Virus record (IMG/VR): IMGVR_UViG_3300032308_000833
Span: 16,763-80,762 of that record
DNA: 64,000 bases
Origin: a virus
Reading direction: 5' to 3' (one strand)
The notes beneath the pieces were generated by a model. The model worked only from the letters and a program-made list of their open reading frames with translations. It searched no databases and was not told the DNA's origin. Below, piece after piece: positions 1 through 64,000 of this stretch (positions are counted from its first letter, which is position 1; each line of letters starts with the position of its first letter). Both the position numbers and the translations under genes were made by a program.

Positions 1-276
1 GATTTAACATTAAGTGATATTGGTCAAAGTATAACTTTTGATTCTACAGGAGCATGGACAGTAACTATTCCACCTAATTCAAGTATTGCTTTTCCAATAG
101 GATCAGAAATAGATGTTTTTAGAATGAATACTGGATCTGTTACATTTGTTCCAGGTGCAGGAGTTACTTTAAATAGTAAAAATACAAATAGATCAATTGC
201 AGCAAGGTATTCAGGTGCATCCTTGTTTAAGTTTGATACAAACACTTGGCTTCTAGTCGGCGACTTGATCGCATAA
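1..276 (+). CDS. Tail fibre protein, C-terminal part (cut by window start)
   Basis: The open frame enters from before base 1 and ends at TAA 274-276, giving the last 91 residues of a protein. They align by eye with the C-terminus of the fibre protein at 6414-8138: both have a strand-rich domain with the pattern IPxNSxxAFPxGxxID, then GxVTxxxGAGVTxN or similar, and end WxxxGDLxA. It is therefore a paralogous tail-fibre tip domain. As with the 6414 copy, a Hint-domain gene follows, here 9 bases downstream. The N-terminus and full length are unknown. Confidence 0.75.
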   Translation, partial: DLTLSDIGQSITFDSTGAWTVTIPPNSSIAFPIGSEIDVFRMNTGSVTFVPGAGVTLNSKNTNRSIAARYSGASLFKFDTNTWLLVGDLIA

Positions 277-285
277 GGGTTTGCT

Positions 286-1200
286 ATGGCATTATTTGGA
301 AAACTAGTTAAATACGTTGTAAAAAAAGGAATGAAACTGGTTCCTAATTTTATTGGAAGAACAAGTGCACAGGCTCAAGCAGATGTTGTATCTGAAGGTT
401 TTGTTTTAGGTAATGTAACCACTACAGTTTCTGGAGAACCTGCTGAATTAGCAAACGATGGATTAATTGTTGAGCAGATTCCCGCAGTTACAACACCAGC
501 AGATTATGAAGCACCTGTTGATTTAACCGTAAGACAGTTTAGTTTTACACCATTTGGTGTATTTGGATTTTCACCTTTCAACGTTTTTGGATTCTCACCT
601 TTCAACGTTTTTGGATTCTCACCTTTTAACGTTTTTGGATTTTCACCTTTTAGAGTTTTTGGATTCTCACCAACTACCTATACTTTTTCATTTTCACCAG
701 TTCCATATTGCATAGATGAAAATACACCAGTATTAACTAAAGAAGGATATAAGTTAGCAAAAGATATAGTTGTTAACGATATATTAATGACTAAAACTTT
801 TGATGGTTTACCTATAACAAACCATGAAGGTTTAAAATCTTGGTCAGATACTATAGATAAAGAATATCATTCTGTAGAGTCTAAAGTAACAAACATTAAA
901 AAAACTAATGTTCTTGAAACTATTATAATTAATGATGATAAGTATAAAAGATTTTCTACTCAAGAAGATATTTTAATAATAAGAGAAGAAAAATTAATGT
1001 TTTGTGTTGCTTCTGAATTAAAAATAAATGATCAAATAGTAAAAAGTCCAACCGAAATGATTGGCGATCAAATAGCATGTATTGTTTATAAAATAGAAAC
1101 AGTAAAAGAAGATAGAAATGTTTATGATTTTATGAGAGAACCATTTGGCTTGATTGTGGCAGATTCTTTACTTGTATATAATGCTTATCCAGTAGATTAA
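286..1200 (+). CDS. PASTA-like, octapeptide-repeat, Hint-domain virion protein
   Basis: A 304-residue protein in three parts. Residues 18-83 look like one PASTA domain (VPNFIGRTSAQAQ start, QxPAxxT, ending in LTV), a fold that often binds cell-wall material. Residues 87-129 are tandem octapeptides of consensus FSPFNVFG. From Cys142 a Hint (hedgehog/intein-type) domain runs to the end, with the N-terminal pattern C-x-DENTPVL, a later xLKxxDxI block and a final VYDF...GLIVADSLLVYN. The usual T-x-x-H of Hint block B is T-Q-E-D here, so the catalytic His is replaced and autoprocessing may be lost or altered. The gene follows a fibre C-terminus and converges with the lysozyme gene, sharing 4 bases. 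A paralog with fibronectin domains instead of PASTA lies at 8169-9428. A virion or adhesin role is inferred from context. Confidence 0.7.
   Translation: MALFGKLVKYVVKKGMKLVPNFIGRTSAQAQADVVSEGFVLGNVTTTVSGEPAELANDGLIVEQIPAVTTPADYEAPVDLTVRQFSFTPFGVFGFSPFNVFGFSPFNVFGFSPFNVFGFSPFRVFGFSPTTYTFSFSPVPYCIDENTPVLTKEGYKLAKDIVVNDILMTKTFDGLPITNHEGLKSWSDTIDKEYHSVESKVTNIKKTNVLETIIINDDKYKRFSTQEDILIIREEKLMFCVASELKINDQIVKSPTEMIGDQIACIVYKIETVKEDRNVYDFMREPFGLIVADSLLVYNAYPVD
544..672 (+). repeat. 24-bp coding tandem repeats (FSPFNVFG octapeptides)
   Basis: Five full units of 24 bases plus a partial one, encoding F-[ST]-P-F-x-V-F-G. Units 2-4 are nearly identical at the DNA level, with T/C changes at third positions. 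The array ends 36 bases before the Cys codon that opens the Hint domain. A matching array is at 8781-8933. Confidence 0.9.
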
Positions 1201-1772
1201 TCTTTAGGAAACTGATACATAAATTCTCTAGTTTTTGAAGTTATGCCTTTCCAAGGTCCCCAATTTTTTCCACCATCACTCATTATGTAAGCAACTTGAC
1301 AGTTAATTGATGGGTTTAAAAGTTGACTTGTGTAGTCTAGATTATATTTTTCTTTTCTATCAGCATTAAGGTCACCAATCATATTTATTTGAAATAATCC
1401 GTATGATTTGTCTCCAGTGCTTTTATTGCCATTAAAGGCCAATGAGTTCCCCATTGATTCTTTTTTAACAATAGCCCAAGCCTCTACCAAATGCTTATTT
1501 TCAAAACCACAAGCAGATAACAAAGTTTTTAGTTCAATGTCAGTAAGTTGTCCTTTATCCTGATATTCAGCAAGGGTTCTTACATTATCTCTAGATGGTT
1601 TATTTAAATGATCTGGTCTAGAAAGCAAAAAAACCGCCTCAGCGGTAAATGTTGCATATTTATCGTTTTTCAGGTTAGTTTCAACACCTTGAGCATTAGA
1701 AATGTTCAAAAATACTGAAGATAATCCAAGACTTGCGAGCAATCCTATTAAAAATTTTTTATCTTTTTTCAT
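1197..1772 (-). CDS. Secreted lysozyme/transglycosylase-like muralytic enzyme
   Basis: A 191-residue protein with an N-terminal signal peptide: Lys-rich start, hydrophobic stretch about 8-24, likely cleavage near NAQG at 26-29. The C-terminal half has the lysozyme-like/SLT pattern: a probable catalytic Glu at 105 (VKKES), then SYGLFQINM, then NPSINCQVAYIM and a GKNWGPW segment. This points to cleavage of peptidoglycan glycan strands. It could be an exported endolysin or a virion-linked lysin. It is one of only two minus-strand genes. It has its own promoter (1821-1849), a hairpin at the predicted mRNA 5' end and an AGGAGAG ribosome site before ATG. Function is well supported; the precise bond cut is not shown. 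Confidence 0.8.
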   Translation of the reverse strand: MKKDKKFLIGLLASLGLSSVFLNISNAQGVETNLKNDKYATFTAEAVFLLSRPDHLNKPSRDNVRTLAEYQDKGQLTDIELKTLLSACGFENKHLVEAWAIVKKESMGNSLAFNGNKSTGDKSYGLFQINMIGDLNADRKEKYNLDYTSQLLNPSINCQVAYIMSDGGKNWGPWKGITSKTREFMYQFPKD

Positions 1773-1791
1773 AGTTCTCTCCTAAGAAAAC

Positions 1792-1814
1792 ATGACACCC
1801 TTGGTAGGTGTCAT
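1792..1814 (-). other. Hairpin at the predicted 5' end of the lysozyme mRNA
   Basis: A perfect 8-bp inverted repeat (ATGACACC / GGTGTCAT) with a 7-base loop lies between the lysozyme promoter and its ribosome site. The predicted transcription start, about 7 bases past the -10 box, falls at the outer edge of the stem, so the mRNA would begin with the hairpin. Such stems can stabilise mRNA or act as an operator. There is no T-run, so it does not look like a terminator. Confidence 0.6.
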
Positions 1815-1820
1815 ATATCA

Positions 1821-1849
1821 AGTATAACATCTATTTGCCAGTAAGTCAA
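1821..1849 (-). promoter_or_regulatory. Promoter of the lysozyme gene, TTGACT-17-TATACT
   Basis: On the minus strand TTGACT (1849-1844) and TATACT (1826-1821) are separated by exactly 17 bases. The same two hexamers at the same spacing precede the HslV-like gene at 63045-63073. Confidence 0.75.
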
Positions 1850-1895
1850 ATCAAAAATGTCATATTAGTAAGATAATACAAAAAATTATTTAAAA

Positions 1896-1904
1896 TGATA
1901 TAAT
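1896..1904 (+). promoter_or_regulatory. Extended -10 promoter, leaderless start for 1911
   Basis: TGATATAAT ends 6 bases before ATG 1911, placing transcription start at or next to the start codon. There is no ribosome site and no clear -35. Confidence 0.7.
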
Positions 1905-1910
1905 ATTTGT

Positions 1911-2438
1911 ATGGCAACAGGTCAATCAAGCATATATAATTTACCATACCCACAAGTTGATGATAGTGTAAACGTACATGGAGATATTGCTTCTTTAGCA
2001 ACTTCATTAGATAATACACTTGCTGGACTTGGCTTATCTTACATGAAATTAGATGTAATTAATACATCTGGAGCATCAATTGCAGCAGGATCTCCTGTAT
2101 TTATTAATGGTCATAATTCAGGACAAGATTTAACAACAGTAGGAAAAGCAATTCCTACAACAACATCACCAATATTAGGATTATTAAAATCTACAACAGC
2201 AAATAATGCACAAGGAATATGTGTAGTCTCTGGAGTATTACCAGATGTTAATACATCTGAATTTGTTGCAGGTGATATTTTGTATGTAAAGACTGGTGGA
2301 GGTTTAACAAATGTTAGACCATCAGGTGGTGCAGGTGCAGTAGCAGTTTGTGCCTATGCAGATGCATCTAATGGAGTTCTTGTAGTTACCGCCAAAGGTA
2401 ACGGTACTTGGGGAGCATTAAAGAACGGTCTTTCATAA
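1911..2438 (+). CDS. Virion structural protein (fibre or decoration-like)
   Basis: A 175-residue protein rich in Ala, Gly, Ser and Thr with predicted beta character. The N-terminus reads YNLPYPQVDDSVNVHGDIASLA, typical of phage fibre or decoration proteins that start with a short trimer segment. The middle (SGASIAAGSPVFINGH... then GDILYVKTGGGLT) resembles a small beta-barrel domain found in tail-tip and capsid-fibre proteins of aquatic phages. No catalytic motif is seen. It opens the rightward fibre operon from a leaderless promoter, so expression is likely late. The role is inferred from composition and neighbours. Confidence 0.55.
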   Translation: MATGQSSIYNLPYPQVDDSVNVHGDIASLATSLDNTLAGLGLSYMKLDVINTSGASIAAGSPVFINGHNSGQDLTTVGKAIPTTTSPILGLLKSTTANNAQGICVVSGVLPDVNTSEFVAGDILYVKTGGGLTNVRPSGGAGAVAVCAYADASNGVLVVTAKGNGTWGALKNGLS

Positions 2439-2453
2439 TTATTTATCCAAACA

Positions 2454-2462
2454 TGATATAAT
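2454..2462 (+). promoter_or_regulatory. Extended -10 promoter, leaderless start for 2469
   Basis: TGATATAAT ends 6 bases before ATG 2469, the same geometry as at 1896. No ribosome site precedes the ATG. Confidence 0.7.
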
Positions 2463-2468
2463 TACAAT

Positions 2469-2876
2469 ATGGCCATTCTCAGAAACTCATCTCAAGATTT
2501 ATACAACGTAGGTGCTAAACCCCCAACCGTTAAATGGACAGTAGTTCGTGGTGACACCTCAGCATTTAAAGTTTACGTAACAGACGACGCCCAAGCCCCT
2601 TTAGTTATAGCAGATTGGGATATTGCTATGAAAATTAAAAGACCAAACCTTGCTAAAGATCTTGGAGTAATAACGGATAATGCAAATACAATTATGCTTT
2701 TGACTCCTGCAGCAGATGCAGATGATTTGGCTGGAGAATTTACAGTTAGACTTGCAGCAGAAGAATCACACAATCTTCAAACAGGAGATATTTTTGATAT
2801 CGAGTTATCTACAGCAGAAATTGTTTGGACAGTTGCACAAGGTAGCATGATTATACTTGAAGATGTAACTGACTAA
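2469..2876 (+). CDS. Baseplate/BppU-like N-terminal domain protein
   Basis: A 135-residue protein whose pattern fits the immunoglobulin-like N-terminal domain of phage upper baseplate (BppU-type) proteins: VRGDTSAFKVYVTDD, a PLVIADWDIAMKIKR strand, then GEFTVRLAAEES and a final IVWTVAQGSMIILEDV. In the known family this domain attaches to the tail tip and is followed by a receptor-binding part. Here the protein ends after this one domain. The stop overlaps the next start as TAATG, implying translational coupling. Assignment is from pattern only. Confidence 0.5.
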   Translation: MAILRNSSQDLYNVGAKPPTVKWTVVRGDTSAFKVYVTDDAQAPLVIADWDIAMKIKRPNLAKDLGVITDNANTIMLLTPAADADDLAGEFTVRLAAEESHNLQTGDIFDIELSTAEIVWTVAQGSMIILEDVTD

Positions 2877-3100
2877 TGGCAACAGCAATTATTGTTGATG
2901 ACAATAAACAAAAATTAAGACGTATTGAAACCTCAGACTATTACCAAACCAAAATATCCTACAAGCCTAGCACGGTAGAGATAAATTACACTTTACCTTT
3001 TAGAATAAGATTTACAACAATAACAGTAGAAGGGTATGGTCCAGGTAATGTGCCCCCAATTCCTTTACAGGTTATTGGCTATAGCAACTATATACTGTAG
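2876..3100 (+). CDS. Small hypothetical virion-operon protein
   Basis: A 74-residue protein beginning inside the stop codon of the previous gene (TAATG). It has a charged N-terminal third (DDNKQKLRRIETSDYY) and a beta-rich remainder with a PGNVPPIPLQV loop. No recognised family, signal peptide or membrane segment. Tight coupling to the baseplate-like gene suggests a tail accessory role, but this is only context. Confidence 0.5.
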   Translation: MATAIIVDDNKQKLRRIETSDYYQTKISYKPSTVEINYTLPFRIRFTTITVEGYGPGNVPPIPLQVIGYSNYIL

Positions 3101-3103
3101 AAT
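3098..3103 (+). promoter_or_regulatory. Possible leaderless promoter for 3110
   Basis: TAGAAT ends exactly 6 bases before ATG 3110, matching the spacing of the other leaderless sites, although the TG extension is shifted by one base. It overlaps the end of the upstream gene. A TATACT at 3091-3096 is an alternative. Confidence 0.4.
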
Positions 3104-3109
3104 AGACAT

Positions 3110-3841
3110 ATGGCTAAAAAAGAAAAACCTAGCATATTTATAGCAACCCCAATGTACGGTGGGGTTTGTCATGGATACTTTATGAAAAGTGTCATGGGAC
3201 TAGTAATGAAACTAACCTACAAAGGATACAAAGTAACCTTTAACGACTTGTACAACGAATCTTTAATTAACAGGGCCAGAAACACCCTTACAGAACTATT
3301 CTTAAGATCTGATGCTGACTACCTATTGTTTATTGATGGTGACGAAGGTTTTAACGCTGATGGTGTTATAGATATGATTGATACAGATTTAGATATTATT
3401 GGGGCTGCCGTGCCAATGAAAGCAATTAACTGGGCTAACGTAGAAAAAGCAGCAGAATTAAAAAAACCTGATTTGAAAAGGTTTGGATCTTATGTAAACA
3501 TAAACTTTGTTGATAGACAAGACTTACATAAGGTAGCAGATAATCCTAAAAAACCATTAGAGGTAAAAAACATAGGAACTGGTTTGCTGTTAATTAAACG
3601 TAATGTTTTTGAAACAATGAAAGAGCATGTTGGAAAATATAAAAGTGATCAACTAGATTTGGGTGGTATTAAAAAAGGTGAATACATTTATGATTTTTGG
3701 AAAACACAGGTAGACCCAGAAGAAGAAAGACTTTTGTCAGAAGACTACTATTTCTGTACACTATGGCGTAAACTTGGCGGTTCTGTGTATGTAGCACCAC
3801 ACGTTAAGGTAGTGCACGTAGGAACCTATATATTTGTTTAA
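3110..3841 (+). CDS. Glycosyltransferase, GT-A type
   Basis: A 243-residue protein with the layout of GT-A nucleotide-sugar transferases. It opens with SIFIATPMYGG, has a helix containing NRARNTLTELFL, and then DADYLLFIDGDEGF, where DGD is the probable metal- and sugar-nucleotide-binding motif (about residues 76-79). A later SEDYYFCTLWR supplies acidic residues, and HVKVVHVGTY closes the fold. It lies inside the fibre operon with no transport signal, so the likely substrate is a phage structural protein or a host surface precursor. The substrate is not known. Family call is firm; target is inference. Confidence 0.75.
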   Translation: MAKKEKPSIFIATPMYGGVCHGYFMKSVMGLVMKLTYKGYKVTFNDLYNESLINRARNTLTELFLRSDADYLLFIDGDEGFNADGVIDMIDTDLDIIGAAVPMKAINWANVEKAAELKKPDLKRFGSYVNINFVDRQDLHKVADNPKKPLEVKNIGTGLLLIKRNVFETMKEHVGKYKSDQLDLGGIKKGEYIYDFWKTQVDPEEERLLSEDYYFCTLWRKLGGSVYVAPHVKVVHVGTYIFV

Positions 3842-3865
3842 TTTGCAATAATTTTGTAAAAATAA

Positions 3866-3874
3866 TGTTATAAT
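3866..3874 (+). promoter_or_regulatory. Extended -10 promoter, leaderless start for 3881
   Basis: TGTTATAAT ends 6 bases before ATG 3881. There is no ribosome site in the 6-base gap. Confidence 0.7.
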
Positions 3875-3880
3875 TTAGTC

Positions 3881-4327
3881 ATGGCACAACAATCAATTGC
3901 AACAGTAAAATCACGTTATGAGACTGGCGATAGGCCATCTCAGCAAGACTATGAAGATTTAATTGACACTACCGCGTCCCAAGCAACACGCCTTGGTACT
4001 TTTGGTAATAACGACAATACAATATCAGAAATTCAGAACACAACAATTGTTGATAGTTTTGATGCAACAGAGTGGAGAATGGTTAAGTACCTTGTTTCAA
4101 TTTCTAAAACAACACAAGGCGATAACTATTTTTACGCAACAGAATTGACCATATTGGTTGACGGAGCAGATGTTTCCGTAAGCGAATATGGGACAATAGA
4201 CAACGATGGGAATATTGGAACCATAAGCGTCTCAAGGGCTGGAAATACAGTGGCTTTAACAATCACTCCAGACTCAGTAATAAAGCCAGTCACCTTGCGT
4301 TACGCACGCATGGGACTTAAGGCATAA
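3881..4327 (+). CDS. Short tail-fibre-type structural protein
   Basis: A 148-residue protein. Residues 1-35 have a polar helical start (VKSRYETGDRPSQQDYEDLID) common in phage fibre attachment segments. Residues about 60-148 form a beta domain, from WRMVKYLVSI through VSEYGTIDNDGNIGT to TLRYARMGL. This domain is clearly related to the C-terminus of the next protein (YRSAEFLVKV, ITEYAIVGTNGSAST, VVGTLLV), so the operon uses one distal domain twice. The same kind of domain ends many aquatic phage fibre proteins. Receptor contact is possible but unproven. Confidence 0.6.
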   Translation: MAQQSIATVKSRYETGDRPSQQDYEDLIDTTASQATRLGTFGNNDNTISEIQNTTIVDSFDATEWRMVKYLVSISKTTQGDNYFYATELTILVDGADVSVSEYGTIDNDGNIGTISVSRAGNTVALTITPDSVIKPVTLRYARMGLKA

Positions 4328-4338
4328 GGAGATAAAAT

Positions 4339-5871
4339 ATGGCAACATTAAATAAAAATTTCAAGATTAAACATGGTTTAATCGTTGAAGGAACAACAGG
4401 TACAATTAACAACTTTGACATCTTGACAAAAAGTACAGATGATCAAAACTACATTATAGACCTGGTTGGTGGAGACGCTTCATCAAACGCAGTAGCAAAC
4501 ACACTAGTACTTCGTGATGCAAATGCAAACTTTTTTGCAAATACAATCACAGCAGACTTAGTTGGAGATGTAACTGGTCAAGTATCAGACATTTCTAATC
4601 ATGATTCTGATGATGTAGCAGAAGGTACAACAAACCTTTACTTTACAAACGAAAGAGCAGCAAATGCAACTGCAGCATCCTATGATGCTATAGGCTCAGC
4701 AGCAAATGCTTATTCAAATGCAACTGCTTACACAGATCTAGAAGTAGGTAATGCAATTGCTGACTTAGAAGACTATGCAGATTTTGCAGCAGGAAATGCT
4801 TTAGCAAATGCAAACTCATACACTGACAACGCAATTTCTAATGCAGTCTCTGACTTAGAAGAATACACTGACTTTGCAGTAGGCAATGCAGTGGCTGACT
4901 TAGAAGATTATGCAGACTTTGCAGTAGGTAATGCAATTGCTGATTTAACAAACAATGCACCAGCGTTATTAGATACACTTAACGAAATCGCAGAAGCAAT
5001 TGGTGACGATGCAAACTTTGTTGGAACAATAACCAACTTAGTTGCAGAAAAACAAAATGCTTTGATTGCAGGAACTGACATTGATATCGTAGGAAACACA
5101 ATTTCCTTTACTGGAAGTTACGATCCTTCAGGCTCAGCAGCAAATGCTTATTCAAATGCAACTGCTTACACAGATCTAGAAATAGGAAATGCATATGCAG
5201 ATTTAGAACTGTTTGCTAACAACGCAGCAGGTAATGCTTTAGCAAATGCAAATTCTTACACAGATAATGCAATTGGTCTTTTGTCAACAACTGATATCGA
5301 AGAAGGAACAAACGAATACTTCACAGATACAAGGGCTAAAGAGTCAGCAGCAAGTTTGTTAACAATGGCAACTCTAACAAATATCTCAATCACAGGTAAC
5401 TCTGAAGGATTGGTAATTACAGCAGAAAATGGTGTAGGAGACTCTAACACAGATGCGTTGGCTGAAGGTTCAACAAACCTTTATTTCACAGATCAACGTG
5501 CAGTAGATGCTCTTGAAGCAATAATACCTAATTTCACTGAAATTGATATTAACACAGTTGCTAGACAAGTTGCAGCAACAGTAAATGCTCCAACAGCAAG
5601 CACAGTTACAGCAATTGACTGGGCATTAGCAGAATATCGCTCAGCCGAATTCTTGGTAAAAGTTGCTTACGGTGCACACACAGAAGTTTCAAAAGTTATC
5701 TTAACTCTTGATACTTCAAACAACATCGCAATCACAGAATACGCAATTGTAGGAACAAATGGATCCGCATCCACAATTTCTGCAGACGTAAACGGAACAG
5801 ATGTAAGACTAAGAGTAGCAACAGCCAATAACAACTCAGATGTAACAGTTGTTGGAACATTGTTAGTCTAG
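4339..5871 (+). CDS. Tail fibre protein with repeated coiled shaft
   Basis: A 510-residue fibre. The N-terminus (NKNFKIKHGLIVEG) is shared with the protein at 5893 and may attach the fibre. A shaft at about 100-330 repeats NAYSNATAYTDLE, NALANANSYTDNA and NAIADLEDYADFA, as expected for a trimeric helical or beta shaft. The motif EGTTNLYFTNERA recurs as EGSTNLYFTDQRA and EGTNEYFTDTRA. The last 85 residues form the same distal domain as in the gene at 3881. An AAGGAG site precedes ATG 4339. The shaft contains an exact 51-bp direct repeat, so shaft length could change by recombination. No enzymatic motif is seen. Confidence 0.7.
   Translation: MATLNKNFKIKHGLIVEGTTGTINNFDILTKSTDDQNYIIDLVGGDASSNAVANTLVLRDANANFFANTITADLVGDVTGQVSDISNHDSDDVAEGTTNLYFTNERAANATAASYDAIGSAANAYSNATAYTDLEVGNAIADLEDYADFAAGNALANANSYTDNAISNAVSDLEEYTDFAVGNAVADLEDYADFAVGNAIADLTNNAPALLDTLNEIAEAIGDDANFVGTITNLVAEKQNALIAGTDIDIVGNTISFTGSYDPSGSAANAYSNATAYTDLEIGNAYADLELFANNAAGNALANANSYTDNAIGLLSTTDIEEGTNEYFTDTRAKESAASLLTMATLTNISITGNSEGLVITAENGVGDSNTDALAEGSTNLYFTDQRAVDALEAIIPNFTEIDINTVARQVAATVNAPTASTVTAIDWALAEYRSAEFLVKVAYGAHTEVSKVILTLDTSNNIAITEYAIVGTNGSASTISADVNGTDVRLRVATANNNSDVTVVGTLLV
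4693..5181 (+). repeat. Exact 51-bp direct repeat in the fibre shaft
   Basis: Bases 4693-4743 and 5131-5181 are identical over 51 positions and lie in the same reading frame, 438 bases (146 codons) apart. Recombination between them would remove 146 residues in frame. Flanking bases differ. Confidence 0.85.
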
Positions 5872-5892
5872 TAAAAAATTAGGGGGCAGTAA

Positions 5893-6345
5893 ATGACCAC
5901 AAATCTAAAAGATTTTAAAGTCAAGAATGGATTAGTCGTAACTAACGGCGGTTCATTTGGAAACGCGGTAGCAGTAGGAGAACCTACATTAGGAACTCAC
6001 GCTACTACTAAAGATTACGTAGATTCTGTAACTGGTACACCAGTATCAAATACTGCCCCTCTTTCCCCAGACAATGGGGATATGTGGTTTGATACCACGG
6101 TAGAAAGATTAAAAGTTTATTATGAAACTGATTGGTTTACAATTGCAACAAGCAATGATGTACAAAATATTCCAGATCACATTCATGATACAGCAATTGA
6201 TGGTAACGGAAGAATTGTTACAGTATTCTGGGATGCTGAACAATATGACGATCCACAAATTTCTACATTAAGTGGTGGAACACCGTTTTCAAATTCATGG
6301 GCAGCAGTATTTGATGGTGGAAATCCAGACAGTGAATTTAATTAA
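5893..6345 (+). CDS. Small tail-fibre-like structural protein
   Basis: A 150-residue protein with an N-terminal FKVKNGLVVTNGG that matches FKIKHGLIVEG of the preceding fibre, then THATTKDYVDSV, a segment common at the junction of phage fibre domains. DNGDMWFDTTVERLKVYY is a beta-hairpin pattern also common in fibre proteins. The C-terminus (DDPQISTLSGGTPFSNSW) is unassigned. An AGGGGGC site lies before ATG. It is probably a fibre tip or linker component; no enzyme motif is visible. Confidence 0.55.
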   Translation: MTTNLKDFKVKNGLVVTNGGSFGNAVAVGEPTLGTHATTKDYVDSVTGTPVSNTAPLSPDNGDMWFDTTVERLKVYYETDWFTIATSNDVQNIPDHIHDTAIDGNGRIVTVFWDAEQYDDPQISTLSGGTPFSNSWAAVFDGGNPDSEFN

Positions 6346-6360
6346 AACATTTTAAAAAAC

Positions 6361-6400
6361 TGTTATAATTAAAACAAAATCAAAAGTAGGTAAGACCTAC
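6361..6400 (+). promoter_or_regulatory. Extended -10 promoter with 5' UTR hairpin for 6414
   Basis: TGTTATAAT at 6361-6369 should start a transcript near 6376. The leader contains a 6-bp stem with a 3-base loop (GTAGGT at 6386-6391, ACCTAC at 6395-6400), then GGGAG and ATG 6414. The hairpin sits just before the ribosome site and could affect translation or mRNA stability. Confidence 0.55.
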
Positions 6401-6413
6401 ACAGGGAGATAAA

Positions 6414-8138
6414 ATGGCAACAAGGATGCTACAACGTAGAGGAACTGCTACACAGTGGGCTAATGCTAACCCTACTCTGGGTTCTGGAGAAATTGGTTTT
6501 GAAACCGACACAGGACAATTTAAAATAGGTGACAACTCTACAGCATGGGATGATTTGCCATACTTTAAAAATATAGAAGATTTAGGCGGAAACCTAGACG
6601 ATTACATTTTATTAGAACAAAAAGGTGCAGCAAACGGTGTTGCCACATTAGATGGAAGCAATTTAATCCCTGTAGCACAAATTCCAAATACTATTGCTAG
6701 AATTACAGATGTAGGAAACGCAATTTCTAACGCTATATCAGATTTAACAAATAACGCACCAGCAATACTAGATACCCTTGCAGAACTAGCAAATGCCATC
6801 AATGATGATGGAGATTTTTTCTTAACTATTTCAAACAGCATTAATAACAGTTTAGATGCCGCTAATGAATACACAGATAATAACATAAATACTTTAGCAA
6901 ACAACGTTGCAGAAGAAGCAGAATTATTAGCAAACACTGTTGCAAATAATCTTTCTTGTGCTGTTGCAAGTTTACAAGAAGAAATTGGAAATGCTGTAAC
7001 TGAATCAGAAGCATATACCGATAACGTTGCTGCTCATACTTTAGGAAATGCACAATTTTATACTGATGGTGAAGTAGACATACTTGCAAACTCTATAACA
7101 GATGCACTATCAAATGCACATTCATACACAGATACTGAAGTTTCAGATCATAACCTAGAAACATTAAATGTGCACGGTATATCAAATACAGCAGTACTTG
7201 TAACATTAACAGATTTGAGCAATCACGAAACTGACACATCAAACGTACATGGTATCACAAATACACTAGCAATAGTGTTTACAGATGATGCAAGACTTTC
7301 TGATGCAAGAACACCACTTGCTAACTCTGTTACAAATAACTCTATATCAGGAACAATTGATCAAAATAAGATCACAAACCTTGCAACAACACTAGGAAAT
7401 CTAGCATCCCTTTCAGGTGCAGCGTTTACTGGTAACGTTTCAACAACTGGTAATTTGACAGTAGACGGAGATTTCACTGTAAGTGGATCTAATGTTCTTG
7501 TATCTGCAACACAAATTCAAATAGAGGACACCTTACTACAACTTGGTCACACAAATGCTAACAACGTAGCAGATCTAGGTTTAGTAGTTTCTTATAACGA
7601 TGGAACACAAAAACATGCTGGTATCGTCAAAGACGTTACAGATAGCAAATGGAAATTGTTTGATGGTGTTACATCAGAACCTGGAACAACAGTTAACTTT
7701 GGACAAGGTTCACTAGATGTTTTGGCACTTTTGACACTTGAGGCAAACTCAATCACTGCAACATCAGATATCACTGCAAACGGAATCGTATTTGCAGACG
7801 GTACACAAAGATTAGAAGGTGTACCTTCACGGACACCTATTATTCAAAAGACAGCAAGTTATACTTTGTCAGCATTGACTGAAAGAGATGATTTAATAGA
7901 AATGGATAGCGTTAGTGCAACAACGCTGACTATTCCTCTTAACTCAGCAGTAGCGTTTCCAGTTGGAACATCTATTGATATTCTTCAAACAAATACTGGT
8001 CAAGTAACAATCGCAGGAGACGCAGGAGTAACAGTAAATGCTACACCAGGTCTTAAACTACGCACACGGTGGTCATCTTGCACTCTATTTAAGAGAGCAA
8101 CTAACACCTGGGTTGTATACGGCGACTTAACTGCATAA
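6414..8138 (+). CDS. Long tail fibre protein
   Basis: A 574-residue fibre. Residues 1-50 (LQRRGTATQWANANP, GEIGFETDTGQFKIGD) match the small N-terminal domain that begins many phage fibre and tropism-determinant proteins. A long shaft follows, with alternating YTDNxxNxLAN helical repeats and HxxxTSNVHGITNT segments to about residue 330. A GAAFTGNVSTTGNLTVDGD beta repeat comes next. The final ~95 residues form the same distal domain as the partial protein at 1-276. The Hint gene follows, as in that copy. This strongly supports duplication of a fibre-Hint unit. Likely role is host recognition at the tail tip. Confidence 0.75.
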   Translation: MATRMLQRRGTATQWANANPTLGSGEIGFETDTGQFKIGDNSTAWDDLPYFKNIEDLGGNLDDYILLEQKGAANGVATLDGSNLIPVAQIPNTIARITDVGNAISNAISDLTNNAPAILDTLAELANAINDDGDFFLTISNSINNSLDAANEYTDNNINTLANNVAEEAELLANTVANNLSCAVASLQEEIGNAVTESEAYTDNVAAHTLGNAQFYTDGEVDILANSITDALSNAHSYTDTEVSDHNLETLNVHGISNTAVLVTLTDLSNHETDTSNVHGITNTLAIVFTDDARLSDARTPLANSVTNNSISGTIDQNKITNLATTLGNLASLSGAAFTGNVSTTGNLTVDGDFTVSGSNVLVSATQIQIEDTLLQLGHTNANNVADLGLVVSYNDGTQKHAGIVKDVTDSKWKLFDGVTSEPGTTVNFGQGSLDVLALLTLEANSITATSDITANGIVFADGTQRLEGVPSRTPIIQKTASYTLSALTERDDLIEMDSVSATTLTIPLNSAVAFPVGTSIDILQTNTGQVTIAGDAGVTVNATPGLKLRTRWSSCTLFKRATNTWVVYGDLTA

Positions 8139-8142
8139 CATT

Positions 8143-8151
8143 TGATATAAT
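8143..8151 (+). promoter_or_regulatory. Extended -10 promoter upstream of 8169
   Basis: TGATATAAT is followed after a short leader by AAGGAG (8158-8163) and ATG 8169. This is a leadered version of the same promoter type. Confidence 0.6.
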
Positions 8152-8168
8152 AAGACTAAGGAGATAAC

Positions 8169-9428
8169 ATGGCAATAGGTAAAAAAGTAGGTAAGAAGTC
8201 TCAAGGTTCTAATGACTTTTTAATGCCAAGAACACCAACTATTGGAACAGCAACAAACGTTGGAACAGGGCGGGCATTTAACAATGGTGCAGCCACAGTA
8301 ACATTTACAGCAGATCCTACCTATGCAGCAGACTCTTTTACAGTTACATCAACTCCAGGTAGTTTTACAGCAACAGGAGCATCATCTCCAATTACAGTTA
8401 CAGGATTACAATCAGATACAGCATATACTTTTAAAGTAACTGCAACAAATACTTATGGAACATCAGGTGAATCAGAGGCATCTAACTCTATTACAGCAAC
8501 AACTGTTCCAGCAACACCAGCAGCACCAAGTGCATCATCACCAAACGCTGATCAAGATGTAATTTCATGGGATGCACCAGCAAACGGTGGATCAGTAATA
8601 ACAAATTATCATTGGCAATCAAATGAAGCCCCTGTTAAAGAAGGAGATACTGCGACTACGCTTAACGCAACAGTAGGGCAAGAAGCAGGAACAGCACAAC
8701 GGTACAAAGTTTATGCAACTAACGCTAACGGAAACTCAGAATATTCTGCATTATCAGCAGAAGTAACAACAACATTTTCTTTCGTACCTTTTGGTGTGTT
8801 TGGTTTTTCACCATTTACAGTGTTTGGTTTCTCTCCGTTTAACGTGTTTGGTTTTTCACCATTTAACGTATTTGGTTTCTCACCATTCAGAGTATTTGGT
8901 TTCTCACCATTCAGAGTATTTGGTTTCTCACCAACTACATACTGTGTAGATGAAGATGCACCAGTTCTTACAACAACTGGAAATAAAAAAGCAAAAGACA
9001 TTGAACTTGGAGATAAATTAATTGTAAAAGCATTTGAAGAAATGCCAGTTGGAGATCTTTACAAAATTGTACTTTGGAAAAAAAGAGGTAACCTAACAAA
9101 TTACAGAGAATTAGAAGCAGATGTAACTAAGATTACACCAACAGTAGTACATGAAACAGTTATGTTTAATAATGATCCAAACATGAGATTTTCATTACTA
9201 GAAGATATGTTTGTAATTAAAAATGGTTTATATGGTTTTGTTTCTTCAAGAGAAATTAAACCTGGAGATAAAATTATTACAAGAGATTCTTTGATGGTAG
9301 TAGAAACTGTTGAAATAGTTAACGAAACAAGAACTGTTTACAGTTTTGGAAGATATCCAATTGGATTAGTTATAGCAGGAGGATTAGTTCATTATAACGA
9401 CTACTCTCCTTCAGAAATACCAGATTAA
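8169..9428 (+). CDS. Fibronectin-III, octapeptide-repeat, Hint-domain virion protein
   Basis: A 419-residue paralog of the protein at 286. After a basic start, residues about 20-115 and 116-200 are two fibronectin type III-like domains (VTGLQSDTAYTFKVTATN; then YKVYATNANGNSEYSA). Residues 205-255 are FSPFNVFG octapeptides. Cys259 opens a Hint domain (C-VDEDAPVLTTTGNKKAKDIELGD, EIKPGDKII, VYSF...GGLVHYN). The block B position that normally holds T-x-x-H reads L-L-E-D, so the His is Asp as in the paralog. Cys before the repeats-Hint border is kept. The two proteins share the repeat and Hint parts but differ in their N-terminal adhesion domain, suggesting domain exchange. The two genes that follow encode dioxygenase-like proteins. 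Confidence 0.72.
   Translation: MAIGKKVGKKSQGSNDFLMPRTPTIGTATNVGTGRAFNNGAATVTFTADPTYAADSFTVTSTPGSFTATGASSPITVTGLQSDTAYTFKVTATNTYGTSGESEASNSITATTVPATPAAPSASSPNADQDVISWDAPANGGSVITNYHWQSNEAPVKEGDTATTLNATVGQEAGTAQRYKVYATNANGNSEYSALSAEVTTTFSFVPFGVFGFSPFTVFGFSPFNVFGFSPFNVFGFSPFRVFGFSPFRVFGFSPTTYCVDEDAPVLTTTGNKKAKDIELGDKLIVKAFEEMPVGDLYKIVLWKKRGNLTNYRELEADVTKITPTVVHETVMFNNDPNMRFSLLEDMFVIKNGLYGFVSSREIKPGDKIITRDSLMVVETVEIVNETRTVYSFGRYPIGLVIAGGLVHYNDYSPSEIPD
8781..8933 (+). repeat. 24-bp coding tandem repeats (FSPFNVFG octapeptides), second array
   Basis: Six 24-base units plus a partial unit, encoding F-[SV]-P-F-[GTNR]-V-F-G. The order of variants (G, T, N, N, R, R) parallels that of the array at 544-672 (G, N, N, N, R). 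The Cys codon of the Hint domain follows 10 bases later at 8943. Confidence 0.9.
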
Positions 9429-9448
9429 TAACAATCTAATAACCTATA

Positions 9449-9457
9449 TGCTACAAT
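9449..9457 (+). promoter_or_regulatory. Extended -10 promoter for the 9481-10772 pair
   Basis: TGCTACAAT with a 23-base leader and an AGGGA site before ATG 9481. No convincing -35. Confidence 0.5.
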
Positions 9458-9480
9458 AGTTGTAAGTAGATAGGGAAATA

Positions 9481-10146
9481 ATGAGACAAGGGCCACCACC
9501 AGAATTACGTGGTATTCAGCAATCAATTAAACCACATAAGTTTTTTGAAAGACATCTAAACAATGATTTAGATTTATTAGCAAATGAATTAACTGACAGA
9601 TATCAAAGTATTGAAAAAGTAGAACTAGATGGTATTACTCCAGTTAACAGTAAAGATTATTGGCAAGAATCTGGTAGCGTTTCTACAGTTAAATGGAGAG
9701 AGTATAACGTATTTCAGTTTCACATTGATGGTATATATGAGTTATATAAAAATATTCAAGACATGACTAAAGAGGCTTGTGAATATTACGAGATAGATTT
9801 TGAAAAACAAAGATTTATGTTGCAAGGATGGTTTAATATTAATCATAAGAAAAAAGGAAAACTAGACTGGCATGATCATGGTCATACTGGTGCTCCAAAT
9901 AATTTTCATGGATATTACTGTGTAAAAGCAGAACCATCATCAACTTATTATAGAGTTTTTGGTAAAGATATGGAAAATAAAAATATTGATAATCGTGCTA
10001 TTTTTTCAGAAATGGGACATCCTCATGCACAAGGTGATTGGGATTGGGAAGGACCAAGAATTACAGTTGCATATGATGTTGTAACTTTGGAAGAGTTAAA
10101 ACATGCTGGTAAAGATCATGAGCAACACTGGATACCTTTGATATGA
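9481..10146 (+). CDS. Dioxygenase-like (cupin-fold, 2OG-Fe(II) type) protein A
   Basis: A 221-residue protein with the metal-site layout of 2OG-Fe(II) oxygenases. WHDHGHTGAPNNFHGYYC (130-147) supplies candidate metal ligands, AEPSSTYYR follows, then a distal GHPH (179-182) and PRITVAYD (192-199), where the Arg could bind the 2-oxoglutarate tail. The overall pattern resembles the family of putative 2OG oxygenases in aquatic phages. It overlaps the next gene by 4 bases, and the two are clear paralogs. It lies next to the FSPFNVFG-repeat protein, which makes repeat hydroxylation a testable idea. Substrate unknown. Confidence 0.6.
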   Translation: MRQGPPPELRGIQQSIKPHKFFERHLNNDLDLLANELTDRYQSIEKVELDGITPVNSKDYWQESGSVSTVKWREYNVFQFHIDGIYELYKNIQDMTKEACEYYEIDFEKQRFMLQGWFNINHKKKGKLDWHDHGHTGAPNNFHGYYCVKAEPSSTYYRVFGKDMENKNIDNRAIFSEMGHPHAQGDWDWEGPRITVAYDVVTLEELKHAGKDHEQHWIPLI

Positions 10147-10772
10147 TAAAGGAAAAACCAACACATAAATTTTTTGAAAGATATGTTGACAATGACCTAA
10201 CGCAACTTTCAAGATATTTGTTAAAACTTGAAAAAGATTTATTTGAAGGGGTCTATCCAAAAGTTTCTAAAGAGTTTGCTAATAATATTGGTGGTGTTCA
10301 TAATTTAGGAACAAAGTTTAATATTTTTCAGTGCTATAGTCCACAAATTCACAAATTGTTTTCTGCACTTAGAGAATTAACTATAGATGCTTGTGAGTAT
10401 TACGATATTGATTATAAAAAACAATCTTACATGGTTCAGGGTTGGTTTAACACAGACGGAATAGCAGAACCACCAGTTAATGAATCAACTCATTATCACG
10501 ATCATCTAGGTGGTACTGGTGCACCAAACTTTCATGGTTATTACTGTGTAGATGCTGAGCCATCTTTTACTTATTATAAAATTGGTGGTCAAGATAAAGA
10601 ATCAATTCAAAATATTAACAAGAACAATAGAGCCATATTGTCAGAAACTGGTCACCCACATGGAATAGGTCCTTGGCCTTTTGATAAACCAAGAATTACT
10701 ATTGCTTATGATATATCTCCAGTTACTCATATGAGTGGAAGTGAATTACAACATTGGGTTCCTTTACCTTAA
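10143..10772 (+). CDS. Dioxygenase-like (cupin-fold, 2OG-Fe(II) type) protein B
   Basis: A 209-residue paralog of the preceding protein, sharing KFFER at the start, GACEYY-like ACEYYDIDYKKQ, QGWFN, HDHxGGTGAPNFHGYYCV, AEPSxTYY, NRAILSETGHPH and KPRITIAYD. All candidate metal-binding His and the late Arg are kept, so both copies look functional. ATGA overlap indicates coupled translation. The two may act as a heterodimer or on two related substrates; this is inference. Confidence 0.6.
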   Translation: MIKEKPTHKFFERYVDNDLTQLSRYLLKLEKDLFEGVYPKVSKEFANNIGGVHNLGTKFNIFQCYSPQIHKLFSALRELTIDACEYYDIDYKKQSYMVQGWFNTDGIAEPPVNESTHYHDHLGGTGAPNFHGYYCVDAEPSFTYYKIGGQDKESIQNINKNNRAILSETGHPHGIGPWPFDKPRITIAYDISPVTHMSGSELQHWVPLP

Positions 10773-10897
10773 ACAAGATTGTTTGTTTTATTGTTGGTCA
10801 TAAAATAAAAAGTACTACTTGTCCATATACTAAAAATACATACACGTTGTGTGAACGTTGTAGTCCAAAACAACATACAGCAATGTCGTTTCACTAA
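10754..10897 (+). CDS. Possible small Cys-rich (zinc-ribbon-like) protein
   Basis: A short frame encodes VCFIVGHKIKSTTC, then TLCERCSPKQH and a final MSFH before TAA 10895. A GHK start followed by C...C-x2-C resembles tiny zinc-binding proteins common in phages. There is no ATG or GTG at a sensible position. TTG 10754 gives 47 residues and overlaps the previous gene; ATT 10778 gives 39 residues and fits the usual family start better. No ribosome site is visible. It fills most of an otherwise empty gap of 215 bases. It may be a decayed remnant. Confidence 0.35.
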   Translation: MGSFTLNKIVCFIVGHKIKSTTCPYTKNTYTLCERCSPKQHTAMSFH

Positions 10898-10941
10898 CGC
10901 ACAAATCAAACACATGCAGTGTTTTTAGTTTTAATAAACTC

Positions 10942-10950
10942 TGCTATACT
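10942..10950 (+). promoter_or_regulatory. Extended -10 promoter for the ribonucleotide reductase
   Basis: TGCTATACT is followed by a leader of about 30 bases and AGGAG before ATG 10988. The same nonamer occurs at 53986 and, on the minus strand, at 63042. Confidence 0.6.
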
Positions 10951-10987
10951 TAGTACTTATTCAATTTCATTTAATTAGGAGAAATCA

Positions 10988-13018
10988 ATGTCAGACTTTT
11001 TTAGTTTTAAACTTCCAGAGGATTTTATTACAAAATATGTAACTATGGATAGCCCATTTGGGTTTAGCGATGCTGGAAACAACTCTTTAGGTGAAATTAC
11101 TTTTATTAGAACTTATTCTCGTGTTAAAGAAGATGGAACCAAAGAAAGATGGTACGAGGTTTGTAAGCGTGTAATCGAGGGTATGTATTCAGTACAAAAG
11201 AATCATGCAAAAGAAAACAGATTACCATGGAATGACTACAAGGCTCAAAAGTCTGCTCAAGAAGCATTTGATCGTATGTTTAATCTTAAATGGACACCAC
11301 CAGGTCGTGGGATGTGGGCATTTGGAACCCCCATGACAATGGAAAAAAGGAACTCTGCAGCCCTTCAAAATTGTGCCATGGTATCTACTAAGGATCTAGA
11401 TAGAAACGACCCAGGAGCACTGTTTGCGTGGGTTATGGATGCCCTTATGCTAGGCATTGGAGTTGGTTTTGATACCGTTGGACAAGATAAAGAATTTTCT
11501 ATATATTCACCATTAGAAACTGAATCAGTTTATGAAATTCCAGATACTAGAGAAGGTTGGGTTGAGTCTGTTAGATTATTATTAAATTCATATTTAAGAC
11601 AAGGCCAAGCAAAACAAAAATTTAACTATGATTTAGTAAGACCATTTGGTGCCCCAATTAAAGGTTTTGGCGGTACAGCATCAGGACCAGAACCATTAAT
11701 AAAATTACATAATCAAATTGATACTGTTATTGGAGGCAGAGCAGGAGAAAAACTTGACTCTAGAGCCATAGTAGATGTTGTTAACTTAATTGGAACTTGT
11801 GTTGTTGCAGGAAATGTTCGTAGATCAGCAACACTAGCATTGGGTTCTGCTGAAGATAAAGATTTTATTAATTTAAAAAATCCAGATATATTTCCAGAAA
11901 GAAATTCATTTGATTCAAAGAATCCAGGTTGGGCTTGGATGTCAAACAATTCTATTTCAGCAACAGTGGGCACTAAGTATGAAGATTATGTAGATTTAAT
12001 AGTTAATAATGGAGAGCCAGGCTTTATATGGTTAGATGTTGCTAGAAATTATGGTAGATTAAAAGATCCAGCAGATTATAAAGATTATAGAGTTATGGGT
12101 TTTAATCCATGTGCAGAACAACCATTAGAATCTTATGAACTATGTACATTGGTTGAAGTTCATTTAAATAGACATAAAGATAAAGAAGATTTTTTAAGAA
12201 CATTAAAGTTTGCATACCTATATGGAAAAACAGTTACTTTGGTTCCAACTCATTGGCAACAAACAAATGGTATTATGCAACGTAATAGAAGAATTGGAAC
12301 TTCTTTAACAGGCATTGCTTCTTTTTCAGATAAACATGGTTTGCCAATAGTTCGTGAATGGATGGATGAAGGATATTTAAATATTAAAAAATATGATCAT
12401 CAATATTCAGAATGGTTATGTGTTCGTGAATCAATAAGAGTTACAACAGTTAAGCCATCTGGTAGCGTAAGTATTCTTTCTGGAGCAACTCCAGGAGTTC
12501 ATTGGGGTCCAGGTGGAAAGTTCTTTATGAGAGCAATTAGATTTGGTGAATCTGATCCTATGGTTTATTTATTTAAGGCTGCTGGATATAAAATAGAAGA
12601 TGATGTTGTTTCTGCAAATACAAAGGTTGTCTATTTTCCAATTGCTTCAGAACATGAAAGAGCAGAAAAAGATGTTAGTCTTTTTGAAAAAATTGCTCTT
12701 GCAGCAACTGCTCAAAAATATTGGTCAGACAATGGTGTGTCAGTAACTTTATCTTTTGATAAAGAAACAGAGGCTAAGTATGTTGCTCCAGCATTACACA
12801 TGTACGAAGGACAATTAAAGGCGGTATCATTCTTACCCATGGGAAACACGGTATATCCACAACAACCTTATACAGAAATTACTGAAGAAGAGTATAATAG
12901 TTATGTAGGAAAGATTGCTAAAATCAACTGGGATGCTATCTACGATGGAGTAGAAAATCTAGAAGCACAGGGTGAAGCATACTGTACTACAGATGTTTGT
13001 GAAATAAAGATAGGTTAA
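10988..13018 (+). CDS. nrdJ: Class II (adenosylcobalamin-dependent) ribonucleotide reductase
   Basis: A 676-residue monomeric-type enzyme that reduces ribonucleotides to deoxyribonucleotides for phage DNA synthesis. The active-site strand NPCAEQ (373-378) carries the radical Cys375 and Glu377. Cys129 (ALQNCAM) and Cys386 (YELCTL) are the reducing pair. The C-terminal C666-x4-C671 (CTTDVC) is the swinging dithiol that accepts electrons from thioredoxin-type donors. There is no ATP-cone or class I metal-ligand set and no separate small subunit gene nearby, as expected of class II. Length and lack of partner fit the monomeric triphosphate reductase subgroup. The enzyme needs B12 coenzyme from the host. 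A dioxygenase gene follows after 2 bases. Confidence 0.92.
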   Translation: MSDFFSFKLPEDFITKYVTMDSPFGFSDAGNNSLGEITFIRTYSRVKEDGTKERWYEVCKRVIEGMYSVQKNHAKENRLPWNDYKAQKSAQEAFDRMFNLKWTPPGRGMWAFGTPMTMEKRNSAALQNCAMVSTKDLDRNDPGALFAWVMDALMLGIGVGFDTVGQDKEFSIYSPLETESVYEIPDTREGWVESVRLLLNSYLRQGQAKQKFNYDLVRPFGAPIKGFGGTASGPEPLIKLHNQIDTVIGGRAGEKLDSRAIVDVVNLIGTCVVAGNVRRSATLALGSAEDKDFINLKNPDIFPERNSFDSKNPGWAWMSNNSISATVGTKYEDYVDLIVNNGEPGFIWLDVARNYGRLKDPADYKDYRVMGFNPCAEQPLESYELCTLVEVHLNRHKDKEDFLRTLKFAYLYGKTVTLVPTHWQQTNGIMQRNRRIGTSLTGIASFSDKHGLPIVREWMDEGYLNIKKYDHQYSEWLCVRESIRVTTVKPSGSVSILSGATPGVHWGPGGKFFMRAIRFGESDPMVYLFKAAGYKIEDDVVSANTKVVYFPIASEHERAEKDVSLFEKIALAATAQKYWSDNGVSVTLSFDKETEAKYVAPALHMYEGQLKAVSFLPMGNTVYPQQPYTEITEEEYNSYVGKIAKINWDAIYDGVENLEAQGEAYCTTDVCEIKIG

Positions 13019-13020
13019 AT

Positions 13021-13551
13021 ATGGAAGATTTTAAGTCTCAAATCAAGTATGTTAAGGGTTTTATGAACCCTCAAGAAGCAGGTTTGGTAACGGAATATGC
13101 AAAAAAACATCAAGAACTATTTTCTAATTATGGAAATAGTGAACAAGAGTTTACGGTTCATACCTATCATGAAATAAATGATCTAGATCCTGCTATTCTT
13201 AATATAATTCAAAATGTTGCATTGAAAGTTTATGATTTTGTTTTAAATAACTATGATTCTGAATTTGAAAATTTTATTGATGAAAAAACACATATTGCAA
13301 AATTTGTTGAAGGAAGAGGAATGCATGAACATTTTGATGCTTCTAGGCCAAAAGATATAGCAACTTTAGTTTATTTAAATGATGAATATCAAGGTGGAGA
13401 CATATACTTTCCAAAATATGAAATGTCTTTTAAGCCAGAACCTGGAGATCTATTATGTTTTCCAGACAATACAAACTTTATTCACGGTGTTAAGCCAATA
13501 GTTAAGGGAACAAGGTTTACATTACCTCGTTGGTTTACACGCATTGTGTGA
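13021..13551 (+). CDS. 2OG-Fe(II) dioxygenase, prolyl 4-hydroxylase type
   Basis: A 176-residue protein with the complete classical motif. His104-x-Asp106 (HFD) and His155 bind iron, and Arg165, ten residues after the distal His, would bind 2-oxoglutarate. The strand GGDIYFPKYEMSFKPEPGDLLCFPD between them is typical of prolyl-hydroxylase-like phage proteins. It starts 2 bases after the reductase stop, so both are co-transcribed. Unlike the five genes at 50278-53682 it has the standard H-x10-R spacing. The substrate, protein or small molecule, is unknown. Confidence 0.82.
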   Translation: MEDFKSQIKYVKGFMNPQEAGLVTEYAKKHQELFSNYGNSEQEFTVHTYHEINDLDPAILNIIQNVALKVYDFVLNNYDSEFENFIDEKTHIAKFVEGRGMHEHFDASRPKDIATLVYLNDEYQGGDIYFPKYEMSFKPEPGDLLCFPDNTNFIHGVKPIVKGTRFTLPRWFTRIV

Positions 13552-13557
13552 TAAAAT
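13549..13557 (+). promoter_or_regulatory. Extended -10 promoter for 13573
   Basis: TGATAAAAT overlaps the stop region of the dioxygenase gene. A 15-base gap with AGGAG leads to ATG 13573. Confidence 0.5.
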
Positions 13558-13572
13558 AGACTAGGAGAACCT

Positions 13573-16500
13573 ATGTCTAACCCATCCAATCTTTATGCAG
13601 AAAAAATTTTTTCAGAGCATCCAATAGCACTCTGGGCATTAGACGATAAATCTGATTATGTAATGTTGTTAGATGCAGGACAAAAGGATATAAGTTCTTG
13701 GACAATATCTGATTGTACGATTTCAGAAGAAACCAGCATATCTACTCAACCATTTCTTACAGAGTCTTTATATAAAGTAACTGGTATACCCTCTACAACT
13801 ATAAACAAAGTTGCAGTTTTAACTAGTGGTACTTTATTTAATTTTCAAGATCTTAGTTCAGAGTTAGACACTTTTGCCATATCTTGTTATTTTTATTCAA
13901 ACAGTTTGCATCTTAATTCAGTAGCAATAGGATATAAGTATACTGATGTTGTTACAGGTAACCCAGTTGAGATTTTAAAAAATGTTCCAATATCTGTAAA
14001 TAATAAATGGTTTTTGTTGTCAGAAACATTTAAAGTTGTTAATCAAAATACAACAGTTCAAGCAATAGTAAAAATAGGATATTCTGCTAGTGTCAACGGA
14101 AGCGAAGCCTATGAGTTTTTTTTAAATGGTTTGTCAATAGGTCAATGGTCAGAAGAATTTCAAAACTATTCTATTGGGTCAGATGTTGTAAATGTTCCAT
14201 CTGATATATCGATAGAAACTTCTGAAGGAATTATAGCAAGATCATATGGATCAGATACAAACTATGGGTATTATCTTGTTAATAACAATAAGATATATGC
14301 ACAAAACTTTGGTGTTCCTTTAGTTTACGGTGCTTCAAACGTTACAAAACTATTTCCAAATATTAACGAAGATGAGACGGCAAAACCATCTATAATATTT
14401 CCAGGTTTTGGATTTTTAAATGATTCTGGAAGATACAATAATTATACTGTAGAAATGTGGATAAGGGTTGGGGTTGACACTTTAGAAAGCAAAAGAATAT
14501 TTGGTCCAATAAATTCTAATGACGGTTTATATGTAGATGATTGTTTTATTACTTTAGTTGTAGATAATAACTTTAAGTCTGTTTATGTTGGAGAGTGGTT
14601 TAGACCAATGTTAATTCAGATAGTGTATTTAGAAAATAAAGTGTTGTTATTTTTAAATGGTGAAAAAGTTGCAGATTTAAATATTGATAATTCTACATTA
14701 AATCTTTTATCAAAACTAGATGAAGCAGATAAAGATCAAGATTGGCTTGGATTTTATTCTTATGAAAATGTTTATCCATTTGAACTAGATTGTTTTGCTA
14801 TATATCCTTATGTTATACCAGAAATAATTTCAAAAAAGAGATGGGTGTATGGTCAAGCAGTACAAAGTCTTGAATCAGTAGACTCTTCTTATAGTGGTAA
14901 ATCTGCACATATAGATTATTCTTTTGCAGATTATGGTACAAATTATCACTATCCAAATATTGGAAAGTGGGAACAAGGAAAAGTAGACAATCTAAGTTAT
15001 AGTAATAGTTACTTGAGTACTCAGGATTATGAACTTCCTAACATAACAATAGGTAATAGTGTTGCAATTAATGATTGGTATACTGATTTATCAGAACTTC
15101 AAGATGAAGATAATCTTTGGGCTAGTTTTTTAACTTACACTGGTTCGTATACTTTTAATAATTTTAATATTTTAAATGAAGAAATTGCTTCTTTGCATGG
15201 TGTTTTTAAAACAACGTCATTATTAAATTCAACAATTGTGTTGATTAAAAATAAAAACAACTCAGATTTCTTTTCAATAGAAACAACAGGGGTTGGAGAT
15301 TTAGTATATAGGATTAACGTATCAGGAACAGAGACAATACTTTATGAAACTACATATCAGCAAAACGCATATCTTGAAATCGGTATATATTTAGAAGATT
15401 TAATTTCTACATTTGGAAATGATGTTGCAACGTTTTTTGGTAACAAAGATTCTTTAAAACTTACATTATTAAATAATGAAGATGGAGATTCTTGTTTTGA
15501 TCAAAAAATGTATAGATTTGGCTTATCAACAAAAAATAATCACAAACTTTTTTCTTCACAATTTCAAGCAAATGGAATAATTAAAGATGACAGCAATATA
15601 AATGTGCACCTTGCTCACGATTTGGCAAGTTATACTCTTCACCCAACAGTAAAATATAATAAATATTATCTTGACATAGGTATTGCTGGATATTGGGAAG
15701 ACTATGTTCCATTAAAATATTTTGCAAAATATACAACAAATTCATCTGGTAAAAAAGAATATAGTTTGGATTATATTCAGTATAATATCAACTTTCCGTC
15801 ACCATCTATTTTTAAAGTTGTTGAAGATGCAGGTGGGTGGACATATGGTCAGTTAGATGAAAAATTTGCAGTACCAGTACAGCAGTCTTATGAAGTTTTA
15901 GATAATTCTTTGTTTAGCGGGTATAATAATTATGAAGATTTACAGTATAATAGATCAGATCTAAGTTATGAGTATGATTCAGTTAACTCACTAGTTCAGT
16001 CTTATGTATCTTTTCAGTTTACAAAAACAGGCATAAATAAATCTTTTGAATCATTTACAACAATTGCTCCAGCCTTAAAAAGCGGTATATTAAACCTAGA
16101 CAATTACCCAGATTGGCAAAATACTATATTTTTAGTTGAAAACGATACAATCATTTATCCGCCTTCATCTGTTAGTTTTGAAAGTTTATCAATGTCTACA
16201 TACCTAAAGTTTAATGTAAGGTCAACTATCAACAGAAAAATAAAGATTAGATCGTTAGAGTTTTCATCTAGATCACTAGAAGAAAATGCGTCTACCCCAA
16301 TTAGTACAAAAACTGGAACTAAATTATATCCATATATAAAGAATGGAATTTATAATGACTATAGAGGAAAAAATCCAATAAGTATTTACAAACATTCTAA
16401 TCCATACCTATACCTAACTAGATACTCTGGAGTAAAATTAAAAGGTGATTTTAATTATTATCAGAACAAGGGTTTAAGTATGCCAATTAATGAAAACAAG

Positions 16501-17181
16501 GATACACTTTTTTCCGTATCAACTATACAGTTAGCAATTAAAAATGATAATTTTGAGTTTACTTATACTCCAGTTCAAATATTTCAAATAAATACGGTTG
16601 AGTCAACGGTTAATTTTTACGTAGTTTCAAATGGAGACTCTGGGCAAAGAGGCAAGATTTATGCTATTGATTCAAAGACTGGTCAGTTACAAAATGGAAT
16701 ATCTTACTACTTAAATGGAGTGTTAGTTGCAAATCCAGTAATAGATTCTAAAAACTGGTATTTTTTGAGCGTATCGTTTGCAACACCACTTAAATTTAAC
16801 TCATATACTGGATCTATAAACCTTAATGGCCCATTAATATATAATCACATATCTTACTATAAGTTAACTGGATTACAACAAAGACAGAGTTCTATAACTA
16901 GAATTTGGGATGAGGTAAAGCAGCAATATGTGCTTGGAGCAGAGGAACCATTTGATTTTGATTGGGAGTTTTGGAATGAAGGATATTTATGGTTTGGAGT
17001 ATTAATTAAGACATCTTCTTCAGATTTTGGTAATATTCCATCTAATATTTATAAAACTTATATGGGTACAAACAAAATTATAGTAGGAAATGATGGAGAA
17101 AAGCAATTAGTGGCAAAGAGTTATGAAAATCCTATCTATATTGGTTCCTCATGGCAACAGTATGTCCTCAATCCAACATAA
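13573..17181 (+). CDS. Large LamG-like virion protein
   Basis: A 1202-residue protein. EHPIALWALDD at 15-25 matches the opening of LamG/concanavalin-like lectin domains in phage minor tail proteins. Further lectin-like strands occur near residue 276 (FPGFGFLND, YTVEMWIRVG) and near 346 (VLLFLNGEKV). Later segments with GVLVAN and YFLSVSFATP suggest at least one more such domain near 1050-1080. There is no signal peptide or membrane segment. It lies directly before the portal gene rather than with the tail tip, which is unusual. Probably a virion-attached carbohydrate-binding protein. The same style of segment occurs in the tail protein at 34330. Confidence 0.6.
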   Translation: MSNPSNLYAEKIFSEHPIALWALDDKSDYVMLLDAGQKDISSWTISDCTISEETSISTQPFLTESLYKVTGIPSTTINKVAVLTSGTLFNFQDLSSELDTFAISCYFYSNSLHLNSVAIGYKYTDVVTGNPVEILKNVPISVNNKWFLLSETFKVVNQNTTVQAIVKIGYSASVNGSEAYEFFLNGLSIGQWSEEFQNYSIGSDVVNVPSDISIETSEGIIARSYGSDTNYGYYLVNNNKIYAQNFGVPLVYGASNVTKLFPNINEDETAKPSIIFPGFGFLNDSGRYNNYTVEMWIRVGVDTLESKRIFGPINSNDGLYVDDCFITLVVDNNFKSVYVGEWFRPMLIQIVYLENKVLLFLNGEKVADLNIDNSTLNLLSKLDEADKDQDWLGFYSYENVYPFELDCFAIYPYVIPEIISKKRWVYGQAVQSLESVDSSYSGKSAHIDYSFADYGTNYHYPNIGKWEQGKVDNLSYSNSYLSTQDYELPNITIGNSVAINDWYTDLSELQDEDNLWASFLTYTGSYTFNNFNILNEEIASLHGVFKTTSLLNSTIVLIKNKNNSDFFSIETTGVGDLVYRINVSGTETILYETTYQQNAYLEIGIYLEDLISTFGNDVATFFGNKDSLKLTLLNNEDGDSCFDQKMYRFGLSTKNNHKLFSSQFQANGIIKDDSNINVHLAHDLASYTLHPTVKYNKYYLDIGIAGYWEDYVPLKYFAKYTTNSSGKKEYSLDYIQYNINFPSPSIFKVVEDAGGWTYGQLDEKFAVPVQQSYEVLDNSLFSGYNNYEDLQYNRSDLSYEYDSVNSLVQSYVSFQFTKTGINKSFESFTTIAPALKSGILNLDNYPDWQNTIFLVENDTIIYPPSSVSFESLSMSTYLKFNVRSTINRKIKIRSLEFSSRSLEENASTPISTKTGTKLYPYIKNGIYNDYRGKNPISIYKHSNPYLYLTRYSGVKLKGDFNYYQNKGLSMPINENKDTLFSVSTIQLAIKNDNFEFTYTPVQIFQINTVESTVNFYVVSNGDSGQRGKIYAIDSKTGQLQNGISYYLNGVLVANPVIDSKNWYFLSVSFATPLKFNSYTGSINLNGPLIYNHISYYKLTGLQQRQSSITRIWDEVKQQYVLGAEEPFDFDWEFWNEGYLWFGVLIKTSSSDFGNIPSNIYKTYMGTNKIIVGNDGEKQLVAKSYENPIYIGSSWQQYVLNPT

Positions 17182-17183
17182 TA

Positions 17184-17192
17184 TGGTATACT
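17184..17192 (+). promoter_or_regulatory. Extended -10 promoter, leaderless start for 17200
   Basis: TGGTATACT ends 7 bases before ATG 17200. An in-frame ATG at 17194 lies only 1 base after the box, so it would be upstream of the transcription start; this decides the start at 17200. Confidence 0.65.
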
Positions 17193-17199
17193 AATGGTT

Positions 17200-17595
17200 A
17201 TGAATAACCAAAATCCAAACAAAAAAAGAAAACCTCGTATGAAAGGCCAAATTGGCGACTCTAAAATAACCTTTATTGAAAAGAACTATGATTGGGGCGT
17301 TTATGTTTGGAAAAGAGCCAATGGTAAGTGGTTCACTGATGGAGAGGGTAATATTTTAAATATACCAGCCGTAAAACACGATATTGCCGCTTTAGCCGAA
17401 ATAAAAAAGACAGCAGCATATTATGGAGAACCAGATGGAGAGGCTGTATTTTTTCCAGGTATGGGAAGAGTGTCAGACGAAGAGTATTCTGAACAAGTAG
17501 ATAGAATGAAAGCGGGATTAATCCCTAACCTTAATGATCTTGGTGCAGTAGCAGCAGCCAAAGCAACAATTGCAAAATATGGCGATGAAGAATAA
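17200..17595 (+). CDS. Conserved hypothetical protein upstream of portal
   Basis: A 131-residue protein with a very basic N-terminus (NKKRKPRMKG), a central NYDWGVYVWKRANGKWFTD segment and an acidic C-terminus. No known catalytic motif. The stop overlaps the portal start (TAATG), implying coupling. Small proteins in this position often belong to the packaging or head module, but the function is not known. The start at 17200 is chosen from the leaderless promoter. Confidence 0.6.
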   Translation: MNNQNPNKKRKPRMKGQIGDSKITFIEKNYDWGVYVWKRANGKWFTDGEGNILNIPAVKHDIAALAEIKKTAAYYGEPDGEAVFFPGMGRVSDEEYSEQVDRMKAGLIPNLNDLGAVAAAKATIAKYGDEE

Positions 17596-19190
17596 TGAGT
17601 GAAGAATTTAATTATGTTATTGGTGCTAGGATAGACGAAAACGAACAAGCAGTTAATGCATTTGCTAGTTCAGACCCATTTAGCAAAAACTGGGAAGAGT
17701 TAAAAAACTATTCTGGTTTGGATAATAACTTTAAACGTCGTGCAGCAAGAATGTCCAAGGCTCTAGTAGATACAACCCAACAATCTTATATTGACAGATC
17801 AATTGCAGTTCCACAAGGTATTGATGGTGCTCGCTCTAATCAGATAAATCCTGGTAACGTATTTAGAAATGGTTATGGACTATTTGACGTAATCACACCA
17901 CCATGGAATGTTTATGAACTTGCCAACTACTATGACACATCTTTTGCAAACCACGCTGCTATTGATGCTAAGGTTGAAAATATTGTAGGTTTGGGATATG
18001 ATTTTGATATATCAAAAAGAACAATGCTCAAATTAGAGAATTCCTCAAATGACGAATCAGTAAGTCGTGCAAGAAACAGAATTGAAAGAGCAAAAGTAGA
18101 GTTACGTGATTGGCTAGAAAGTTTAAACGCAGATGACTCTTTTACCACAACAATGGAAAAGATATACACAGATGTTCAAGCAATTGGTAATGGATATATG
18201 GAAATTGGTAGAACCACTCGTGGTGAAATTGGATACGTTGGTCATATTCCAGCAACCACAATGCGTTGTCGCAGATTAAGAGATGGATACGTACAGGTTA
18301 TTGCAAACAAGGTAGTTTACTTTAGAAACTTTGGTGCTACAAATTCAAACCCAGTAACTGAAGATCGTAGACCAAACGAAATTATTCATTTTAAACAATA
18401 CTCACCATTAAACACATTCTATGGTGTTCCAGACATTATTTCAGCAATATCATCTCTACATGGTGATCAACTGGCTTCACAATACAACATTGACTACTTT
18501 GGTAACAAAGCAGTTCCAAGATACGTAGTAACCATGAAAGGTGCCAAACTATCTGCAGACGCAGAAGACAAGATGTTTAGATTTTTACAAACTGGATTAA
18601 AGGGTCAAAACCATAGAACTTTGTACATACCTCTTCCTGGAGATACAGAAAATAACAAGGTAGAGTTTAAGATGGAGCCTATTGAATCTGGAGTACAAGA
18701 GGGGTCATTTAAGGAATATAGAAAACAAAACCGTGATGACATCTTGGTAGCACATCAAGTACCGCTTTCAAAACTAGGTGGATCAGACTCAGGAGCAATT
18801 GCAGCAGCATTGGCTCAAGATAGAACATTTAAAGAGCAGGTAGCCAGACCAGCACAGGCTCAACTAGAAAAACAAATTAATAAGATCATACGCGAGAAAC
18901 AAGACGTACTAGAGTTTAAGTTTAATGAACTTACTTTGACAGATGAAATAGCACAATCACAAATTCTTGAGAGATATGTAAAAACACAGATTATGATGCC
19001 TAATGAGGCAAGAGTGGCACTGGGTCTTCCACAAAGAGACGGTGGAGATGAACCATTTGTAGCCAAACCAGAGACTATGAATAATGATGCCAATCGTGCA
19101 AGAGATGGCGAAAGACTTAACAATCAGTCAGATGGATCTGCAACTGTAAGTGGTAGAAATCCAAAGGGCGAGGGTAGATCTTCAACCTAG
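17595..19190 (+). CDS. Portal protein
   Basis: A 531-residue portal of the HK97-like family, which forms the dodecameric DNA gate at one capsid vertex. Recognisable features: AIDAKVENIVGLGYDF near 120, AIGNGYMEIGR near 195, HIPATTMRCRRL near 218, IIHFKQYSPLNTFYGVPD near 262-279, QNRDDILVAHQVPLSKLG near 377-394, and a C-terminal helical region with ARVALGLPQRDGGDE. The last 40 residues are polar and probably disordered. It precedes the protease and capsid genes in the normal order. The large terminase is far away, at 58345. Confidence 0.9.
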   Translation: MSEEFNYVIGARIDENEQAVNAFASSDPFSKNWEELKNYSGLDNNFKRRAARMSKALVDTTQQSYIDRSIAVPQGIDGARSNQINPGNVFRNGYGLFDVITPPWNVYELANYYDTSFANHAAIDAKVENIVGLGYDFDISKRTMLKLENSSNDESVSRARNRIERAKVELRDWLESLNADDSFTTTMEKIYTDVQAIGNGYMEIGRTTRGEIGYVGHIPATTMRCRRLRDGYVQVIANKVVYFRNFGATNSNPVTEDRRPNEIIHFKQYSPLNTFYGVPDIISAISSLHGDQLASQYNIDYFGNKAVPRYVVTMKGAKLSADAEDKMFRFLQTGLKGQNHRTLYIPLPGDTENNKVEFKMEPIESGVQEGSFKEYRKQNRDDILVAHQVPLSKLGGSDSGAIAAALAQDRTFKEQVARPAQAQLEKQINKIIREKQDVLEFKFNELTLTDEIAQSQILERYVKTQIMMPNEARVALGLPQRDGGDEPFVAKPETMNNDANRARDGERLNNQSDGSATVSGRNPKGEGRSST

Positions 19191-19235
19191 TTACACTGTT
19201 TATAACATGTTTATAACTTGTGTATAAAAGGGCTC

Positions 19236-19241
19236 TATAAT
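19236..19241 (+). promoter_or_regulatory. -10 box for the protease/capsid operon
   Basis: TATAAT ends 10 bases before ATG 19252. The earlier in-frame ATG at 19240 lies inside the box, so a transcript from it would begin downstream; this favours the start at 19252. Confidence 0.5.
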
Positions 19242-19251
19242 GTATAGTACG

Positions 19252-20568
19252 ATGTCTATATTAAAAGCCCAATGGAATACTGAAGGCGAGAATGTTCGCC
19301 TATCTATGCCTTTTAGTAAGGTAGATAAAGAACGCCGCATTGTTTCAGGCTTTGCCTCATTAGATAACTTAGATCGTCAAATGGACATTGTAACTACAGA
19401 AGCCAGCATGAAGGCATTTGAAAACTTTCGAGGTAACATAAGAGAAATGCATCAACCATTAGCAGTAGGCAAAATGGTTTCATTTAAGCAAGACAAGTAT
19501 TTTGATTCAGAGTCAAAGAAATTTTATAACGGTGTTTTTGTTTCCGCTTATGTTTCTAAAGGTGCTCAAAGCACATGGGAAAAGGTTTTGGATGGTACAC
19601 TAACAGGTTTTTCTATTGGTGGCAGAATGAACAAATGGGACGACGCTTTTGATGAGAAGTTAGATTCTCAAATTAGAATTATTAAAGATTACGATCTTGT
19701 TGAATTAAGTCTTGTAGACTCTCCAGCAAATGAATTTGCAAACATTATGTCTGTTGAAAAAGTAGACGGAGTTTCAGTAATTAAAGGTGATAATACAGCC
19801 TTAGAAAATGTTTTTTGGGATTCAGAAACTGGAATTGTTATGGTTTCAGAAAATGAAAAAGAGATCAGTCCAACAACTGGTAATGAAATGAAAAATATAG
19901 GATTCGTTGAAAAAACGGATAATGAAAAAATCAATATGATAAAGTTCTTAGTCGATAGTGCTAAAGGCATTACCACTTCTAAGATTACCAAGGAGGTAAG
20001 TCCTATGACAGAAACAACAGAAGTAGTAGCAGAGATTGTTGAAAAATCTGATATTGCAGTTGAAAATGTTGAGGTTGCTCCAGAGGCAGATGCCGTAGTT
20101 GATGCTCCTGTTACAGAAGTTGTTGCAGAAGATGCACCAGCAGCGGAAACAGTTGTGGAAGCAGAAAAAGCAGACACAGTTGAAGCAGTAGCAGAAGTTA
20201 TTGAAGAAGTTGCTACAGAAGTATCTAAAGCAGACGATGTTATTGTTGAGGCAGTAACAGAAGTTAAGAATACTCTTACATCAGCCTTTAGCGATCTACT
20301 TGCAACAGTAAAGTCTTTACAGACAGAAGTTGCAGATTTAAACAAACAAGTTGCTGACACAAAGTCACAAATTGTTAATACACAAAATGCACTAGTTGAA
20401 ACAAACGGTGCAGTTAACGAGTTTGGAAAGAGAATGGAATCAGTAGAATCTGATACCGCTTTCCGAAAGTCTGGCGATCTCGGCGAGGTCGTACAGTTAC
20501 AACCAGTAATGGTTGAGAAATCCCTATGGGGCGGACGTTTCCTCAAAACAGCCGATCTATTCAGATAG
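19252..20568 (+). CDS. Prohead protease fused to scaffold-like domain
   Basis: A 438-residue protein. Residues 1-165 are an HK97/XkdF-type prohead protease: VSGFASLDNLDRQMDIV, catalytic His67 (REMHQPL), catalytic Ser121 (LTGFSIGG) and LVELSLVDSPANE. This herpesvirus-like serine protease trims the capsid and scaffold during maturation. Residues about 245-345 are a low-complexity Val/Ala/Glu stretch and 345-400 a predicted coiled coil (LATVKSLQTEVADLNKQV), as in delta/scaffold domains. Protease and scaffold are thus one polypeptide, upstream of the capsid gene. An internal AAGGAGG-preceded ATG near 20005 could make the scaffold part alone. Start chosen from the -10 box. Confidence 0.87.
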   Translation: MSILKAQWNTEGENVRLSMPFSKVDKERRIVSGFASLDNLDRQMDIVTTEASMKAFENFRGNIREMHQPLAVGKMVSFKQDKYFDSESKKFYNGVFVSAYVSKGAQSTWEKVLDGTLTGFSIGGRMNKWDDAFDEKLDSQIRIIKDYDLVELSLVDSPANEFANIMSVEKVDGVSVIKGDNTALENVFWDSETGIVMVSENEKEISPTTGNEMKNIGFVEKTDNEKINMIKFLVDSAKGITTSKITKEVSPMTETTEVVAEIVEKSDIAVENVEVAPEADAVVDAPVTEVVAEDAPAAETVVEAEKADTVEAVAEVIEEVATEVSKADDVIVEAVTEVKNTLTSAFSDLLATVKSLQTEVADLNKQVADTKSQIVNTQNALVETNGAVNEFGKRMESVESDTAFRKSGDLGEVVQLQPVMVEKSLWGGRFLKTADLFR

Positions 20569-20592
20569 AAAAATCACGTGGAGGTGAAATAT

Positions 20593-21741
20593 ATGTCGGA
20601 AGAAATAATTAAAAATCAGCCAGGAACATCAGGCGATCTAGGTGGAACACAACCTGGAACGTTTCAAGCACAAGGTGCATTCGCATCTGGTTCTGATGCT
20701 GGTGAAAACGTAGCAGGCAACTATGCAAACGGTGGTGTTATAGGTAACATCGCAGAAGCATCATTTGGCTCTACATCAGGAGTTAACGCAGTAAATCCTT
20801 CAGGTGATACTGGAAGCGGTATCTTACGCCCTGAACAAGCACGTCGTTTTATAGACTATGTGTGGGACGCAACTGTATTGGCCAAAGATGGTCGCAGAGT
20901 GACCATGAAAGCAAACACAATGGAACTTGAAAAAGTTAACGTTGGAGAACGTGTAATCCGTGCAGCCTCACAAGGCTTAGGCGAATACACAAACGCTGGT
21001 GCAACATTCTCAAAAGTTGAATTAACTACAAAGAAAATTCGCTTAGACTGGGAAGTATCATCAGAAGCACTTGAAGACAATATTGAAGGTGCAGCATTGG
21101 AAGATCATATCGTAAGATTGATGACCAACGCATTCGGTAATGATATCGAAGACCTTGCAATTAACGGAACAGGTACAGGTTCAAATGCTTTCACTAGCAT
21201 CATGAACGGTTTCGTAAATCAAGTAACAGCGAACAACTCAGCATCTCACGAAGCAGTTGCCAACGTTGTATCAAATGCTTGGACAACAAACGTATTGCAA
21301 GACATAATTCTTGCAATGCCACGTAAGTACCGTGCACTTAAGAATAATCTTAAGTTCTACGCAGGTACAGACGTTTTCCAAGGTATTGTTAAAAACAATG
21401 GTACTCTTGCCGATGCTATTGCCGAAGCCTTTGTAAATAAAGGTCCAGGTACAGAAGCAAATCGTCAAGCATACCTTGATGGTAACGCACAAACATTCGG
21501 AGGAGCACGTACAACACGTGTACTCGGAATTGATGTTCAAGAAGTTCCTTACTACCCTGCAGGATATGTCGATTTGACATTCCCTGCTAACCGTGTATGG
21601 GGTTTCCAACGAGACATCACAGTTAACCGTGAATACAAACCTAAGAAAGATACTGTAGAATATACAGTTTTCGTTCGTTTTGGTATTCAATGGGAAGAAC
21701 TAGACGCAGTCGCATTTGCGGATGCAGCAGCAGAAGCATAA
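20593..21741 (+). CDS. Major capsid protein (HK97 fold)
   Basis: A 382-residue capsid protein. After a Gly/Ala-rich N-terminal arm of about 75 residues, which may be trimmed by the protease, RFIDYVWDATVLAKDGRRVT starts the HK97-type core. KKIRLDWEVSSEALEDNIEG, GNDIEDLAINGTG and MPRKYRALKNNLKFYAG follow, and the C-terminus has RVWGFQRDITVNREYKP and FVRFGIQWEELDAVAF. GGAGGTG sits 7 bases before ATG 20593; an in-frame GTG at 20578 lies before that site and is not favoured. Codon use in this gene is richer in C-ending codons, consistent with high expression. A hairpin terminator follows. Confidence 0.92.
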   Translation: MSEEIIKNQPGTSGDLGGTQPGTFQAQGAFASGSDAGENVAGNYANGGVIGNIAEASFGSTSGVNAVNPSGDTGSGILRPEQARRFIDYVWDATVLAKDGRRVTMKANTMELEKVNVGERVIRAASQGLGEYTNAGATFSKVELTTKKIRLDWEVSSEALEDNIEGAALEDHIVRLMTNAFGNDIEDLAINGTGTGSNAFTSIMNGFVNQVTANNSASHEAVANVVSNAWTTNVLQDIILAMPRKYRALKNNLKFYAGTDVFQGIVKNNGTLADAIAEAFVNKGPGTEANRQAYLDGNAQTFGGARTTRVLGIDVQEVPYYPAGYVDLTFPANRVWGFQRDITVNREYKPKKDTVEYTVFVRFGIQWEELDAVAFADAAAEA

Positions 21742-21755
21742 TCTGTAGCACAATT

Positions 21756-21791
21756 TTAAGGGGAGTAGGATTAATTTCTTACTCCCTTTAA
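21756..21791 (+). terminator. Terminator-like hairpin after the capsid gene
   Basis: A 12-bp stem (TTAAGGGGAGTA / TACTCCCTTTAA, one G-T pair) with a 12-base loop, followed by an AT-rich stretch. It separates the capsid from the next promoter. Confidence 0.7.
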
Positions 21792-21803
21792 TATTTAATT
21801 AAA

Positions 21804-21812
21804 TGATATAAT
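21804..21812 (+). promoter_or_regulatory. Extended -10 promoter for the connector operon
   Basis: TGATATAAT is followed by GAGGAGG (21818-21824) and ATG 21830. It restarts transcription directly after the capsid terminator. Confidence 0.65.
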
Positions 21813-21829
21813 AATACGAGGAGGAATAT

Positions 21830-22270
21830 ATGTCAGAATTAGACAACGATTTAAATTTACAAACACCAGAAACAGTTGAAGAAAATGTTATTCAAGACGC
21901 AATTGTTGAAGATGTTGTAGAAGAAGTTATAGAAGAAATCCAACCAGCATTGTTAGCCCCAGGCGAAGCATTAATTCCAGAAGACAAAAAAGAAGCAGTT
22001 GAAGACCTTGTTGAGGGACTTGCTCCATTATCAACTGGTGCTATTGGTGTTGGAAAGCAACCAAGAACTAAAAAAGAAAAACCTGCTGAACCTAAACAAG
22101 GTAAAGAAAAAGTTGCCATTAAGTCAACTAAGAACGTATCCTGGATGGGTGTAGGCCAAGTAAAAGTTGGTATCAACTACGTATCTGCAGAGCAAGCAAA
22201 AGAATGGTCAAAACGTAATCATATTACAATTTTGAAACCAGAAGACGTTGCAAAGGAATACGGCTTATAA
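21830..22270 (+). CDS. Acidic head-operon hypothetical protein
   Basis: A 146-residue protein with a strongly acidic N-terminal half, a Lys/Pro-rich linker (KQPRTKKEKPAEPKQ) and a C-terminal domain of about 50 residues, TKNVSWMGVGQVKVGINYVS, then AEQAKEWSKRNHI. It is placed directly after the capsid. Possible roles are decoration or head assembly, but no family can be named from sequence alone. A strong GAGGAGG site suggests good expression. Confidence 0.55.
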   Translation: MSELDNDLNLQTPETVEENVIQDAIVEDVVEEVIEEIQPALLAPGEALIPEDKKEAVEDLVEGLAPLSTGAIGVGKQPRTKKEKPAEPKQGKEKVAIKSTKNVSWMGVGQVKVGINYVSAEQAKEWSKRNHITILKPEDVAKEYGL

Positions 22271-22273
22271 ACA

Positions 22274-23185
22274 ATGGAAGCATTAAGGGTTCCACCATAC
22301 CCACTAACACTAAAGTTTGATGTCCCAACAAGTGGAGATATCTACACTCTTAGATTACAGGATTTGGTGGAACACTTTGTTGAAGAATCAAATATAACTT
22401 CAGCAAACTTACAAATAACATATGTAATACCATTATCAAAAATAGAATTTGACAGAAAATATGAAGTTAAGATTTTAAATTCAGATGAAGAAGTAGTGTT
22501 TGAAGATAATTTAGACATAGTAAGACCATATACTGACCCTAATAAACTTGGAACTACCGCTTCAGAAATAACAGAAGCAAAATATAACGAACTTATTGCA
22601 AGATCAATTATTGACTCATTCGTTGTTGATGGTTTTTATAATCAAAAAGTTATTGTTCAAACAGTTGGAGAAGGATTAGATTATATACCTTTGTGGGTAA
22701 ATGCTTACAAGGTATTGAGAGTTTATGAAAACGATGTTTTAATTTTTGATGTTGATGAAGAAACAAACGATAGATATTTTAAATTATCATTAGATAACTC
22801 TGCTGTACAAGAATATATTCCCAATTCAACAGAATCATTAAATAGATTAGAAAAAACGCTACCAAATCTTCCAGTATCGTACGGTGATTTAGGTTATTAT
22901 GGTTGGGACACTGTTACTTTTCCTACAGGATATGACTATACATTAGTTCTAGATGCTGGATATAAAACAGTTCCATCAGATATTCAAGCAGCAACAGAAA
23001 TGTTAATTAATGATATTAAATGTGGAAGACTTGATCAATATAAAAGATATGTTGAAGAATATCAAACAGACCAGTACAAGGTTAAGTTTAATGCTAGTAA
23101 ATTATTTAGCGGTACAGGTAATATTATAGTTGATCAAATACTATCAAAATATACTAAGAACATTACTAGACTAGGAATACTATGA
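22274..23185 (+). CDS. Head-tail adaptor protein (connector)
   Basis: A 303-residue protein placed where the first connector (HK97 gp6/SPP1 gp15 type) normally is. The C-terminal part VPSDIQAATEMLINDIKCG, then LDQYKRYVEEY, fits the helical adaptor pattern of this class. The N-terminal 200 residues are beta-rich and unusually long for an adaptor, possibly an added external domain. It overlaps the next gene by 4 bases (ATGA). Role supported by gene order and the C-terminal helices. Confidence 0.65.
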   Translation: MEALRVPPYPLTLKFDVPTSGDIYTLRLQDLVEHFVEESNITSANLQITYVIPLSKIEFDRKYEVKILNSDEEVVFEDNLDIVRPYTDPNKLGTTASEITEAKYNELIARSIIDSFVVDGFYNQKVIVQTVGEGLDYIPLWVNAYKVLRVYENDVLIFDVDEETNDRYFKLSLDNSAVQEYIPNSTESLNRLEKTLPNLPVSYGDLGYYGWDTVTFPTGYDYTLVLDAGYKTVPSDIQAATEMLINDIKCGRLDQYKRYVEEYQTDQYKVKFNASKLFSGTGNIIVDQILSKYTKNITRLGIL

Positions 23186-23631
23186 CATGTTTAGACGACA
23201 ACTTTTTATATCCTATGACAGCAGAAGTGTATTATTCATCAGTTGAGCAAGGTCAGTACGGTAATATTAAAAAGCAATGGTCAAAATTTAAAGATATAAA
23301 ATGTTACTTTGCATCTGGCAACCTTAGAAATAAAGAAGAGCAACAAGTACAAAATGTAGCAATTGTTTTTGACACAGTTTTGAGCGGTAGAGTTCCAACA
23401 GATATTAGATTTGATGATATGAATGGTGGAATTGCATTAACTAATCTTATTATAACAAATATATCAGATGGAGAAGGTAACCCTATATATGTTGAAACAG
23501 GTGGGGTTCGTGCTGGTAAATCAAGTCTTTTTGAAATTGCGACACTAAGCCCATACTCTGGTTTGTTTGGAAAAACAGAATACTATAAAATTGTAATTAA
23601 AAGGTCTGATAGTCAGGCGATAGATTTATGA
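23182..23631 (+). CDS. Head-closure (stopper) protein
   Basis: A 149-residue beta-rich protein in the position of head-closure proteins. The N-terminus DDNFLYPMTAEVYYSSVEQGQYG followed by WSKFKDIKCYFASG is the usual pattern of SPP1 gp16-like stoppers, which describe a small barrel sealing the portal after packaging. It overlaps both neighbours by 4 bases, so the connector genes are translationally coupled. Identity is mostly from order and size. Confidence 0.6.
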   Translation: MTCLDDNFLYPMTAEVYYSSVEQGQYGNIKKQWSKFKDIKCYFASGNLRNKEEQQVQNVAIVFDTVLSGRVPTDIRFDDMNGGIALTNLIITNISDGEGNPIYVETGGVRAGKSSLFEIATLSPYSGLFGKTEYYKIVIKRSDSQAIDL

Positions 23632-24296
23632 TAAGATTTGATACAAGACAGTTTAAAAAAGATATGGACAATATTGTAAAATACTCTATGGGATTTTTAG
23701 AAGGAGTTGAGGGTGGCAAAAAGTTATTTTTAAATAATCTTGGAAAACAAACTATAGAGGTTTTAAAACAATTTGTTGACACAAACGCTAGGATAGATCC
23801 AGCAGCATTGCAACATGTTTATGAGTGGTATAAATCTGGAAGTCCAGAATCAAGATTATTTGATATACAATATACTGTTAGTGGATTAGGATTATCAGTA
23901 ATGTCAACATTTACACAATCATCTCAAGTAAGAAATGGATCCACAGAACCTTTTTATAACAAAGCAAGAATAATGGAAAAGGGTGTGCCAGTTGTAATCA
24001 AACCTAAAAAATCACCTGTGCTGGTTTTTGAACAAGATGGAGAAACAGTGTTTACTAGAAATGCAGTTACCGTAAACAGTCCTGGTGGAGAAGATGCACA
24101 AGGTAGTTTTGAGTCAATCATAGATATGTTTTTTCTACAATATTTTAAACAATCATTTTTAAAAGCATCTGGTCTATATGATTATATAAAAAGACCACAA
24201 GTATTTAAAACTAATATGGCAGCAGGAAAACGTAGTGGTAAAGGTGTCGGATATTCAACTGGATATAAATGGATTTCTAATGCGGTGATTGCATAA
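23628..24296 (+). CDS. Tail-completion protein (gp10-like)
   Basis: A 222-residue protein with an N-terminal helical half (RQFKKDMDNIVKYSMGFLEG) and DPAALQHVYEWYKSGSPESR, a motif found in HK97 gp10-like tail-completion proteins. The C-terminus is basic (AAGKRSGKGVGYSTGYKW). It sits between the stopper and the tail terminator in the standard order. Overlaps: ATGA before, TAATG after. Confidence 0.6.
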   Translation: MIRFDTRQFKKDMDNIVKYSMGFLEGVEGGKKLFLNNLGKQTIEVLKQFVDTNARIDPAALQHVYEWYKSGSPESRLFDIQYTVSGLGLSVMSTFTQSSQVRNGSTEPFYNKARIMEKGVPVVIKPKKSPVLVFEQDGETVFTRNAVTVNSPGGEDAQGSFESIIDMFFLQYFKQSFLKASGLYDYIKRPQVFKTNMAAGKRSGKGVGYSTGYKWISNAVIA

Positions 24297-24829
24297 TGGC
24301 TGCCACAATACATCATCCACCTTCACTAATTAATGCTTATTTACAAAATAAGATTAGTGAGTTTTTTGGTCAAGATTTTACTATACCGTTTTTTCCTACT
24401 AGCCCAACAGACATTGCTGCTCTGACTGAATCATTTCCAAACTCTGAAGGAACATTTGCAGTATATGACAGAATGTTTAGAATGAATAGAAAGACATTTC
24501 CTCACATATATTGTGAACAAATAATGTACTATTTTTATAACTTTGGTGACGACGCAGTTGAAAGAACAATCATTATAAGTCAAAAAATTCAAGATCTCTT
24601 AAACGCACTGGATGAGTCTGCAGTTGATATAAATAAATGGATAAGGGATAACCAAGAAACAGAAATCCCTGGCCCAAACATAGCACTTAAGGATATGTCC
24701 CTTCCTCTATATTTTCACACCTTTAAAACCTACCAACTTCAAGAGACTAGAGACATCATAGACTTTGGAACAGCCAGAACCTTTGCGGGAAACAAGATTA
24801 TCTTAGATTATGACTGGCACAAGGGTTAA
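24296..24829 (+). CDS. Tail terminator-like protein
   Basis: A 177-residue protein located just before the tail tube gene, where the tail terminator normally lies. The sequence has FPTSPTDIAALTESFPNSEG, a helix with RTIIISQKIQDLLNALDES, and a late strand FHTFKTYQLQETRDIIDF. The alternation fits a terminator-like alpha/beta fold, but similarity is not obvious by eye. Call rests on synteny and size. Confidence 0.5.
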   Translation: MAATIHHPPSLINAYLQNKISEFFGQDFTIPFFPTSPTDIAALTESFPNSEGTFAVYDRMFRMNRKTFPHIYCEQIMYYFYNFGDDAVERTIIISQKIQDLLNALDESAVDINKWIRDNQETEIPGPNIALKDMSLPLYFHTFKTYQLQETRDIIDFGTARTFAGNKIILDYDWHKG

Positions 24830-24837
24830 CAAAATGG

Positions 24838-24846
24838 TGTTATACT
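24838..24846 (+). promoter_or_regulatory. Extended -10 promoter for the tail tube gene
   Basis: TGTTATACT gives a leader of about 58 bases ending with AAGGAGAGGTG before ATG 24912. The 82-base gap holds no gene. Confidence 0.55.
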
Positions 24847-24911
24847 TGACCTTGAGGAAACATCGCTTTACAACTAAATAAGAAAACCCTTTACAAGGAG
24901 AGGTGAAATAA

Positions 24912-25562
24912 ATGGCATATTCTCGTGGATCGTCCAACAACATTATCGTTGGTGCAGCCGCACTGTTTACATATAATGACGGTGCTTTAGCACAAGCAAT
25001 CGGTACTGCAGGTGGACCACTACCAGCATTTGAAGCAGCAACATCATACAAAGATACTTTGGCTGATGACGTTGACTTCACAAACGTAGGTTATACCAGC
25101 AATGGTATCGAACTTACATTCCAACCGTCTTTCGGTGAAGTTCAAGTTGATCAAGTTCTTGACGTTGCTCGTCTTTTCAAAGACGGCATGCAAGTATCTT
25201 TGGCAACATCATTTGCAGAAGCAACACTAGAAAACCTTCTAGTGGCAGTAGCAGCAAACGTAAATGATTTGGACGACTTAGCAACATCAACAGGTATTGG
25301 ATCAGGAAGCCAAAGTTTCGACATCAACTCAGGTGAATTAGGCGACGTTCCTCTAGAACGTGGTATAGTAGCCGTTGGTCCAGGAACTGGTGACCCATCA
25401 GTAGATAAGGAACGTATCTATATTGGATACCGTGCTTTGTCAATCGAAAACGTAGTAGCATCAGCAAAACGTGATGCAGCATCTATGTTTGACGTAACTT
25501 TCCGTATGTTGCCGTTAGATGACGGTATGTATGGTAAGATTGTTGATCGTACAATTGCTTAG
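24912..25562 (+). CDS. Major tail tube protein
   Basis: A 216-residue protein that should polymerise into the inner tail tube. Features are an Ala/Gly-rich N-terminal arm, DVDFTNVGYTSNGIELTFQPS, FGEVQVDQVLDVARLFKDG and ASMFDVTFRMLPLDD near the end, the standard pattern of siphovirus tube proteins. It has its own promoter, a strong AAGGAGAGG ribosome site and a following rho-independent terminator, so it is a single-gene, high-expression unit. C-ending codons are more frequent than in neighbours, as in the capsid gene. Confidence 0.85.
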   Translation: MAYSRGSSNNIIVGAAALFTYNDGALAQAIGTAGGPLPAFEAATSYKDTLADDVDFTNVGYTSNGIELTFQPSFGEVQVDQVLDVARLFKDGMQVSLATSFAEATLENLLVAVAANVNDLDDLATSTGIGSGSQSFDINSGELGDVPLERGIVAVGPGTGDPSVDKERIYIGYRALSIENVVASAKRDAASMFDVTFRMLPLDDGMYGKIVDRTIA

Positions 25563-25581
25563 TAAGTAATTTTACAAGATT

Positions 25582-25609
25582 AGCCCACCCATAAAACGGT
25601 GGGCTTTTC
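25582..25609 (+). terminator. Rho-independent terminator after the tail tube gene
   Basis: A perfect 8-bp stem (AGCCCACC / GGTGGGCT) with an 8-base loop is followed by TTTTCT. This is the clearest terminator in the window. Confidence 0.9.
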
Positions 25610-25613
25610 TATT

Positions 25614-25622
25614 TGATATAAT
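25614..25622 (+). promoter_or_regulatory. Extended -10 promoter, leaderless start for 25629
   Basis: TGATATAAT begins 4 bases after the terminator T-run and ends 6 bases before ATG 25629. Confidence 0.75.
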
Positions 25623-25628
25623 GGTTTA

Positions 25629-26312
25629 ATGGCCACAAAAGTTTATGAAGAAAATGTTATAGAATTAATCGACGGTACAGAAATAACAGTTGGCCCATCA
25701 AAAATAAAATATCTAAGAGGTATATTAGACAGTTTTAATAAAATAAATAAAGATAGCACAGAAGATGAAGCCATAGAGATGATGGTTGAGTCTGTTAGAA
25801 TTGCAATGCAAGAGTTTTATCCATCTATTTCTGATTCAGTAGAACTGATAGAAGATAACTTAGATATAAAAACAGTATATAAGGTTTTGGAATATTGTGC
25901 TGGAATAAAGATAAATATCGACCAAGAAGAGACTGTTGAGAATCAAGCAAAGTCTCAAAGCGATGGATCAAACTGGCAAGACCTAGATCTTGTAAAGTTA
26001 GAGTCTGAGGCTTTTTTAATAGGTGCTTGGAAGAACTTTGACGATTTAGAAAACTCTATATCAATGCCAGAATTAATATCTTTATTAGAAGTAAAAAGAG
26101 AATTAGATTATGGTGATAAAAAATTTGCGGCGGCAATGCAAGGAGTAGATCTTGATAAAGACAAAAATGATAATGCCTGGGAAGATATGAAAAAAAGAGT
26201 ATTATATAAAGGAAAAGATGCAAATGATATAACAAACCTTCGTGGAGCAAGAGCCCAGAAAGCAGGGTTTGGCATTGGAAATGGTTTGGGGTATGAAGAG
26301 GTTGTTGGTTAA
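25629..26312 (+). CDS. Tail assembly chaperone, long form (G-T-like)
   Basis: A 227-residue protein in the slot between tube and tape measure. Residues 1-100 (NVIELIDGTEITVGPSKIKYLRGILDSF, then VRIAMQEF and LDIKTVYKVLEYCAGIKI) are clearly related to the whole 106-residue protein of the next gene. Residues about 110-227 are an extra C-terminal domain with ELISLLEVKRELDYGDKKF and a Gly-rich end. This layout matches the G-T fusion of other siphoviruses, normally made by a -1 frameshift from G. Here it is a separate gene with a leaderless start. It should bind the tape measure and guide tube assembly. Confidence 0.72.
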   Translation: MATKVYEENVIELIDGTEITVGPSKIKYLRGILDSFNKINKDSTEDEAIEMMVESVRIAMQEFYPSISDSVELIEDNLDIKTVYKVLEYCAGIKINIDQEETVENQAKSQSDGSNWQDLDLVKLESEAFLIGAWKNFDDLENSISMPELISLLEVKRELDYGDKKFAAAMQGVDLDKDKNDNAWEDMKKRVLYKGKDANDITNLRGARAQKAGFGIGNGLGYEEVVG

Positions 26313-26327
26313 AATATAGGTCCTCTG

Positions 26328-26350
26328 TGATATAATTAAGGTTAACCTTA
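26328..26350 (+). promoter_or_regulatory. Extended -10 promoter with start-site palindrome for 26363
   Basis: TGATATAAT at 26328-26336 is followed at once by a perfect 14-base palindrome (TAAGGTTAACCTTA, 26337-26350) covering the expected transcription start, then AAGGAGG and ATG 26363. The palindrome could be an operator. Confidence 0.55.
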
Positions 26351-26362
26351 TAAGGAGGAAAA

Positions 26363-26683
26363 ATGGCAACTACTGTTAACGAAGAAAAAACAGTTACGCT
26401 TATTGACGGCACAAAAATCAAAGTAAGACCACTGAAAATTTCTCTCCTACGTCCTTTCATGAAGAAATTCGAAGGTGTAGCAGCGGTCGCAGAAGATAAC
26501 GAAAAATCAATGAACATATTAATGGAATGTATTCAAATTGCAATGAAACAATACAAACCAGAACTTGCAGAAGACTTAGCAGCGTTAGAAGAAAATATGG
26601 ATCTTCCAACGGTATATCAGATTATAGAAGAAGCATCTGGAGTTAAATTAGCAGATGCAGCACTTCTTAATAATCTACCATAA
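26363..26683 (+). CDS. Tail assembly chaperone, short form (G-like)
   Basis: A 106-residue protein, paralogous to the N-terminal 100 residues of the previous gene: both start MAT[KT]VxEExxxxLIDGTxIxV, share ECIQIAMKQ / ESVRIAMQE and LPTVYQIIEEASGVK / IKTVYKVLEYCAGIK. It lacks the T-like extension. A canonical AAGGAGG ribosome site suggests stronger translation than the leaderless long form, as needed for the usual excess of G over G-T. No second reading frame long enough for a frameshifted T domain continues after its stop; the tape measure gene begins 25 bases later. Confidence 0.72.
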   Translation: MATTVNEEKTVTLIDGTKIKVRPLKISLLRPFMKKFEGVAAVAEDNEKSMNILMECIQIAMKQYKPELAEDLAALEENMDLPTVYQIIEEASGVKLADAALLNNLP

Positions 26684-26708
26684 AAACTAAATAAAGAGGT
26701 ACTAATGA

Positions 26709-29700
26709 ATGGCTGATGTAGAGTCCAATATAAAAATTGGTATTGACACTGGTGAAGCGTTAACGCAATTAAAAGCGTTACAACGCCAGATATCAGCCTT
26801 TCACACCTCAATGGCAAAAACAGGTGCTGCAGGTGTTGCAGTATCTAATAACCTTTCTCAAAACCTAGCAAATCAAATAAACGCTGGCGGCAAATTCTAT
26901 GCCGAAATGAAAAAGATTAGAACAACAACTGACGCATTTAATGCAGCACTAGAAAAAAATCAACTCTCAATGAGAGAGTATTTTAGGTATACTGGTGCTT
27001 CTACAAGAACTTTTGGAAAGTTATTTAAATCTGAATTTGATACTATTAATAAAGTTGCAAGAGAAAATGTAAAAACATTACAAACTCAATATATTAAAAT
27101 GGGTAGAGATGCAAGTGGTGCTCTTAGAGCAATGTCAGTTCGTCCATTAACTTTGGATATGAATGATTATGGTACTAAGGTGGCGATGGCTGCTCAAAGA
27201 CAGGCATTGTTAAATCAACTACTTAGACAGGGTTCTACAAACTTATTAAATTTTGGTAAGAATACACAATGGGCTGGTCGTCAACTTATGGTTGGTTTTA
27301 CAATTCCATTATTGTCTTTTGGCACAATTGCATCAAAAACATTTATGGATTTAGAAGAGCAAGCAATTAGATTTAGACGTGTTTATGGTGATCTTTTTAC
27401 AACAAATACAGAAACAACAAAAGCATTAAAAGATGTTCAAGCACTTGCTAATGAGTTTACTAAATATGGTGTAGCAGTAGCAGATACCATGAAGATGGCT
27501 GCAGATGTTGCAGCAACAGGTAAAATGGGAACAGACTTGCTAGAACAAATAAGTCAAGCAAACAAATTGGCTGTACTTGGTGGAATTGATCAACAAAAAT
27601 CTCTTGACACTATTATTTCTTTAACGTCTGCATTTGGAAAAGAAACTAAAGCATTATCAGAAGATATTAACTTCCTAAACGCAGTAGAAAACCAAACTAT
27701 TCTTAACATTGATGATTTAACAACTGCAATTCCTAAAGCAGCACCAGTAATTAAACAACTTGGTGGAGATGTTCAAGACTTAGCATTCTTTATGACTGCG
27801 ATGCGTGAAGGTGGTATTCAGGCTGGAGAAGGTGCTAACGCATTAAAGTCTGGTCTTGCATCTATGATTAACCCAACTGATAAGGCAGCAAAAGCACTTG
27901 GTGCAATGGGTATAAATATTAAAGGTATTGTTGAAGCAAACCAAGGTGATGTAAGAAATCTTGTTATTGGTATGGCTAAAGCATTTGATCAACTAGATCC
28001 ATTAAATCGTGCTAGAGCAATTGAACAGTTATTTGGTAAGTTTCAGTTTGCTCGTATTTCTACATTGTTTCAAAATGTTATTAAAGAGGGTAGTCAGGCT
28101 CAAACAGTCGCTAAATTAACACAAGCAACTACAGAAGAGTTGGCTATTTTATCTGAAAGAGAATTAAAAAAGGTAGAAGAGTCTCCTTTATACAAATTTA
28201 AAAAAGAAGTTCAAGATCTTAAAACAGCAATTGCTCCTGTTGGTGCAGAATTCTTAAAAGCCTTAACTCCAATTGTTAAATTTTTTGGTAACGTATTTGA
28301 AAACTTTAATAATTTTGGAGACGGTACAAAGAAAGTAATGGTCTTATTAACAGCAGTGTTAGCAGGTATAGGTCCATTAGCATTGATGTCATTTGGTTTG
28401 TTGGCTAACGGTATTGCAAATATAATTAAAGGCTTTACTGCAGTAAAATCATTATTTAATAAAACTGGAAGTTCTACCCAACATTTGGGCGAGCAAACCA
28501 ATTATTTAACACAAGAACAATTAAGAGCAGCATCTGTTGCCGCATCATTAGATCAAGCACATATGAGATTAACACAAAGGTTTACATCTGAAGCAGCGGC
28601 AGTTAGAAATCTATCAACAGCATATCAACAAGCAATAGCAACACAAAGCATGTTTGGTTTGGGTGCTGTTAGAGGTAAAGGTGGTACTGCTCAACAACCA
28701 AAGGGTTATGCAAAAGGTGTGGTAAGTGTTCCAGGAAGTGGCACTGGAGATAAAGTTCCAGCAATGCTTTCTCCAGGAGAAGCAATTATTCCTGCAGCAA
28801 ATGCAAAAGAAAATCCAGCATTAGTTAGTGCTTTGGTTAGTGGAAAGATAAAAGGTTATGAAGATGGACTAGACCCAGTTGGAAAAGGATACAAAAATGC
28901 TACCTTGTTTATGCCTCATCCTATGAATAAAGCACTAGATTCAGGTCAGGGTGTTTTAACTAAAGATTTGGTTAGATATTTTAAAGATGCAGGTAGTGCT
29001 GCAGCAGCACCATTGATAACAGTAATGGCTAAATCAATGGGTCTAGAAATAAACAATCCTAAAGTTAGAAGTGAATTTTCTGAAATTGGTAAAAAATTAA
29101 TTACAAGTGCAACAACTGCATTAGAAAAATCTGGTATGCAGTTTGTTAAAGATGAAGATTTAGAAAGAATAGTTGTTCCAGCAATGAAAAAAACTGCACA
29201 AGGACTTAATGTTGCAGGTCAAGAAGTTGCTACTGCTTTTAATAAGTCAGTTACAGAAATTCAAACTGTTGGAAGAATGGGTGATCCAGGAGGTACGGCA
29301 GGAGAAAAAACTAAAACCTCATATTCAGGACGAAGTGCTCTTTCACCTTTGTCATATATACGACGAAGAACAGAAGCACAAAATCTTGCAATTGAAGAAA
29401 ACCCAAATATGTTTAGAAGAGTAAAAAGGTTTAGTAAAAGTTTTGGTAAAGAACGTAATCAATTTCAAACATTTGATCCAAAAACACAAGCATGGGAGAC
29501 AGGTTCGGCATCACATATTACTAAGTCTCTTACTGCTAGTGCTTCAAAAATATCAAAAATGGTTGAACCTTATCTTGGAAATGTTTTAGGAAAAATTGAA
29601 AAAGGATTTCTTACTGGGCTAAGAAAAACACTAAAAATTAATTCACCAGCAAAGGAACCACAAATTGCTGGAACTCAAAGTGGAAAAGGTTATCTAATAG

Positions 29701-32700
29701 GATTAAATGAATCTGTTGACGACGCAGCAATGGCAGGAAGAAAAACAGGAAATGCTTATACAAGTAATTTAACAACATCACAATCAGCAAATGCTTTGTA
29801 TGGAAAATCGACTGGTATTACAGCAACAGATAAGTCAATTAGAAGACAACAAGAAAAATTAGCCAAACAAAATCAAATGATTATTGGTGGTGGTGGCGGC
29901 AATGGTGGTAAAGGTAAGGTTGCAGGTGATGCGAAAGGTCCACGTGCTGGAATGATTGGTATGGCAGCATCTACAGCAGTTATGGGAGCATCAATGATGG
30001 GCGGTAAAGTTGGAGATACAGCACAACAACTAATGGGACCAATAATGATGATTTCTATGTTGTTCGGATTGATGTCTGCACCACTTGCAGCAGTTGTATC
30101 CTTAATAGGTTTGCTTGCTTTTGGTATATTTAAATTAAATAAAGCAAAGAAAGATGAAATGAAGGCTACCTTAAAACTTATTGATTCAATGGGTACAGGT
30201 ATAAAGCCTATGCAAGAATTTTCTAAGTTCGCTGGTACTGTAACAGCAACAGAAATTATGAACAGAAGACGTGCTAACTTTGCATCTCCTTTTGCAATAA
30301 AAACAGGTAAAACAACGTTTGGTGAAAGTTTTGTTGCATCAGATGAAGGAAAAGCAAGGGTTGAGTCTATTCAAAAAACAATTTCTAAATCTGGTAAAGA
30401 GGGTGCTATTTCAGATCTGTCTAATCAACTTATTGGATCAGTTGTATCTGGAGCATTAGATTACAACCAAGCACGTAGCATAGCAGCAAACATTGGAGAT
30501 GCGATACAGGATTATGATTTCTCTATTGCTGTTAACACAAAACTTATTAGTATGTTGGGTCCAAATGGAGAAAATGTATTAAAAGATGGAATAACAATTC
30601 AAACTAAACTTATTGAAGAACAAAGAAATAGACTTGTTGGTGCAATTGGATCTGTTTCAAAAACTTATGATGCAAGAGGATACAAGAGTACATCTAGTGA
30701 AAGTGGTGCTGCTGTTTTTGCAAGAATGAAAGTTTTATTAGAAACACAACAACAAATGTTAGATGTAACAGAAGTAGAATATAGCAAAAAAATAGAGGCT
30801 GCAAAAATTGCTGGAGATCTTAATAAAGTTAATGAATTGATATTAGAAAGAGAAGAAAAGAAAGCAGCATTATTAAATGAAAGCAAGCAAAGTTATGATG
30901 TTATACAAAGTAGATTAGAAGGTGCAGATCCTTCAACTATTAAAGCAATGAGGACTGCTGCACAAGAATCAATCAAACAAGTTTATATGGACAGTCCAGA
31001 ATTAGCAACATTTGCTGCTGAAACAGGTTCAAAATTAAATAAAGCAAAGGTAAGCGAAGCAACAAAATTAAACATAGAATTGGGTATGGCTACTCAAGAT
31101 TTAAATCCAGTAACGGTAGCCAATATTTTAACTAAATTTACAGATGGAAAAGATATAGATAAGATTTTAAACATTATGCCAAAAGTTGGTGGCAAAGATG
31201 CAAACTTAATTTATGATTTAGCGGATAATTTTGCTAGTTCAGATAAGGCATTAGAGTTTATATATAGTTTTGAAACAAAGACTCCAGAAGAATCAAGAAA
31301 AGAGTTAGAGGCTTTTAATGCTATAAGACAACTGTCTATGGTTGGTGAAGGAGTAGAAGTTTCAGTATTGTTAGACTATGCACAAACTTCTGGTGCTTCT
31401 GCAAAAATTTCTACAATGTTAGAAGAAATAAATAACACTAGTGCTAAAGATTTAACATTAGAATTTGCAGTAAAAACAGTTGGACAGGAAGCACTTGACG
31501 AACTTGTAGCCAGGGGTCAAGATTGGAAAATGATGCCAGAAGATCAAAGAAGAAACTTCTTGGCTGCCTCAACAGCAATGTTAAATCTTAAAGGAGATCC
31601 TACATTTGTTAAGGCTTATAAAAATTGGTCATTGCAAGCAGGTAACATAGGAAAATCAATTGAAGATTTTATTGGTTATGGTGGATATAAAGTAACAGAA
31701 CAAAAGTTAGCAGACACATCCGTGGGAGCAGGTGCAGAACAAGAATCAGAAGGCGGCGGGGGACCAACAGGGTCACCATTAGACGACATAGTAAAGAAAC
31801 TAAGAGATGTAAGAAAAGCCACACAAGAAATGACAATAGGCTGGAACGACTCAGGAAACGCCTTAAAGAAACTTGCTAAAGAAACACTAGGGTTTGGTGG
31901 CTTAGCACAAAAACTTAGAGGAGAAGGTGCTGGACAAAATACTATTGACTTCATAACTGGACTATCCCCAGAAGACTATGATAAATACAAATCAATGTTT
32001 AAAGATATAAAGGTTTTGCAACAGTCTCTTAACAGTATTGCAATTGGTGATTATGTAGAAAATCAAAGAAAAATTGCTACAGATAGTAAAAATCAAGCAA
32101 TTGCATTTAATATATTAACTAAGTCTGGGATGTCTCTTGCAGGTGCCTATGATGCAATAAAAGATAGTTCGTTTGCAGCAACAGTGGCACAAGCAAAGGG
32201 AGCAGATGTTCTTAAATTAGTTAAAGAACAACAACTAAGCCTTAAAGCAATATTTGATTCAGGAATGGCAAGTAAACAATATTCTAGTCTTTTTGATCCT
32301 GGATTCGATGCTGCTATGAAACTTTTTGATATACAAGAAAAAATAATTCAACAAAAAAGAAAAGGCGAACTTAATGCACAACAGTTAATTATTGATAATA
32401 GTAATAAACAAATTAAGTTAGCAAGAAACATTCAAGATACTAATAATTATCAAATTTCTAAATATGAAGATGGATTAAAGAGTATTAGTGATCAAGCAGA
32501 AGTAATTACAGAAAAGTATGATAAACAATTTGCAGCACTTGATAAAATTTCTAAAATTAATGAAGTAATATCTAGACAAGAAAAAAGTAGAATATCACTT
32601 GCCGAAGCCTTGTCTCAAGGAGATATATACGCTGCAGCAAGAGCAGCACAAGAACTTCGTGCTCAAAATGCTCAAGATGCAATAGATCAACAAAGAACTG

Positions 32701-33686
32701 GAATGGAAGCATCTAGGGATGCACAAATAGGTAGACTAAGTGCTAATGGTTTAACTAGAGACCAACTAGAAGAAAAGGTAAAACTATTAAAGGAACAAAA
32801 TTATAGAATTGATCAAGACACTATTGCACCTTTGCAAGAACAGGCAAGATTAGCACAAGTTAAAGTTGATCTTATTAATGAAGAAATTAAAGCAGTAACT
32901 GAAGTATTTAGAGTTGCTAATATGACTAAGTCTGAATGGGAAGAGCAAAAACTTAGAATTGAAGGTGCCGAAGCAGCAACAGGTAAATATACAAATGCAT
33001 TAAACACATCTCTTGGTGTAGTTCAGGGGATAAGAGATACCTATGATGAAATTCTTAGAACAATGCAAGACATGTCTAAAATGACATTTACTCCATTTGT
33101 TGATCCAGGACCACCGCCACCACCAGTAGTAGATCCAAAAAAAGATCCAAAAAAAGATCCAAAAAAAGATCCAAAACCAACTGTGAGTATTGCAAAACCA
33201 TCAAATGTAATCAATTCAAAATTTCCAACAGTAACCTATTCAAATATTATGGGAAGCGGTAGTGGTGTTAATATTGGAACTTCAAGTAAAGCGGTTATGG
33301 GTGGAGGAAAAACTCTTGCACCACAAACATGGCAACAGGCTGTTGCAAAAGCAAATAATATAAATGTATTACCAAGCACTAAAAAGAAATATATGGGTGG
33401 CATGATTTCTAAGTTTGCTGCTGGTGGTTTTGCGGTTGGTACTGATACCGTGCCAGCAATGCTAACTCCTGGTGAATTTATTGTAAGTAAATATGGTGTT
33501 GATAAATTCGGGGTAGATAACTTAAAGGCAATTAACAAAGGTGATAACCCTTCATCATCTTCAGTGTATAATTATAACTTGAGTGTTAATGTTAAGTCTG
33601 ATGCAAACCCTAACGAGATTGCTAGAACGGTAATGATGCAGATTAAGCAAATAGATTCTCAAAGAATTAAGGGGAATAGAATATAA
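26709..33686 (+). CDS. Tape measure protein
   Basis: A 2325-residue protein, the largest in the window. By the usual rule of about 0.15 nm per residue it predicts a tail of roughly 350 nm. Residues about 240-450 fit the PhageMin/TP901-type tape measure domain (EFTKYGVAVADTMKMAADV, GEGANALKSGLASM). Hydrophobic segments lie near 545-575 and 1080-1145. Two copies of the phage tail motif PAMLxPGExI occur near residues 685 and 2248. Coiled-coil-prone parts occur throughout, and a DPKK repeat is at 2142-2157. No peptidase or muralytic motif was recognised, so its wall-penetration function, if any, is not visible. Start chosen for AAAGAGG upstream; an earlier ATG at 26705 stops at once. Confidence 0.93.
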   Translation: MADVESNIKIGIDTGEALTQLKALQRQISAFHTSMAKTGAAGVAVSNNLSQNLANQINAGGKFYAEMKKIRTTTDAFNAALEKNQLSMREYFRYTGASTRTFGKLFKSEFDTINKVARENVKTLQTQYIKMGRDASGALRAMSVRPLTLDMNDYGTKVAMAAQRQALLNQLLRQGSTNLLNFGKNTQWAGRQLMVGFTIPLLSFGTIASKTFMDLEEQAIRFRRVYGDLFTTNTETTKALKDVQALANEFTKYGVAVADTMKMAADVAATGKMGTDLLEQISQANKLAVLGGIDQQKSLDTIISLTSAFGKETKALSEDINFLNAVENQTILNIDDLTTAIPKAAPVIKQLGGDVQDLAFFMTAMREGGIQAGEGANALKSGLASMINPTDKAAKALGAMGINIKGIVEANQGDVRNLVIGMAKAFDQLDPLNRARAIEQLFGKFQFARISTLFQNVIKEGSQAQTVAKLTQATTEELAILSERELKKVEESPLYKFKKEVQDLKTAIAPVGAEFLKALTPIVKFFGNVFENFNNFGDGTKKVMVLLTAVLAGIGPLALMSFGLLANGIANIIKGFTAVKSLFNKTGSSTQHLGEQTNYLTQEQLRAASVAASLDQAHMRLTQRFTSEAAAVRNLSTAYQQAIATQSMFGLGAVRGKGGTAQQPKGYAKGVVSVPGSGTGDKVPAMLSPGEAIIPAANAKENPALVSALVSGKIKGYEDGLDPVGKGYKNATLFMPHPMNKALDSGQGVLTKDLVRYFKDAGSAAAAPLITVMAKSMGLEINNPKVRSEFSEIGKKLITSATTALEKSGMQFVKDEDLERIVVPAMKKTAQGLNVAGQEVATAFNKSVTEIQTVGRMGDPGGTAGEKTKTSYSGRSALSPLSYIRRRTEAQNLAIEENPNMFRRVKRFSKSFGKERNQFQTFDPKTQAWETGSASHITKSLTASASKISKMVEPYLGNVLGKIEKGFLTGLRKTLKINSPAKEPQIAGTQSGKGYLIGLNESVDDAAMAGRKTGNAYTSNLTTSQSANALYGKSTGITATDKSIRRQQEKLAKQNQMIIGGGGGNGGKGKVAGDAKGPRAGMIGMAASTAVMGASMMGGKVGDTAQQLMGPIMMISMLFGLMSAPLAAVVSLIGLLAFGIFKLNKAKKDEMKATLKLIDSMGTGIKPMQEFSKFAGTVTATEIMNRRRANFASPFAIKTGKTTFGESFVASDEGKARVESIQKTISKSGKEGAISDLSNQLIGSVVSGALDYNQARSIAANIGDAIQDYDFSIAVNTKLISMLGPNGENVLKDGITIQTKLIEEQRNRLVGAIGSVSKTYDARGYKSTSSESGAAVFARMKVLLETQQQMLDVTEVEYSKKIEAAKIAGDLNKVNELILEREEKKAALLNESKQSYDVIQSRLEGADPSTIKAMRTAAQESIKQVYMDSPELATFAAETGSKLNKAKVSEATKLNIELGMATQDLNPVTVANILTKFTDGKDIDKILNIMPKVGGKDANLIYDLADNFASSDKALEFIYSFETKTPEESRKELEAFNAIRQLSMVGEGVEVSVLLDYAQTSGASAKISTMLEEINNTSAKDLTLEFAVKTVGQEALDELVARGQDWKMMPEDQRRNFLAASTAMLNLKGDPTFVKAYKNWSLQAGNIGKSIEDFIGYGGYKVTEQKLADTSVGAGAEQESEGGGGPTGSPLDDIVKKLRDVRKATQEMTIGWNDSGNALKKLAKETLGFGGLAQKLRGEGAGQNTIDFITGLSPEDYDKYKSMFKDIKVLQQSLNSIAIGDYVENQRKIATDSKNQAIAFNILTKSGMSLAGAYDAIKDSSFAATVAQAKGADVLKLVKEQQLSLKAIFDSGMASKQYSSLFDPGFDAAMKLFDIQEKIIQQKRKGELNAQQLIIDNSNKQIKLARNIQDTNNYQISKYEDGLKSISDQAEVITEKYDKQFAALDKISKINEVISRQEKSRISLAEALSQGDIYAAARAAQELRAQNAQDAIDQQRTGMEASRDAQIGRLSANGLTRDQLEEKVKLLKEQNYRIDQDTIAPLQEQARLAQVKVDLINEEIKAVTEVFRVANMTKSEWEEQKLRIEGAEAATGKYTNALNTSLGVVQGIRDTYDEILRTMQDMSKMTFTPFVDPGPPPPPVVDPKKDPKKDPKKDPKPTVSIAKPSNVINSKFPTVTYSNIMGSGSGVNIGTSSKAVMGGGKTLAPQTWQQAVAKANNINVLPSTKKKYMGGMISKFAAGGFAVGTDTVPAMLTPGEFIVSKYGVDKFGVDNLKAINKGDNPSSSSVYNYNLSVNVKSDANPNEIARTVMMQIKQIDSQRIKGNRI
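33132..33179 (+). repeat. 12-bp repeats in the tape measure gene (DPKK units)
   Basis: Three exact GATCCAAAAAAA units and a fourth altered one, encoding Asp-Pro-Lys-Lys after a Pro-rich stretch. This is a flexible charged linker before the C-terminal segment. Confidence 0.85.
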
Positions 33687-34330
33687 TGGCAACTTTAAAT
33701 TACCTTGCTGGTAGAAAAAAATACGGTAGACCCCAAGCACTCTTGTTTGCAGATACCCCTGGAACCCTTATACAGAGTGCAAATGGAATGACTCACGTTC
33801 CAGATGGTTTTGAAATAAACGCAGACATAGATATTTCTGAACTTCAAAATAATTCATCTAGATTTATGATACTTTCAGATCACAACCGTGGTCCAATAGA
33901 TGTTAAAAATAATAGACTTGAGCAAAAAGAAAGAACTATTAATGGTAAAATGAGATCATTTTATATTGCAGATAAAAACACTTTTTCTGTAAGTTGGCAA
34001 AACTTACCATCTAGATCTTTTTCTAATTTATCAAATTTTAATACTAGTACTGGAAAAGAAGAGGTTGGTTTAGATAAATATACGGTAGATGGTGGAGCAG
34101 GAGGAAATGAGTTATTGGATTGGTACTTAAATCACAAAGGTTCTTTTTATCTATTTATTGCGTACGATAACTATATTAAATTAAAAGATCAAAATAATAC
34201 ATACAATAGACTTAGTGAGTATCAAGAAGTTGTAGAAGTATTATTTTCAGATTTTTCATACAGTGTAAATAAAAGAGGATATAGCAAACATGATTTGTGG
34301 GATATAAGTTTATCTTTGGAAGAAGTATAA
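33686..34330 (+). CDS. Distal tail (Dit-like) protein
   Basis: A 214-residue protein following the tape measure with a TAATG overlap, the normal place for the distal tail protein that starts the tail tip hub. It has mostly beta pattern, with RPQALLFADTPGTLIQ near the start and FSDFSYSVNKRGYSKHDLWDIS at the end, where SxxxNKRG...DLWDISLSLEE fits the strand-turn-strand closing many actinophage Dit-type proteins. The next gene overlaps its stop codon. Assignment depends on synteny. Confidence 0.65.
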   Translation: MATLNYLAGRKKYGRPQALLFADTPGTLIQSANGMTHVPDGFEINADIDISELQNNSSRFMILSDHNRGPIDVKNNRLEQKERTINGKMRSFYIADKNTFSVSWQNLPSRSFSNLSNFNTSTGKEEVGLDKYTVDGGAGGNELLDWYLNHKGSFYLFIAYDNYIKLKDQNNTYNRLSEYQEVVEVLFSDFSYSVNKRGYSKHDLWDISLSLEEV

Positions 34331-37300
34331 TGTTTGTAAAAGAAAACATAAAAGAAGTTTTTGAAACTTCAAATACTGTAGGTGTAAAAGGTTTAGTTTT
34401 AGCAGAATGGAATTTAAATAGTTCAGAAAATTTATTAAAAATAGGCAACTATAGATATAGACCATTAGAAAACTTATCTAAATATAAACAAATTTTTGAT
34501 TCATATGATTATAAGGATACTGGAAACTTTTATACTAATGCAACGGATGCAGATATTATTGTAGATGGTGGTGTTGATGATGATAACGAACCACAACTAT
34601 TTGTTTCAAATAGAGAAAAAGAATCTCAACTATTTTCATTAGAAGATTGTTTTGGTAAATTTAGACCACGATCTGGAATTAATAAAATAAGATATTTTAA
34701 TAACAAATATTTTCATAATCCTAATTCATATTTATCAGATAGACCAAGATATTATATGTCAGACAAAAGAGATTATTTTAAATATTGGAGTTCTTATAGA
34801 ACTGAAGATGGAATTGAAAGAGGTATAGCAAAAAATATATCAAATGGTAAAAATTATATAGATGATGTTGCACCATTTGTAGTATATAAAAATAGTATAC
34901 CAACTAACAGAATAGTTATCAAAATGCAAACTAACGTAGGAAGCACTGATCTTGGATCGTTTTCTACAGTTTCAGGAACTATAAGTGATCCCTTTTATGG
35001 ATATGAAAATCAAACAACACCTTTAGTATGGAAAGTACAAAAACTAAGAAATAACATTTGGACAGATTTAATTAGTTTTGATCAAAATTCTACAAGAAGT
35101 GATGGAAGTAAAGTAATCAAATCTGATGGACATGTTGAATTAAAGTATGGAGTTGTTACTCCATTAAAATATAAAGACAGTTTTAATTTTATAACAATTT
35201 TATTATCTAGTTCACAATTACCATTAACAGGAAATTATGGAGATGCATTTTTAGTAAGAGATAATTTTAGTGGAGAAGTAGGAACTTTGTATGTATACAA
35301 TGGACTAGGGTATGACGAATTTGCAGCAAATTATGGTTGGTCTTTATTAGAAAAAGAAGTAGATAAATCATCTTTAGTTACAGAGTTATCTTCACCTTTT
35401 TCTTATTTTGATAACAATGAAAAAAATATTAAATATAACCAATTTGAATATATAGATGGTTTAAGAGTTATTGTAACAACCATGAATAAATTTGATAGTG
35501 TTTTTGAGTTAATAGAGTTATCTCCTAGACTAGTAGCAGACATTACTGATAATGTTATTAACTACACATTAAATAAGTCTATATCTGATTTAAATTTAAA
35601 CGGCTTACCAGTTGGCCAATTATTGGCTTCTGGTGGAAACTTAGAAATTATTGATCCATCTTTAGCATTCAATAAAAATAATAACTTAAGCATAATTTCT
35701 CAATATTTAAATAATAATGTTAAGTTTAGTTTTTATGAAGAGGTATTCACTGGATCTAACGATAATAATTACATACCATTAAAAAAGTTTTATTCAGATA
35801 ACATACCACAAACAGACATAAAAAATGGAAAAACTTCTGTAGAGTTAAGAGATTTATATTTTTACTTAGAACAAATAAATGCCCCTAACCTATTTTTAAC
35901 TAACGTTTCTGTTAATTTTGCAATTTCTCTTTTATTAGATTATGCTGGATTTTCTAATTATAAATTTAAAAAAATTGACAATGAAAAAGAATTAGTAATT
36001 CCTTTCTTTTTTTGTAATGACGAAAAAAACATTGCACAAGTTTTAAATGATTTAGCAGTATCTTCTCAGTCTTCAATGTTCTTTAATGAGGAAAATGATT
36101 TAGTCGTAATGAGTAAAAACTATACTGTTCCAAAAATAAATGATAGATCAGTAGATATGGTTCTTTACGGTTCAAACAATGTCCTTGTTAATAAAAAAGA
36201 AAATATAATTAATGCATCTCTTGTAGATACAAAAGTTTTAAATTCAGGAAACATTAACTATACAACTAGATACATTCAAAAAACTTTGGGATCAATAAAG
36301 CAAGCAACTCTTTTAGATAAAGAAAAAACTTGGGTATACAAGCCAACACTTTTGTGGGAAGTGTCTGGAAAAAATAATACTAAAACTGTTAATGAATCAG
36401 CAAGCACCATGTCTTCTTATATTCTTTCAGCAATACCACTTGCGTCTTCATTAAATGATATTGCTCCAGTAATTGAAAACAATACTTTAATTAATAATAC
36501 AATAGATCTTGGAGAAAATGTATATTGGTTAGGAAACTATAATGGTTATTTTTATTCAAACGGAGAAGTTATAAGATACGATGCTGTTGAATATAATGTT
36601 TCAGGATTTGGTAATCTATGGATAACAAACGTTCAAGATTATGAAAATTATTTTTCACAACTTCCATTTAATGGAAAGATGTATCCAACTGGATTAATAA
36701 GAATTTACACAGAACTGGACTATGTAGAAAAAAATGGAATCAAGATTTTAAAAAATGGCAATGTTATTAAAAATGGAAGAGCACAGTTTGGTACAGAAAT
36801 TACCAATCATTATGCAGGACTAGATCCGTATTGGGTTAATAACGATAACGTTAGAGGATGCAATATGTATTCTGAGTACTTGTTTTCAGATAAAGTTTTA
36901 GATAAAACTGTTGTTGTTGGCCCTGCTGGAATAAGTAACAATATAGCAAAACAAACTACAAGAACAAGTAAGATTAAAAACTTTTTGTCAAGTTCTTATG
37001 TTTCAGAATATGATAATAAGAATTCAATAAATAACAAGTCTGGCAGTGTTCAGTCTTCTGCTTTAGTTATGACTGGCCCTTCATTTACTTTTGAACAGAA
37101 ACCTATTGATTACATTAACTATGTGTATAAGCCATTAAACAACAAGTTTAAACATTTTGGAACTAGACTAAGAATAATCGGTAATATTGAAAACAATGAA
37201 GTTAGAGGTCAATCACCTGTAGGAAGTATGACATATTACGTATCTCCAGGAAGTGAGCCATCTCAAAATATCAGTATTGGTGGTGGTTCTGGCGGGTTAG

Positions 37301-38589
37301 GAATTATGGTTAATCCATCAACCAACGTTGGATATTATTTTGAAATTGTTGCACTAACAGAAAACAATATAGAAAAGTATAGTAATGGATCTAACATTGC
37401 TAATTTATTGTTTTATAAAGTAGGAAAAGATAGCGAAGGAAACCTTGGAGTGCCAGTAAAACTTTGGTCTGGTTCAACAAATGTTTTAGTTGACGACGGT
37501 AACTTTACTGGTCAATATAGATTAACAGGTGAAGAAAATCCAACAGTATACGATATAGCAGTTGAATATCTAGATATAAACCAAACAAGAAAATTTTATT
37601 TGTATATAAATAATAACATAGTTGCCATTGTAGATGACGCAAGTCCACTTCCAATCTATAACAATATGTGTATTTTTACTAGAGGAACATCAAAGGTTAT
37701 GTTCGAAAACATATTTGCACTTGGCAGTAACTATGCAAAAAATATGGAAGAAAGTTTAGATGTCCCTTTTAATAAAATATTTGACAATCAAGAGTTAACC
37801 TCTAATGAAGCATTTAGAAAACATGCTCTTAGTTCAGTAGTTCAGTCTACACATCTATCTGGAATTAGTCCAGCAGAGCCACCATCTTACAATTTTTATT
37901 TTGATGAATTTGGATCAATAATGAGAGAGTGTGCATATTTTAATGTTAAGTTTGACAAAGCATATCCAGCATTATATTCAAAAATATCTCCAACCTTTAA
38001 TCAAATTAAGGGATATACTGTTTCAGGATTTGTACCAGATGCTTATGGAGCAGAGTTTTTAATTTTTAATGCTACGGATACGGCTTTGTCCTTGGATGAA
38101 ACATCTGGAAACTATTTAAGAATTCAGGGAGTTGCTTTTACTCAATCAACTAACAACACATTAACTGTGGATGACTATTATAAAGAAAATTCAAATAATA
38201 TTAAAACACAATACTTAGATGATGCAACTATACAATCAAATGTAATCTCAAAAAATAAATATGACAAATTAAAAAATAGTAAATCAAAGTATGGAACAAA
38301 AGAATTTACTATTGATGTTCCCTATGTACAATCACGTGATGAGGCAGAGTCCTTGCTTGGTTGGATTGTTGACAAAACAATAGACCCTAAGAGTGCAATT
38401 AGTCTAGACATTTTTGCTACACCAATAATTCAATTGGGAGATTTGATAAGTATATATTATAAAGATTTAAATGAAGAAAGTGTTATAGCAGCAGAAGATA
38501 AAAGATTTGTTGTATATAACATTACATATTCAAGATCTTCAATTGGACCAACAATGAAGATATTCTGTTATGAGGTTTCAGATGAGTGA
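34330..38589 (+). CDS. Tail hub / tip protein (Tal-like)
   Basis: A 1419-residue protein after the distal tail gene. VSVNFAISLLLDYAGFSNYK and IAQVLNDLAVSSQSSMFFNE at about 525-590 resemble the hub domain of minor tail proteins that bind the Dit ring. A lectin-like (LamG) section near 1000-1130 includes FYLYINNNIVAIVDD. A late part, VPYVQSRDEAESLLGWIVD near 1330, with a QLGDLISIYYKD strand, is a conserved tail-hub module. ATG 34330 overlaps the previous stop; an upstream in-frame ATG at 34297 is inside the previous gene and not favoured. It probably contacts the cell surface. Confidence 0.7.
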   Translation: MFVKENIKEVFETSNTVGVKGLVLAEWNLNSSENLLKIGNYRYRPLENLSKYKQIFDSYDYKDTGNFYTNATDADIIVDGGVDDDNEPQLFVSNREKESQLFSLEDCFGKFRPRSGINKIRYFNNKYFHNPNSYLSDRPRYYMSDKRDYFKYWSSYRTEDGIERGIAKNISNGKNYIDDVAPFVVYKNSIPTNRIVIKMQTNVGSTDLGSFSTVSGTISDPFYGYENQTTPLVWKVQKLRNNIWTDLISFDQNSTRSDGSKVIKSDGHVELKYGVVTPLKYKDSFNFITILLSSSQLPLTGNYGDAFLVRDNFSGEVGTLYVYNGLGYDEFAANYGWSLLEKEVDKSSLVTELSSPFSYFDNNEKNIKYNQFEYIDGLRVIVTTMNKFDSVFELIELSPRLVADITDNVINYTLNKSISDLNLNGLPVGQLLASGGNLEIIDPSLAFNKNNNLSIISQYLNNNVKFSFYEEVFTGSNDNNYIPLKKFYSDNIPQTDIKNGKTSVELRDLYFYLEQINAPNLFLTNVSVNFAISLLLDYAGFSNYKFKKIDNEKELVIPFFFCNDEKNIAQVLNDLAVSSQSSMFFNEENDLVVMSKNYTVPKINDRSVDMVLYGSNNVLVNKKENIINASLVDTKVLNSGNINYTTRYIQKTLGSIKQATLLDKEKTWVYKPTLLWEVSGKNNTKTVNESASTMSSYILSAIPLASSLNDIAPVIENNTLINNTIDLGENVYWLGNYNGYFYSNGEVIRYDAVEYNVSGFGNLWITNVQDYENYFSQLPFNGKMYPTGLIRIYTELDYVEKNGIKILKNGNVIKNGRAQFGTEITNHYAGLDPYWVNNDNVRGCNMYSEYLFSDKVLDKTVVVGPAGISNNIAKQTTRTSKIKNFLSSSYVSEYDNKNSINNKSGSVQSSALVMTGPSFTFEQKPIDYINYVYKPLNNKFKHFGTRLRIIGNIENNEVRGQSPVGSMTYYVSPGSEPSQNISIGGGSGGLGIMVNPSTNVGYYFEIVALTENNIEKYSNGSNIANLLFYKVGKDSEGNLGVPVKLWSGSTNVLVDDGNFTGQYRLTGEENPTVYDIAVEYLDINQTRKFYLYINNNIVAIVDDASPLPIYNNMCIFTRGTSKVMFENIFALGSNYAKNMEESLDVPFNKIFDNQELTSNEAFRKHALSSVVQSTHLSGISPAEPPSYNFYFDEFGSIMRECAYFNVKFDKAYPALYSKISPTFNQIKGYTVSGFVPDAYGAEFLIFNATDTALSLDETSGNYLRIQGVAFTQSTNNTLTVDDYYKENSNNIKTQYLDDATIQSNVISKNKYDKLKNSKSKYGTKEFTIDVPYVQSRDEAESLLGWIVDKTIDPKSAISLDIFATPIIQLGDLISIYYKDLNEESVIAAEDKRFVVYNITYSRSSIGPTMKIFCYEVSDE

Positions 38590-39064
38590 CGCAACCCCCA
38601 ATACACCACAGGTAATTTATGATTCTAAAAATAATAATTCATTAGTTAAGGTTGCAGATCCACAATATATAATTGTTGGAGATCAAGAAGTATCAATAGA
38701 CATAATGTCTAATATTATATTTGAAGAAATCGGTAGTCAAGAAATTATTAATATTGATAGAAATGATACTGTTTTTGGATCTACTCTTTTGCATGAAGGA
38801 ATTCAAAATAATAACAAAATATTACAAAACTATAACTCATATACTATGGCTCCTGTATCTGGAACCTCTTATGAGTATTTTAAAAACTTTACAATTGATC
38901 TAGGTAAAAAAGTACCTAATGTTGGTAATGGACCAAATGGAGAAAACATATATATAGATGCTTCTAATGAAAGTTTAGTTATAGAATTAGTAAACATAGA
39001 AAGTGATGAACAGGTAGAGATTAATATCTTAATTTCAGGAACTGGGTATTATGATACAATATAA
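38582..39064 (+). CDS. Minor tail-operon structural protein
   Basis: A 160-residue protein overlapping the hub gene by 8 bases; the ATG at 38582 is preferred to one at 38570 deeper in the upstream gene. It is acidic and beta-rich (QYIIVGDQEVSIDIM, SLVIELVNIESDEQVEINILISG). No catalytic motif. The size, composition and position between hub and tip genes suggest a small tail-tip component. Confidence 0.55.
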   Translation: MSDATPNTPQVIYDSKNNNSLVKVADPQYIIVGDQEVSIDIMSNIIFEEIGSQEIINIDRNDTVFGSTLLHEGIQNNNKILQNYNSYTMAPVSGTSYEYFKNFTIDLGKKVPNVGNGPNGENIYIDASNESLVIELVNIESDEQVEINILISGTGYYDTI

Positions 39065-39078
39065 CTTAGGAGATTTTA

Positions 39079-40242
39079 ATGATTACCGATAAAGGCAAAA
39101 GCATAATATCTAAATATTTGCTTGGACAAATTCCCTCTTATGGCTCTTACATAGCAGTTGGATGTGGAGCACGACCATTGGAACCATACGTAAGTGGTAC
39201 ATTACCAGATTATTCATCTAAGACTGAACTAGATTTTGAGATGTTGAGAGTTCCAGTTTCATCAAAGGGCATAGTAAATGAAGACGGTATATCAAAAATT
39301 GTTCTTACTGCAGAATTACCAACAGAAGAAAGATATGAAATAACAGAGGTTGGCCTTTACTCTGCAGGCTTTAATCCTATAACTGGATCATCAAATAGCA
39401 AATCGTTGCTATCTTTTACTCAATTTGAAAATTGGAAAGTTAATGGGTCTACTACACTAAACTTTGTTGCAGAGCCATTAGACGATCCTTTGATTTTAAA
39501 TATAATAAAAGATTTTTTTACTATAAATAGCCAATCCCTAGAATTAGATATTTTTCAAACAAACGCTGACAACCCTATATTTTTAAATGACTCTAGATAT
39601 CTTAGAAATGAAAGATCAAGATTTTTAAACAACATGGTTGTTATGAGAGGGGACTCTTCAACTTTTACTGGGTCAGCAGGATCTCTTGTTGGAGCGGGTA
39701 ACTTTATTCAATTGTCTGGTACATCAATAGACTTATCTAAATATTCTACATCTGATGAACTTAGATTGGCGTTCAGTGTATTAAATAAAGATGGAACTGA
39801 TGCAGATATTGATACTTCAAAAATTGCAGTAAGGATTTTAGTAGAGTTTTTAGCGTCAACTGTTCCTAGTGCTTATGCAAAAATGGAAGCAAGGGTTGAT
39901 CATGTTAACGATGACTCTGCTTTTGACTTTGATGTAAACAGATATTTTGTTGTAAATAAAGAACTTAAAGATATAAACATAACTCAGGGTTTTCCTTGGA
40001 AATCTGTTGATACAATTAAAGTTTATGCTCAAGTTCTCACTGGTGCATCAACTGCTAATACTGTAGATGATTCTTATTATGTAGCAATAGATGCTTTAAG
40101 AATAGAAAGCAAAAACAATTTAAATCCAGCGTACGGACTAACTGGATATTCAGTAATAAGAAATGCTGATTCTTTACCTATAATTAAAAGTCCCAATACT
40201 AGCAACTACATAGAGTTTAGATTTAGTGTGGATGTTGAGTAA
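39079..40242 (+). CDS. Tail tip / fibre-base protein
   Basis: A 387-residue protein. The start MITDKGKSIISKYLLGQ, with SYIAVGCGARP and later YEITEVGLYSAGF, matches the N-terminal module of phage tail-tip proteins that link fibres to the baseplate (it resembles the J-type tail collar start). The remaining part is beta-rich with VRILVEFLAS and SVDTIKVYAQVL strands. An AGGAG site precedes ATG. The next gene begins in its stop codon (TAATG). Confidence 0.6.
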   Translation: MITDKGKSIISKYLLGQIPSYGSYIAVGCGARPLEPYVSGTLPDYSSKTELDFEMLRVPVSSKGIVNEDGISKIVLTAELPTEERYEITEVGLYSAGFNPITGSSNSKSLLSFTQFENWKVNGSTTLNFVAEPLDDPLILNIIKDFFTINSQSLELDIFQTNADNPIFLNDSRYLRNERSRFLNNMVVMRGDSSTFTGSAGSLVGAGNFIQLSGTSIDLSKYSTSDELRLAFSVLNKDGTDADIDTSKIAVRILVEFLASTVPSAYAKMEARVDHVNDDSAFDFDVNRYFVVNKELKDINITQGFPWKSVDTIKVYAQVLTGASTANTVDDSYYVAIDALRIESKNNLNPAYGLTGYSVIRNADSLPIIKSPNTSNYIEFRFSVDVE

Positions 40243-40787
40243 TGGTTGATAGTAATATTAAAAAAATAACAATTCTTAAAAAAGATCTTCCTGATTATAT
40301 AGGAGATAACGATAGTTTGTCTTATCAAATAAGATACAGGGTTGTGTCAGAAGATAAAAACAGAACCTCACACTGGTCACCAATTTATAAAGTTGGAGAA
40401 ACTAGTACCTTTGAAGAAGTTGGTTTTGACATTGAAGATATTGCAGGAACGAGTATTCCTCATAATGTTATTATAAATGATGTAGCACATCTTGCAGGAA
40501 TTTCTTGGACTATGCCAGCACTTTTAATAACTAATCCAACTAATGAAGAAAAAATATTACAAGAAAAGCAAGCGTCAATAAAAAACTTTGATATTTATGT
40601 TCAATGGAAAACAGGTGGAACATATGGAAATTGGACATGGGTTGGAGTTTCGCAGGGTACTCAATACTCTATGACATATCCATCTACAGGGCCAACACAT
40701 ATGAAGTTTAGAGTACAAAAGATTACACAAGTTAAACAGGCTTTTGATGCTGCTACATATCTAATTAGTAGTGAACAAACCCTTTAA
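40242..40787 (+). CDS. Fibronectin-like tail structural protein
   Basis: A 181-residue protein. SLSYQIRYRVVSEDKNRTSHWSPIYKV reads as strands of an Ig/fibronectin-type domain, and FDIYVQWKTGGTYGNWTWVGV as its partner sheet. No enzyme motif. It is translationally coupled to the preceding tail-tip gene and is probably part of the same complex. Confidence 0.55.
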   Translation: MVDSNIKKITILKKDLPDYIGDNDSLSYQIRYRVVSEDKNRTSHWSPIYKVGETSTFEEVGFDIEDIAGTSIPHNVIINDVAHLAGISWTMPALLITNPTNEEKILQEKQASIKNFDIYVQWKTGGTYGNWTWVGVSQGTQYSMTYPSTGPTHMKFRVQKITQVKQAFDAATYLISSEQTL

Positions 40788-40796
40788 TGGTATAAT
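40788..40796 (+). promoter_or_regulatory. Extended -10 promoter for 40806
   Basis: TGGTATAAT ends 9 bases before ATG 40806, giving a leader of at most 2-3 bases. It overlaps the stop of the previous gene. Confidence 0.6.
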
Positions 40797-40805
40797 GGAA
40801 TAACT

Positions 40806-41246
40806 ATGGCTAGAATACCTCTCCCAAATCGTGGTCAACCACTTGATGTTGCCTATATGTATCAAATAGCAGATACTTTAAATACATTGTCTACTCAAGT
40901 TTCCCCTTCACTTAATAAATATTTAACAATAGATACTATATCTTCTGGAAAACAAGATGTGAAATCATCTGAAATGAGAATGGTTGGTGGATATGTAGAG
41001 GTTGCAAATAATAGTACAGTTAGTGCTGGAAACGAACTTCCATTTTCTTTAAGTTATTCTGGATTTAAGTATGCTCCAATTGTTACTGCTACCCCAATAA
41101 ATATTGATGGTACTTCTGCTGGATCTGACATTTCTGTAGTGTTAAAAAATGTTACAGTGTCAAAAGTGGATGGAGTTGTAAAGTTTAAAACAAGTGGCAA
41201 TGTTTCTATTGGTATCAATATAATTGCACTTGGAATTCCTAATTAA
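40806..41246 (+). CDS. Small virion-type structural protein
   Basis: A 146-residue protein. The N-terminal helix (VAYMYQIADTLNTLSTQV) and the beta-rich C-terminus (ELPFSLSYSGFKYAPIVTATPIN) look like a short fibre or tail-tip subunit. It is the last structural gene before the regulatory and replication region, and its stop overlaps the next start. Confidence 0.5.
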   Translation: MARIPLPNRGQPLDVAYMYQIADTLNTLSTQVSPSLNKYLTIDTISSGKQDVKSSEMRMVGGYVEVANNSTVSAGNELPFSLSYSGFKYAPIVTATPINIDGTSAGSDISVVLKNVTVSKVDGVVKFKTSGNVSIGINIIALGIPN

Positions 41247-41437
41247 TGTTACAGTGTAAAAAATGTAAGGGAAGAATGTTTCTTGACAGACTTTATAGTT
41301 CACGTCTTCATCTAGAATTATATTGCATGTCTTGTGGGACAAGAGAGTTTATGAACCCACCACAGAGCGTCATAGGAGGATCATGGCTGTTAGAAAAGGA
41401 AATCTTGAGAGCGAAGCATACAATCTCGCCCCTGTAA
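41246..41437 (+). CDS. Small zinc-ribbon protein
   Basis: A 63-residue protein with two Cys pairs, CKKC near the N-terminus (residues 4-7) and CMSC at 27-30, forming a likely zinc ribbon. Proteins of this kind often bind nucleic acid or RNA polymerase; here the role is unknown. It starts within the stop of the previous gene and its last 55 bases overlap the following regulator gene. Confidence 0.6.
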   Translation: MLQCKKCKGRMFLDRLYSSRLHLELYCMSCGTREFMNPPQSVIGGSWLLEKEILRAKHTISPL

Positions 41438-41928
41438 TACCTGGCAATAAAAAGGTTTGGTTTTTAAACGGTGAGTTAGTAAGGATTCATCATTTTAATA
41501 AATCTAATGGAATCATGTCTGTATATAATATTAATAAAGATAGAATTGAAAGTTGTTTAATTTCTGATTTTAAAAATAAAAGAGAACGTGCATATACAGT
41601 TAGAGAAACGGCTGAACTAGTAAATAGACATAAAAAATATATGCCATCTTTAATGAGACGAGGGATTATACCATTCCCTACTGGATCACAAAAAGGCGGG
41701 GCACGAGGATGGCAAGTAAGATCATATTATTCAGAATCACAAGTAAAAGACATACGTGATATACTTGCTTCGTACCATATAGGTAGACCAAGGAAAGATA
41801 ATTTAATTACAAATGATATTACTCCTAGTACGCAAGAGTTGACTAGAAGAATGGGTGATGGTATACTTAAATATACGAAGACAGAAGACGGTAGATTTAT
41901 TCCAATTTGGAACGAATCGATTAACTAG
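41383..41928 (+). CDS. MerR-type helix-turn-helix DNA-binding protein
   Basis: A 181-residue protein. The segment YTVRETAELVNRHKKYMPSLMRRGIIPFP (about 75-103) is a winged-helix pattern of MerR/excisionase type, followed by GWQVRSYYSESQVKDIRDIL. It probably binds DNA as a transcription regulator at the boundary between late structural and replication genes. AGGAGG lies 4 bases before ATG 41383. An in-frame ATG at 41323 is buried in the upstream gene and lacks a site, so 41383 is chosen. Confidence 0.65.
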   Translation: MAVRKGNLESEAYNLAPVIPGNKKVWFLNGELVRIHHFNKSNGIMSVYNINKDRIESCLISDFKNKRERAYTVRETAELVNRHKKYMPSLMRRGIIPFPTGSQKGGARGWQVRSYYSESQVKDIRDILASYHIGRPRKDNLITNDITPSTQELTRRMGDGILKYTKTEDGRFIPIWNESIN

Positions 41929-41943
41929 CAATAAGGAGTGGGT

Positions 41944-42153
41944 ATGCAAGAAAACGATAATACCAAGGTTTCTATTACTCTTGGTTATACATTAAATCTA
42001 GGTAATTTTCAATCACTAAGATTAGATCTTGGTGTGGTAGATTCTAAGAAAGATGGAGAAACTACTAGCGAAGCATTTGAAAGAGTTTATGGTTTTGTTG
42101 AAAGTAAACTTACTGAAAAAATTAACGAAGCAAAAGCAGAAATAATCGATTAG
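41944..42153 (+). CDS. Small conserved phage protein of unknown function
   Basis: A 69-residue protein with strands SITLGYTLNLGNFQSLRLDLGV followed by an acidic helix (SEAFERVYGFVESKLTEKINEAK). AAGGAGTG precedes ATG 41944; a GTG at 41938 lies inside the ribosome site. The sheet-plus-helix layout recurs in phage proteins near replication genes. Function not recognised. Confidence 0.55.
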   Translation: MQENDNTKVSITLGYTLNLGNFQSLRLDLGVVDSKKDGETTSEAFERVYGFVESKLTEKINEAKAEIID

Positions 42154-42461
42154 TGGCTGAACGCAAAGACCGAATGGCTTTGCTAGGAACATACGCTAAA
42201 CACCATAAGGTTAAGTATGGGCAACAGCCATCAATAAATAAATGGACAGAGCAGTGGTCTGCTGATGCTCTTATAGAATCATACGGTTTAGGTACATGCT
42301 ATGATTTGCTTGAATATTATTTCAAGGTAGCACAAAGTCCTAGTTGGAACTATTTTTCATACAATGCTGAAAAAATTTGGAATGCTAAAATAGATAAAGA
42401 AAAAGATAACTTTGAAAGATTAGAAAGACGAAAAAAAGCAAAGGAGTGGTTAAGTGAATAA
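42153..42461 (+). CDS. Small helical protein upstream of the helicase
   Basis: A 102-residue, GTG-started protein (the GTG uses the last base of the previous stop). It is helical and charged, with NKWTEQWSADALIESYGLGTCYDLLEYYFKV and a C-terminal Lys/Arg-rich coil. It overlaps the DnaB-like helicase start by 8 bases. Phage genes in this place are often helicase loaders or replisome organisers; that role is inferred only from position. Confidence 0.5.
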   Translation: MAERKDRMALLGTYAKHHKVKYGQQPSINKWTEQWSADALIESYGLGTCYDLLEYYFKVAQSPSWNYFSYNAEKIWNAKIDKEKDNFERLERRKKAKEWLSE

Positions 42462-43680
42462 TGTTGAAGCAAAAGTAATTTCTGCAGTATTACAAGACAA
42501 GCAATTACATGTTCTGCTTCAAAACAATGTTGACAATCTATTAAAAACCCATAATGATATTTGGAACTTTATTAGAATATACTTTGAACAAAACTCCTCA
42601 GTTCCACCAGTATCCCTTGTCGTAGAAAAATTTAGAGACTTTAAGCCAGTAGAAAATGTAGGATCAACAAAACATCATTTAGAAGAATTACAAATTGAAT
42701 ATTTAAACGATAGTCTTAAAGATATATTAAGATCTGCTGCATCTGATGTTTCAGATAACAAAGGTACAGAAGCCTTAAATAATCTTATTACAAAAACTTC
42801 AGAATTAAAAAAGAACACTTCTGCAATACGTGATATTGATGTCACTGACTTACAGTCTGCTATTGCATATTTTGAAAATCTTAAAAAACAACAAGAACTT
42901 GGTTTGGTAGGAATTACCACTGGGCTTCCAGGGTTTGATAACTACTTACCGTCAGGAATCATGCCAGGGCAACTGGGAGTGTTTCTTGCATACCCAGGTA
43001 TAGGTAAGTCTTGGTTAGCCCTTTATTTTGCCGTACAGGCCTGGAAACAAGGCAAATCTCCACTGATCATATCTTTAGAAATGGGTGAAGCAGAAGTCAG
43101 AAATCGTGTCTACACGATCATGGGAGAAGGACTTTGGTCACACAGAAAATTAAGCAAGGGTGAGATTGAACTTGACATGTTTAACAAGTGGCATGCAAAT
43201 AAAATTTCAGGGAAACCAGAATTTCATATTATCTCAAATGACAATGGTGGAGAGATTAATCCATCAGTACTTCGTGGAAAAATAGATCAGTATAAACCAG
43301 ACTTTGTTATTGTTGATTATTTACAACTTATGAGTCCAAACCAAAGGTCTGACAACGAAACGGTACGAATGAAAAACCTTTCAAGAGAACTTAAACTTAT
43401 GGCTATTGGTGAAGAGATTCCTATTATTGCAATATCTTCTGCAACTCCAGACGATGTAAACGATTTGAGCAGTGTCCCAACATTGGGTCAAACTGCATGG
43501 TCTAGACAGATTGCATATGATGCTGATTGGGTAATGGCACTTGGTCGTGCATCCAATAGTGACATTATCGAATGTGCTTTCAGAAAGAACAGAAATGGAT
43601 TTATGGGTGAGTTCCTTGTTCAGGTAGACTTTGATAAAGGGTATTACAGATACAAAGATTATGAAGATAAGCAGTTATAA
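42454..43680 (+). CDS. dnaB: Replicative DNA helicase, DnaB-like
   Basis: A 408-residue hexameric-type helicase that unwinds DNA 5' to 3' at the phage fork. The N-terminal 130 residues are a helical DnaB-like domain. The RecA-like core begins at TTGLPGFDNYLPSG (155-168). Walker A is YPGIGKSW (180-187, Lys185), Walker B is FVIVDYLQLM near 286-295, and SRQIAYDADWVMAL is a later conserved segment. GTG start with AAGGAG 7 bases upstream. It lies just before the primase, with one small gene between, as in many phage replisomes. Confidence 0.9.
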   Translation: MNNVEAKVISAVLQDKQLHVLLQNNVDNLLKTHNDIWNFIRIYFEQNSSVPPVSLVVEKFRDFKPVENVGSTKHHLEELQIEYLNDSLKDILRSAASDVSDNKGTEALNNLITKTSELKKNTSAIRDIDVTDLQSAIAYFENLKKQQELGLVGITTGLPGFDNYLPSGIMPGQLGVFLAYPGIGKSWLALYFAVQAWKQGKSPLIISLEMGEAEVRNRVYTIMGEGLWSHRKLSKGEIELDMFNKWHANKISGKPEFHIISNDNGGEINPSVLRGKIDQYKPDFVIVDYLQLMSPNQRSDNETVRMKNLSRELKLMAIGEEIPIIAISSATPDDVNDLSSVPTLGQTAWSRQIAYDADWVMALGRASNSDIIECAFRKNRNGFMGEFLVQVDFDKGYYRYKDYEDKQL

Positions 43681-43686
43681 TAGTAT

Positions 43687-44013
43687 GTGGACAATTATCA
43701 TCATAAACCTATCAAGAACTTTAACCTCAGTGGAACCATACACGATGATTCAGCCATTGAAAGGCTTAAATCTGAATATGTAAAACTGCTAGTATCAGAG
43801 ATGAGGCTATCTGGTTATGTGCCAAAATTTGACATAGAACCTGACTTTACGATAGACTATAATCTAAAGACAAAAAGTTTTGAGTTTGAAATAACAATAT
43901 ACGGAATATATGTAGGAAAGAGAAAGAGTGAATGGATAGACGGAATAAGTCAGGCAACACCAATATATACACTAAAGAACAAATCGAAAGAGTCATTGAA
44001 GGATCAGGTTTAA
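43687..44013 (+). CDS. Small hypothetical protein between helicase and primase
   Basis: A 108-residue protein from GTG 43687. A TATAAT at 43676-43681, in the helicase stop region, lies 5 bases upstream and may give a near-leaderless start. Strands KTKSFEFEITIYGIYVGKRK form the only clear secondary structure. Its last 82 bases overlap the primase frame. No recognised family. Confidence 0.45.
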   Translation: MDNYHHKPIKNFNLSGTIHDDSAIERLKSEYVKLLVSEMRLSGYVPKFDIEPDFTIDYNLKTKSFEFEITIYGIYVGKRKSEWIDGISQATPIYTLKNKSKESLKDQV

Positions 44014-44876
44014 ACATTGAGTCACAAGTAGGCTCTGAATTTATTGTATTTTGTCCGTTTCATAATAATCATAGAACTCCAGCAGGCGAAGTTAACATGA
44101 ACACTGGAATGTTTTTTTGTTTCTCTTGTAATAAAATAGCAGATTTAATTGAGTTTGTAATGCATATTACAGGTAGAACATATTTTGAATCCGTGAGATT
44201 TATTAAAGACAAAGAACAGAATATAGATATTGAAAAACAGATTAATAAAAAGTTATCTGTTAAACCAGATTTTGTTCAGTTTGACGAGTTAATAATTAAA
44301 AGATTAAATAATCAGGCTTTAGAGTCTTCAAGGGCAATAGAATATTATGCTAAAAGAAAAGTAACTAAAGAATCAATAGTTAAGTTTGGTTTAGGTTATT
44401 CTGAAAAACAAGATATGGTAACAATACCAGTTCACTCACCAGACGGAATGATGATAGGTTTTGTTGGAAGATCTATCGATGGAAAAGAATTTAAAAATAC
44501 TCCAGGTATGCCAAAATCTAAAACATTGTTTAATCTTAATAGAGTTAAGGCTGCTAATAAAGTTTATGTGGTAGAATCTTCTTTTGATGTTATAAGATTA
44601 GATCAAGTTGGATTTCCAGCAGTTGCAACACTTGGGGCAACAATATCTAGTCAACAGGTAGAGTTGCTTAAAAAATATTTTAATGATATTATTGTTATTG
44701 CAGACAATGATGAAGCAGGAAGTAACATGAAAGACAGGCTTATGGAAAAACTTGGCTCTCGTGTTGGTGTAATAAAGTTAGAAAAGCAGTACAAAGATAT
44801 TGGCGACATGGATGACGAATCTATAAAGAAACTTGAATTTAGATTTGACAACTCTATAATCGCTATGCTAAAATAG
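43932..44876 (+). CDS. dnaG: DNA primase (CHC2 zinc finger plus Toprim)
   Basis: A 314-residue primase, shorter than bacterial DnaG because it lacks the C-terminal helicase-binding domain. The CHC2 zinc site is C41-x2-H44 with C63-x2-C66. A basic linker follows, with YYAKRKVTKESIVKFGLGYS. The Toprim fold carries VVESSFDVIRL (Glu as general base) and VIADNDEAG (metal-binding Asp pair). It makes RNA primers for the DnaE-type polymerase. The start overlaps the previous frame by 82 bases; it is the only ATG before the zinc site. A promoter for the next operon lies inside its 3' end. Confidence 0.88.
   Translation: MDRRNKSGNTNIYTKEQIERVIEGSGLNIESQVGSEFIVFCPFHNNHRTPAGEVNMNTGMFFCFSCNKIADLIEFVMHITGRTYFESVRFIKDKEQNIDIEKQINKKLSVKPDFVQFDELIIKRLNNQALESSRAIEYYAKRKVTKESIVKFGLGYSEKQDMVTIPVHSPDGMMIGFVGRSIDGKEFKNTPGMPKSKTLFNLNRVKAANKVYVVESSFDVIRLDQVGFPAVATLGATISSQQVELLKKYFNDIIVIADNDEAGSNMKDRLMEKLGSRVGVIKLEKQYKDIGDMDDESIKKLEFRFDNSIIAMLK
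44845..44874 (+). promoter_or_regulatory. Promoter for the ssb-polymerase-recA operon
   Basis: TTGACA (44845-44850), an 18-base spacer ending in TGC, and TAAAAT (44869-44874). It is one of only three sites in the window with a good -35. It lies in the 3' end of the primase gene and is followed by a short leader with AAAGGAG before ATG 44901. Confidence 0.7.
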
Positions 44877-44900
44877 AATAGAACAAACAAAGGAGAACGA

Positions 44901-45557
44901 ATGAGCGTAGTAAAGGGATTAAAAAATATCAACGCCCTGCTCGACAAACCAAAATATGAAGGTACAGGATCAAAAGTAAAGTGGTTAAAACTTGCAGATG
45001 GTCAATCAGCAAAAATCAGATTCATTGAAGAACTTGATGAAGATTCTGCTAACTATAATGAAAAACGTGGACTAGCACTAGTTGTTAGAGAACACGTAAA
45101 TCCAAAAGACTACAAGCGTCGTGCTGTAGATACAATGGAAACAGAAGGCCGCGATTGGGCTGAAGAAATGCATCGTAAAGATCCAAAGGCTGGCTGGAGA
45201 GGCCGTCTTCGTTTCTACTGCAACGTTCTTGTAGACGATGGCATTGAAGCACCATATGTTGCAATTTGGTCTATGGGACTAAGCAAGCAATCATCCTTCA
45301 ATACAATTCGTGAATATGCTTTAGAAACAGGAAGCATTTCAAATATTACATGGAAGTTAAAGCGTAACGGTCAGGGAACTGAAACTAGTTACACTCTTAT
45401 TCCATCTGCTCCAGATACAGAACCGTTTAATTGGGAAGGTATTGAACCTCATCCATTAGAATTGGCTCTTAAGAAAGTTCCTTATGCAGAACAAGAGGCT
45501 TTCTACTTGGGGTTTGATTCTCCATCTACTACTTCGTCAACAAACACTGACTGGTAA
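44901..45557 (+). CDS. Single-stranded DNA-binding protein (gp32-like)
   Basis: A 218-residue protein. KVKWLKLADGQSAKIRFIEEL and RGRLRFYCNVLVDDG..APYVAIWSMG form an OB-fold-like core, and the C-terminus is flexible and acidic (FDSPSTTSSTNTDW) as in T4 gp32/T7 gp2.5-type proteins, where it contacts replisome partners. The position between primase and polymerase, and its own strong promoter, fit a ssDNA-coating role needed in high amounts. Similarity to bacterial SSB is absent. Call by pattern and context. Confidence 0.65.
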   Translation: MSVVKGLKNINALLDKPKYEGTGSKVKWLKLADGQSAKIRFIEELDEDSANYNEKRGLALVVREHVNPKDYKRRAVDTMETEGRDWAEEMHRKDPKAGWRGRLRFYCNVLVDDGIEAPYVAIWSMGLSKQSSFNTIREYALETGSISNITWKLKRNGQGTETSYTLIPSAPDTEPFNWEGIEPHPLELALKKVPYAEQEAFYLGFDSPSTTSSTNTDW

Positions 45558-45560
45558 TAG

Positions 45561-48500
45561 ATGAGTTATGTAGGCTTACACGTTCACACACACTATTCAT
45601 TATTTGATGGTGTTGCTACTCCAGAAGAATATATAGACCGTGCAGTTGATTTGGGTATGCAAGCAATTGCAATCACAGATCACGGAACCTTATCTGGGCA
45701 TAGAGAACTGTATCGAGGTGCAAAAGCAAAGAACGTTAAGCCTATTCTTGGCGTAGAGGGCTATATGTGTCAAGATAGATTTGATACAAGAGACAAGTCT
45801 GAGAGAGACGGTCAACTTGATTTAGTCTATAACCATATAGTCCTTCTCGCTAAAAATAAGGTTGGTTTAGAAAACTTAAATAAAATAAATGAAATCGCTT
45901 GGACTGAAGGATATTTTAAAAAACCAAGATTTGATTTTGAAATATTAAAACAATATTCAGAAGGTATTATAGTTACATCTGCTTGTCCAAGTAGTGTGCT
46001 TGTTAAAGCCTTGGAAGAAAATGCATTTGCAGTAGCAAAAAAATACATTGAATGGTTTAAAGATACTTTTAGAGATGATTATTATATTGAAGTAATGCCA
46101 CATAATGCTGCTGAGATAAACAAACAACTTATTGCTCTTGCTGACGAATTTGGTGTAAAAGTAGTTGTTACCCCAGACTGTCACCATAGTTGCAAAGAAC
46201 AAAGAGAAGTGCAAGAATTTAAACTGCTGTTAAACACACATGCTAAAGTAGAAAAAGATCATACATACGATAAGTCTAAAAAGCATAAAGATATGATGGA
46301 GCGTTTAGATTATCTGTACGGTAAGGATAGACAGATAACATTTAATAAATTTGACATACATTTGTTAAGTTACGAAGAAATTAAATCTGCCATGGAAAAG
46401 CAGGGCATATTCAGAGAAGACATATACTCTAATACTATAGAGATTGCTAATAAGGTAGAAGAATATGACCTACAAGAGGGCTTAGATTTATTGCCAGTTC
46501 AATACAGAAACCCAGATAAAGAACTTAAAGACATTGCAATGCAAGGTTTGAAAGATAAAGGTTTGTTAGATGACCCTGTATATGTAGAAAGACTTAATGA
46601 AGAGTTGGAAATAATTAAAGACAAAAAGTTTGGTCCATACTTTCTAGTTGTACAGAGCATGATTAACTGGGCTAAAAAAGAAGGAATTATGGTTGGTCCA
46701 GGTCGAGGATCTTCTGCTGGATCACTTTTGTGCTACGCTTTAAATATTACAGACATTGATCCAATTAAACATGGTTTGCTTTTCTTTAGATTTATTAATC
46801 CAGAACGTAATGACTTTCCAGATATTGATACAGATATTCAAGATTCACGTCGTGATGAAGTAAAAGATTATCTAGTTAGACAATATAGACACGTTGCATC
46901 TATTGCTACATTTTTACAATTTAAAGACAAAGGTGTTGTTAGAGACGTATCGAGAGTTTTAAATATTCCTTTGTCAGATGTTAACAAAGTTTTAAAGTTA
47001 GTAGATACTTGGGAAGAGTACTGCAGTTCAAGATCAACAGATTGGTTTAGAGAAAAATATCCAGAAGTAGAGATTTATGGAGAACAACTGCGTGGAAGAA
47101 TTCGTGGTACTGGTATTCATGCTGCTGGTGTTGTAACAAGCAAAAATCCAATCTTTAGATACGCACCATTAGAAACAAGATCATCACCTGGAAGTGACGA
47201 AAGAATTCCAGTAGTTGGTATTGATATGGAAGAAGCAGAAAGAATTGGTTTAATTAAAATAGACGCACTTGGATTAAAGACGCTAAGTGTTGTTAAAGAT
47301 GCTATAGATATGATTAAAGAAAATCATTATGTAGATATAGATCCATTAAAAATTAATATGGAAGATGCTAAAGTTTATGAAATGCTTTCTGATGGATATA
47401 CAAAAGGTGTGTTTCAATGTGAAGCGACACCATATACAAACTTGTTAGTTAAGATGGGTGTTAAGAATTTAAATGAACTTGCTGCATCTAACGCGTTGGT
47501 TAGACCAGGTGCTATGAATACTATTGGTAAAGATTACTTGGCTCGTAAACATGGAAAACAAAATGTATCATATGTTCATCAAGTAATGAAAGAGTTTACA
47601 TCTGACACATACGGATGTGTTTTATATCAAGAACAAGTTATGCAGGCTTGCGTACATCTTGGCGGTATGACAATGGCAGATGCAGACAAGGTTAGAAAGA
47701 TTATTGGTAAAAAGAAAGATGCAAGGGAGTTTGATGTTTTTAAAGAAAAGTTTGTTGAGGGTGCTTCTAAGTATGTTGCTCCTAACGTTGCTCGTGATCT
47801 TTGGCATGATTTTGAAGCACATGCGGGATATTCGTTCAACAAGTCTCATGCGGTTGCTTACTCTACGCTCTCGTATTGGACAGCGTGGTTAAAGTATTAT
47901 TATCCACTTGAGTTTATGTTTGCTTTGCTTAAAAATGAAAGCAACAAAGATACTCGTACTGAATATTTAATTGAAGCAAAAAGAATGGGCATTCCAGTTA
48001 AGTTACCACACATTAATGATTCTGATATAGATTTTAAGATTGAGGGTAAAGGAATTAGGTTTGGACTTTCTGCTATTAAATACATATCTGATAATATTGC
48101 TAAAAAGTATATTGATGCTAGACCGTTTAGTTCATATAAAGAATTAGAAGAGTTTACTTTTACTAAAGGCAATGGTGTAAATAGTAGAGCACTAAATGCA
48201 TTAAAACTTATTGGTGCTGCTACTTTTTCTGACAACCCTAGAAACGATGAAGACATTCGTCAAAACTTATACGAAGTTTTAAACTTACCAGAGTTTAACG
48301 TTACACTTCCAGCACATTATCACGCTTTTATAAAAGAAATAGAAGACTATGATGAAAAAGGTTCATTTGTAATTATGGGTATGGCAAAAAGTATTAAAAG
48401 AAGTAAGGGTTGGTCTAGGGTTGATTTCTTAGATAAAACTGGCAGTGTTGGAATATTTGATGAAGAGCAAACAACTATTGAAACTGGGCAAACATATTTG

Positions 48501-48833
48501 GTACTGGTTAATGATAATAGAATTCTTTCTGCAATACCAGTTGATCAAATTAAGGGATCATCAAATGCATTAGTTAAATTCTTAAACTATAAGCAGTTGC
48601 CATTTACAGACGAAGAAATGTATGTGGTATCATTTAAACCTAGAACAACAAAAGCAGGCAAAAAAATGGCATCACTAACTTTGGCAGATACATCAAGAGA
48701 TTTACATTCAGTTATGGTATTTCCAACATCATTTGCACAAGCATATATGAAGTTAGAAGAAGGACATGCATATAAATTTACTTTAGGTAAAACAAAAGAC
48801 GGAACCGTAATTTTGGAGGATATCAATGGTTAG
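45561..48833 (+). CDS. dnaE: DNA polymerase III alpha subunit (DnaE type)
   Basis: A 1090-residue family C polymerase, slightly shorter than bacterial DnaE. The PHP domain begins at GLHVHTHYSLFDG with AITDHGTLSG and keeps its metal-type His and Asp. The catalytic palm has VGPGRGSSAGSLLCY (about 377-391) and PDIDTDI (418-424) with the first aspartates; the third is in the following GIDMEEAERIGLIKIDALGL region. Fingers and the helix-hairpin region follow (GYSFNKSHAVAYSTLSYWTAWLKYYYP). The C-terminal part has an OB-like section. No separate 3'-5' exonuclease gene was found nearby. It overlaps the recA-like gene by 8 bases. Confidence 0.93.
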   Translation: MSYVGLHVHTHYSLFDGVATPEEYIDRAVDLGMQAIAITDHGTLSGHRELYRGAKAKNVKPILGVEGYMCQDRFDTRDKSERDGQLDLVYNHIVLLAKNKVGLENLNKINEIAWTEGYFKKPRFDFEILKQYSEGIIVTSACPSSVLVKALEENAFAVAKKYIEWFKDTFRDDYYIEVMPHNAAEINKQLIALADEFGVKVVVTPDCHHSCKEQREVQEFKLLLNTHAKVEKDHTYDKSKKHKDMMERLDYLYGKDRQITFNKFDIHLLSYEEIKSAMEKQGIFREDIYSNTIEIANKVEEYDLQEGLDLLPVQYRNPDKELKDIAMQGLKDKGLLDDPVYVERLNEELEIIKDKKFGPYFLVVQSMINWAKKEGIMVGPGRGSSAGSLLCYALNITDIDPIKHGLLFFRFINPERNDFPDIDTDIQDSRRDEVKDYLVRQYRHVASIATFLQFKDKGVVRDVSRVLNIPLSDVNKVLKLVDTWEEYCSSRSTDWFREKYPEVEIYGEQLRGRIRGTGIHAAGVVTSKNPIFRYAPLETRSSPGSDERIPVVGIDMEEAERIGLIKIDALGLKTLSVVKDAIDMIKENHYVDIDPLKINMEDAKVYEMLSDGYTKGVFQCEATPYTNLLVKMGVKNLNELAASNALVRPGAMNTIGKDYLARKHGKQNVSYVHQVMKEFTSDTYGCVLYQEQVMQACVHLGGMTMADADKVRKIIGKKKDAREFDVFKEKFVEGASKYVAPNVARDLWHDFEAHAGYSFNKSHAVAYSTLSYWTAWLKYYYPLEFMFALLKNESNKDTRTEYLIEAKRMGIPVKLPHINDSDIDFKIEGKGIRFGLSAIKYISDNIAKKYIDARPFSSYKELEEFTFTKGNGVNSRALNALKLIGAATFSDNPRNDEDIRQNLYEVLNLPEFNVTLPAHYHAFIKEIEDYDEKGSFVIMGMAKSIKRSKGWSRVDFLDKTGSVGIFDEEQTTIETGQTYLVLVNDNRILSAIPVDQIKGSSNALVKFLNYKQLPFTDEEMYVVSFKPRTTKAGKKMASLTLADTSRDLHSVMVFPTSFAQAYMKLEEGHAYKFTLGKTKDGTVILEDING

Positions 48834-49833
48834 CGTAGAAGAAGTATTAGCACAGTTAGATCCTAAGTTACGTAAAAGACTTGGCAACGGAGTTGGGGTA
48901 AATTTTGAGTATCAGCCTACACCTAGTTTTGGTTTAAATCGTGCACTTGGTGGAGGACTTCCATACGGTAGACAGGTTTTAATTTGGGGAAGCAAGTCTT
49001 CTGCAAAATCTTCTATGTGTTTACAAATGATTGCTCTTGCACAAAAAGAAGGAAAGGTTTGTGCTTGGATTGATTCCGAAATGTCATACTCTGAAGATTG
49101 GGCTAAATCACTTGGCGTTGATCCAGAAAAACTTATTTATTCACAAGCAAGAACTATTAGCGATATGGTTGATGTTGGCGTTGGACTAATGAATGCTGGA
49201 GTTGACTTAATTGTTGTTGACTCAATAACATCCATGCTTCCTGCAATCTATTTTGAAAAAGATACTGATGAAATGAAAGCATTGGAAAACACAAAGCAAA
49301 TTGGTGCTGAATCTCGTGACTTTAGTAATGCTTGGAAAATGTTAAACTATGCAAATAATAAAGTAAAGCCAACATTGTTAGTTCTTATTTCTCAATCAAG
49401 AAATAACATTAATGCAATGTATACTAGCCAACAACCATCAGGTGGTCAGGCTACAAAGTTTTACTCTTCTTGTATCATTAAACTATTTTCTTCTGAATCA
49501 GATAATCAGGCACTTAAAGGAAAGATTCAGATTGGTGATAAGTTAATAGAAGAAAAAATTGGAAGAAAAATAAAATGGGAACTACAGTTTTCAAAAACAT
49601 CTCCAGGATTTCAATCAGGAGAATATGACTTTTACTTTAGAGGAGACAGCCTTGGTGTAGATGCCATAGGTGATCTTGTAGATACCGCAGAGTCTGTAGG
49701 CATAATTAATAGAACTGGTGCTTGGTATCAACTTGAAGACGGTACAAAAATTCAGGGTAGAGAAGGATTTATTGATAGAGTAAGAGAGGACCTTGATCTT
49801 CAAGATATGATTAAGAATAAACTTAGTGTCTAA
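48826..49833 (+). CDS. recA: RecA-like recombinase
   Basis: A 335-residue strand-exchange ATPase. Walker A is GSKSSAKSS (55-63), closer to T4 UvsX style than to GPESSGKTT of bacteria. LDLIVVDSIT-type Walker B (VDLIVVDSITSMLP, near 125-138) and the DNA-loop region with ISQSRNNINAM near 200 are recognisable. It overlaps the polymerase end by 8 bases and the next gene start by 8 bases, so replication and recombination genes are one translational unit. Confidence 0.88.
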   Translation: MVSVEEVLAQLDPKLRKRLGNGVGVNFEYQPTPSFGLNRALGGGLPYGRQVLIWGSKSSAKSSMCLQMIALAQKEGKVCAWIDSEMSYSEDWAKSLGVDPEKLIYSQARTISDMVDVGVGLMNAGVDLIVVDSITSMLPAIYFEKDTDEMKALENTKQIGAESRDFSNAWKMLNYANNKVKPTLLVLISQSRNNINAMYTSQQPSGGQATKFYSSCIIKLFSSESDNQALKGKIQIGDKLIEEKIGRKIKWELQFSKTSPGFQSGEYDFYFRGDSLGVDAIGDLVDTAESVGIINRTGAWYQLEDGTKIQGREGFIDRVREDLDLQDMIKNKLSV

Positions 49834-50008
49834 CTATACTCTTTATAATGGTAAATTTGTTTGCCATACCTGCAAGGCCATAGTATCAACCTTGAGGTCA
49901 TATGCAGAGACTAAAGAATTAACATGGATGTGTAAAGAAAAGCACTTGAGCAAAGTAACGCTGGTACATAAAAGAAAGAAGGATTATGAGCGAGAAGAGC
50001 GAAAGTAA
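49826..50008 (+). CDS. Small Cys-containing basic protein
   Basis: A 60-residue, GTG-started protein with CHTC (13-16) and a single later Cys (WMCKEKH), then a very basic tail. It may be a partial zinc ribbon with His as a ligand. It overlaps recA by 8 bases and the next gene by 23 bases. Function unknown; compact overlap with recombination genes suggests a nucleic-acid role. Confidence 0.5.
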   Translation: MSNYTLYNGKFVCHTCKAIVSTLRSYAETKELTWMCKEKHLSKVTLVHKRKKDYEREERK

Positions 50009-50270
50009 AAGAATAGGTGCCAAGCAGCACAAGAACTCAGGAAGAAACACCGTAAAGGGTGATGCTTCTTGGAATAACTTTGTAATTGATTTTAAGGAAG
50101 TGTCTAAGTCTTTTACTTTAAACAAAGAGGTTTGGGCTAAGGCTGTGACAGATGCTCTTAAGAAAAACATGGATCCAGCAATAGTTGTGGTTTTAGGACA
50201 GGGTAATAACAAAACAAGATTAGCCATTATTGAGATGGATATACTAGAACAATTAACGGATAGGGTATAA
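49986..50270 (+). CDS. Possible small PD-(D/E)XK nuclease
   Basis: A 94-residue protein. The pattern GRNTVKGDASWNNFVIDFKEVSKSFTLNK, with a GDA aspartate followed by IDFKE, then AIVVVLGQGNNKTRLAIIEM, resembles compact Holliday-junction-resolvase-type PD-(D/E)XK folds, where D and the (D/E)-x-K pair bind metal. Placement after recA fits recombination. The motif is short, and the assignment is tentative. It has a weak AGGAT-type site before ATG. Confidence 0.42.
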   Translation: MSEKSESKRIGAKQHKNSGRNTVKGDASWNNFVIDFKEVSKSFTLNKEVWAKAVTDALKKNMDPAIVVVLGQGNNKTRLAIIEMDILEQLTDRV

Positions 50271-50271
50271 T
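50266..50271 (+). promoter_or_regulatory. Leaderless promoter for the dioxygenase array
   Basis: TATAAT overlaps the stop of the preceding gene and ends exactly 6 bases before ATG 50278. The TG extension is absent (GGG). All five array genes could be read from this start. Confidence 0.6.
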
Positions 50272-50277
50272 AGTAAT

Positions 50278-50817
50278 ATGGAAAATATAGTATTTAATGA
50301 TTTATTTACAAGAAAAGAACGTGAAGATCTTGCTCTTATGGTTCAACACGAAATGGAGACTAGACCACACGTTTCAATTTTAGTAGATGAAAATGGTTCT
50401 TTAATAAATCAAGATAATGTAGTAATGATCGACAGAGATAATGGCAGATTGATGGCTGAAATACTTCCAACACCAGAATACATTATTGAAAAATTAAAAA
50501 CAATAATTAAAGAACAATATGGAGATTGTGAATATATAAGTACAGTCTATGCAGAATATTCTTCAAACACAGGAAATCCAAAACTTAATGGTCACTTTGA
50601 TTCAAAACTTGACACAACTTTAATTGATTACCAATTGGCGTCCACTACAAAATGGCCAATTACAATAGATGGAACAAACTATGAACTAGTAGATAATCAG
50701 GGAGTTCTTCTTAGACCATTCAAGCAGTATCATGGAAGACCACCAAAAACTTTTCAAAAAGATGATTATGTAAACATGTTATTCTTTTTCTTTCAAAAAC
50801 CAACAAACAGAGAATAG
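50278..50817 (+). CDS. 2OG-Fe(II) dioxygenase-like protein, array gene 1
   Basis: A 179-residue protein with candidate iron ligands H106-x-D108 (NGHFDSK) and distal H152. The distal site reads YHGRP, giving the H-x-R pattern (Arg154) shared by all five array proteins, while no Arg occurs ten residues after His as in standard family members. Between them, WPITIDGTNYELVDNQGVLL follows the usual jelly-roll order. It is the most divergent array member and lacks the W of HWR. Substrate unknown. It is leaderless. Confidence 0.62.
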   Translation: MENIVFNDLFTRKEREDLALMVQHEMETRPHVSILVDENGSLINQDNVVMIDRDNGRLMAEILPTPEYIIEKLKTIIKEQYGDCEYISTVYAEYSSNTGNPKLNGHFDSKLDTTLIDYQLASTTKWPITIDGTNYELVDNQGVLLRPFKQYHGRPPKTFQKDDYVNMLFFFFQKPTNRE

Positions 50818-50830
50818 GATTATATAAAAA

Positions 50831-51547
50831 ATGTTTGATCCAGCAGTATATAGTGAAGAGTTAGAAAATGCTTTTGTAGATAATAAAGATTTTAAAGTGT
50901 TTTCAATTAAAGATGTTTTTCTTGAAGAACATATTAACACATTAAAGCATCATTATAAAAGGTTTGAGCATTACTATATAACAGTTGGGTATGCTGGTCA
51001 AAGAAAATGGGTTGTTCGTTATCCAGAAATAACTAAAAGACTTGAAGAAGTGGTCAGCAAAGGTCTTGGAGAAAAGGTAATATTAGTTGATGTAGAATTA
51101 TGTGTATATTCTCCAGAGTTTGGGTATGAGCCAAAACTTTATCCACATTTTGATAATCATGCTAAAGATGGACAAAGAGTAACAGTGTCAGTTGAAATTG
51201 ATTCAAATATTGATTGGAACCTAGTTATTGAAAATAAAAAATATAAAACAAACTTAAATGAAGGAGTGGTTTTCTCTGGTACCCAACAGATACACTGGAG
51301 AGAAAAATATAATTTTAACAAATCAGATTATTGTGCTGCTATTTTTGCACATTTTAAATATGAAAATAATAGACCACTAAGCCCTAATCAAGAAAATATT
51401 ATGCGTTACTGGGAATTAAAATATCAAAAAGAATCAGGAATTGCTTTGGATCCTATTGGTTTATCAGAACACACATTGAATAATTGGGGCGGCAAAGATA
51501 GTTGGGAAGCAAAAGTAAATGAAGTTTTTCAGGAAGGAAAACAATAA
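50831..51547 (+). CDS. 2OG-Fe(II) dioxygenase-like protein, array gene 2
   Basis: A 238-residue protein. FGYEPKLYPHFDNHAKDGQR gives H106-x-D108; FSGTQQIHWRE gives H155 and R157. A C-terminal extension of about 50 residues (MRYWELKYQKESGIAL, LSEHTLNNWGG) is shared in part by array gene 3. It is 46-50% similar by eye to gene 3 across the core. The start follows the previous stop by 13 bases without a strong ribosome site. Confidence 0.68.
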   Translation: MFDPAVYSEELENAFVDNKDFKVFSIKDVFLEEHINTLKHHYKRFEHYYITVGYAGQRKWVVRYPEITKRLEEVVSKGLGEKVILVDVELCVYSPEFGYEPKLYPHFDNHAKDGQRVTVSVEIDSNIDWNLVIENKKYKTNLNEGVVFSGTQQIHWREKYNFNKSDYCAAIFAHFKYENNRPLSPNQENIMRYWELKYQKESGIALDPIGLSEHTLNNWGGKDSWEAKVNEVFQEGKQ

Positions 51548-52194
51548 TGCCATTTGATCCAGCAATATATAATGAAGAGTTAGAAAAAGGAATTGTACCA
51601 AATAGAGATTTTGAAGTATTTGTTTACAAAAATATGATTACTGAAGAACATAATAAAATTATCTATCAGGAAGTTGAAAGAGTAAAGAATAACTTTATTA
51701 CTCAAGATTTTGTTGGACACAGGGCTTGGAATTTTTATAATGAAGAGTTACAAAAATATTTAACTACCTGGATAAGCAATCTTTTGGGTGAACAAATGAT
51801 TTTAAGTGAATTATCTTTTGCAAGATATTCTCGCGAGTATGGTTATGAACCAAAACTATTTCCACATTTTGATACTCATGAAAAAGATGGACAAAGAATA
51901 ACCCTTGACATACAATTAAATGCTACTACACCTTGGGCAGTTGTAGTAGAAGGTGAGTCTTTTAATTTAGAAAATAACGATGGTTTAGTTTTTGCTGGAA
52001 CTCAGCAAGTACATTGGAGAGAAAATAAAACATTGTCAGATACAGATAAAGTAGATATGTTATTTGTTCATTTTAAATATGCTGATCATAGACCTTGGAG
52101 CAAAGATCAAAAGTTAATTTTAGAATATTGGTCTCACAGGTTTAGAGAAAAAACTGGCATAGAAAGACAACCAGTACCAGTAGAGATAAAGTAA
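51547..52194 (+). CDS. 2OG-Fe(II) dioxygenase-like protein, array gene 3
   Basis: A 215-residue protein, nearest paralog of array gene 2: both start FDPAxYxEELE and have YGYEPKL[FY]PHFDxHxKDGQR, then GTQQ[VI]HWRE. Iron ligands are H107, D109 and H156, with R158 after the distal His. It begins in the stop codon of gene 2 (TAATG). The strong likeness implies recent tandem duplication. Confidence 0.7.
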   Translation: MPFDPAIYNEELEKGIVPNRDFEVFVYKNMITEEHNKIIYQEVERVKNNFITQDFVGHRAWNFYNEELQKYLTTWISNLLGEQMILSELSFARYSREYGYEPKLFPHFDTHEKDGQRITLDIQLNATTPWAVVVEGESFNLENNDGLVFAGTQQVHWRENKTLSDTDKVDMLFVHFKYADHRPWSKDQKLILEYWSHRFREKTGIERQPVPVEIK

Positions 52195-52198
52195 GCAA

Positions 52199-52906
52199 AT
52201 GAATTATAAAGATGCTCCTAACGTAGTTGTAGAAAACTTTTTTACAGAAGATCAAATAAAAAGATTATATGATATTGTAGAAAATACAAATCATACAACT
52301 TTTCAACAATACCTAAGTTATATAAGTTGGCACATACAATTACCACAAGACATTATAGATGAGGTTACTAAGACTGCAGAAAGTATTGTCGGAGAGGGCT
52401 TAGTCCTTTCTGAATATAACTTTTCTAGATATCAGAAAATCAAAATGTCAGAAGACATTTTAGAGAAAAATTTAATACTTGCTGAATACGATGTTTTAAA
52501 AGATCAAGTTACAGTTTCCGATGATAAGAAAATTTTGTTTAACCCACTTCTTTATCCACACATAGACGAAGCCTTTGCTGGTAAAAGATTTACAGTAGAC
52601 GTACAACTTAAGTCAAATGTTTCGTGGGACATAGTGGTTGACAACTGGAAGTCTGAACAATTATTTAATCTAAAGGATAATCAAGCCTTAACATTTTCTG
52701 GCACACATCAAGTTCATTGGAGACCAAAGAAAGAATTTAAAGATGAAGAATTTTTAGAAGCATTGTTCTTACATTTTGTACCAAAATATGACAACTTTAA
52801 GTCTGAAGAAGAGAAAAAAGAAATATTAAGTAGAAGAGATTACAAGTATGATATGTGGGATCTAACGCCAGGCAATAGTAAAAACCCAATGAAAGTATTA
52901 AACTAA
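52199..52906 (+). CDS. 2OG-Fe(II) dioxygenase-like protein, array gene 4
   Basis: A 235-residue protein. NPLLYPHIDEAFAGKRFTVD gives H121-x-D123, and FSGTHQVHWRP gives H173 and R175. Residues 80-115 hold an insertion not present in genes 2 and 3. The core strands VDVQLKSNVSWDIVVDN match those of the paralogs. No other domain. TAATG coupling to array gene 5. Confidence 0.66.
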   Translation: MNYKDAPNVVVENFFTEDQIKRLYDIVENTNHTTFQQYLSYISWHIQLPQDIIDEVTKTAESIVGEGLVLSEYNFSRYQKIKMSEDILEKNLILAEYDVLKDQVTVSDDKKILFNPLLYPHIDEAFAGKRFTVDVQLKSNVSWDIVVDNWKSEQLFNLKDNQALTFSGTHQVHWRPKKEFKDEEFLEALFLHFVPKYDNFKSEEEKKEILSRRDYKYDMWDLTPGNSKNPMKVLN

Positions 52907-53682
52907 TGACCAACATACATAATTTTTTAACAGACTTTAATAAATACAACACAAAACTTCCGTTTTATGTAGAAAAACCTTTTACTGAAAGTCAATCAAA
53001 ATTATTAAGAGATGTTATTGAAGCAAATAGAAGTATAGTTGTTGACGATCTTGTTGAATCAGAGTATGAAATAATATCTGCAATGAATAGATTTTATCCT
53101 AAAAAAATAAAAATAATGTCAAGAGAGTTGATAGAGTTTGAATGTCCAGAAGAAATAGAAGACGTAATGAACTCATATGCTAAGCCAGTTTATAAAGAAG
53201 AAATAAAATTATGTCATTATAATTATATTAAATATGATATGCAATATGGTGATAGAAAGTACGCACCATCTCTTCCACCTCACATTGATGCTGATGAAAA
53301 CTTAGTTACTTTTAATTATCAAATTGGCGGTAACGTAGATGACTGGCAACTAGTAATAGATGGTGAACATTATGATCTTAAAAATGGGGATGCTATGGTA
53401 TTTAGTGCAGTTAATCAAGTGCATTGGAGACCAAAAAGACATTGGAAGCCTGGAGAGTATGTTGAGATAGTTAGTTTTGATTACTGTCCTCCAGATAATT
53501 ATAGATTTACAGGAGATGAAAATCCACTGGACAATGAGCGTTATCCTGAAGTAAGAAATAAATATATTGATGATTTAAATCAACATCCAAGGTTTCAACA
53601 AAGTTGGATACAGTATCACGAAGAAGGCAAAAAAATAGGAATAATTGAAGATGACAATGGAGGCTTTGGTTTTGGAAACTGA
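52906..53682 (+). CDS. 2OG-Fe(II) dioxygenase-like protein, array gene 5
   Basis: A 258-residue protein. APSLPPHIDADENLVTFNYQ gives H126-x-D128; FSAVNQVHWRPKR gives H173 and R175. The C-terminal 60 residues are polar and unlike the other members (NPLDNERYPEVRNKYIDDL). It begins in the stop of array gene 4 and its end overlaps the next gene. Motif complete, substrate unknown. Confidence 0.66.
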   Translation: MTNIHNFLTDFNKYNTKLPFYVEKPFTESQSKLLRDVIEANRSIVVDDLVESEYEIISAMNRFYPKKIKIMSRELIEFECPEEIEDVMNSYAKPVYKEEIKLCHYNYIKYDMQYGDRKYAPSLPPHIDADENLVTFNYQIGGNVDDWQLVIDGEHYDLKNGDAMVFSAVNQVHWRPKRHWKPGEYVEIVSFDYCPPDNYRFTGDENPLDNERYPEVRNKYIDDLNQHPRFQQSWIQYHEEGKKIGIIEDDNGGFGFGN

Positions 53683-53983
53683 AAATGGCAAAACAACAAT
53701 AGAAATGGTTAATGGTCTTGCTGAAATAGCAGAGTATATGCAAGATGAAGAACTAACTACAGCATTAACATTTATTGCAAAGGTTATCATTAAACCAGAT
53801 ATACCAATGAACGTTGCAACTATAGAAATTGTTAGACTGCAGGCAATTGCAGCAAAGATGTCCTTTAAAGCAACTTGGATGACCAATGTTGATAAAAACG
53901 ATAGAGCAAAAAAGAATATATATTATACTGCTGCAGAGTCAATTAATGATTTAGTTTCTGCACTTAAGTACATTACGCGATAG
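53651..53983 (+). CDS. Conserved small phage protein
   Basis: A 110-residue helical protein. ENGKTTIEMVNGLAEIAEYM at the start and KNIYYTAAESINDLVSALKYITR at the end form conserved helices; actinophages often have a similar-sized protein with this C-terminal pattern next to exonuclease genes. Function not known. Start is uncertain: TTG 53645, ATG 53651 and ATG 53657 are in frame; 53651 is best placed after AGGA. Confidence 0.5.
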   Translation: MTMEALVLETENGKTTIEMVNGLAEIAEYMQDEELTTALTFIAKVIIKPDIPMNVATIEIVRLQAIAAKMSFKATWMTNVDKNDRAKKNIYYTAAESINDLVSALKYITR

Positions 53984-53985
53984 TC

Positions 53986-53994
53986 TGCTATACT
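53986..53994 (+). promoter_or_regulatory. Extended -10 promoter for the nuclease-terminase operon
   Basis: TGCTATACT, identical to the nonamer before the ribonucleotide reductase, then AAAAGGA and ATG 54012. Confidence 0.6.
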
Positions 53995-54011
53995 ATATTA
54001 AAAGGACAAAC

Positions 54012-54851
54012 ATGAAAAATTTATTACAGCAAGTTATGATTAAAAAAGAAATACACAATGGCGATGTAGACTTTACTAAAGGTCTAATTGAATCAATTGA
54101 AAAAGGATATACTGCAAACTTAAAACCTAAGTATGCAAAAAAATATAGTTTCTCTCCATCAACAATAGTATGGAACCATGGTGAGTGTGCAAGATTTTGG
54201 TATTTAGCCTTTGAAGGAACTGTGTGGGAAGATAACGCAGATGCTTACGGTGTTGCTAATAGAACAGGTGGTAATCTAAGTCACGGTAGAATTCAAGATG
54301 CTTTATTAAAGTCTGGTGTTCTTGCTGAAGATTTAGAAATGGATCCAGAGCCAAGAAAGTATAATAAACAAATACATCCAGCAATGGAGTTGGCTGTAAG
54401 ATCTGAAGACCCTCCTATTAATGGATTTGCAGATGCTATGTTACATTACAATGGAACTGACATTGTTGGCGAAATTAAAACTGTGCCAAACGAAGGTTTT
54501 GAATATAGAAAAATGCATAGAAAACCAAAGATGGATCATCTAAAACAAGTTCTTATTTATATGAAAGTGTTTAAAAAAGATAAGGGTGTATTGATTTATG
54601 AAAATAAAAATAATCATGAATTGCTTACACTTCCTATTGAACTAAACGATCATTACCGCAGGTGGGTTAACCAGGCGTTTGATTGGATGAGGACAGTTCG
54701 CAAAGCATGGGTTGATCAAACTATTCCTAAAAGGAATTATAGATCTAACTCAAAAATTTGTGCAAGATGTCCAATTCAAAAAGCATGTTCTGAAGCAGAG
54801 GCGGGAACTATTAAAATAGATTCCTTGGAGAACCTTGGTGAAGAACTGTAA
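54012..54851 (+). CDS. Cas4/RecB-like PD-(D/E)XK exonuclease
   Basis: A 279-residue nuclease. Residues GFADAMLHY (138-146, Asp141) and VGEIKT (152-157, Glu154 and Lys156) are the metal-binding core, with His91 (SHGR) before them. Four Cys at 59, 250, 253 and 259 (CAR; C-x2-C-x5-C) match the iron-sulphur cluster staple of Cas4/AddB-type enzymes. It probably processes DNA ends for recombination or packaging. No CRISPR genes or arrays are near, so a CRISPR-adaptation role is not suggested. It heads an operon running into the terminase genes. Confidence 0.82.
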   Translation: MKNLLQQVMIKKEIHNGDVDFTKGLIESIEKGYTANLKPKYAKKYSFSPSTIVWNHGECARFWYLAFEGTVWEDNADAYGVANRTGGNLSHGRIQDALLKSGVLAEDLEMDPEPRKYNKQIHPAMELAVRSEDPPINGFADAMLHYNGTDIVGEIKTVPNEGFEYRKMHRKPKMDHLKQVLIYMKVFKKDKGVLIYENKNNHELLTLPIELNDHYRRWVNQAFDWMRTVRKAWVDQTIPKRNYRSNSKICARCPIQKACSEAEAGTIKIDSLENLGEEL

Positions 54852-55122
54852 ATGGTGTGAAAATAAATTTAAAGCAAAAGTAACATATCAAATATATTGT
54901 TCTGAGGAATGCAGAGAGGCTGCAACTAAAGAAAAAATTGCTGAAAGATATGTTATTTCACGTAGACAAAAAAGAATTGGTAAGACTAGAAAGTGCAAAA
55001 ATTGTGGTAATGATTTGTCAATATATAATGATGAACCAATATGTACTTTTTGTTTAATTAATCCAGTAGAAGTTGTTAAGGCTTTAAAAAAAATGAGGAT
55101 TATTATTAATGACAAAGAATAA
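54835..55122 (+). CDS. Double zinc-finger small protein
   Basis: A 95-residue GTG-started protein with two zinc sites: CKWC with CSEEC (residues 5-8 and 22-26) and CKNC with CTFC (53-56 and 70-73). A basic stretch lies between them. It overlaps the exonuclease end by 17 bases. Actinophages commonly have similar small zinc-finger proteins near their nuclease genes; the function is not established. Confidence 0.65.
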   Translation: MVKNCKWCENKFKAKVTYQIYCSEECREAATKEKIAERYVISRRQKRIGKTRKCKNCGNDLSIYNDEPICTFCLINPVEVVKALKKMRIIINDKE

Positions 55123-55696
55123 ATGGGGCATAGAGATTATGCCTAATAATATTTGTGCAATAGATGCAAGCACAAATAGTTTGGCTTTTTCTGTTTATAA
55201 TAATAAACAACTTGGTTTTTTTGGAAAGATCAATTTTACTGGTAACACAACATATGAAAAAGTTGGAGATGCTTGCATAAAAACTCAAGCCTTGTTTGAT
55301 CTTTATGATATAGATGCTGTAGTGATAGAGCATACAGTGTTTATGAACAGTCCAAAGACTGCAGCAGACCTAGCATTAGTTCAGGGTGCTATTATAGGTG
55401 CCCTTAAAATTTGCGGGGTATCAACAATAGGATCAGTATCACCAATCACATGGCAAAACTTTATAGGTAATAAGAAGATATCAAAAGAAGAAAGAGTATT
55501 AATAGCAACTCAAAACCCTGGTAAATCAGAGTCTTGGTATAAAACATATGAAAGAAATTTAAGGAAAGAAAGAACTATAAGGTTTGTTAATACCATATAT
55601 GATAAAAATATAAGTGACAATGATGTGGCTGATGCATGTGGCATAGGTCATTGGGCTATTAATAATTGGAATAAAGCCATGAGGATTGAGGAATAG
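55109..55696 (+). CDS. RuvC-like Holliday junction resolvase
   Basis: A 195-residue protein with an RNase H-like RuvC fold. ICAIDASTNSLAFSVY carries the first Asp, AVVIEHTVF the Glu and DNDVADACGIGHW the last acidic pair, giving the expected catalytic tetrad. It would cut four-way DNA junctions before packaging. ATG 55109 overlaps the previous gene by 14 bases; an internal ATG at 55139 (MPNNICAID) fits the usual start of the fold better and is also possible. Confidence 0.8.
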   Translation: MTKNKWGIEIMPNNICAIDASTNSLAFSVYNNKQLGFFGKINFTGNTTYEKVGDACIKTQALFDLYDIDAVVIEHTVFMNSPKTAADLALVQGAIIGALKICGVSTIGSVSPITWQNFIGNKKISKEERVLIATQNPGKSESWYKTYERNLRKERTIRFVNTIYDKNISDNDVADACGIGHWAINNWNKAMRIEE

Positions 55697-56340
55697 TGCC
55701 AGAATTAAATGCAAACATTCCACCAATAGAATGTTATGTTAGAGGTAATTTTTTAAGAGATCAACAGGACTCTCATGATCAATATTTTCCTGTGGTAATT
55801 TTTGGTGTGTCAAGTGTAAAGTCAAGAAGTCCATTGTTTCATTTCTTGATGGAAGATGGCGGCCTTTGGTGGAGAATGCCAATTAACGCTTTTTGTACTA
55901 AACCAGATACCCCAGAGCAACCATTATATAATCTAGTTCTTTGGAATTCTTTTAGTTCACATATATCAGTAACTAAGTTTGAAAATTTAAGTAATATGAA
56001 GATGTCTTATTTAGACAGAACTAAACAAAATATATTTGGAAAGTACTTGTTTACTTTAGACTGGCACAATCCAGATAGCAATATATTAAATGACGGATAC
56101 TCTGAAAATCCAGGGCAGCATAAATGTGGGCATGTTATTCAACGCGATGATGGAAATTTTGCTATACAGCCAAATAATAGAGTTCGTTTATACGAACCAT
56201 CGTTTGTTACTAAAAAATCATTAGTAATAGATAGATTGATTAATACTAATGCTTGGGATGTTGAGGGGTACAATAAGTGGGTCACAGAAGACTCTAACTC
56301 CTATAACTATGATATTATTGATACAGAGGATAGTGAATAA
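55696..56340 (+). CDS. Conserved hypothetical protein of aquatic phages
   Basis: A 214-residue protein from a GTG that uses the last base of the previous stop. The pattern PIECYVRGNFLRD, then VVIFGVSSVKSRSPLFHFL, GLWWRMPINAFC and LPLxxLVLWNSF-like LYNLVLWNSFSSHISV, recurs in a protein family widespread in aquatic phages. DWHNPDSN and GQHKCGHVIQRDDGNFAIQPNNRVR close it. No function is known to me. Confidence 0.6.
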   Translation: MPELNANIPPIECYVRGNFLRDQQDSHDQYFPVVIFGVSSVKSRSPLFHFLMEDGGLWWRMPINAFCTKPDTPEQPLYNLVLWNSFSSHISVTKFENLSNMKMSYLDRTKQNIFGKYLFTLDWHNPDSNILNDGYSENPGQHKCGHVIQRDDGNFAIQPNNRVRLYEPSFVTKKSLVIDRLINTNAWDVEGYNKWVTEDSNSYNYDIIDTEDSE

Positions 56341-56341
56341 A

Positions 56342-56500
56342 ATGGCTTCTGGTAAAATGTATAGTAGCGAAGTTTTTATGCGTAAGAGATATCTTATGGA
56401 TAGAAAATCGCCAGAAGAAATTGCCAAGGAGTGTGGATGTAGTGTTGAAACAATATACGTTTACTTGGCTAAGTTTGGATTAAGGAAATCAAAAAGATGA
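56342..56500 (+). CDS. Small helix-turn-helix protein
   Basis: A 52-residue protein: MRKRYLMDRKSPEEIAKECGCSVETIYVYLAKFGL is a compact HTH (two helices and a turn at ECGCS). It starts one base after the upstream stop, and its stop overlaps the following ATG. It may bind DNA as a regulator or as part of the packaging complex. Long upstream in-frame extension is inside the previous gene and is not used. Confidence 0.6.
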   Translation: MASGKMYSSEVFMRKRYLMDRKSPEEIAKECGCSVETIYVYLAKFGLRKSKR

Positions 56501-56790
56501 AGACTTCAACCCAACATACAATTGCTGATGTTTGCGATAATATAAAAAATATGCTTATTGAAAAAAATAAATCATATGGAGATTCTGCCCTTGATCCAAT
56601 TAGACTATTTTCTAAAGCAAGTTCAGATGAGCAAATAAAAATAAGAATTGATGATAAGTTGTCCAGAATTTCTAGAGGTTCTGAGTTTTATGGAGACAAT
56701 GATTTAGATGATTTGATAGGATATTTAATTTTATTAAAGGTTTCAAAAGTTTACAACAAGAAGGAGTTACAAAATGAAAGATCAGTTTGA
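56497..56790 (+). CDS. Nucleotide-metabolism protein (Nmad1/MazG-like)
   Basis: A 97-residue helical protein. EKNKSYGDSALDPIRLFSKA, DEQIKIRIDDKLSRISRG, then DDLIGYLILLKVSK fit the small all-alpha family of nucleotide-processing proteins (MazG-like or nucleotide-modification-associated domain 1) in phages, where the paired acidic residues bind magnesium and a nucleotide. ATGA overlap with the preceding gene, 17-base overlap with the next. Which nucleotide it acts on is unknown. Confidence 0.55.
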   Translation: MKTSTQHTIADVCDNIKNMLIEKNKSYGDSALDPIRLFSKASSDEQIKIRIDDKLSRISRGSEFYGDNDLDDLIGYLILLKVSKVYNKKELQNERSV

Positions 56791-57832
56791 CCCAAATTAC
56801 AAAAGAACAGAAGAAGATATGTACAATAACGCATTTCCTTCTGAAGAAGATTCTAGAGAGTACCATCCTTTACCAGTACAAGATGGTGTTAATTTGTATG
56901 AAACTCTTAATAGTGAATTTACAAAAACTGCAAAACAAAGTTATAAAACATTGTTGCAAAATGAAAAGGTAGAACTTCCATTTTCAAGACAGTTAACTGG
57001 ATGGAATAATTTAATTGCAGGATTGTATAGAGATTCTAAAAAATTAGATGATAGTCAGTTATGGGTTGATTTTCCAGAAGATGATTTTGTTCCCAATAAA
57101 CAAGGGTACAGATCAGATGAGTTTAAAAAAGATCATGACGGAAAGCATATTCTTTTTAACGGTTGTTCAGTAACTTATGGACAGGGGTTGTATACAAGTG
57201 AGACTTGGTCTTATTTATTACATAAGTTAATATCAGAAAAAGAAAACGTTTCTGGTTATTACAATATTGGTACTCCAGGAAAAAGCATATTTGATATTGT
57301 TGCAACTACTTTTAAGTATATAGATAAGTATGGTAATCCAGATGTAATATTTTTAGATTTACCAGATTTAAACAGGTTCTATGCATTAAATTCAGATAGT
57401 ACAGCAGAATTTGATAAACCTATGGGACCAATTGATACATTTTATGCAATTAATGATAACTATAGACACTCTATTGTAAAACAAGATACAACTTTGTCAG
57501 TATTTATTCACACATTATATATCTATATGTATCAATATTTAATGTTTTTGGAAATATACTGTAAATCACATAATATAGAATTGCATATATTTTCTTATGT
57601 CAGAGGAACAGATGCATTTCTTAGATTGTGCAATTTAGATAATTACAGTATTACTACTGATGTTGAGCAAATGCAAAGAATTGAAAAAGAAGTATTTGAA
57701 TATTCACAAAACCATAAGGATGATAAATACACAATGGTTGCTAGAGACGGCAGACATTACGGTACAGCGTTCCATCATGTTTGGGCAAATATGCTTTATG
57801 ACATGTATAAGGAAAAAAATAATGTCAACTGA
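56774..57832 (+). CDS. SGNH-type hydrolase
   Basis: A 352-residue protein. After a charged N-terminal third, ILFNGCSVTYGQGLYTSETW places a probable nucleophile Ser132 in a GCS turn. YYNIGTPGKSIFDIV gives the second block with Gly. RDGRHYGTAFHHVWA has D325-x-x-H328, the typical C-terminal catalytic pair. These are the blocks of SGNH/GDSL esterases. It could deacylate surface polysaccharide or capsule, but there is no signal peptide, so it acts in the cytoplasm or on the virion. AAGGAG precedes ATG. It overlaps the small terminase gene. Confidence 0.68.
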   Translation: MKDQFDPNYKRTEEDMYNNAFPSEEDSREYHPLPVQDGVNLYETLNSEFTKTAKQSYKTLLQNEKVELPFSRQLTGWNNLIAGLYRDSKKLDDSQLWVDFPEDDFVPNKQGYRSDEFKKDHDGKHILFNGCSVTYGQGLYTSETWSYLLHKLISEKENVSGYYNIGTPGKSIFDIVATTFKYIDKYGNPDVIFLDLPDLNRFYALNSDSTAEFDKPMGPIDTFYAINDNYRHSIVKQDTTLSVFIHTLYIYMYQYLMFLEIYCKSHNIELHIFSYVRGTDAFLRLCNLDNYSITTDVEQMQRIEKEVFEYSQNHKDDKYTMVARDGRHYGTAFHHVWANMLYDMYKEKNNVN

Positions 57833-58355
57833 GCAAGATTTGGTACAACATTTAGATCAGGTAAACAAAGTTGTTGAAGAATATTTAAAGGGAAATGATC
57901 CTACAAGAATATCTAAACAACTTGCAATACCAAGACAACAGGTAGTTAGTTTAATTAATGAGTGGAAAGTGATGGCTTCCGCTAATGATGCAATTCGTGC
58001 ACGAGCAAAAGAGGCATTGGTTGCAGCAGATACTCATTACAGCAAGTTAATAACAAAGGCTTATGAGGTTATTGAAGATGCAACAACAACGGCTAACCTA
58101 AATGCAAAGAGTCAGGGAATTAAGTTAGTATTAGACATTGAGTCTAGAAGAATTGATATGTTACAAAAAGCAGGGCTTTTAGAAAATAAAGAACTGGCAG
58201 AAGAAATGGTACAAATAGAAAGAAAACAAGAAGTGCTTATGAACATATTAAAAGATGTTGCTTCTGAGTATCCACAGGTTCGTGATGAAATCATGAGACG
58301 ACTTTCAACTATTGCTAGAGAAAGCGAAGTGGTTACAGTTGTCCATGATGTTTGA
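57822..58355 (+). CDS. terS: Terminase small subunit
   Basis: A 177-residue protein with an N-terminal HTH (NDPTRISKQLAIPRQQVVSLINEWK, 24-48) for recognising the packaging site, then a long central helical coil (residues 60-150) expected for the ring-forming part. It overlaps the SGNH gene by 11 bases and the large terminase by 11 bases. Start at 57822 is favoured because the longer upstream frame lies inside another gene. Confidence 0.75.
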   Translation: MSTEQDLVQHLDQVNKVVEEYLKGNDPTRISKQLAIPRQQVVSLINEWKVMASANDAIRARAKEALVAADTHYSKLITKAYEVIEDATTTANLNAKSQGIKLVLDIESRRIDMLQKAGLLENKELAEEMVQIERKQEVLMNILKDVASEYPQVRDEIMRRLSTIARESEVVTVVHDV

Positions 58356-60129
58356 TGACTTTTTAGAAGTATTAAAAGATAATCCATTTGAAGAAATCCC
58401 AGTAGATGCTAAAACATTTATTGAACATGAAGATTACTTAGGACAACCCGCACTATCTAAAATTCAGTATGACATAGTTGAGGCTATGAGTCAGATTTAT
58501 AGAAAAGAAGATTTGATAGAATTATTGGGTGAAAAAGAAGGTACAGAATATTATAACAAGTACACTAAAAATGAAATCATTCTTCAGTTAGGTAAAGGTA
58601 GTGGTAAAGATTTTACTTCTACAGTTGCTTGTGCTTATATTGTTTATAAGTTACTTTGTTTAAAAGATCCTGCTAAATATTTTGGTAAACCATCAGGAGA
58701 TGCTATTGATTTAATTAACGTTGCTATTAACGCACAACAGGCTAAGAACGTTTTCTTTAAAGGTTTTAAAACTAAGATTGAAAAGTCTCCATGGTTTATA
58801 GGAAAGTTTTACGCAAAGGCAGATAGCGTAGAGTTTAATAAATCTATTACAGTTTATTCTGGACATTCAGAAAGAGAATCACATGAGGGTTTAAATCTTT
58901 TGCTTGCAGTGCTTGATGAGATTTCTGGTTTTGTTTCTGAAGTTGGTACAGGAAATGAGCAAGGAAAAACTGCAGAAAATATTTATAAAGCATTTCGCGG
59001 CTCAGTAGATTCTCGTTTTCCAGATTTAGGGAAAGTTGTATTGTTATCTTTTCCAAGGTATGTAGGAGATTTTATATCTCAAAGATATGATGATGTTGTT
59101 TTAGAAAAAGATGTTATTGAAAAAAATCATAAGTTTGTTTTAAATCCAGCATTACCAGAAGATGAAGTAGGAAATACATTTGAGATTTCGTGGGAAGAAG
59201 ATGAAATTGTTTCATATAAATATCCTGGGGTATTTGCATTAAAAAGACCAACATGGGAAGTTAACCCAACCAGGAAGATTGATGACTTTAAGTTAGCCTT
59301 CTATACAGATCTTGGGGATGCAATGATGCGTTTTGCATGCGTTCCAACCTATTCATCAGATGCGTTTTTCAAGCAGGTAGAAAAAGTTAGAGCCTGCATG
59401 ACTGGTAGAAACCCTATAGATAATTTTAAAAGATTTGATGAAGCCTTTAAACCTGATCCAGATAAGACCTATTATGTTCACGCTGACTTGGCACAAAAGC
59501 ATGACAAGTGTGCTGTAGCCATTGCTCACGTAGAAAAGTGGGTTAACGTTCAAGTAATCAAAGATTACGAACAGGTTGCTCCTATTGTTGTTGTGGATGC
59601 AGTGGTTTGGTGGGAACCTAAAGTAGAAGGTCCAGTAAACCTATCAGAAGTAAAGCAATGGATTCAAAACTTAAGAAGAACTGGTTTTAATATAGGTTTG
59701 GTAACATTTGATCGTTGGCAATCATTTGATATTCAAAATGAACTAAAGGCAGTTGGAATGAGAACGGATACTGTTTCAGTTGCTAAAAAGCATTATGAAG
59801 ATATGGCAATGCTTATTTATGAAGAAAGATTAGTAATGCCTTCAATTGAATTATTGTTTGAAGAGTTAACTGAGTTAAAAATTATGAAGAATGATAGAGT
59901 TGATCATCCTCGTAAAAAGTCTAAAGACTTAGCGGACGCAGTTTGTGGTGCTGTATTTGGTTCAATTGCCAATACTCCAAAAAGTATTGATTTAGAAGTT
60001 GAAGTTCATACGTTTGCAGATAGACCTAAATCAGATAGATCAAAAGAACTGTTTGTTAACAACAATGTTATTAGACCAGAACCACCAAAAGAAGCACTGG
60101 AATACCTAGATCAGTTTAAACTAATCTAA
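58345..60129 (+). CDS. terL: Terminase large subunit
   Basis: A 594-residue packaging motor. Walker A is GKGSGKD (83-89) in the position of the classical P-loop, and LLLAVLDEISGF is Walker B with the catalytic Glu (near 197-202). The C-terminal nuclease has HADLAQKHDKCAVAIAH (Asp near 373) and LVTFDRWQSFDIQNEL, with RKKSKDLADAVCGAVFG near the end supplying the last acidic residue. It cuts and pumps concatemeric DNA into the head. Two adjacent ATG codons (58345, 58348) begin it. Confidence 0.93.
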   Translation: MMFDDFLEVLKDNPFEEIPVDAKTFIEHEDYLGQPALSKIQYDIVEAMSQIYRKEDLIELLGEKEGTEYYNKYTKNEIILQLGKGSGKDFTSTVACAYIVYKLLCLKDPAKYFGKPSGDAIDLINVAINAQQAKNVFFKGFKTKIEKSPWFIGKFYAKADSVEFNKSITVYSGHSERESHEGLNLLLAVLDEISGFVSEVGTGNEQGKTAENIYKAFRGSVDSRFPDLGKVVLLSFPRYVGDFISQRYDDVVLEKDVIEKNHKFVLNPALPEDEVGNTFEISWEEDEIVSYKYPGVFALKRPTWEVNPTRKIDDFKLAFYTDLGDAMMRFACVPTYSSDAFFKQVEKVRACMTGRNPIDNFKRFDEAFKPDPDKTYYVHADLAQKHDKCAVAIAHVEKWVNVQVIKDYEQVAPIVVVDAVVWWEPKVEGPVNLSEVKQWIQNLRRTGFNIGLVTFDRWQSFDIQNELKAVGMRTDTVSVAKKHYEDMAMLIYEERLVMPSIELLFEELTELKIMKNDRVDHPRKKSKDLADAVCGAVFGSIANTPKSIDLEVEVHTFADRPKSDRSKELFVNNNVIRPEPPKEALEYLDQFKLI

Positions 60130-60134
60130 TAAAA

Positions 60135-60143
60135 TGTTATAAT
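60135..60143 (+). promoter_or_regulatory. Extended -10 promoter for the 60175-62353 operon
   Basis: TGTTATAAT just after the terminase stop gives a transcript starting near 60150, about 25 bases before the proposed start of the secreted protein. Confidence 0.6.
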
Positions 60144-60165
60144 AGTACTATCTCACATTGGGGGT

Positions 60166-60184
60166 AGTTATTAAATTAATAACT
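60166..60184 (+). other. Hairpin enclosing the proposed ATT start codon
   Basis: A perfect 7-bp inverted repeat (AGTTATT / AATAACT) with a 5-base loop. The ATT at 60175-60177 that would start the downstream secreted protein lies in the loop. The stem is AT-rich and may be weak. Confidence 0.45.
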
Positions 60185-61587
60185 TTAGGACTCTTCGCAG
60201 AGCATTCTTTGTCTTTATAGTAGCATCAATACTATTTCTTTCTTGCACGCCACAACAGGCTCAGGCAAATGCAGCACCATGTGATACCTATCAGGTAAAC
60301 GGTGGAGACCAAGCCTTCTTAATGAATTTAAATACCCCTCTTAAATGGGGAGAAACAGTATATACAAATAATATTTATGTAAGTCCAAAAGGAACTATTA
60401 CATTTGGTGCAGGAGATTATACATTTTGGGACTATCCACCTACTCCGTCTATATCAATTGGATCTTTTGATTATCATGCATTTCCAAATAGTGCAGCAGG
60501 TGGATGGAGTCCAGGATGGGGTTATGGAAATAATTTATATGTTAGATATGGATCTACGGCAACCTCTATATGTGTAGATTGGAAGGTAATGGTATGGGGA
60601 CAATCATCAGGTAATCCTATTTATATAAGAATGTTAGCCGAAGTTAATCCAGTTGATTATTCTTGGCAACCTACATATCAAGTAAGTTCTAACGCACCAG
60701 GAAATGCTAGATATGGTGCAAGATATACTCAAAACGGTCCTATTCAACCTTTAAGTGTTCAAACTATAAGTGCTTTAACTCCACCGCCACCAAGTCCAAC
60801 TCCAACACCAACGATTACTCCTACACCCACACCTACACCAACACCTACACCCACACCTACACCAACACCTACTGAAACACCTTCAGAAAGCCCTACGCCT
60901 ACTCCTACGCCTACAGAAACACCTAGTCCTGATCCAACTCCAAGTCCAACTCCTGATCCAGTTCAACCAGACCCAAACCCTCAGCCAACATTCGAACCAG
61001 AGCCAGTAGTGATAGAGGAACCAGAACCAGAAGTGACAGAAGAGCCACAACCAGAACCTGTAATCGAACCTTCACCTGAACCAACTCCTTCAGAAGAAAT
61101 TATACCAGTAGAAGAAGAAATGGATAGTGCAATTGAAGAACTATTGGTTAATGAAGAAGAAATTACAGATGAACAACTAGAAAACATTGCAGAATTATTA
61201 ATTGAAAATTATGAAGTAGATGAAGCAATGCCAGTAGCAGATTTAATTGAAGGATTAAATGATGAGCAAACTTTAGAATTTTTAGAACAATTAGATGAAA
61301 ATCAAATAATTGAATACCGTGAAGGTGTTGAATTAGAAGCAGGTGTTGCAGTTGTATTTGAGCAACTGTCAGACCCTGGGGCCTTATTAGGAGAGTTTGT
61401 ATCAGATCCAGGACAAGTGTTAGAAGCACTTGGACAATTGGGTGCTGATATGACAGAAGAAGAAAGAGAGGACTCACAAACAGTTGTTGTTGCAACAGTT
61501 ATTGTGGGTCAATTAATAGGATCTGTAGCAATGTCTTCAAGCATAGTACAGATGAATGCAAGAGCAGAAATAAGGAGGATAACATGA
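60175..61587 (+). CDS. Secreted Pro/Thr-rich protein with C-terminal membrane helix
   Basis: Reading back from the internal ATG 60322, the frame stays open to a stop at 60172 and encodes [20 protein letters not shown] then [16 protein letters not shown], an excellent signal peptide with AQA or ANA cleavage. No ATG, GTG or TTG exists in this stretch, so the start is probably ATT 60175 (470 residues), or a sequencing or programmed frameshift joins it to a TTG at 60158. After a globular beta domain to about residue 195 comes a Thr-Pro repeat, then an acidic Glu/Pro part and helices. The end has one membrane-like stretch ([17 protein letters not shown]). It is probably surface-exposed. Function unknown; the next two genes are membrane proteins. 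Confidence 0.6.
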
Positions 61588-62069
61588 TAAAGGCAATACT
61601 AAAACCTTTTAAATTTATCTTCAAAGCAGTTAAGTTTGTAGTTATGTTACCCATAAACCTAGTTAAGTTTATTCTAATTAAGGTTTGGGCGGTAATTAAA
61701 TATGTTCTTAATCTTGTTTGGAAGATACTTAAAGGTATATATAAAGTAATAGTTGGGGTAGTTAATGAAGGTACTCAAGTTATTACCTGGATTATTACAA
61801 GTATCTGGAATGCAATTAAATGGGTATTTGTTAGTATCTGGAAATTAATTGTGTGGATATTAAATAAAGTATGGACAGTAGTTAAATTTGTATGGGCATG
61901 GCTAGTAGAAGCATTTGTAGAAACATTAAACCAATTGTGGACATTACTAGGTATGTTCGCAGCATGGCTAGTACTCGAGGGTAGTGCAAAAACTATTGTA
62001 GGGTATGCAATTATAACTGTTTTGTTTGTATGGTTAATAACTATGCGAATAAGGGAAGGAGAAGAATAA
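61584..62069 (+). CDS. Trp-rich amphipathic membrane protein
   Basis: A 161-residue protein built of hydrophobic stretches rich in Val, Ile and Trp with regularly spaced Lys, for example [20 protein letters not shown], and a last true membrane helix ([17 protein letters not shown]). It lacks cleavable signal features. The pattern suits a membrane-inserting or membrane-coating protein. The gene is coupled to both neighbours (ATGA before, TAATG after) and precedes the holin-like gene, so a lysis or envelope role is likely but unproven. Confidence 0.5.
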
Positions 62070-62353
62070 TGGCTAAAGAAACAAAATTAGATGACGAAAA
62101 GGCAATGGGAGCAATCAGTGGTATTAAAAATATTCTACTCAGAATAATTGCTGTATTTGCAGCCAACGGTCTTGGAGTTATCGGTGCTGGTGCAATCATT
62201 GGTATTGATACATTAAGTGCAATCATTCTTGCAGGAACACTAGGTGTTGCTACAGTAGTTGAAAAACTAGCAAGAGGATTTATTGATGACGGAAGATTAA
62301 GCATTGATGAAATCAATAATGCATTTAACTCAGTAGACAAAAAGTCTAAGTAG
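62069..62353 (+). CDS. Holin-like membrane protein
   Basis: A 94-residue protein with two hydrophobic helices (about 21-42, IIAVFAANGLGVIGAGAIIG; 48-64, LSAIILAGTLGVATVV) and a charged C-terminal tail ARGFIDDGRLSIDEINNAF, a pattern seen in actinophage holins. It would form the membrane lesion that lets the muralytic enzyme act. Start at 62069 (TAATG overlap) rather than an upstream ATG in another gene. Its end overlaps the convergent methyltransferase gene by 8 bases. The muralytic gene is not adjacent here. Confidence 0.68.
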   Translation: MAKETKLDDEKAMGAISGIKNILLRIIAVFAANGLGVIGAGAIIGIDTLSAIILAGTLGVATVVEKLARGFIDDGRLSIDEINNAFNSVDKKSK

Positions 62354-63026
62354 GTCTACCTATTATAATAACGGATTCTTTATTGAGTTCGTTATTATGA
62401 TATTTTATAAGCATTTCTTTTACCGTGCATCTGAAAATTGTTTCAGTTGGCATTGTAAGATCTTGAGCATAAATACAGTGTTTGCTTTCACCAAAAACTT
62501 CCAGGGTATCGTTTAATACTTGCCCAATAATACTTGGAACACATAAGAATACTATTGGATAATCAATGTCTATAAACTTATTAAGAAATGCTTTATTCTC
62601 ATCGCTATCTTTAGGGTAACAACCATATATAAATCCACCATGTGCCATTCCTGATACAACTAGTGAGGTGATCACTGAATTAGGTCCAGGTATAGCAGTT
62701 ACCTGTATGTTGTGCATTAGTGCAACATTTGCATACCCACTACCTGGGTCATGGAAACCAGCATTGCCTTGGTCAGATAATATTAGTACGTTTTTATTAT
62801 TTAATAATATATCAACTATGTTGTTAATTGCATTTATTTCTTCACAACTTGGTATTTCTATGATACGTGCTTTTGTCTCAATTTCTAAATCAGACAACAG
62901 TTTGTTAAATTTTTCAAGGCTTTCTACAGCAATTACATCATGATCAATGATGCTTCTAATAGTCCTAAAAGATATGTCCGATATGTTACCAATATGTACA
63001 GATCCCAGGGTCAATAGTCCAGCCAT
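62346..63026 (-). CDS. rsmI: RsmI-like SAM-dependent methyltransferase
   Basis: A 226-residue protein of the tetrapyrrole methylase fold, closest in pattern to RsmI, the 16S rRNA 2'-O-methyltransferase of C1402. LTLGSVHIGNISDISFRTI matches the family opening (VATPIGNLxDIT); LSDQGNAGFHDPGSGYANV corresponds to SDAGTPxISDPG, and AIPGPNSVITSLVVSGM to PLPGPSAxxTALxxSG, the SAM-binding loops. The C-terminal domain of bacterial RsmI is shortened. It is transcribed opposite to its neighbours. A longer frame starting at 63182 is rejected because a leaderless promoter ends 7 bases before ATG 63026, where the family start is. Target RNA is inferred. Confidence 0.75.
   Translation of the reverse strand: MAGLLTLGSVHIGNISDISFRTIRSIIDHDVIAVESLEKFNKLLSDLEIETKARIIEIPSCEEINAINNIVDILLNNKNVLILSDQGNAGFHDPGSGYANVALMHNIQVTAIPGPNSVITSLVVSGMAHGGFIYGCYPKDSDENKAFLNKFIDIDYPIVFLCVPSIIGQVLNDTLEVFGESKHCIYAQDLTMPTETIFRCTVKEMLIKYHNNELNKESVIIIGRPT
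62365..62398 (-). other. Inverted repeat at the convergent gene end
   Basis: A perfect 9-bp inverted repeat (ATAATAACG / CGTTATTAT) with a 16-base loop lies in the last codons of the methyltransferase gene, just after the holin stop. It could weakly terminate holin-operon transcription. It is AT-rich. Confidence 0.3.
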
Positions 63027-63033
63027 ATATAGC

Positions 63034-63042
63034 AGTATAGCA
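63034..63042 (-). promoter_or_regulatory. Extended -10 promoter, leaderless start for the methyltransferase
   Basis: Read on the minus strand, TGCTATACT (63042-63034) ends 7 bases before ATG 63026. It lies only 2 bases from the -35 of the opposite promoter at 63045-63073, so binding at one may exclude the other. Confidence 0.65.
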
Positions 63043-63044
63043 TG

Positions 63045-63073
63045 TTGACTATAAAAATGATAGATGGTATACT
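63045..63073 (+). promoter_or_regulatory. Promoter of the HslV-like gene, TTGACT-17-TATACT
   Basis: TTGACT (63045-63050), a 17-base spacer and TATACT (63068-63073), the same pair at the same spacing as the lysozyme promoter. The transcript start near 63080 leaves a short leader with AGAGG (63092-63096) before TTG 63103. Confidence 0.75.
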
Positions 63074-63102
63074 TTAATAACACTATACAAAAGAGGCTTA
63101 CT

Positions 63103-63624
63103 TTGACGTGCATAGCGGTAGTTAGACAAGAAAATAAAATGTTTATGGCTGGTGACAGAGGTGCATCAGATGAAAACAGCATGCTTACCTTAAAGGCACC
63201 AAAGGTTTGGAAAACTGGTCAATACCTAATAGGATACGCTGGCACCATGGATGGTGAAAGAATAAGATTAAATTTTAAGCCACCTTTACCAGAAGGTAAC
63301 TTAGATAGATTTATGTACACAAAATTTTTAATATCACTAAGAGATTTCTATGACAGATGGTGGGTTGACGTTTCTAAGGACTCAGACTTTGGAATGATAA
63401 TTTGTGTTAAAGGTAGAATCTTTGAACACAGTGCTGTAGATATGTCACTAACAGAATATGATTTAGATTATTTAGCAATGGGCTCAGCATCAGAGTTTGC
63501 ATTAGGATCACTTTATTCTACTCAAAAACAAAAGAATGGAAGAAACAGAGTTATTCAAGCAGTAGGTGCTGCCATTAATTTTTCAACATCTTGCACTGGT
63601 CCTATTGACACGGTAAGCATCTAG
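63103..63624 (+). CDS. HslV / proteasome-beta-like threonine peptidase
   Basis: A 173-residue protein of the Ntn-hydrolase peptidase family. With TTG 63103 as start, Met removal exposes Thr1: T-CIAVVRQ. Numbering from it, AGD has Asp17 and KAPK has Lys33, exactly the catalytic positions of HslV and the 20S beta subunit. GYAGT near 43-47 matches the oxyanion-loop GFAGG, and AMGSAS holds Ser127, matching the IGSGG serine of HslV. The mature length of 172 equals that of HslV (about 175). Longer ATG starts at 63064 would bury Thr1 and lie at the promoter, so TTG is chosen; AGAGG lies 6 bases before it. No HslU-type ATPase is in the window, so a host unfoldase or independent action is required. 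Substrate unknown. Confidence 0.85.
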   Translation: MTCIAVVRQENKMFMAGDRGASDENSMLTLKAPKVWKTGQYLIGYAGTMDGERIRLNFKPPLPEGNLDRFMYTKFLISLRDFYDRWWVDVSKDSDFGMIICVKGRIFEHSAVDMSLTEYDLDYLAMGSASEFALGSLYSTQKQKNGRNRVIQAVGAAINFSTSCTGPIDTVSI

Positions 63625-63627
63625 GTC

Positions 63628-63633
63628 TATACT
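63628..63633 (+). promoter_or_regulatory. Leaderless promoter for 63640
   Basis: TATACT ends 6 bases before ATG 63640, right after the HslV-like stop. The TG extension is not present. Confidence 0.6.
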
Positions 63634-63639
63634 AGATAT

Positions 63640-63816
63640 ATGAATACAGAATTTGAGATTTGGCTGTTACAAGGCATTGACAAAGGCTGGATAACTGAGC
63701 CATTTTGTAGTACTCATGATGGTGGTTTTCAATACATGAGCGAAGAAGAGCAAGAAGAGTGGGACCAAGGTGGCGACCCATGTTGTTATGTAATTAGATT
63801 AATGGAGTTATCGTAA
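63640..63816 (+). CDS. Small conserved actinophage protein
   Basis: A 58-residue protein: FEIWLLQGIDKGWITEPFC, then CSTHDGG and a Glu-rich EEEQEEWDQGGDPCCYVIRL. The WLL-GID-GWI-EPFC...HDG...EEE..WD.GGDPCC pattern recurs in many actinobacteriophages as a small acidic protein of unknown function. Its Cys and His (C23, H26, C48-C49) may bind metal. Start is fixed by the leaderless -10 box. Its stop overlaps the next ATG (TAATG). Confidence 0.75.
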   Translation: MNTEFEIWLLQGIDKGWITEPFCSTHDGGFQYMSEEEQEEWDQGGDPCCYVIRLMELS

Positions 63817-64000
63817 TGAAAAAAATGTTTATTGTTTTATCTGTTTTATTTTCAGTACTAGCAGTTCCAGCAAATGCAGTTGAGAGTCCAACACCAGTTG
63901 TTGTTCCAACACCAGTTGTTACACCAACTCCAACACCTATAGTTGAGAGTCCAACACCAGTTGTTGTTCCAACACCAGTTGTTACACCAACTCCAACACC
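63816..64000 (+). CDS. Secreted Pro/Val/Thr repeat protein (cut by window end)
   Basis: The frame begins MKKMFIVLSVLFSVLAVPANA, a strong signal peptide with ANA cleavage, then VESPTPVVVPTPVVTPTPTP repeated. Only 61 residues are visible. The repeat is Pro/Thr-rich, like that in the protein at 60175, and suggests an extended surface segment, perhaps glycosylated. Coupled to the upstream gene through TAATG. Confidence 0.75.
   Translation, partial: MKKMFIVLSVLFSVLAVPANAVESPTPVVVPTPVVTPTPTPIVESPTPVVVPTPVVTPTPT
63879..64000 (+). repeat. 63-bp direct repeats in the secreted protein
   Basis: A unit of 63 bases (21 residues, VESPTPVVVPTPVVTPTPTPI) begins at 63879 and again at 63942, where the second copy runs to the window end. 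The copies are identical as far as they go. Confidence 0.85.

Follow-up and report, generated by a model that had tools for sequence, protein, structure and literature searches.

In 2021 Fuchs, Alva and Lupas (PMC8665760) described proteasome homologues of phages, PPH and AAH, reporting no genomic context that hinted at function and finding no Actinobacteria-specific phage with an AAH gene. The same proteasome-like family includes connectase, a monomeric ligase (PMC8665760). The enzyme type has been known by sequence since that year, and the phage proteasome homologues are known only as sequences. No biochemically characterised phage member was present in the literature searched, in agreement with a preliminary description of the locus analysed here, which knew of no well-characterised phage enzyme of this kind. 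The locus lies in a stretch of 64,000 nucleotides (hereafter the window) of the IMG/VR virus record IMGVR_UViG_3300032308_000833. What it adds is a separate phage clade, the likely actinobacterial host range of that clade, and a paired small gene.

The gene for a proteasome-like (Ntn, threonine-type) peptidase occupies positions 63103..63624 of the plus strand and opens with a TTG codon directly before the predicted catalytic Thr1. The product of 173 residues begins M-TCIAVVRQENKMFMAGDRGASDENSMLTLKAPKVWKTGQYLIGYAGTMDGERI... and, with Thr counted as residue 1, places Asp17 and Lys33 at proteasome spacing. The frame, its length, these three residues, a GYAG loop and a GSAS motif were all re-read as previously described. 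All the hallmarks of a proteasome-like Ntn threonine peptidase, Thr1 (or Ser1), Asp17, Lys33 and an oxyanion glycine near position 47, are found in the window protein. Among 96 distinct relatives aligned, Thr1 and Lys33 are invariant (96/96 each), and both Gly46, equivalent to the oxyanion glycine of position 47, and Ser127, the serine of the GSAS motif singled out beforehand, are kept in 95; the second serine of the motif (129) showed no conservation among the 96. Ratios of dN/dS were 0.03-0.22 for relatives with finite dS, far below 1, and the gene is under strong purifying selection.

Position 17 is Asp in 81 of the 96 relatives and Glu in the other 15. The exchange (codon 18) occurs in relatives L031-L053, L105, L116, L138 and L190, all of which retain Thr1 and Lys33, and at least two separate branches carry it, a clade of L031 type and, apart from that clade, L190. 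Activity could be altered or lost where Glu17 is present. Such variants would suit a role as a poison subunit or inactive homologue that binds and blocks the host 20S proteasome or ClpP, as would the detection of a 20S beta gene in 122 (~41%) of the 297 genomes sampled from the actinobacterial phylum. Against this role, Thr1 and Lys33 were never lost across the 96 sequences and the protein is distant from 20S beta subunits in the tree, and we consider it very unlikely. The same count, which covers the 20S beta gene and not ClpP, makes the earlier statement that most actinobacteria use a 20S proteasome too strong for the 20S proteasome alone.

A start upstream of Thr1 was looked for, and the codon before Thr proved to be ATG, TTG or GTG in all 186 peptidase loci, with the residue after the start always Thr. 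A Shine-Dalgarno sequence read from the DNA, AGAGG (63092..63096, plus strand), lies 6 nt before the TTG; of 121 loci, 111 have an SD-like motif ahead of the start. The ATG at 63064, which would add a 13-residue extension, was rejected because the in-frame sequence upstream shows no protein conservation among relatives and is frequently interrupted by stops. Given the invariant Thr after the start and the unconserved sequence before it, the mature protein very probably lacks a propeptide and begins at Thr1 once Met has been removed. Divergent from the peptidase gene, positions 62346-63182 of the minus strand encode a TP_methylase-family protein (PF00590, E=2.5e-14) that resembles the 16S rRNA methyltransferase RsmI and is without a PHROG match. 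Translation of this protein probably begins at a later ATG, near 63026.

To model the fold, AlphaFold2 was run on a 50-row alignment and returned the alpha-beta-beta-alpha Ntn sandwich (pLDDT 93.2, pTM 0.89), the fold whose absence would have refuted the preliminary description. In the model, six strands lead into a short and then a long helix; four more strands follow, and a single strand closes the chain after another two helices. Foldseek against the PDB placed BPH, the beta-proteobacterial proteasome homologue, on top (TM 0.79-0.81), followed by HslV and 20S beta subunits (~0.7 each), and a sequence profile search of the PDB likewise ranked BPH (2e-8) ahead of HslV (5e-5). Single-sequence searching barely detects the proteasome family, so the assignment rests jointly on profiles, fold and catalytic residues; single-sequence phmmer matches to DppB and to chlorophyll-binding proteins were taken as chance. 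In the PHROG collection, the window protein matched phrog_1040, 'peptidase HslV family', over its full length (E=8.9e-19), as did all 50 aligned members of its clade.

Relatives of the peptidase are present in 153 phage records, including T5-like, Vibrio, Aeromonas, Moorella, Ochrobactrum and Tunturiibacter phages, and number in the hundreds on IMG/VR contigs. With phrog_1040, these records and the 2021 descriptions of PPH and AAH, a phage copy has precedents. Of the earlier designation 'HslV/20S-proteasome-type', the proteasome-type Ntn threonine peptidase is upheld by motif, profile, fold and conservation, while the HslV part is not. The window protein scored 18.6 bits on the HslV model TIGR03692 (cut-off 157.75) and 17.1 on NF003964 (cut-off 137), its clade gave a weak and partial profile match to HslV (2.5e-10 over 119 columns), and it falls on a separate tree branch; no unfoldase was found with it. 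HslV identity was rejected on these grounds and, strictly speaking, the protein should not be called HslV. The same evidence weighs against the view that the protein is a phage-borne HslV/ClpQ which redirects ATP-dependent proteolysis of the host by docking on one of its unfoldases (ClpX, ClpC or Mpa/ARC). Overall fold and length do resemble HslV, and a host unfoldase could be borrowed where the phage has none of its own, yet with scores so far below the HslV cut-offs this arrangement seems unlikely.

Cellular homologues, retrieved with a phage-protein profile against species genomes, come mainly from rhizobia and other alpha-proteobacteria and from Streptomyces, Dactylosporangium, Actinoplanes and other actinobacteria. 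The distribution matches that described for AAH, and on this ground the Streptomyces/rhizobial set was treated as the probable AAH of Fuchs et al. 2021. The profile of the window clade matched this Streptomyces/rhizobial group over its full length (5.6e-48) and a Streptomyces genome at 1.2e-37. A maximum-likelihood tree supported the window clade (100/96) beside a mixed set of cellular and phage sequences, both apart from HslV, although long outgroup branches make the rooting uncertain. One distant IMG/VR member (L195) groups within the mixed set. No close cellular copy of the window clade was found by pattern in 84,980 species genomes, and no close relatives of phiTY18 type were found in IMG/VR. 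On sequence grounds, the window protein is best described as a member of an AAH-related phage clade of group I proteasome homologues. In four Rhizobium genomes (L198-L201, match start 5001), the homologue carries an in-frame stop at codon 39, after ...DRKVFRN, at the same place in all four, and similarity continues past the stop; this is possibly a shared pseudogene.

The terminase large subunit (TerL) of the phage shares 54-55% identity over 98-99% of its length with those of Streptomyces phages (Gilson, Stanwilliamsviridae), and the major capsid protein is also closest to Streptomyces phages (39%). With both proteins pointing the same way, the host is likely actinobacterial, and the window lineage would be the nearest to filling the gap noted by Fuchs et al. 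for AAH in actinophages. With a structural match in BFVD from Gordonia phage Daredevil, a proteasome-fold protein had been seen in an actinophage before this one. A role in virion maturation, as a prohead protease, was weighed for the peptidase, whose gene belongs to a large tailed phage and shares a region with TerL. The position at which Streptomyces relatives have their annotated capsid maturation protease is taken here by the gene that precedes the major capsid gene (19240-20568), so a prohead role was rejected for the peptidase. Homologues in T5-like, Vibrio and Ochrobactrum phages moreover sit among nucleotide-metabolism and other non-structural genes, and we regard such a role as highly improbable. 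Elsewhere in the window, two plus-strand proteins (286-1200 and 8169-9428) carry SPFNVFGFSPF repeats, and their C-terminal ends resemble self-processing domains of Hint/intein type (CIDENTPVLTKEG...). Tandem paralogues at 50278-53682 (plus strand), and others at L387:10788-12769 (minus strand), show an HxD...H pattern of the kind that 2-oxoglutarate/Fe(II) dioxygenases have, which they may therefore be.

The peptidase gene had been credited with a promoter of its own, and this was borne out by comparison. A sigma-70-like promoter, TTGACT-N17-TATACT, lies at 63045..63073 on the plus strand, and most relatives have it too, at about -54 to -60; a score of at least 10/12 was reached by 100 of 114 relatives, where shuffled sequences predict 3.9. 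The phage promoter pattern TTGACW-N17-TATAMT occurs at four sites in the window against 0.13 expected: 1821-1849 (minus strand), before a lysozyme-like gene, 41839-41867 (plus strand), before the replication module, and the promoters of the peptidase gene and of the small gene that follows it.

Immediately downstream of the peptidase gene, positions 63640..63816 of the plus strand encode a small acidic protein of 58 residues (MNTEFEIWLLQGIDKGWITEPFCSTHDGGFQYMSEEEQEEWDQGGDPCCYVIRLMELS), which has a promoter of its own, TTGACA-N17-TATACT (63605..63633, plus strand). The -10 box stops 6 nt short of the ATG, the usual distance in relatives too, which places the predicted start of transcription at or next to the ATG and predicts a leaderless transcript. 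Leaderless transcripts are common in actinobacteria. Upstream sequences of the small gene scored at least 9/12 in 57 of 65 cases (4.8 expected). The -35 box lies in the last peptidase codons, Ile-Asp-Thr, and its conservation in the window is thus partly protein-driven; L168 and L183, in which the small gene is no longer next to the peptidase gene, still have a promoter.

The small protein spans 58-73 residues across relatives, and Cys23, His26, Cys48, Trp8, Trp17 and Trp41 are invariant in 47 aligned members, with dS far exceeding dN. No convincing match was obtained in Pfam, PHROG or the PDB, and the protein belongs to no known family; AlphaFold2 gave a model of moderate confidence (pLDDT 85, pTM 0.57) with two helices. 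In peptidase loci with at least 300 nt of downstream sequence, the small gene lies within 1.5 kb downstream in 88 of 115, is more distant with inserted sequence between in 4, and was not seen in the remaining 23, some clades being without it, so it is not obligatory. Conversely, when loci were retrieved by the small gene alone, from the best 80 by similarity to the window small protein, 71 of 73 carried the peptidase, nearly always within 100 nt. Neighbours further away vary more than this pair. All paired loci belong to one phage lineage and common descent explains part of the linkage, yet the pair persists despite insertions. The small gene was found neither in isolated phages nor in the fetched loci of isolated phages and cellular homologues, nor, in a search run without a positive control, in 297 genomes of the phylum. 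In 23 relatives (for example L133), the peptidase start is followed about 0.7 kb on by the gene of a secreted protein whose beginning is subtilisin-like (SIVIIDTAVDTSLPEL).

A tight pairing with one small gene would also be expected of a specific processing enzyme or connectase-like peptide ligase acting on one target, with the neighbour as its substrate or specificity factor, and the family does contain such a ligase in connectase (PMC8665760). This explanation is not a likely one: connectase has a helical insertion between strands 3 and 4 that is absent from the window protein model, the nearest solved fold is the ring-forming BPH, and the small gene is missing from some clades.

The reading we favour, with a probability of about 0.58, is that of a catalytically competent Ntn threonine peptidase of group I, BPH/AAH-like and not HslV, that works independently of an unfoldase and is regulated by the small protein. 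A phage-encoded unfoldase was rejected, as neither the record nor any of 18 relatives (88-115 kb) has an AAA or AAA_2 domain that passes the cut-off, although these are contigs not known to be complete and one could lie on missing sequence. With none found, an ATP-independent ring-shaped peptidase, by analogy with BPH, would be the simplest reading. Host RNA polymerase would transcribe the peptidase gene from its sigma-70-like promoter, and host methionine aminopeptidase would expose Thr1, the presumed nucleophile, acting with Asp17 and Lys33. As has been proposed for BPH, subunits would probably form a ring with its active sites shielded, and substrates that are unstructured or partly unfolded may be degraded with no dedicated AAA+ unfoldase. 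Of the candidates for a regulator or adaptor, the small protein, whose transcript is probably leaderless, is the strongest; in most phages of the lineage it may act with the peptidase as substrate adaptor, activator or inhibitor. More tentative, and as yet rather doubtful, is the wider proposal that a widespread actinobacterial phage lineage carries a minimal regulated proteolysis module, in which the small Cys/His protein, made from a leaderless message, selects substrates for or activates an unfoldase-independent peptidase.

A likely actinophage lineage in which a conserved partner gene has its own promoter offers a direct handle on the role of phage proteasome-like peptidases. Should the two proteins function together, they would form a very small system of controlled proteolysis without ATP-driven unfolding.

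Compared with the described systems, the window protein shares with AAH full-length homology, a similar compact length, the lack of a propeptide and no reported AAA+ partner. The window clade is nevertheless separate, sister to the AAH set and not inside it as far as rooting by distant outgroups allows, carries GDRGASD and GYAGTMDGE where AAH has GDSAGVxG and GFTTSFRMGQ, and, unlike AAH, is encoded by a likely actinophage. Members of phrog_1040 from isolated phages share the Met-Thr start, Asp17 and Lys33, but are at most ~34% identical to the window protein, mostly have the SxFRMGQ-type loop that the window clade lacks, and have no downstream small gene found beside them. PPH is likewise a phage-encoded group I homologue, but is described as having ~140 residues and no helix H2 (PMC8665760), whereas the window protein, compared with that description, has 173 residues and in its model two helices of 7 and 19 residues between the sheets. 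HslV shares Thr1, Asp17, Lys33 and length, with the serine of its GSxx motif at 124 instead of 127, and differs in its partner, as no HslU was found with the window peptidase. BPH (PDB 5ovs, 5ovt and 5ovu) is the best match among solved folds (TM 0.8) and the best PDB profile match at ~16-20% identity, and is a Thr1 peptidase as predicted for the window protein; it forms a double-ring assembly.
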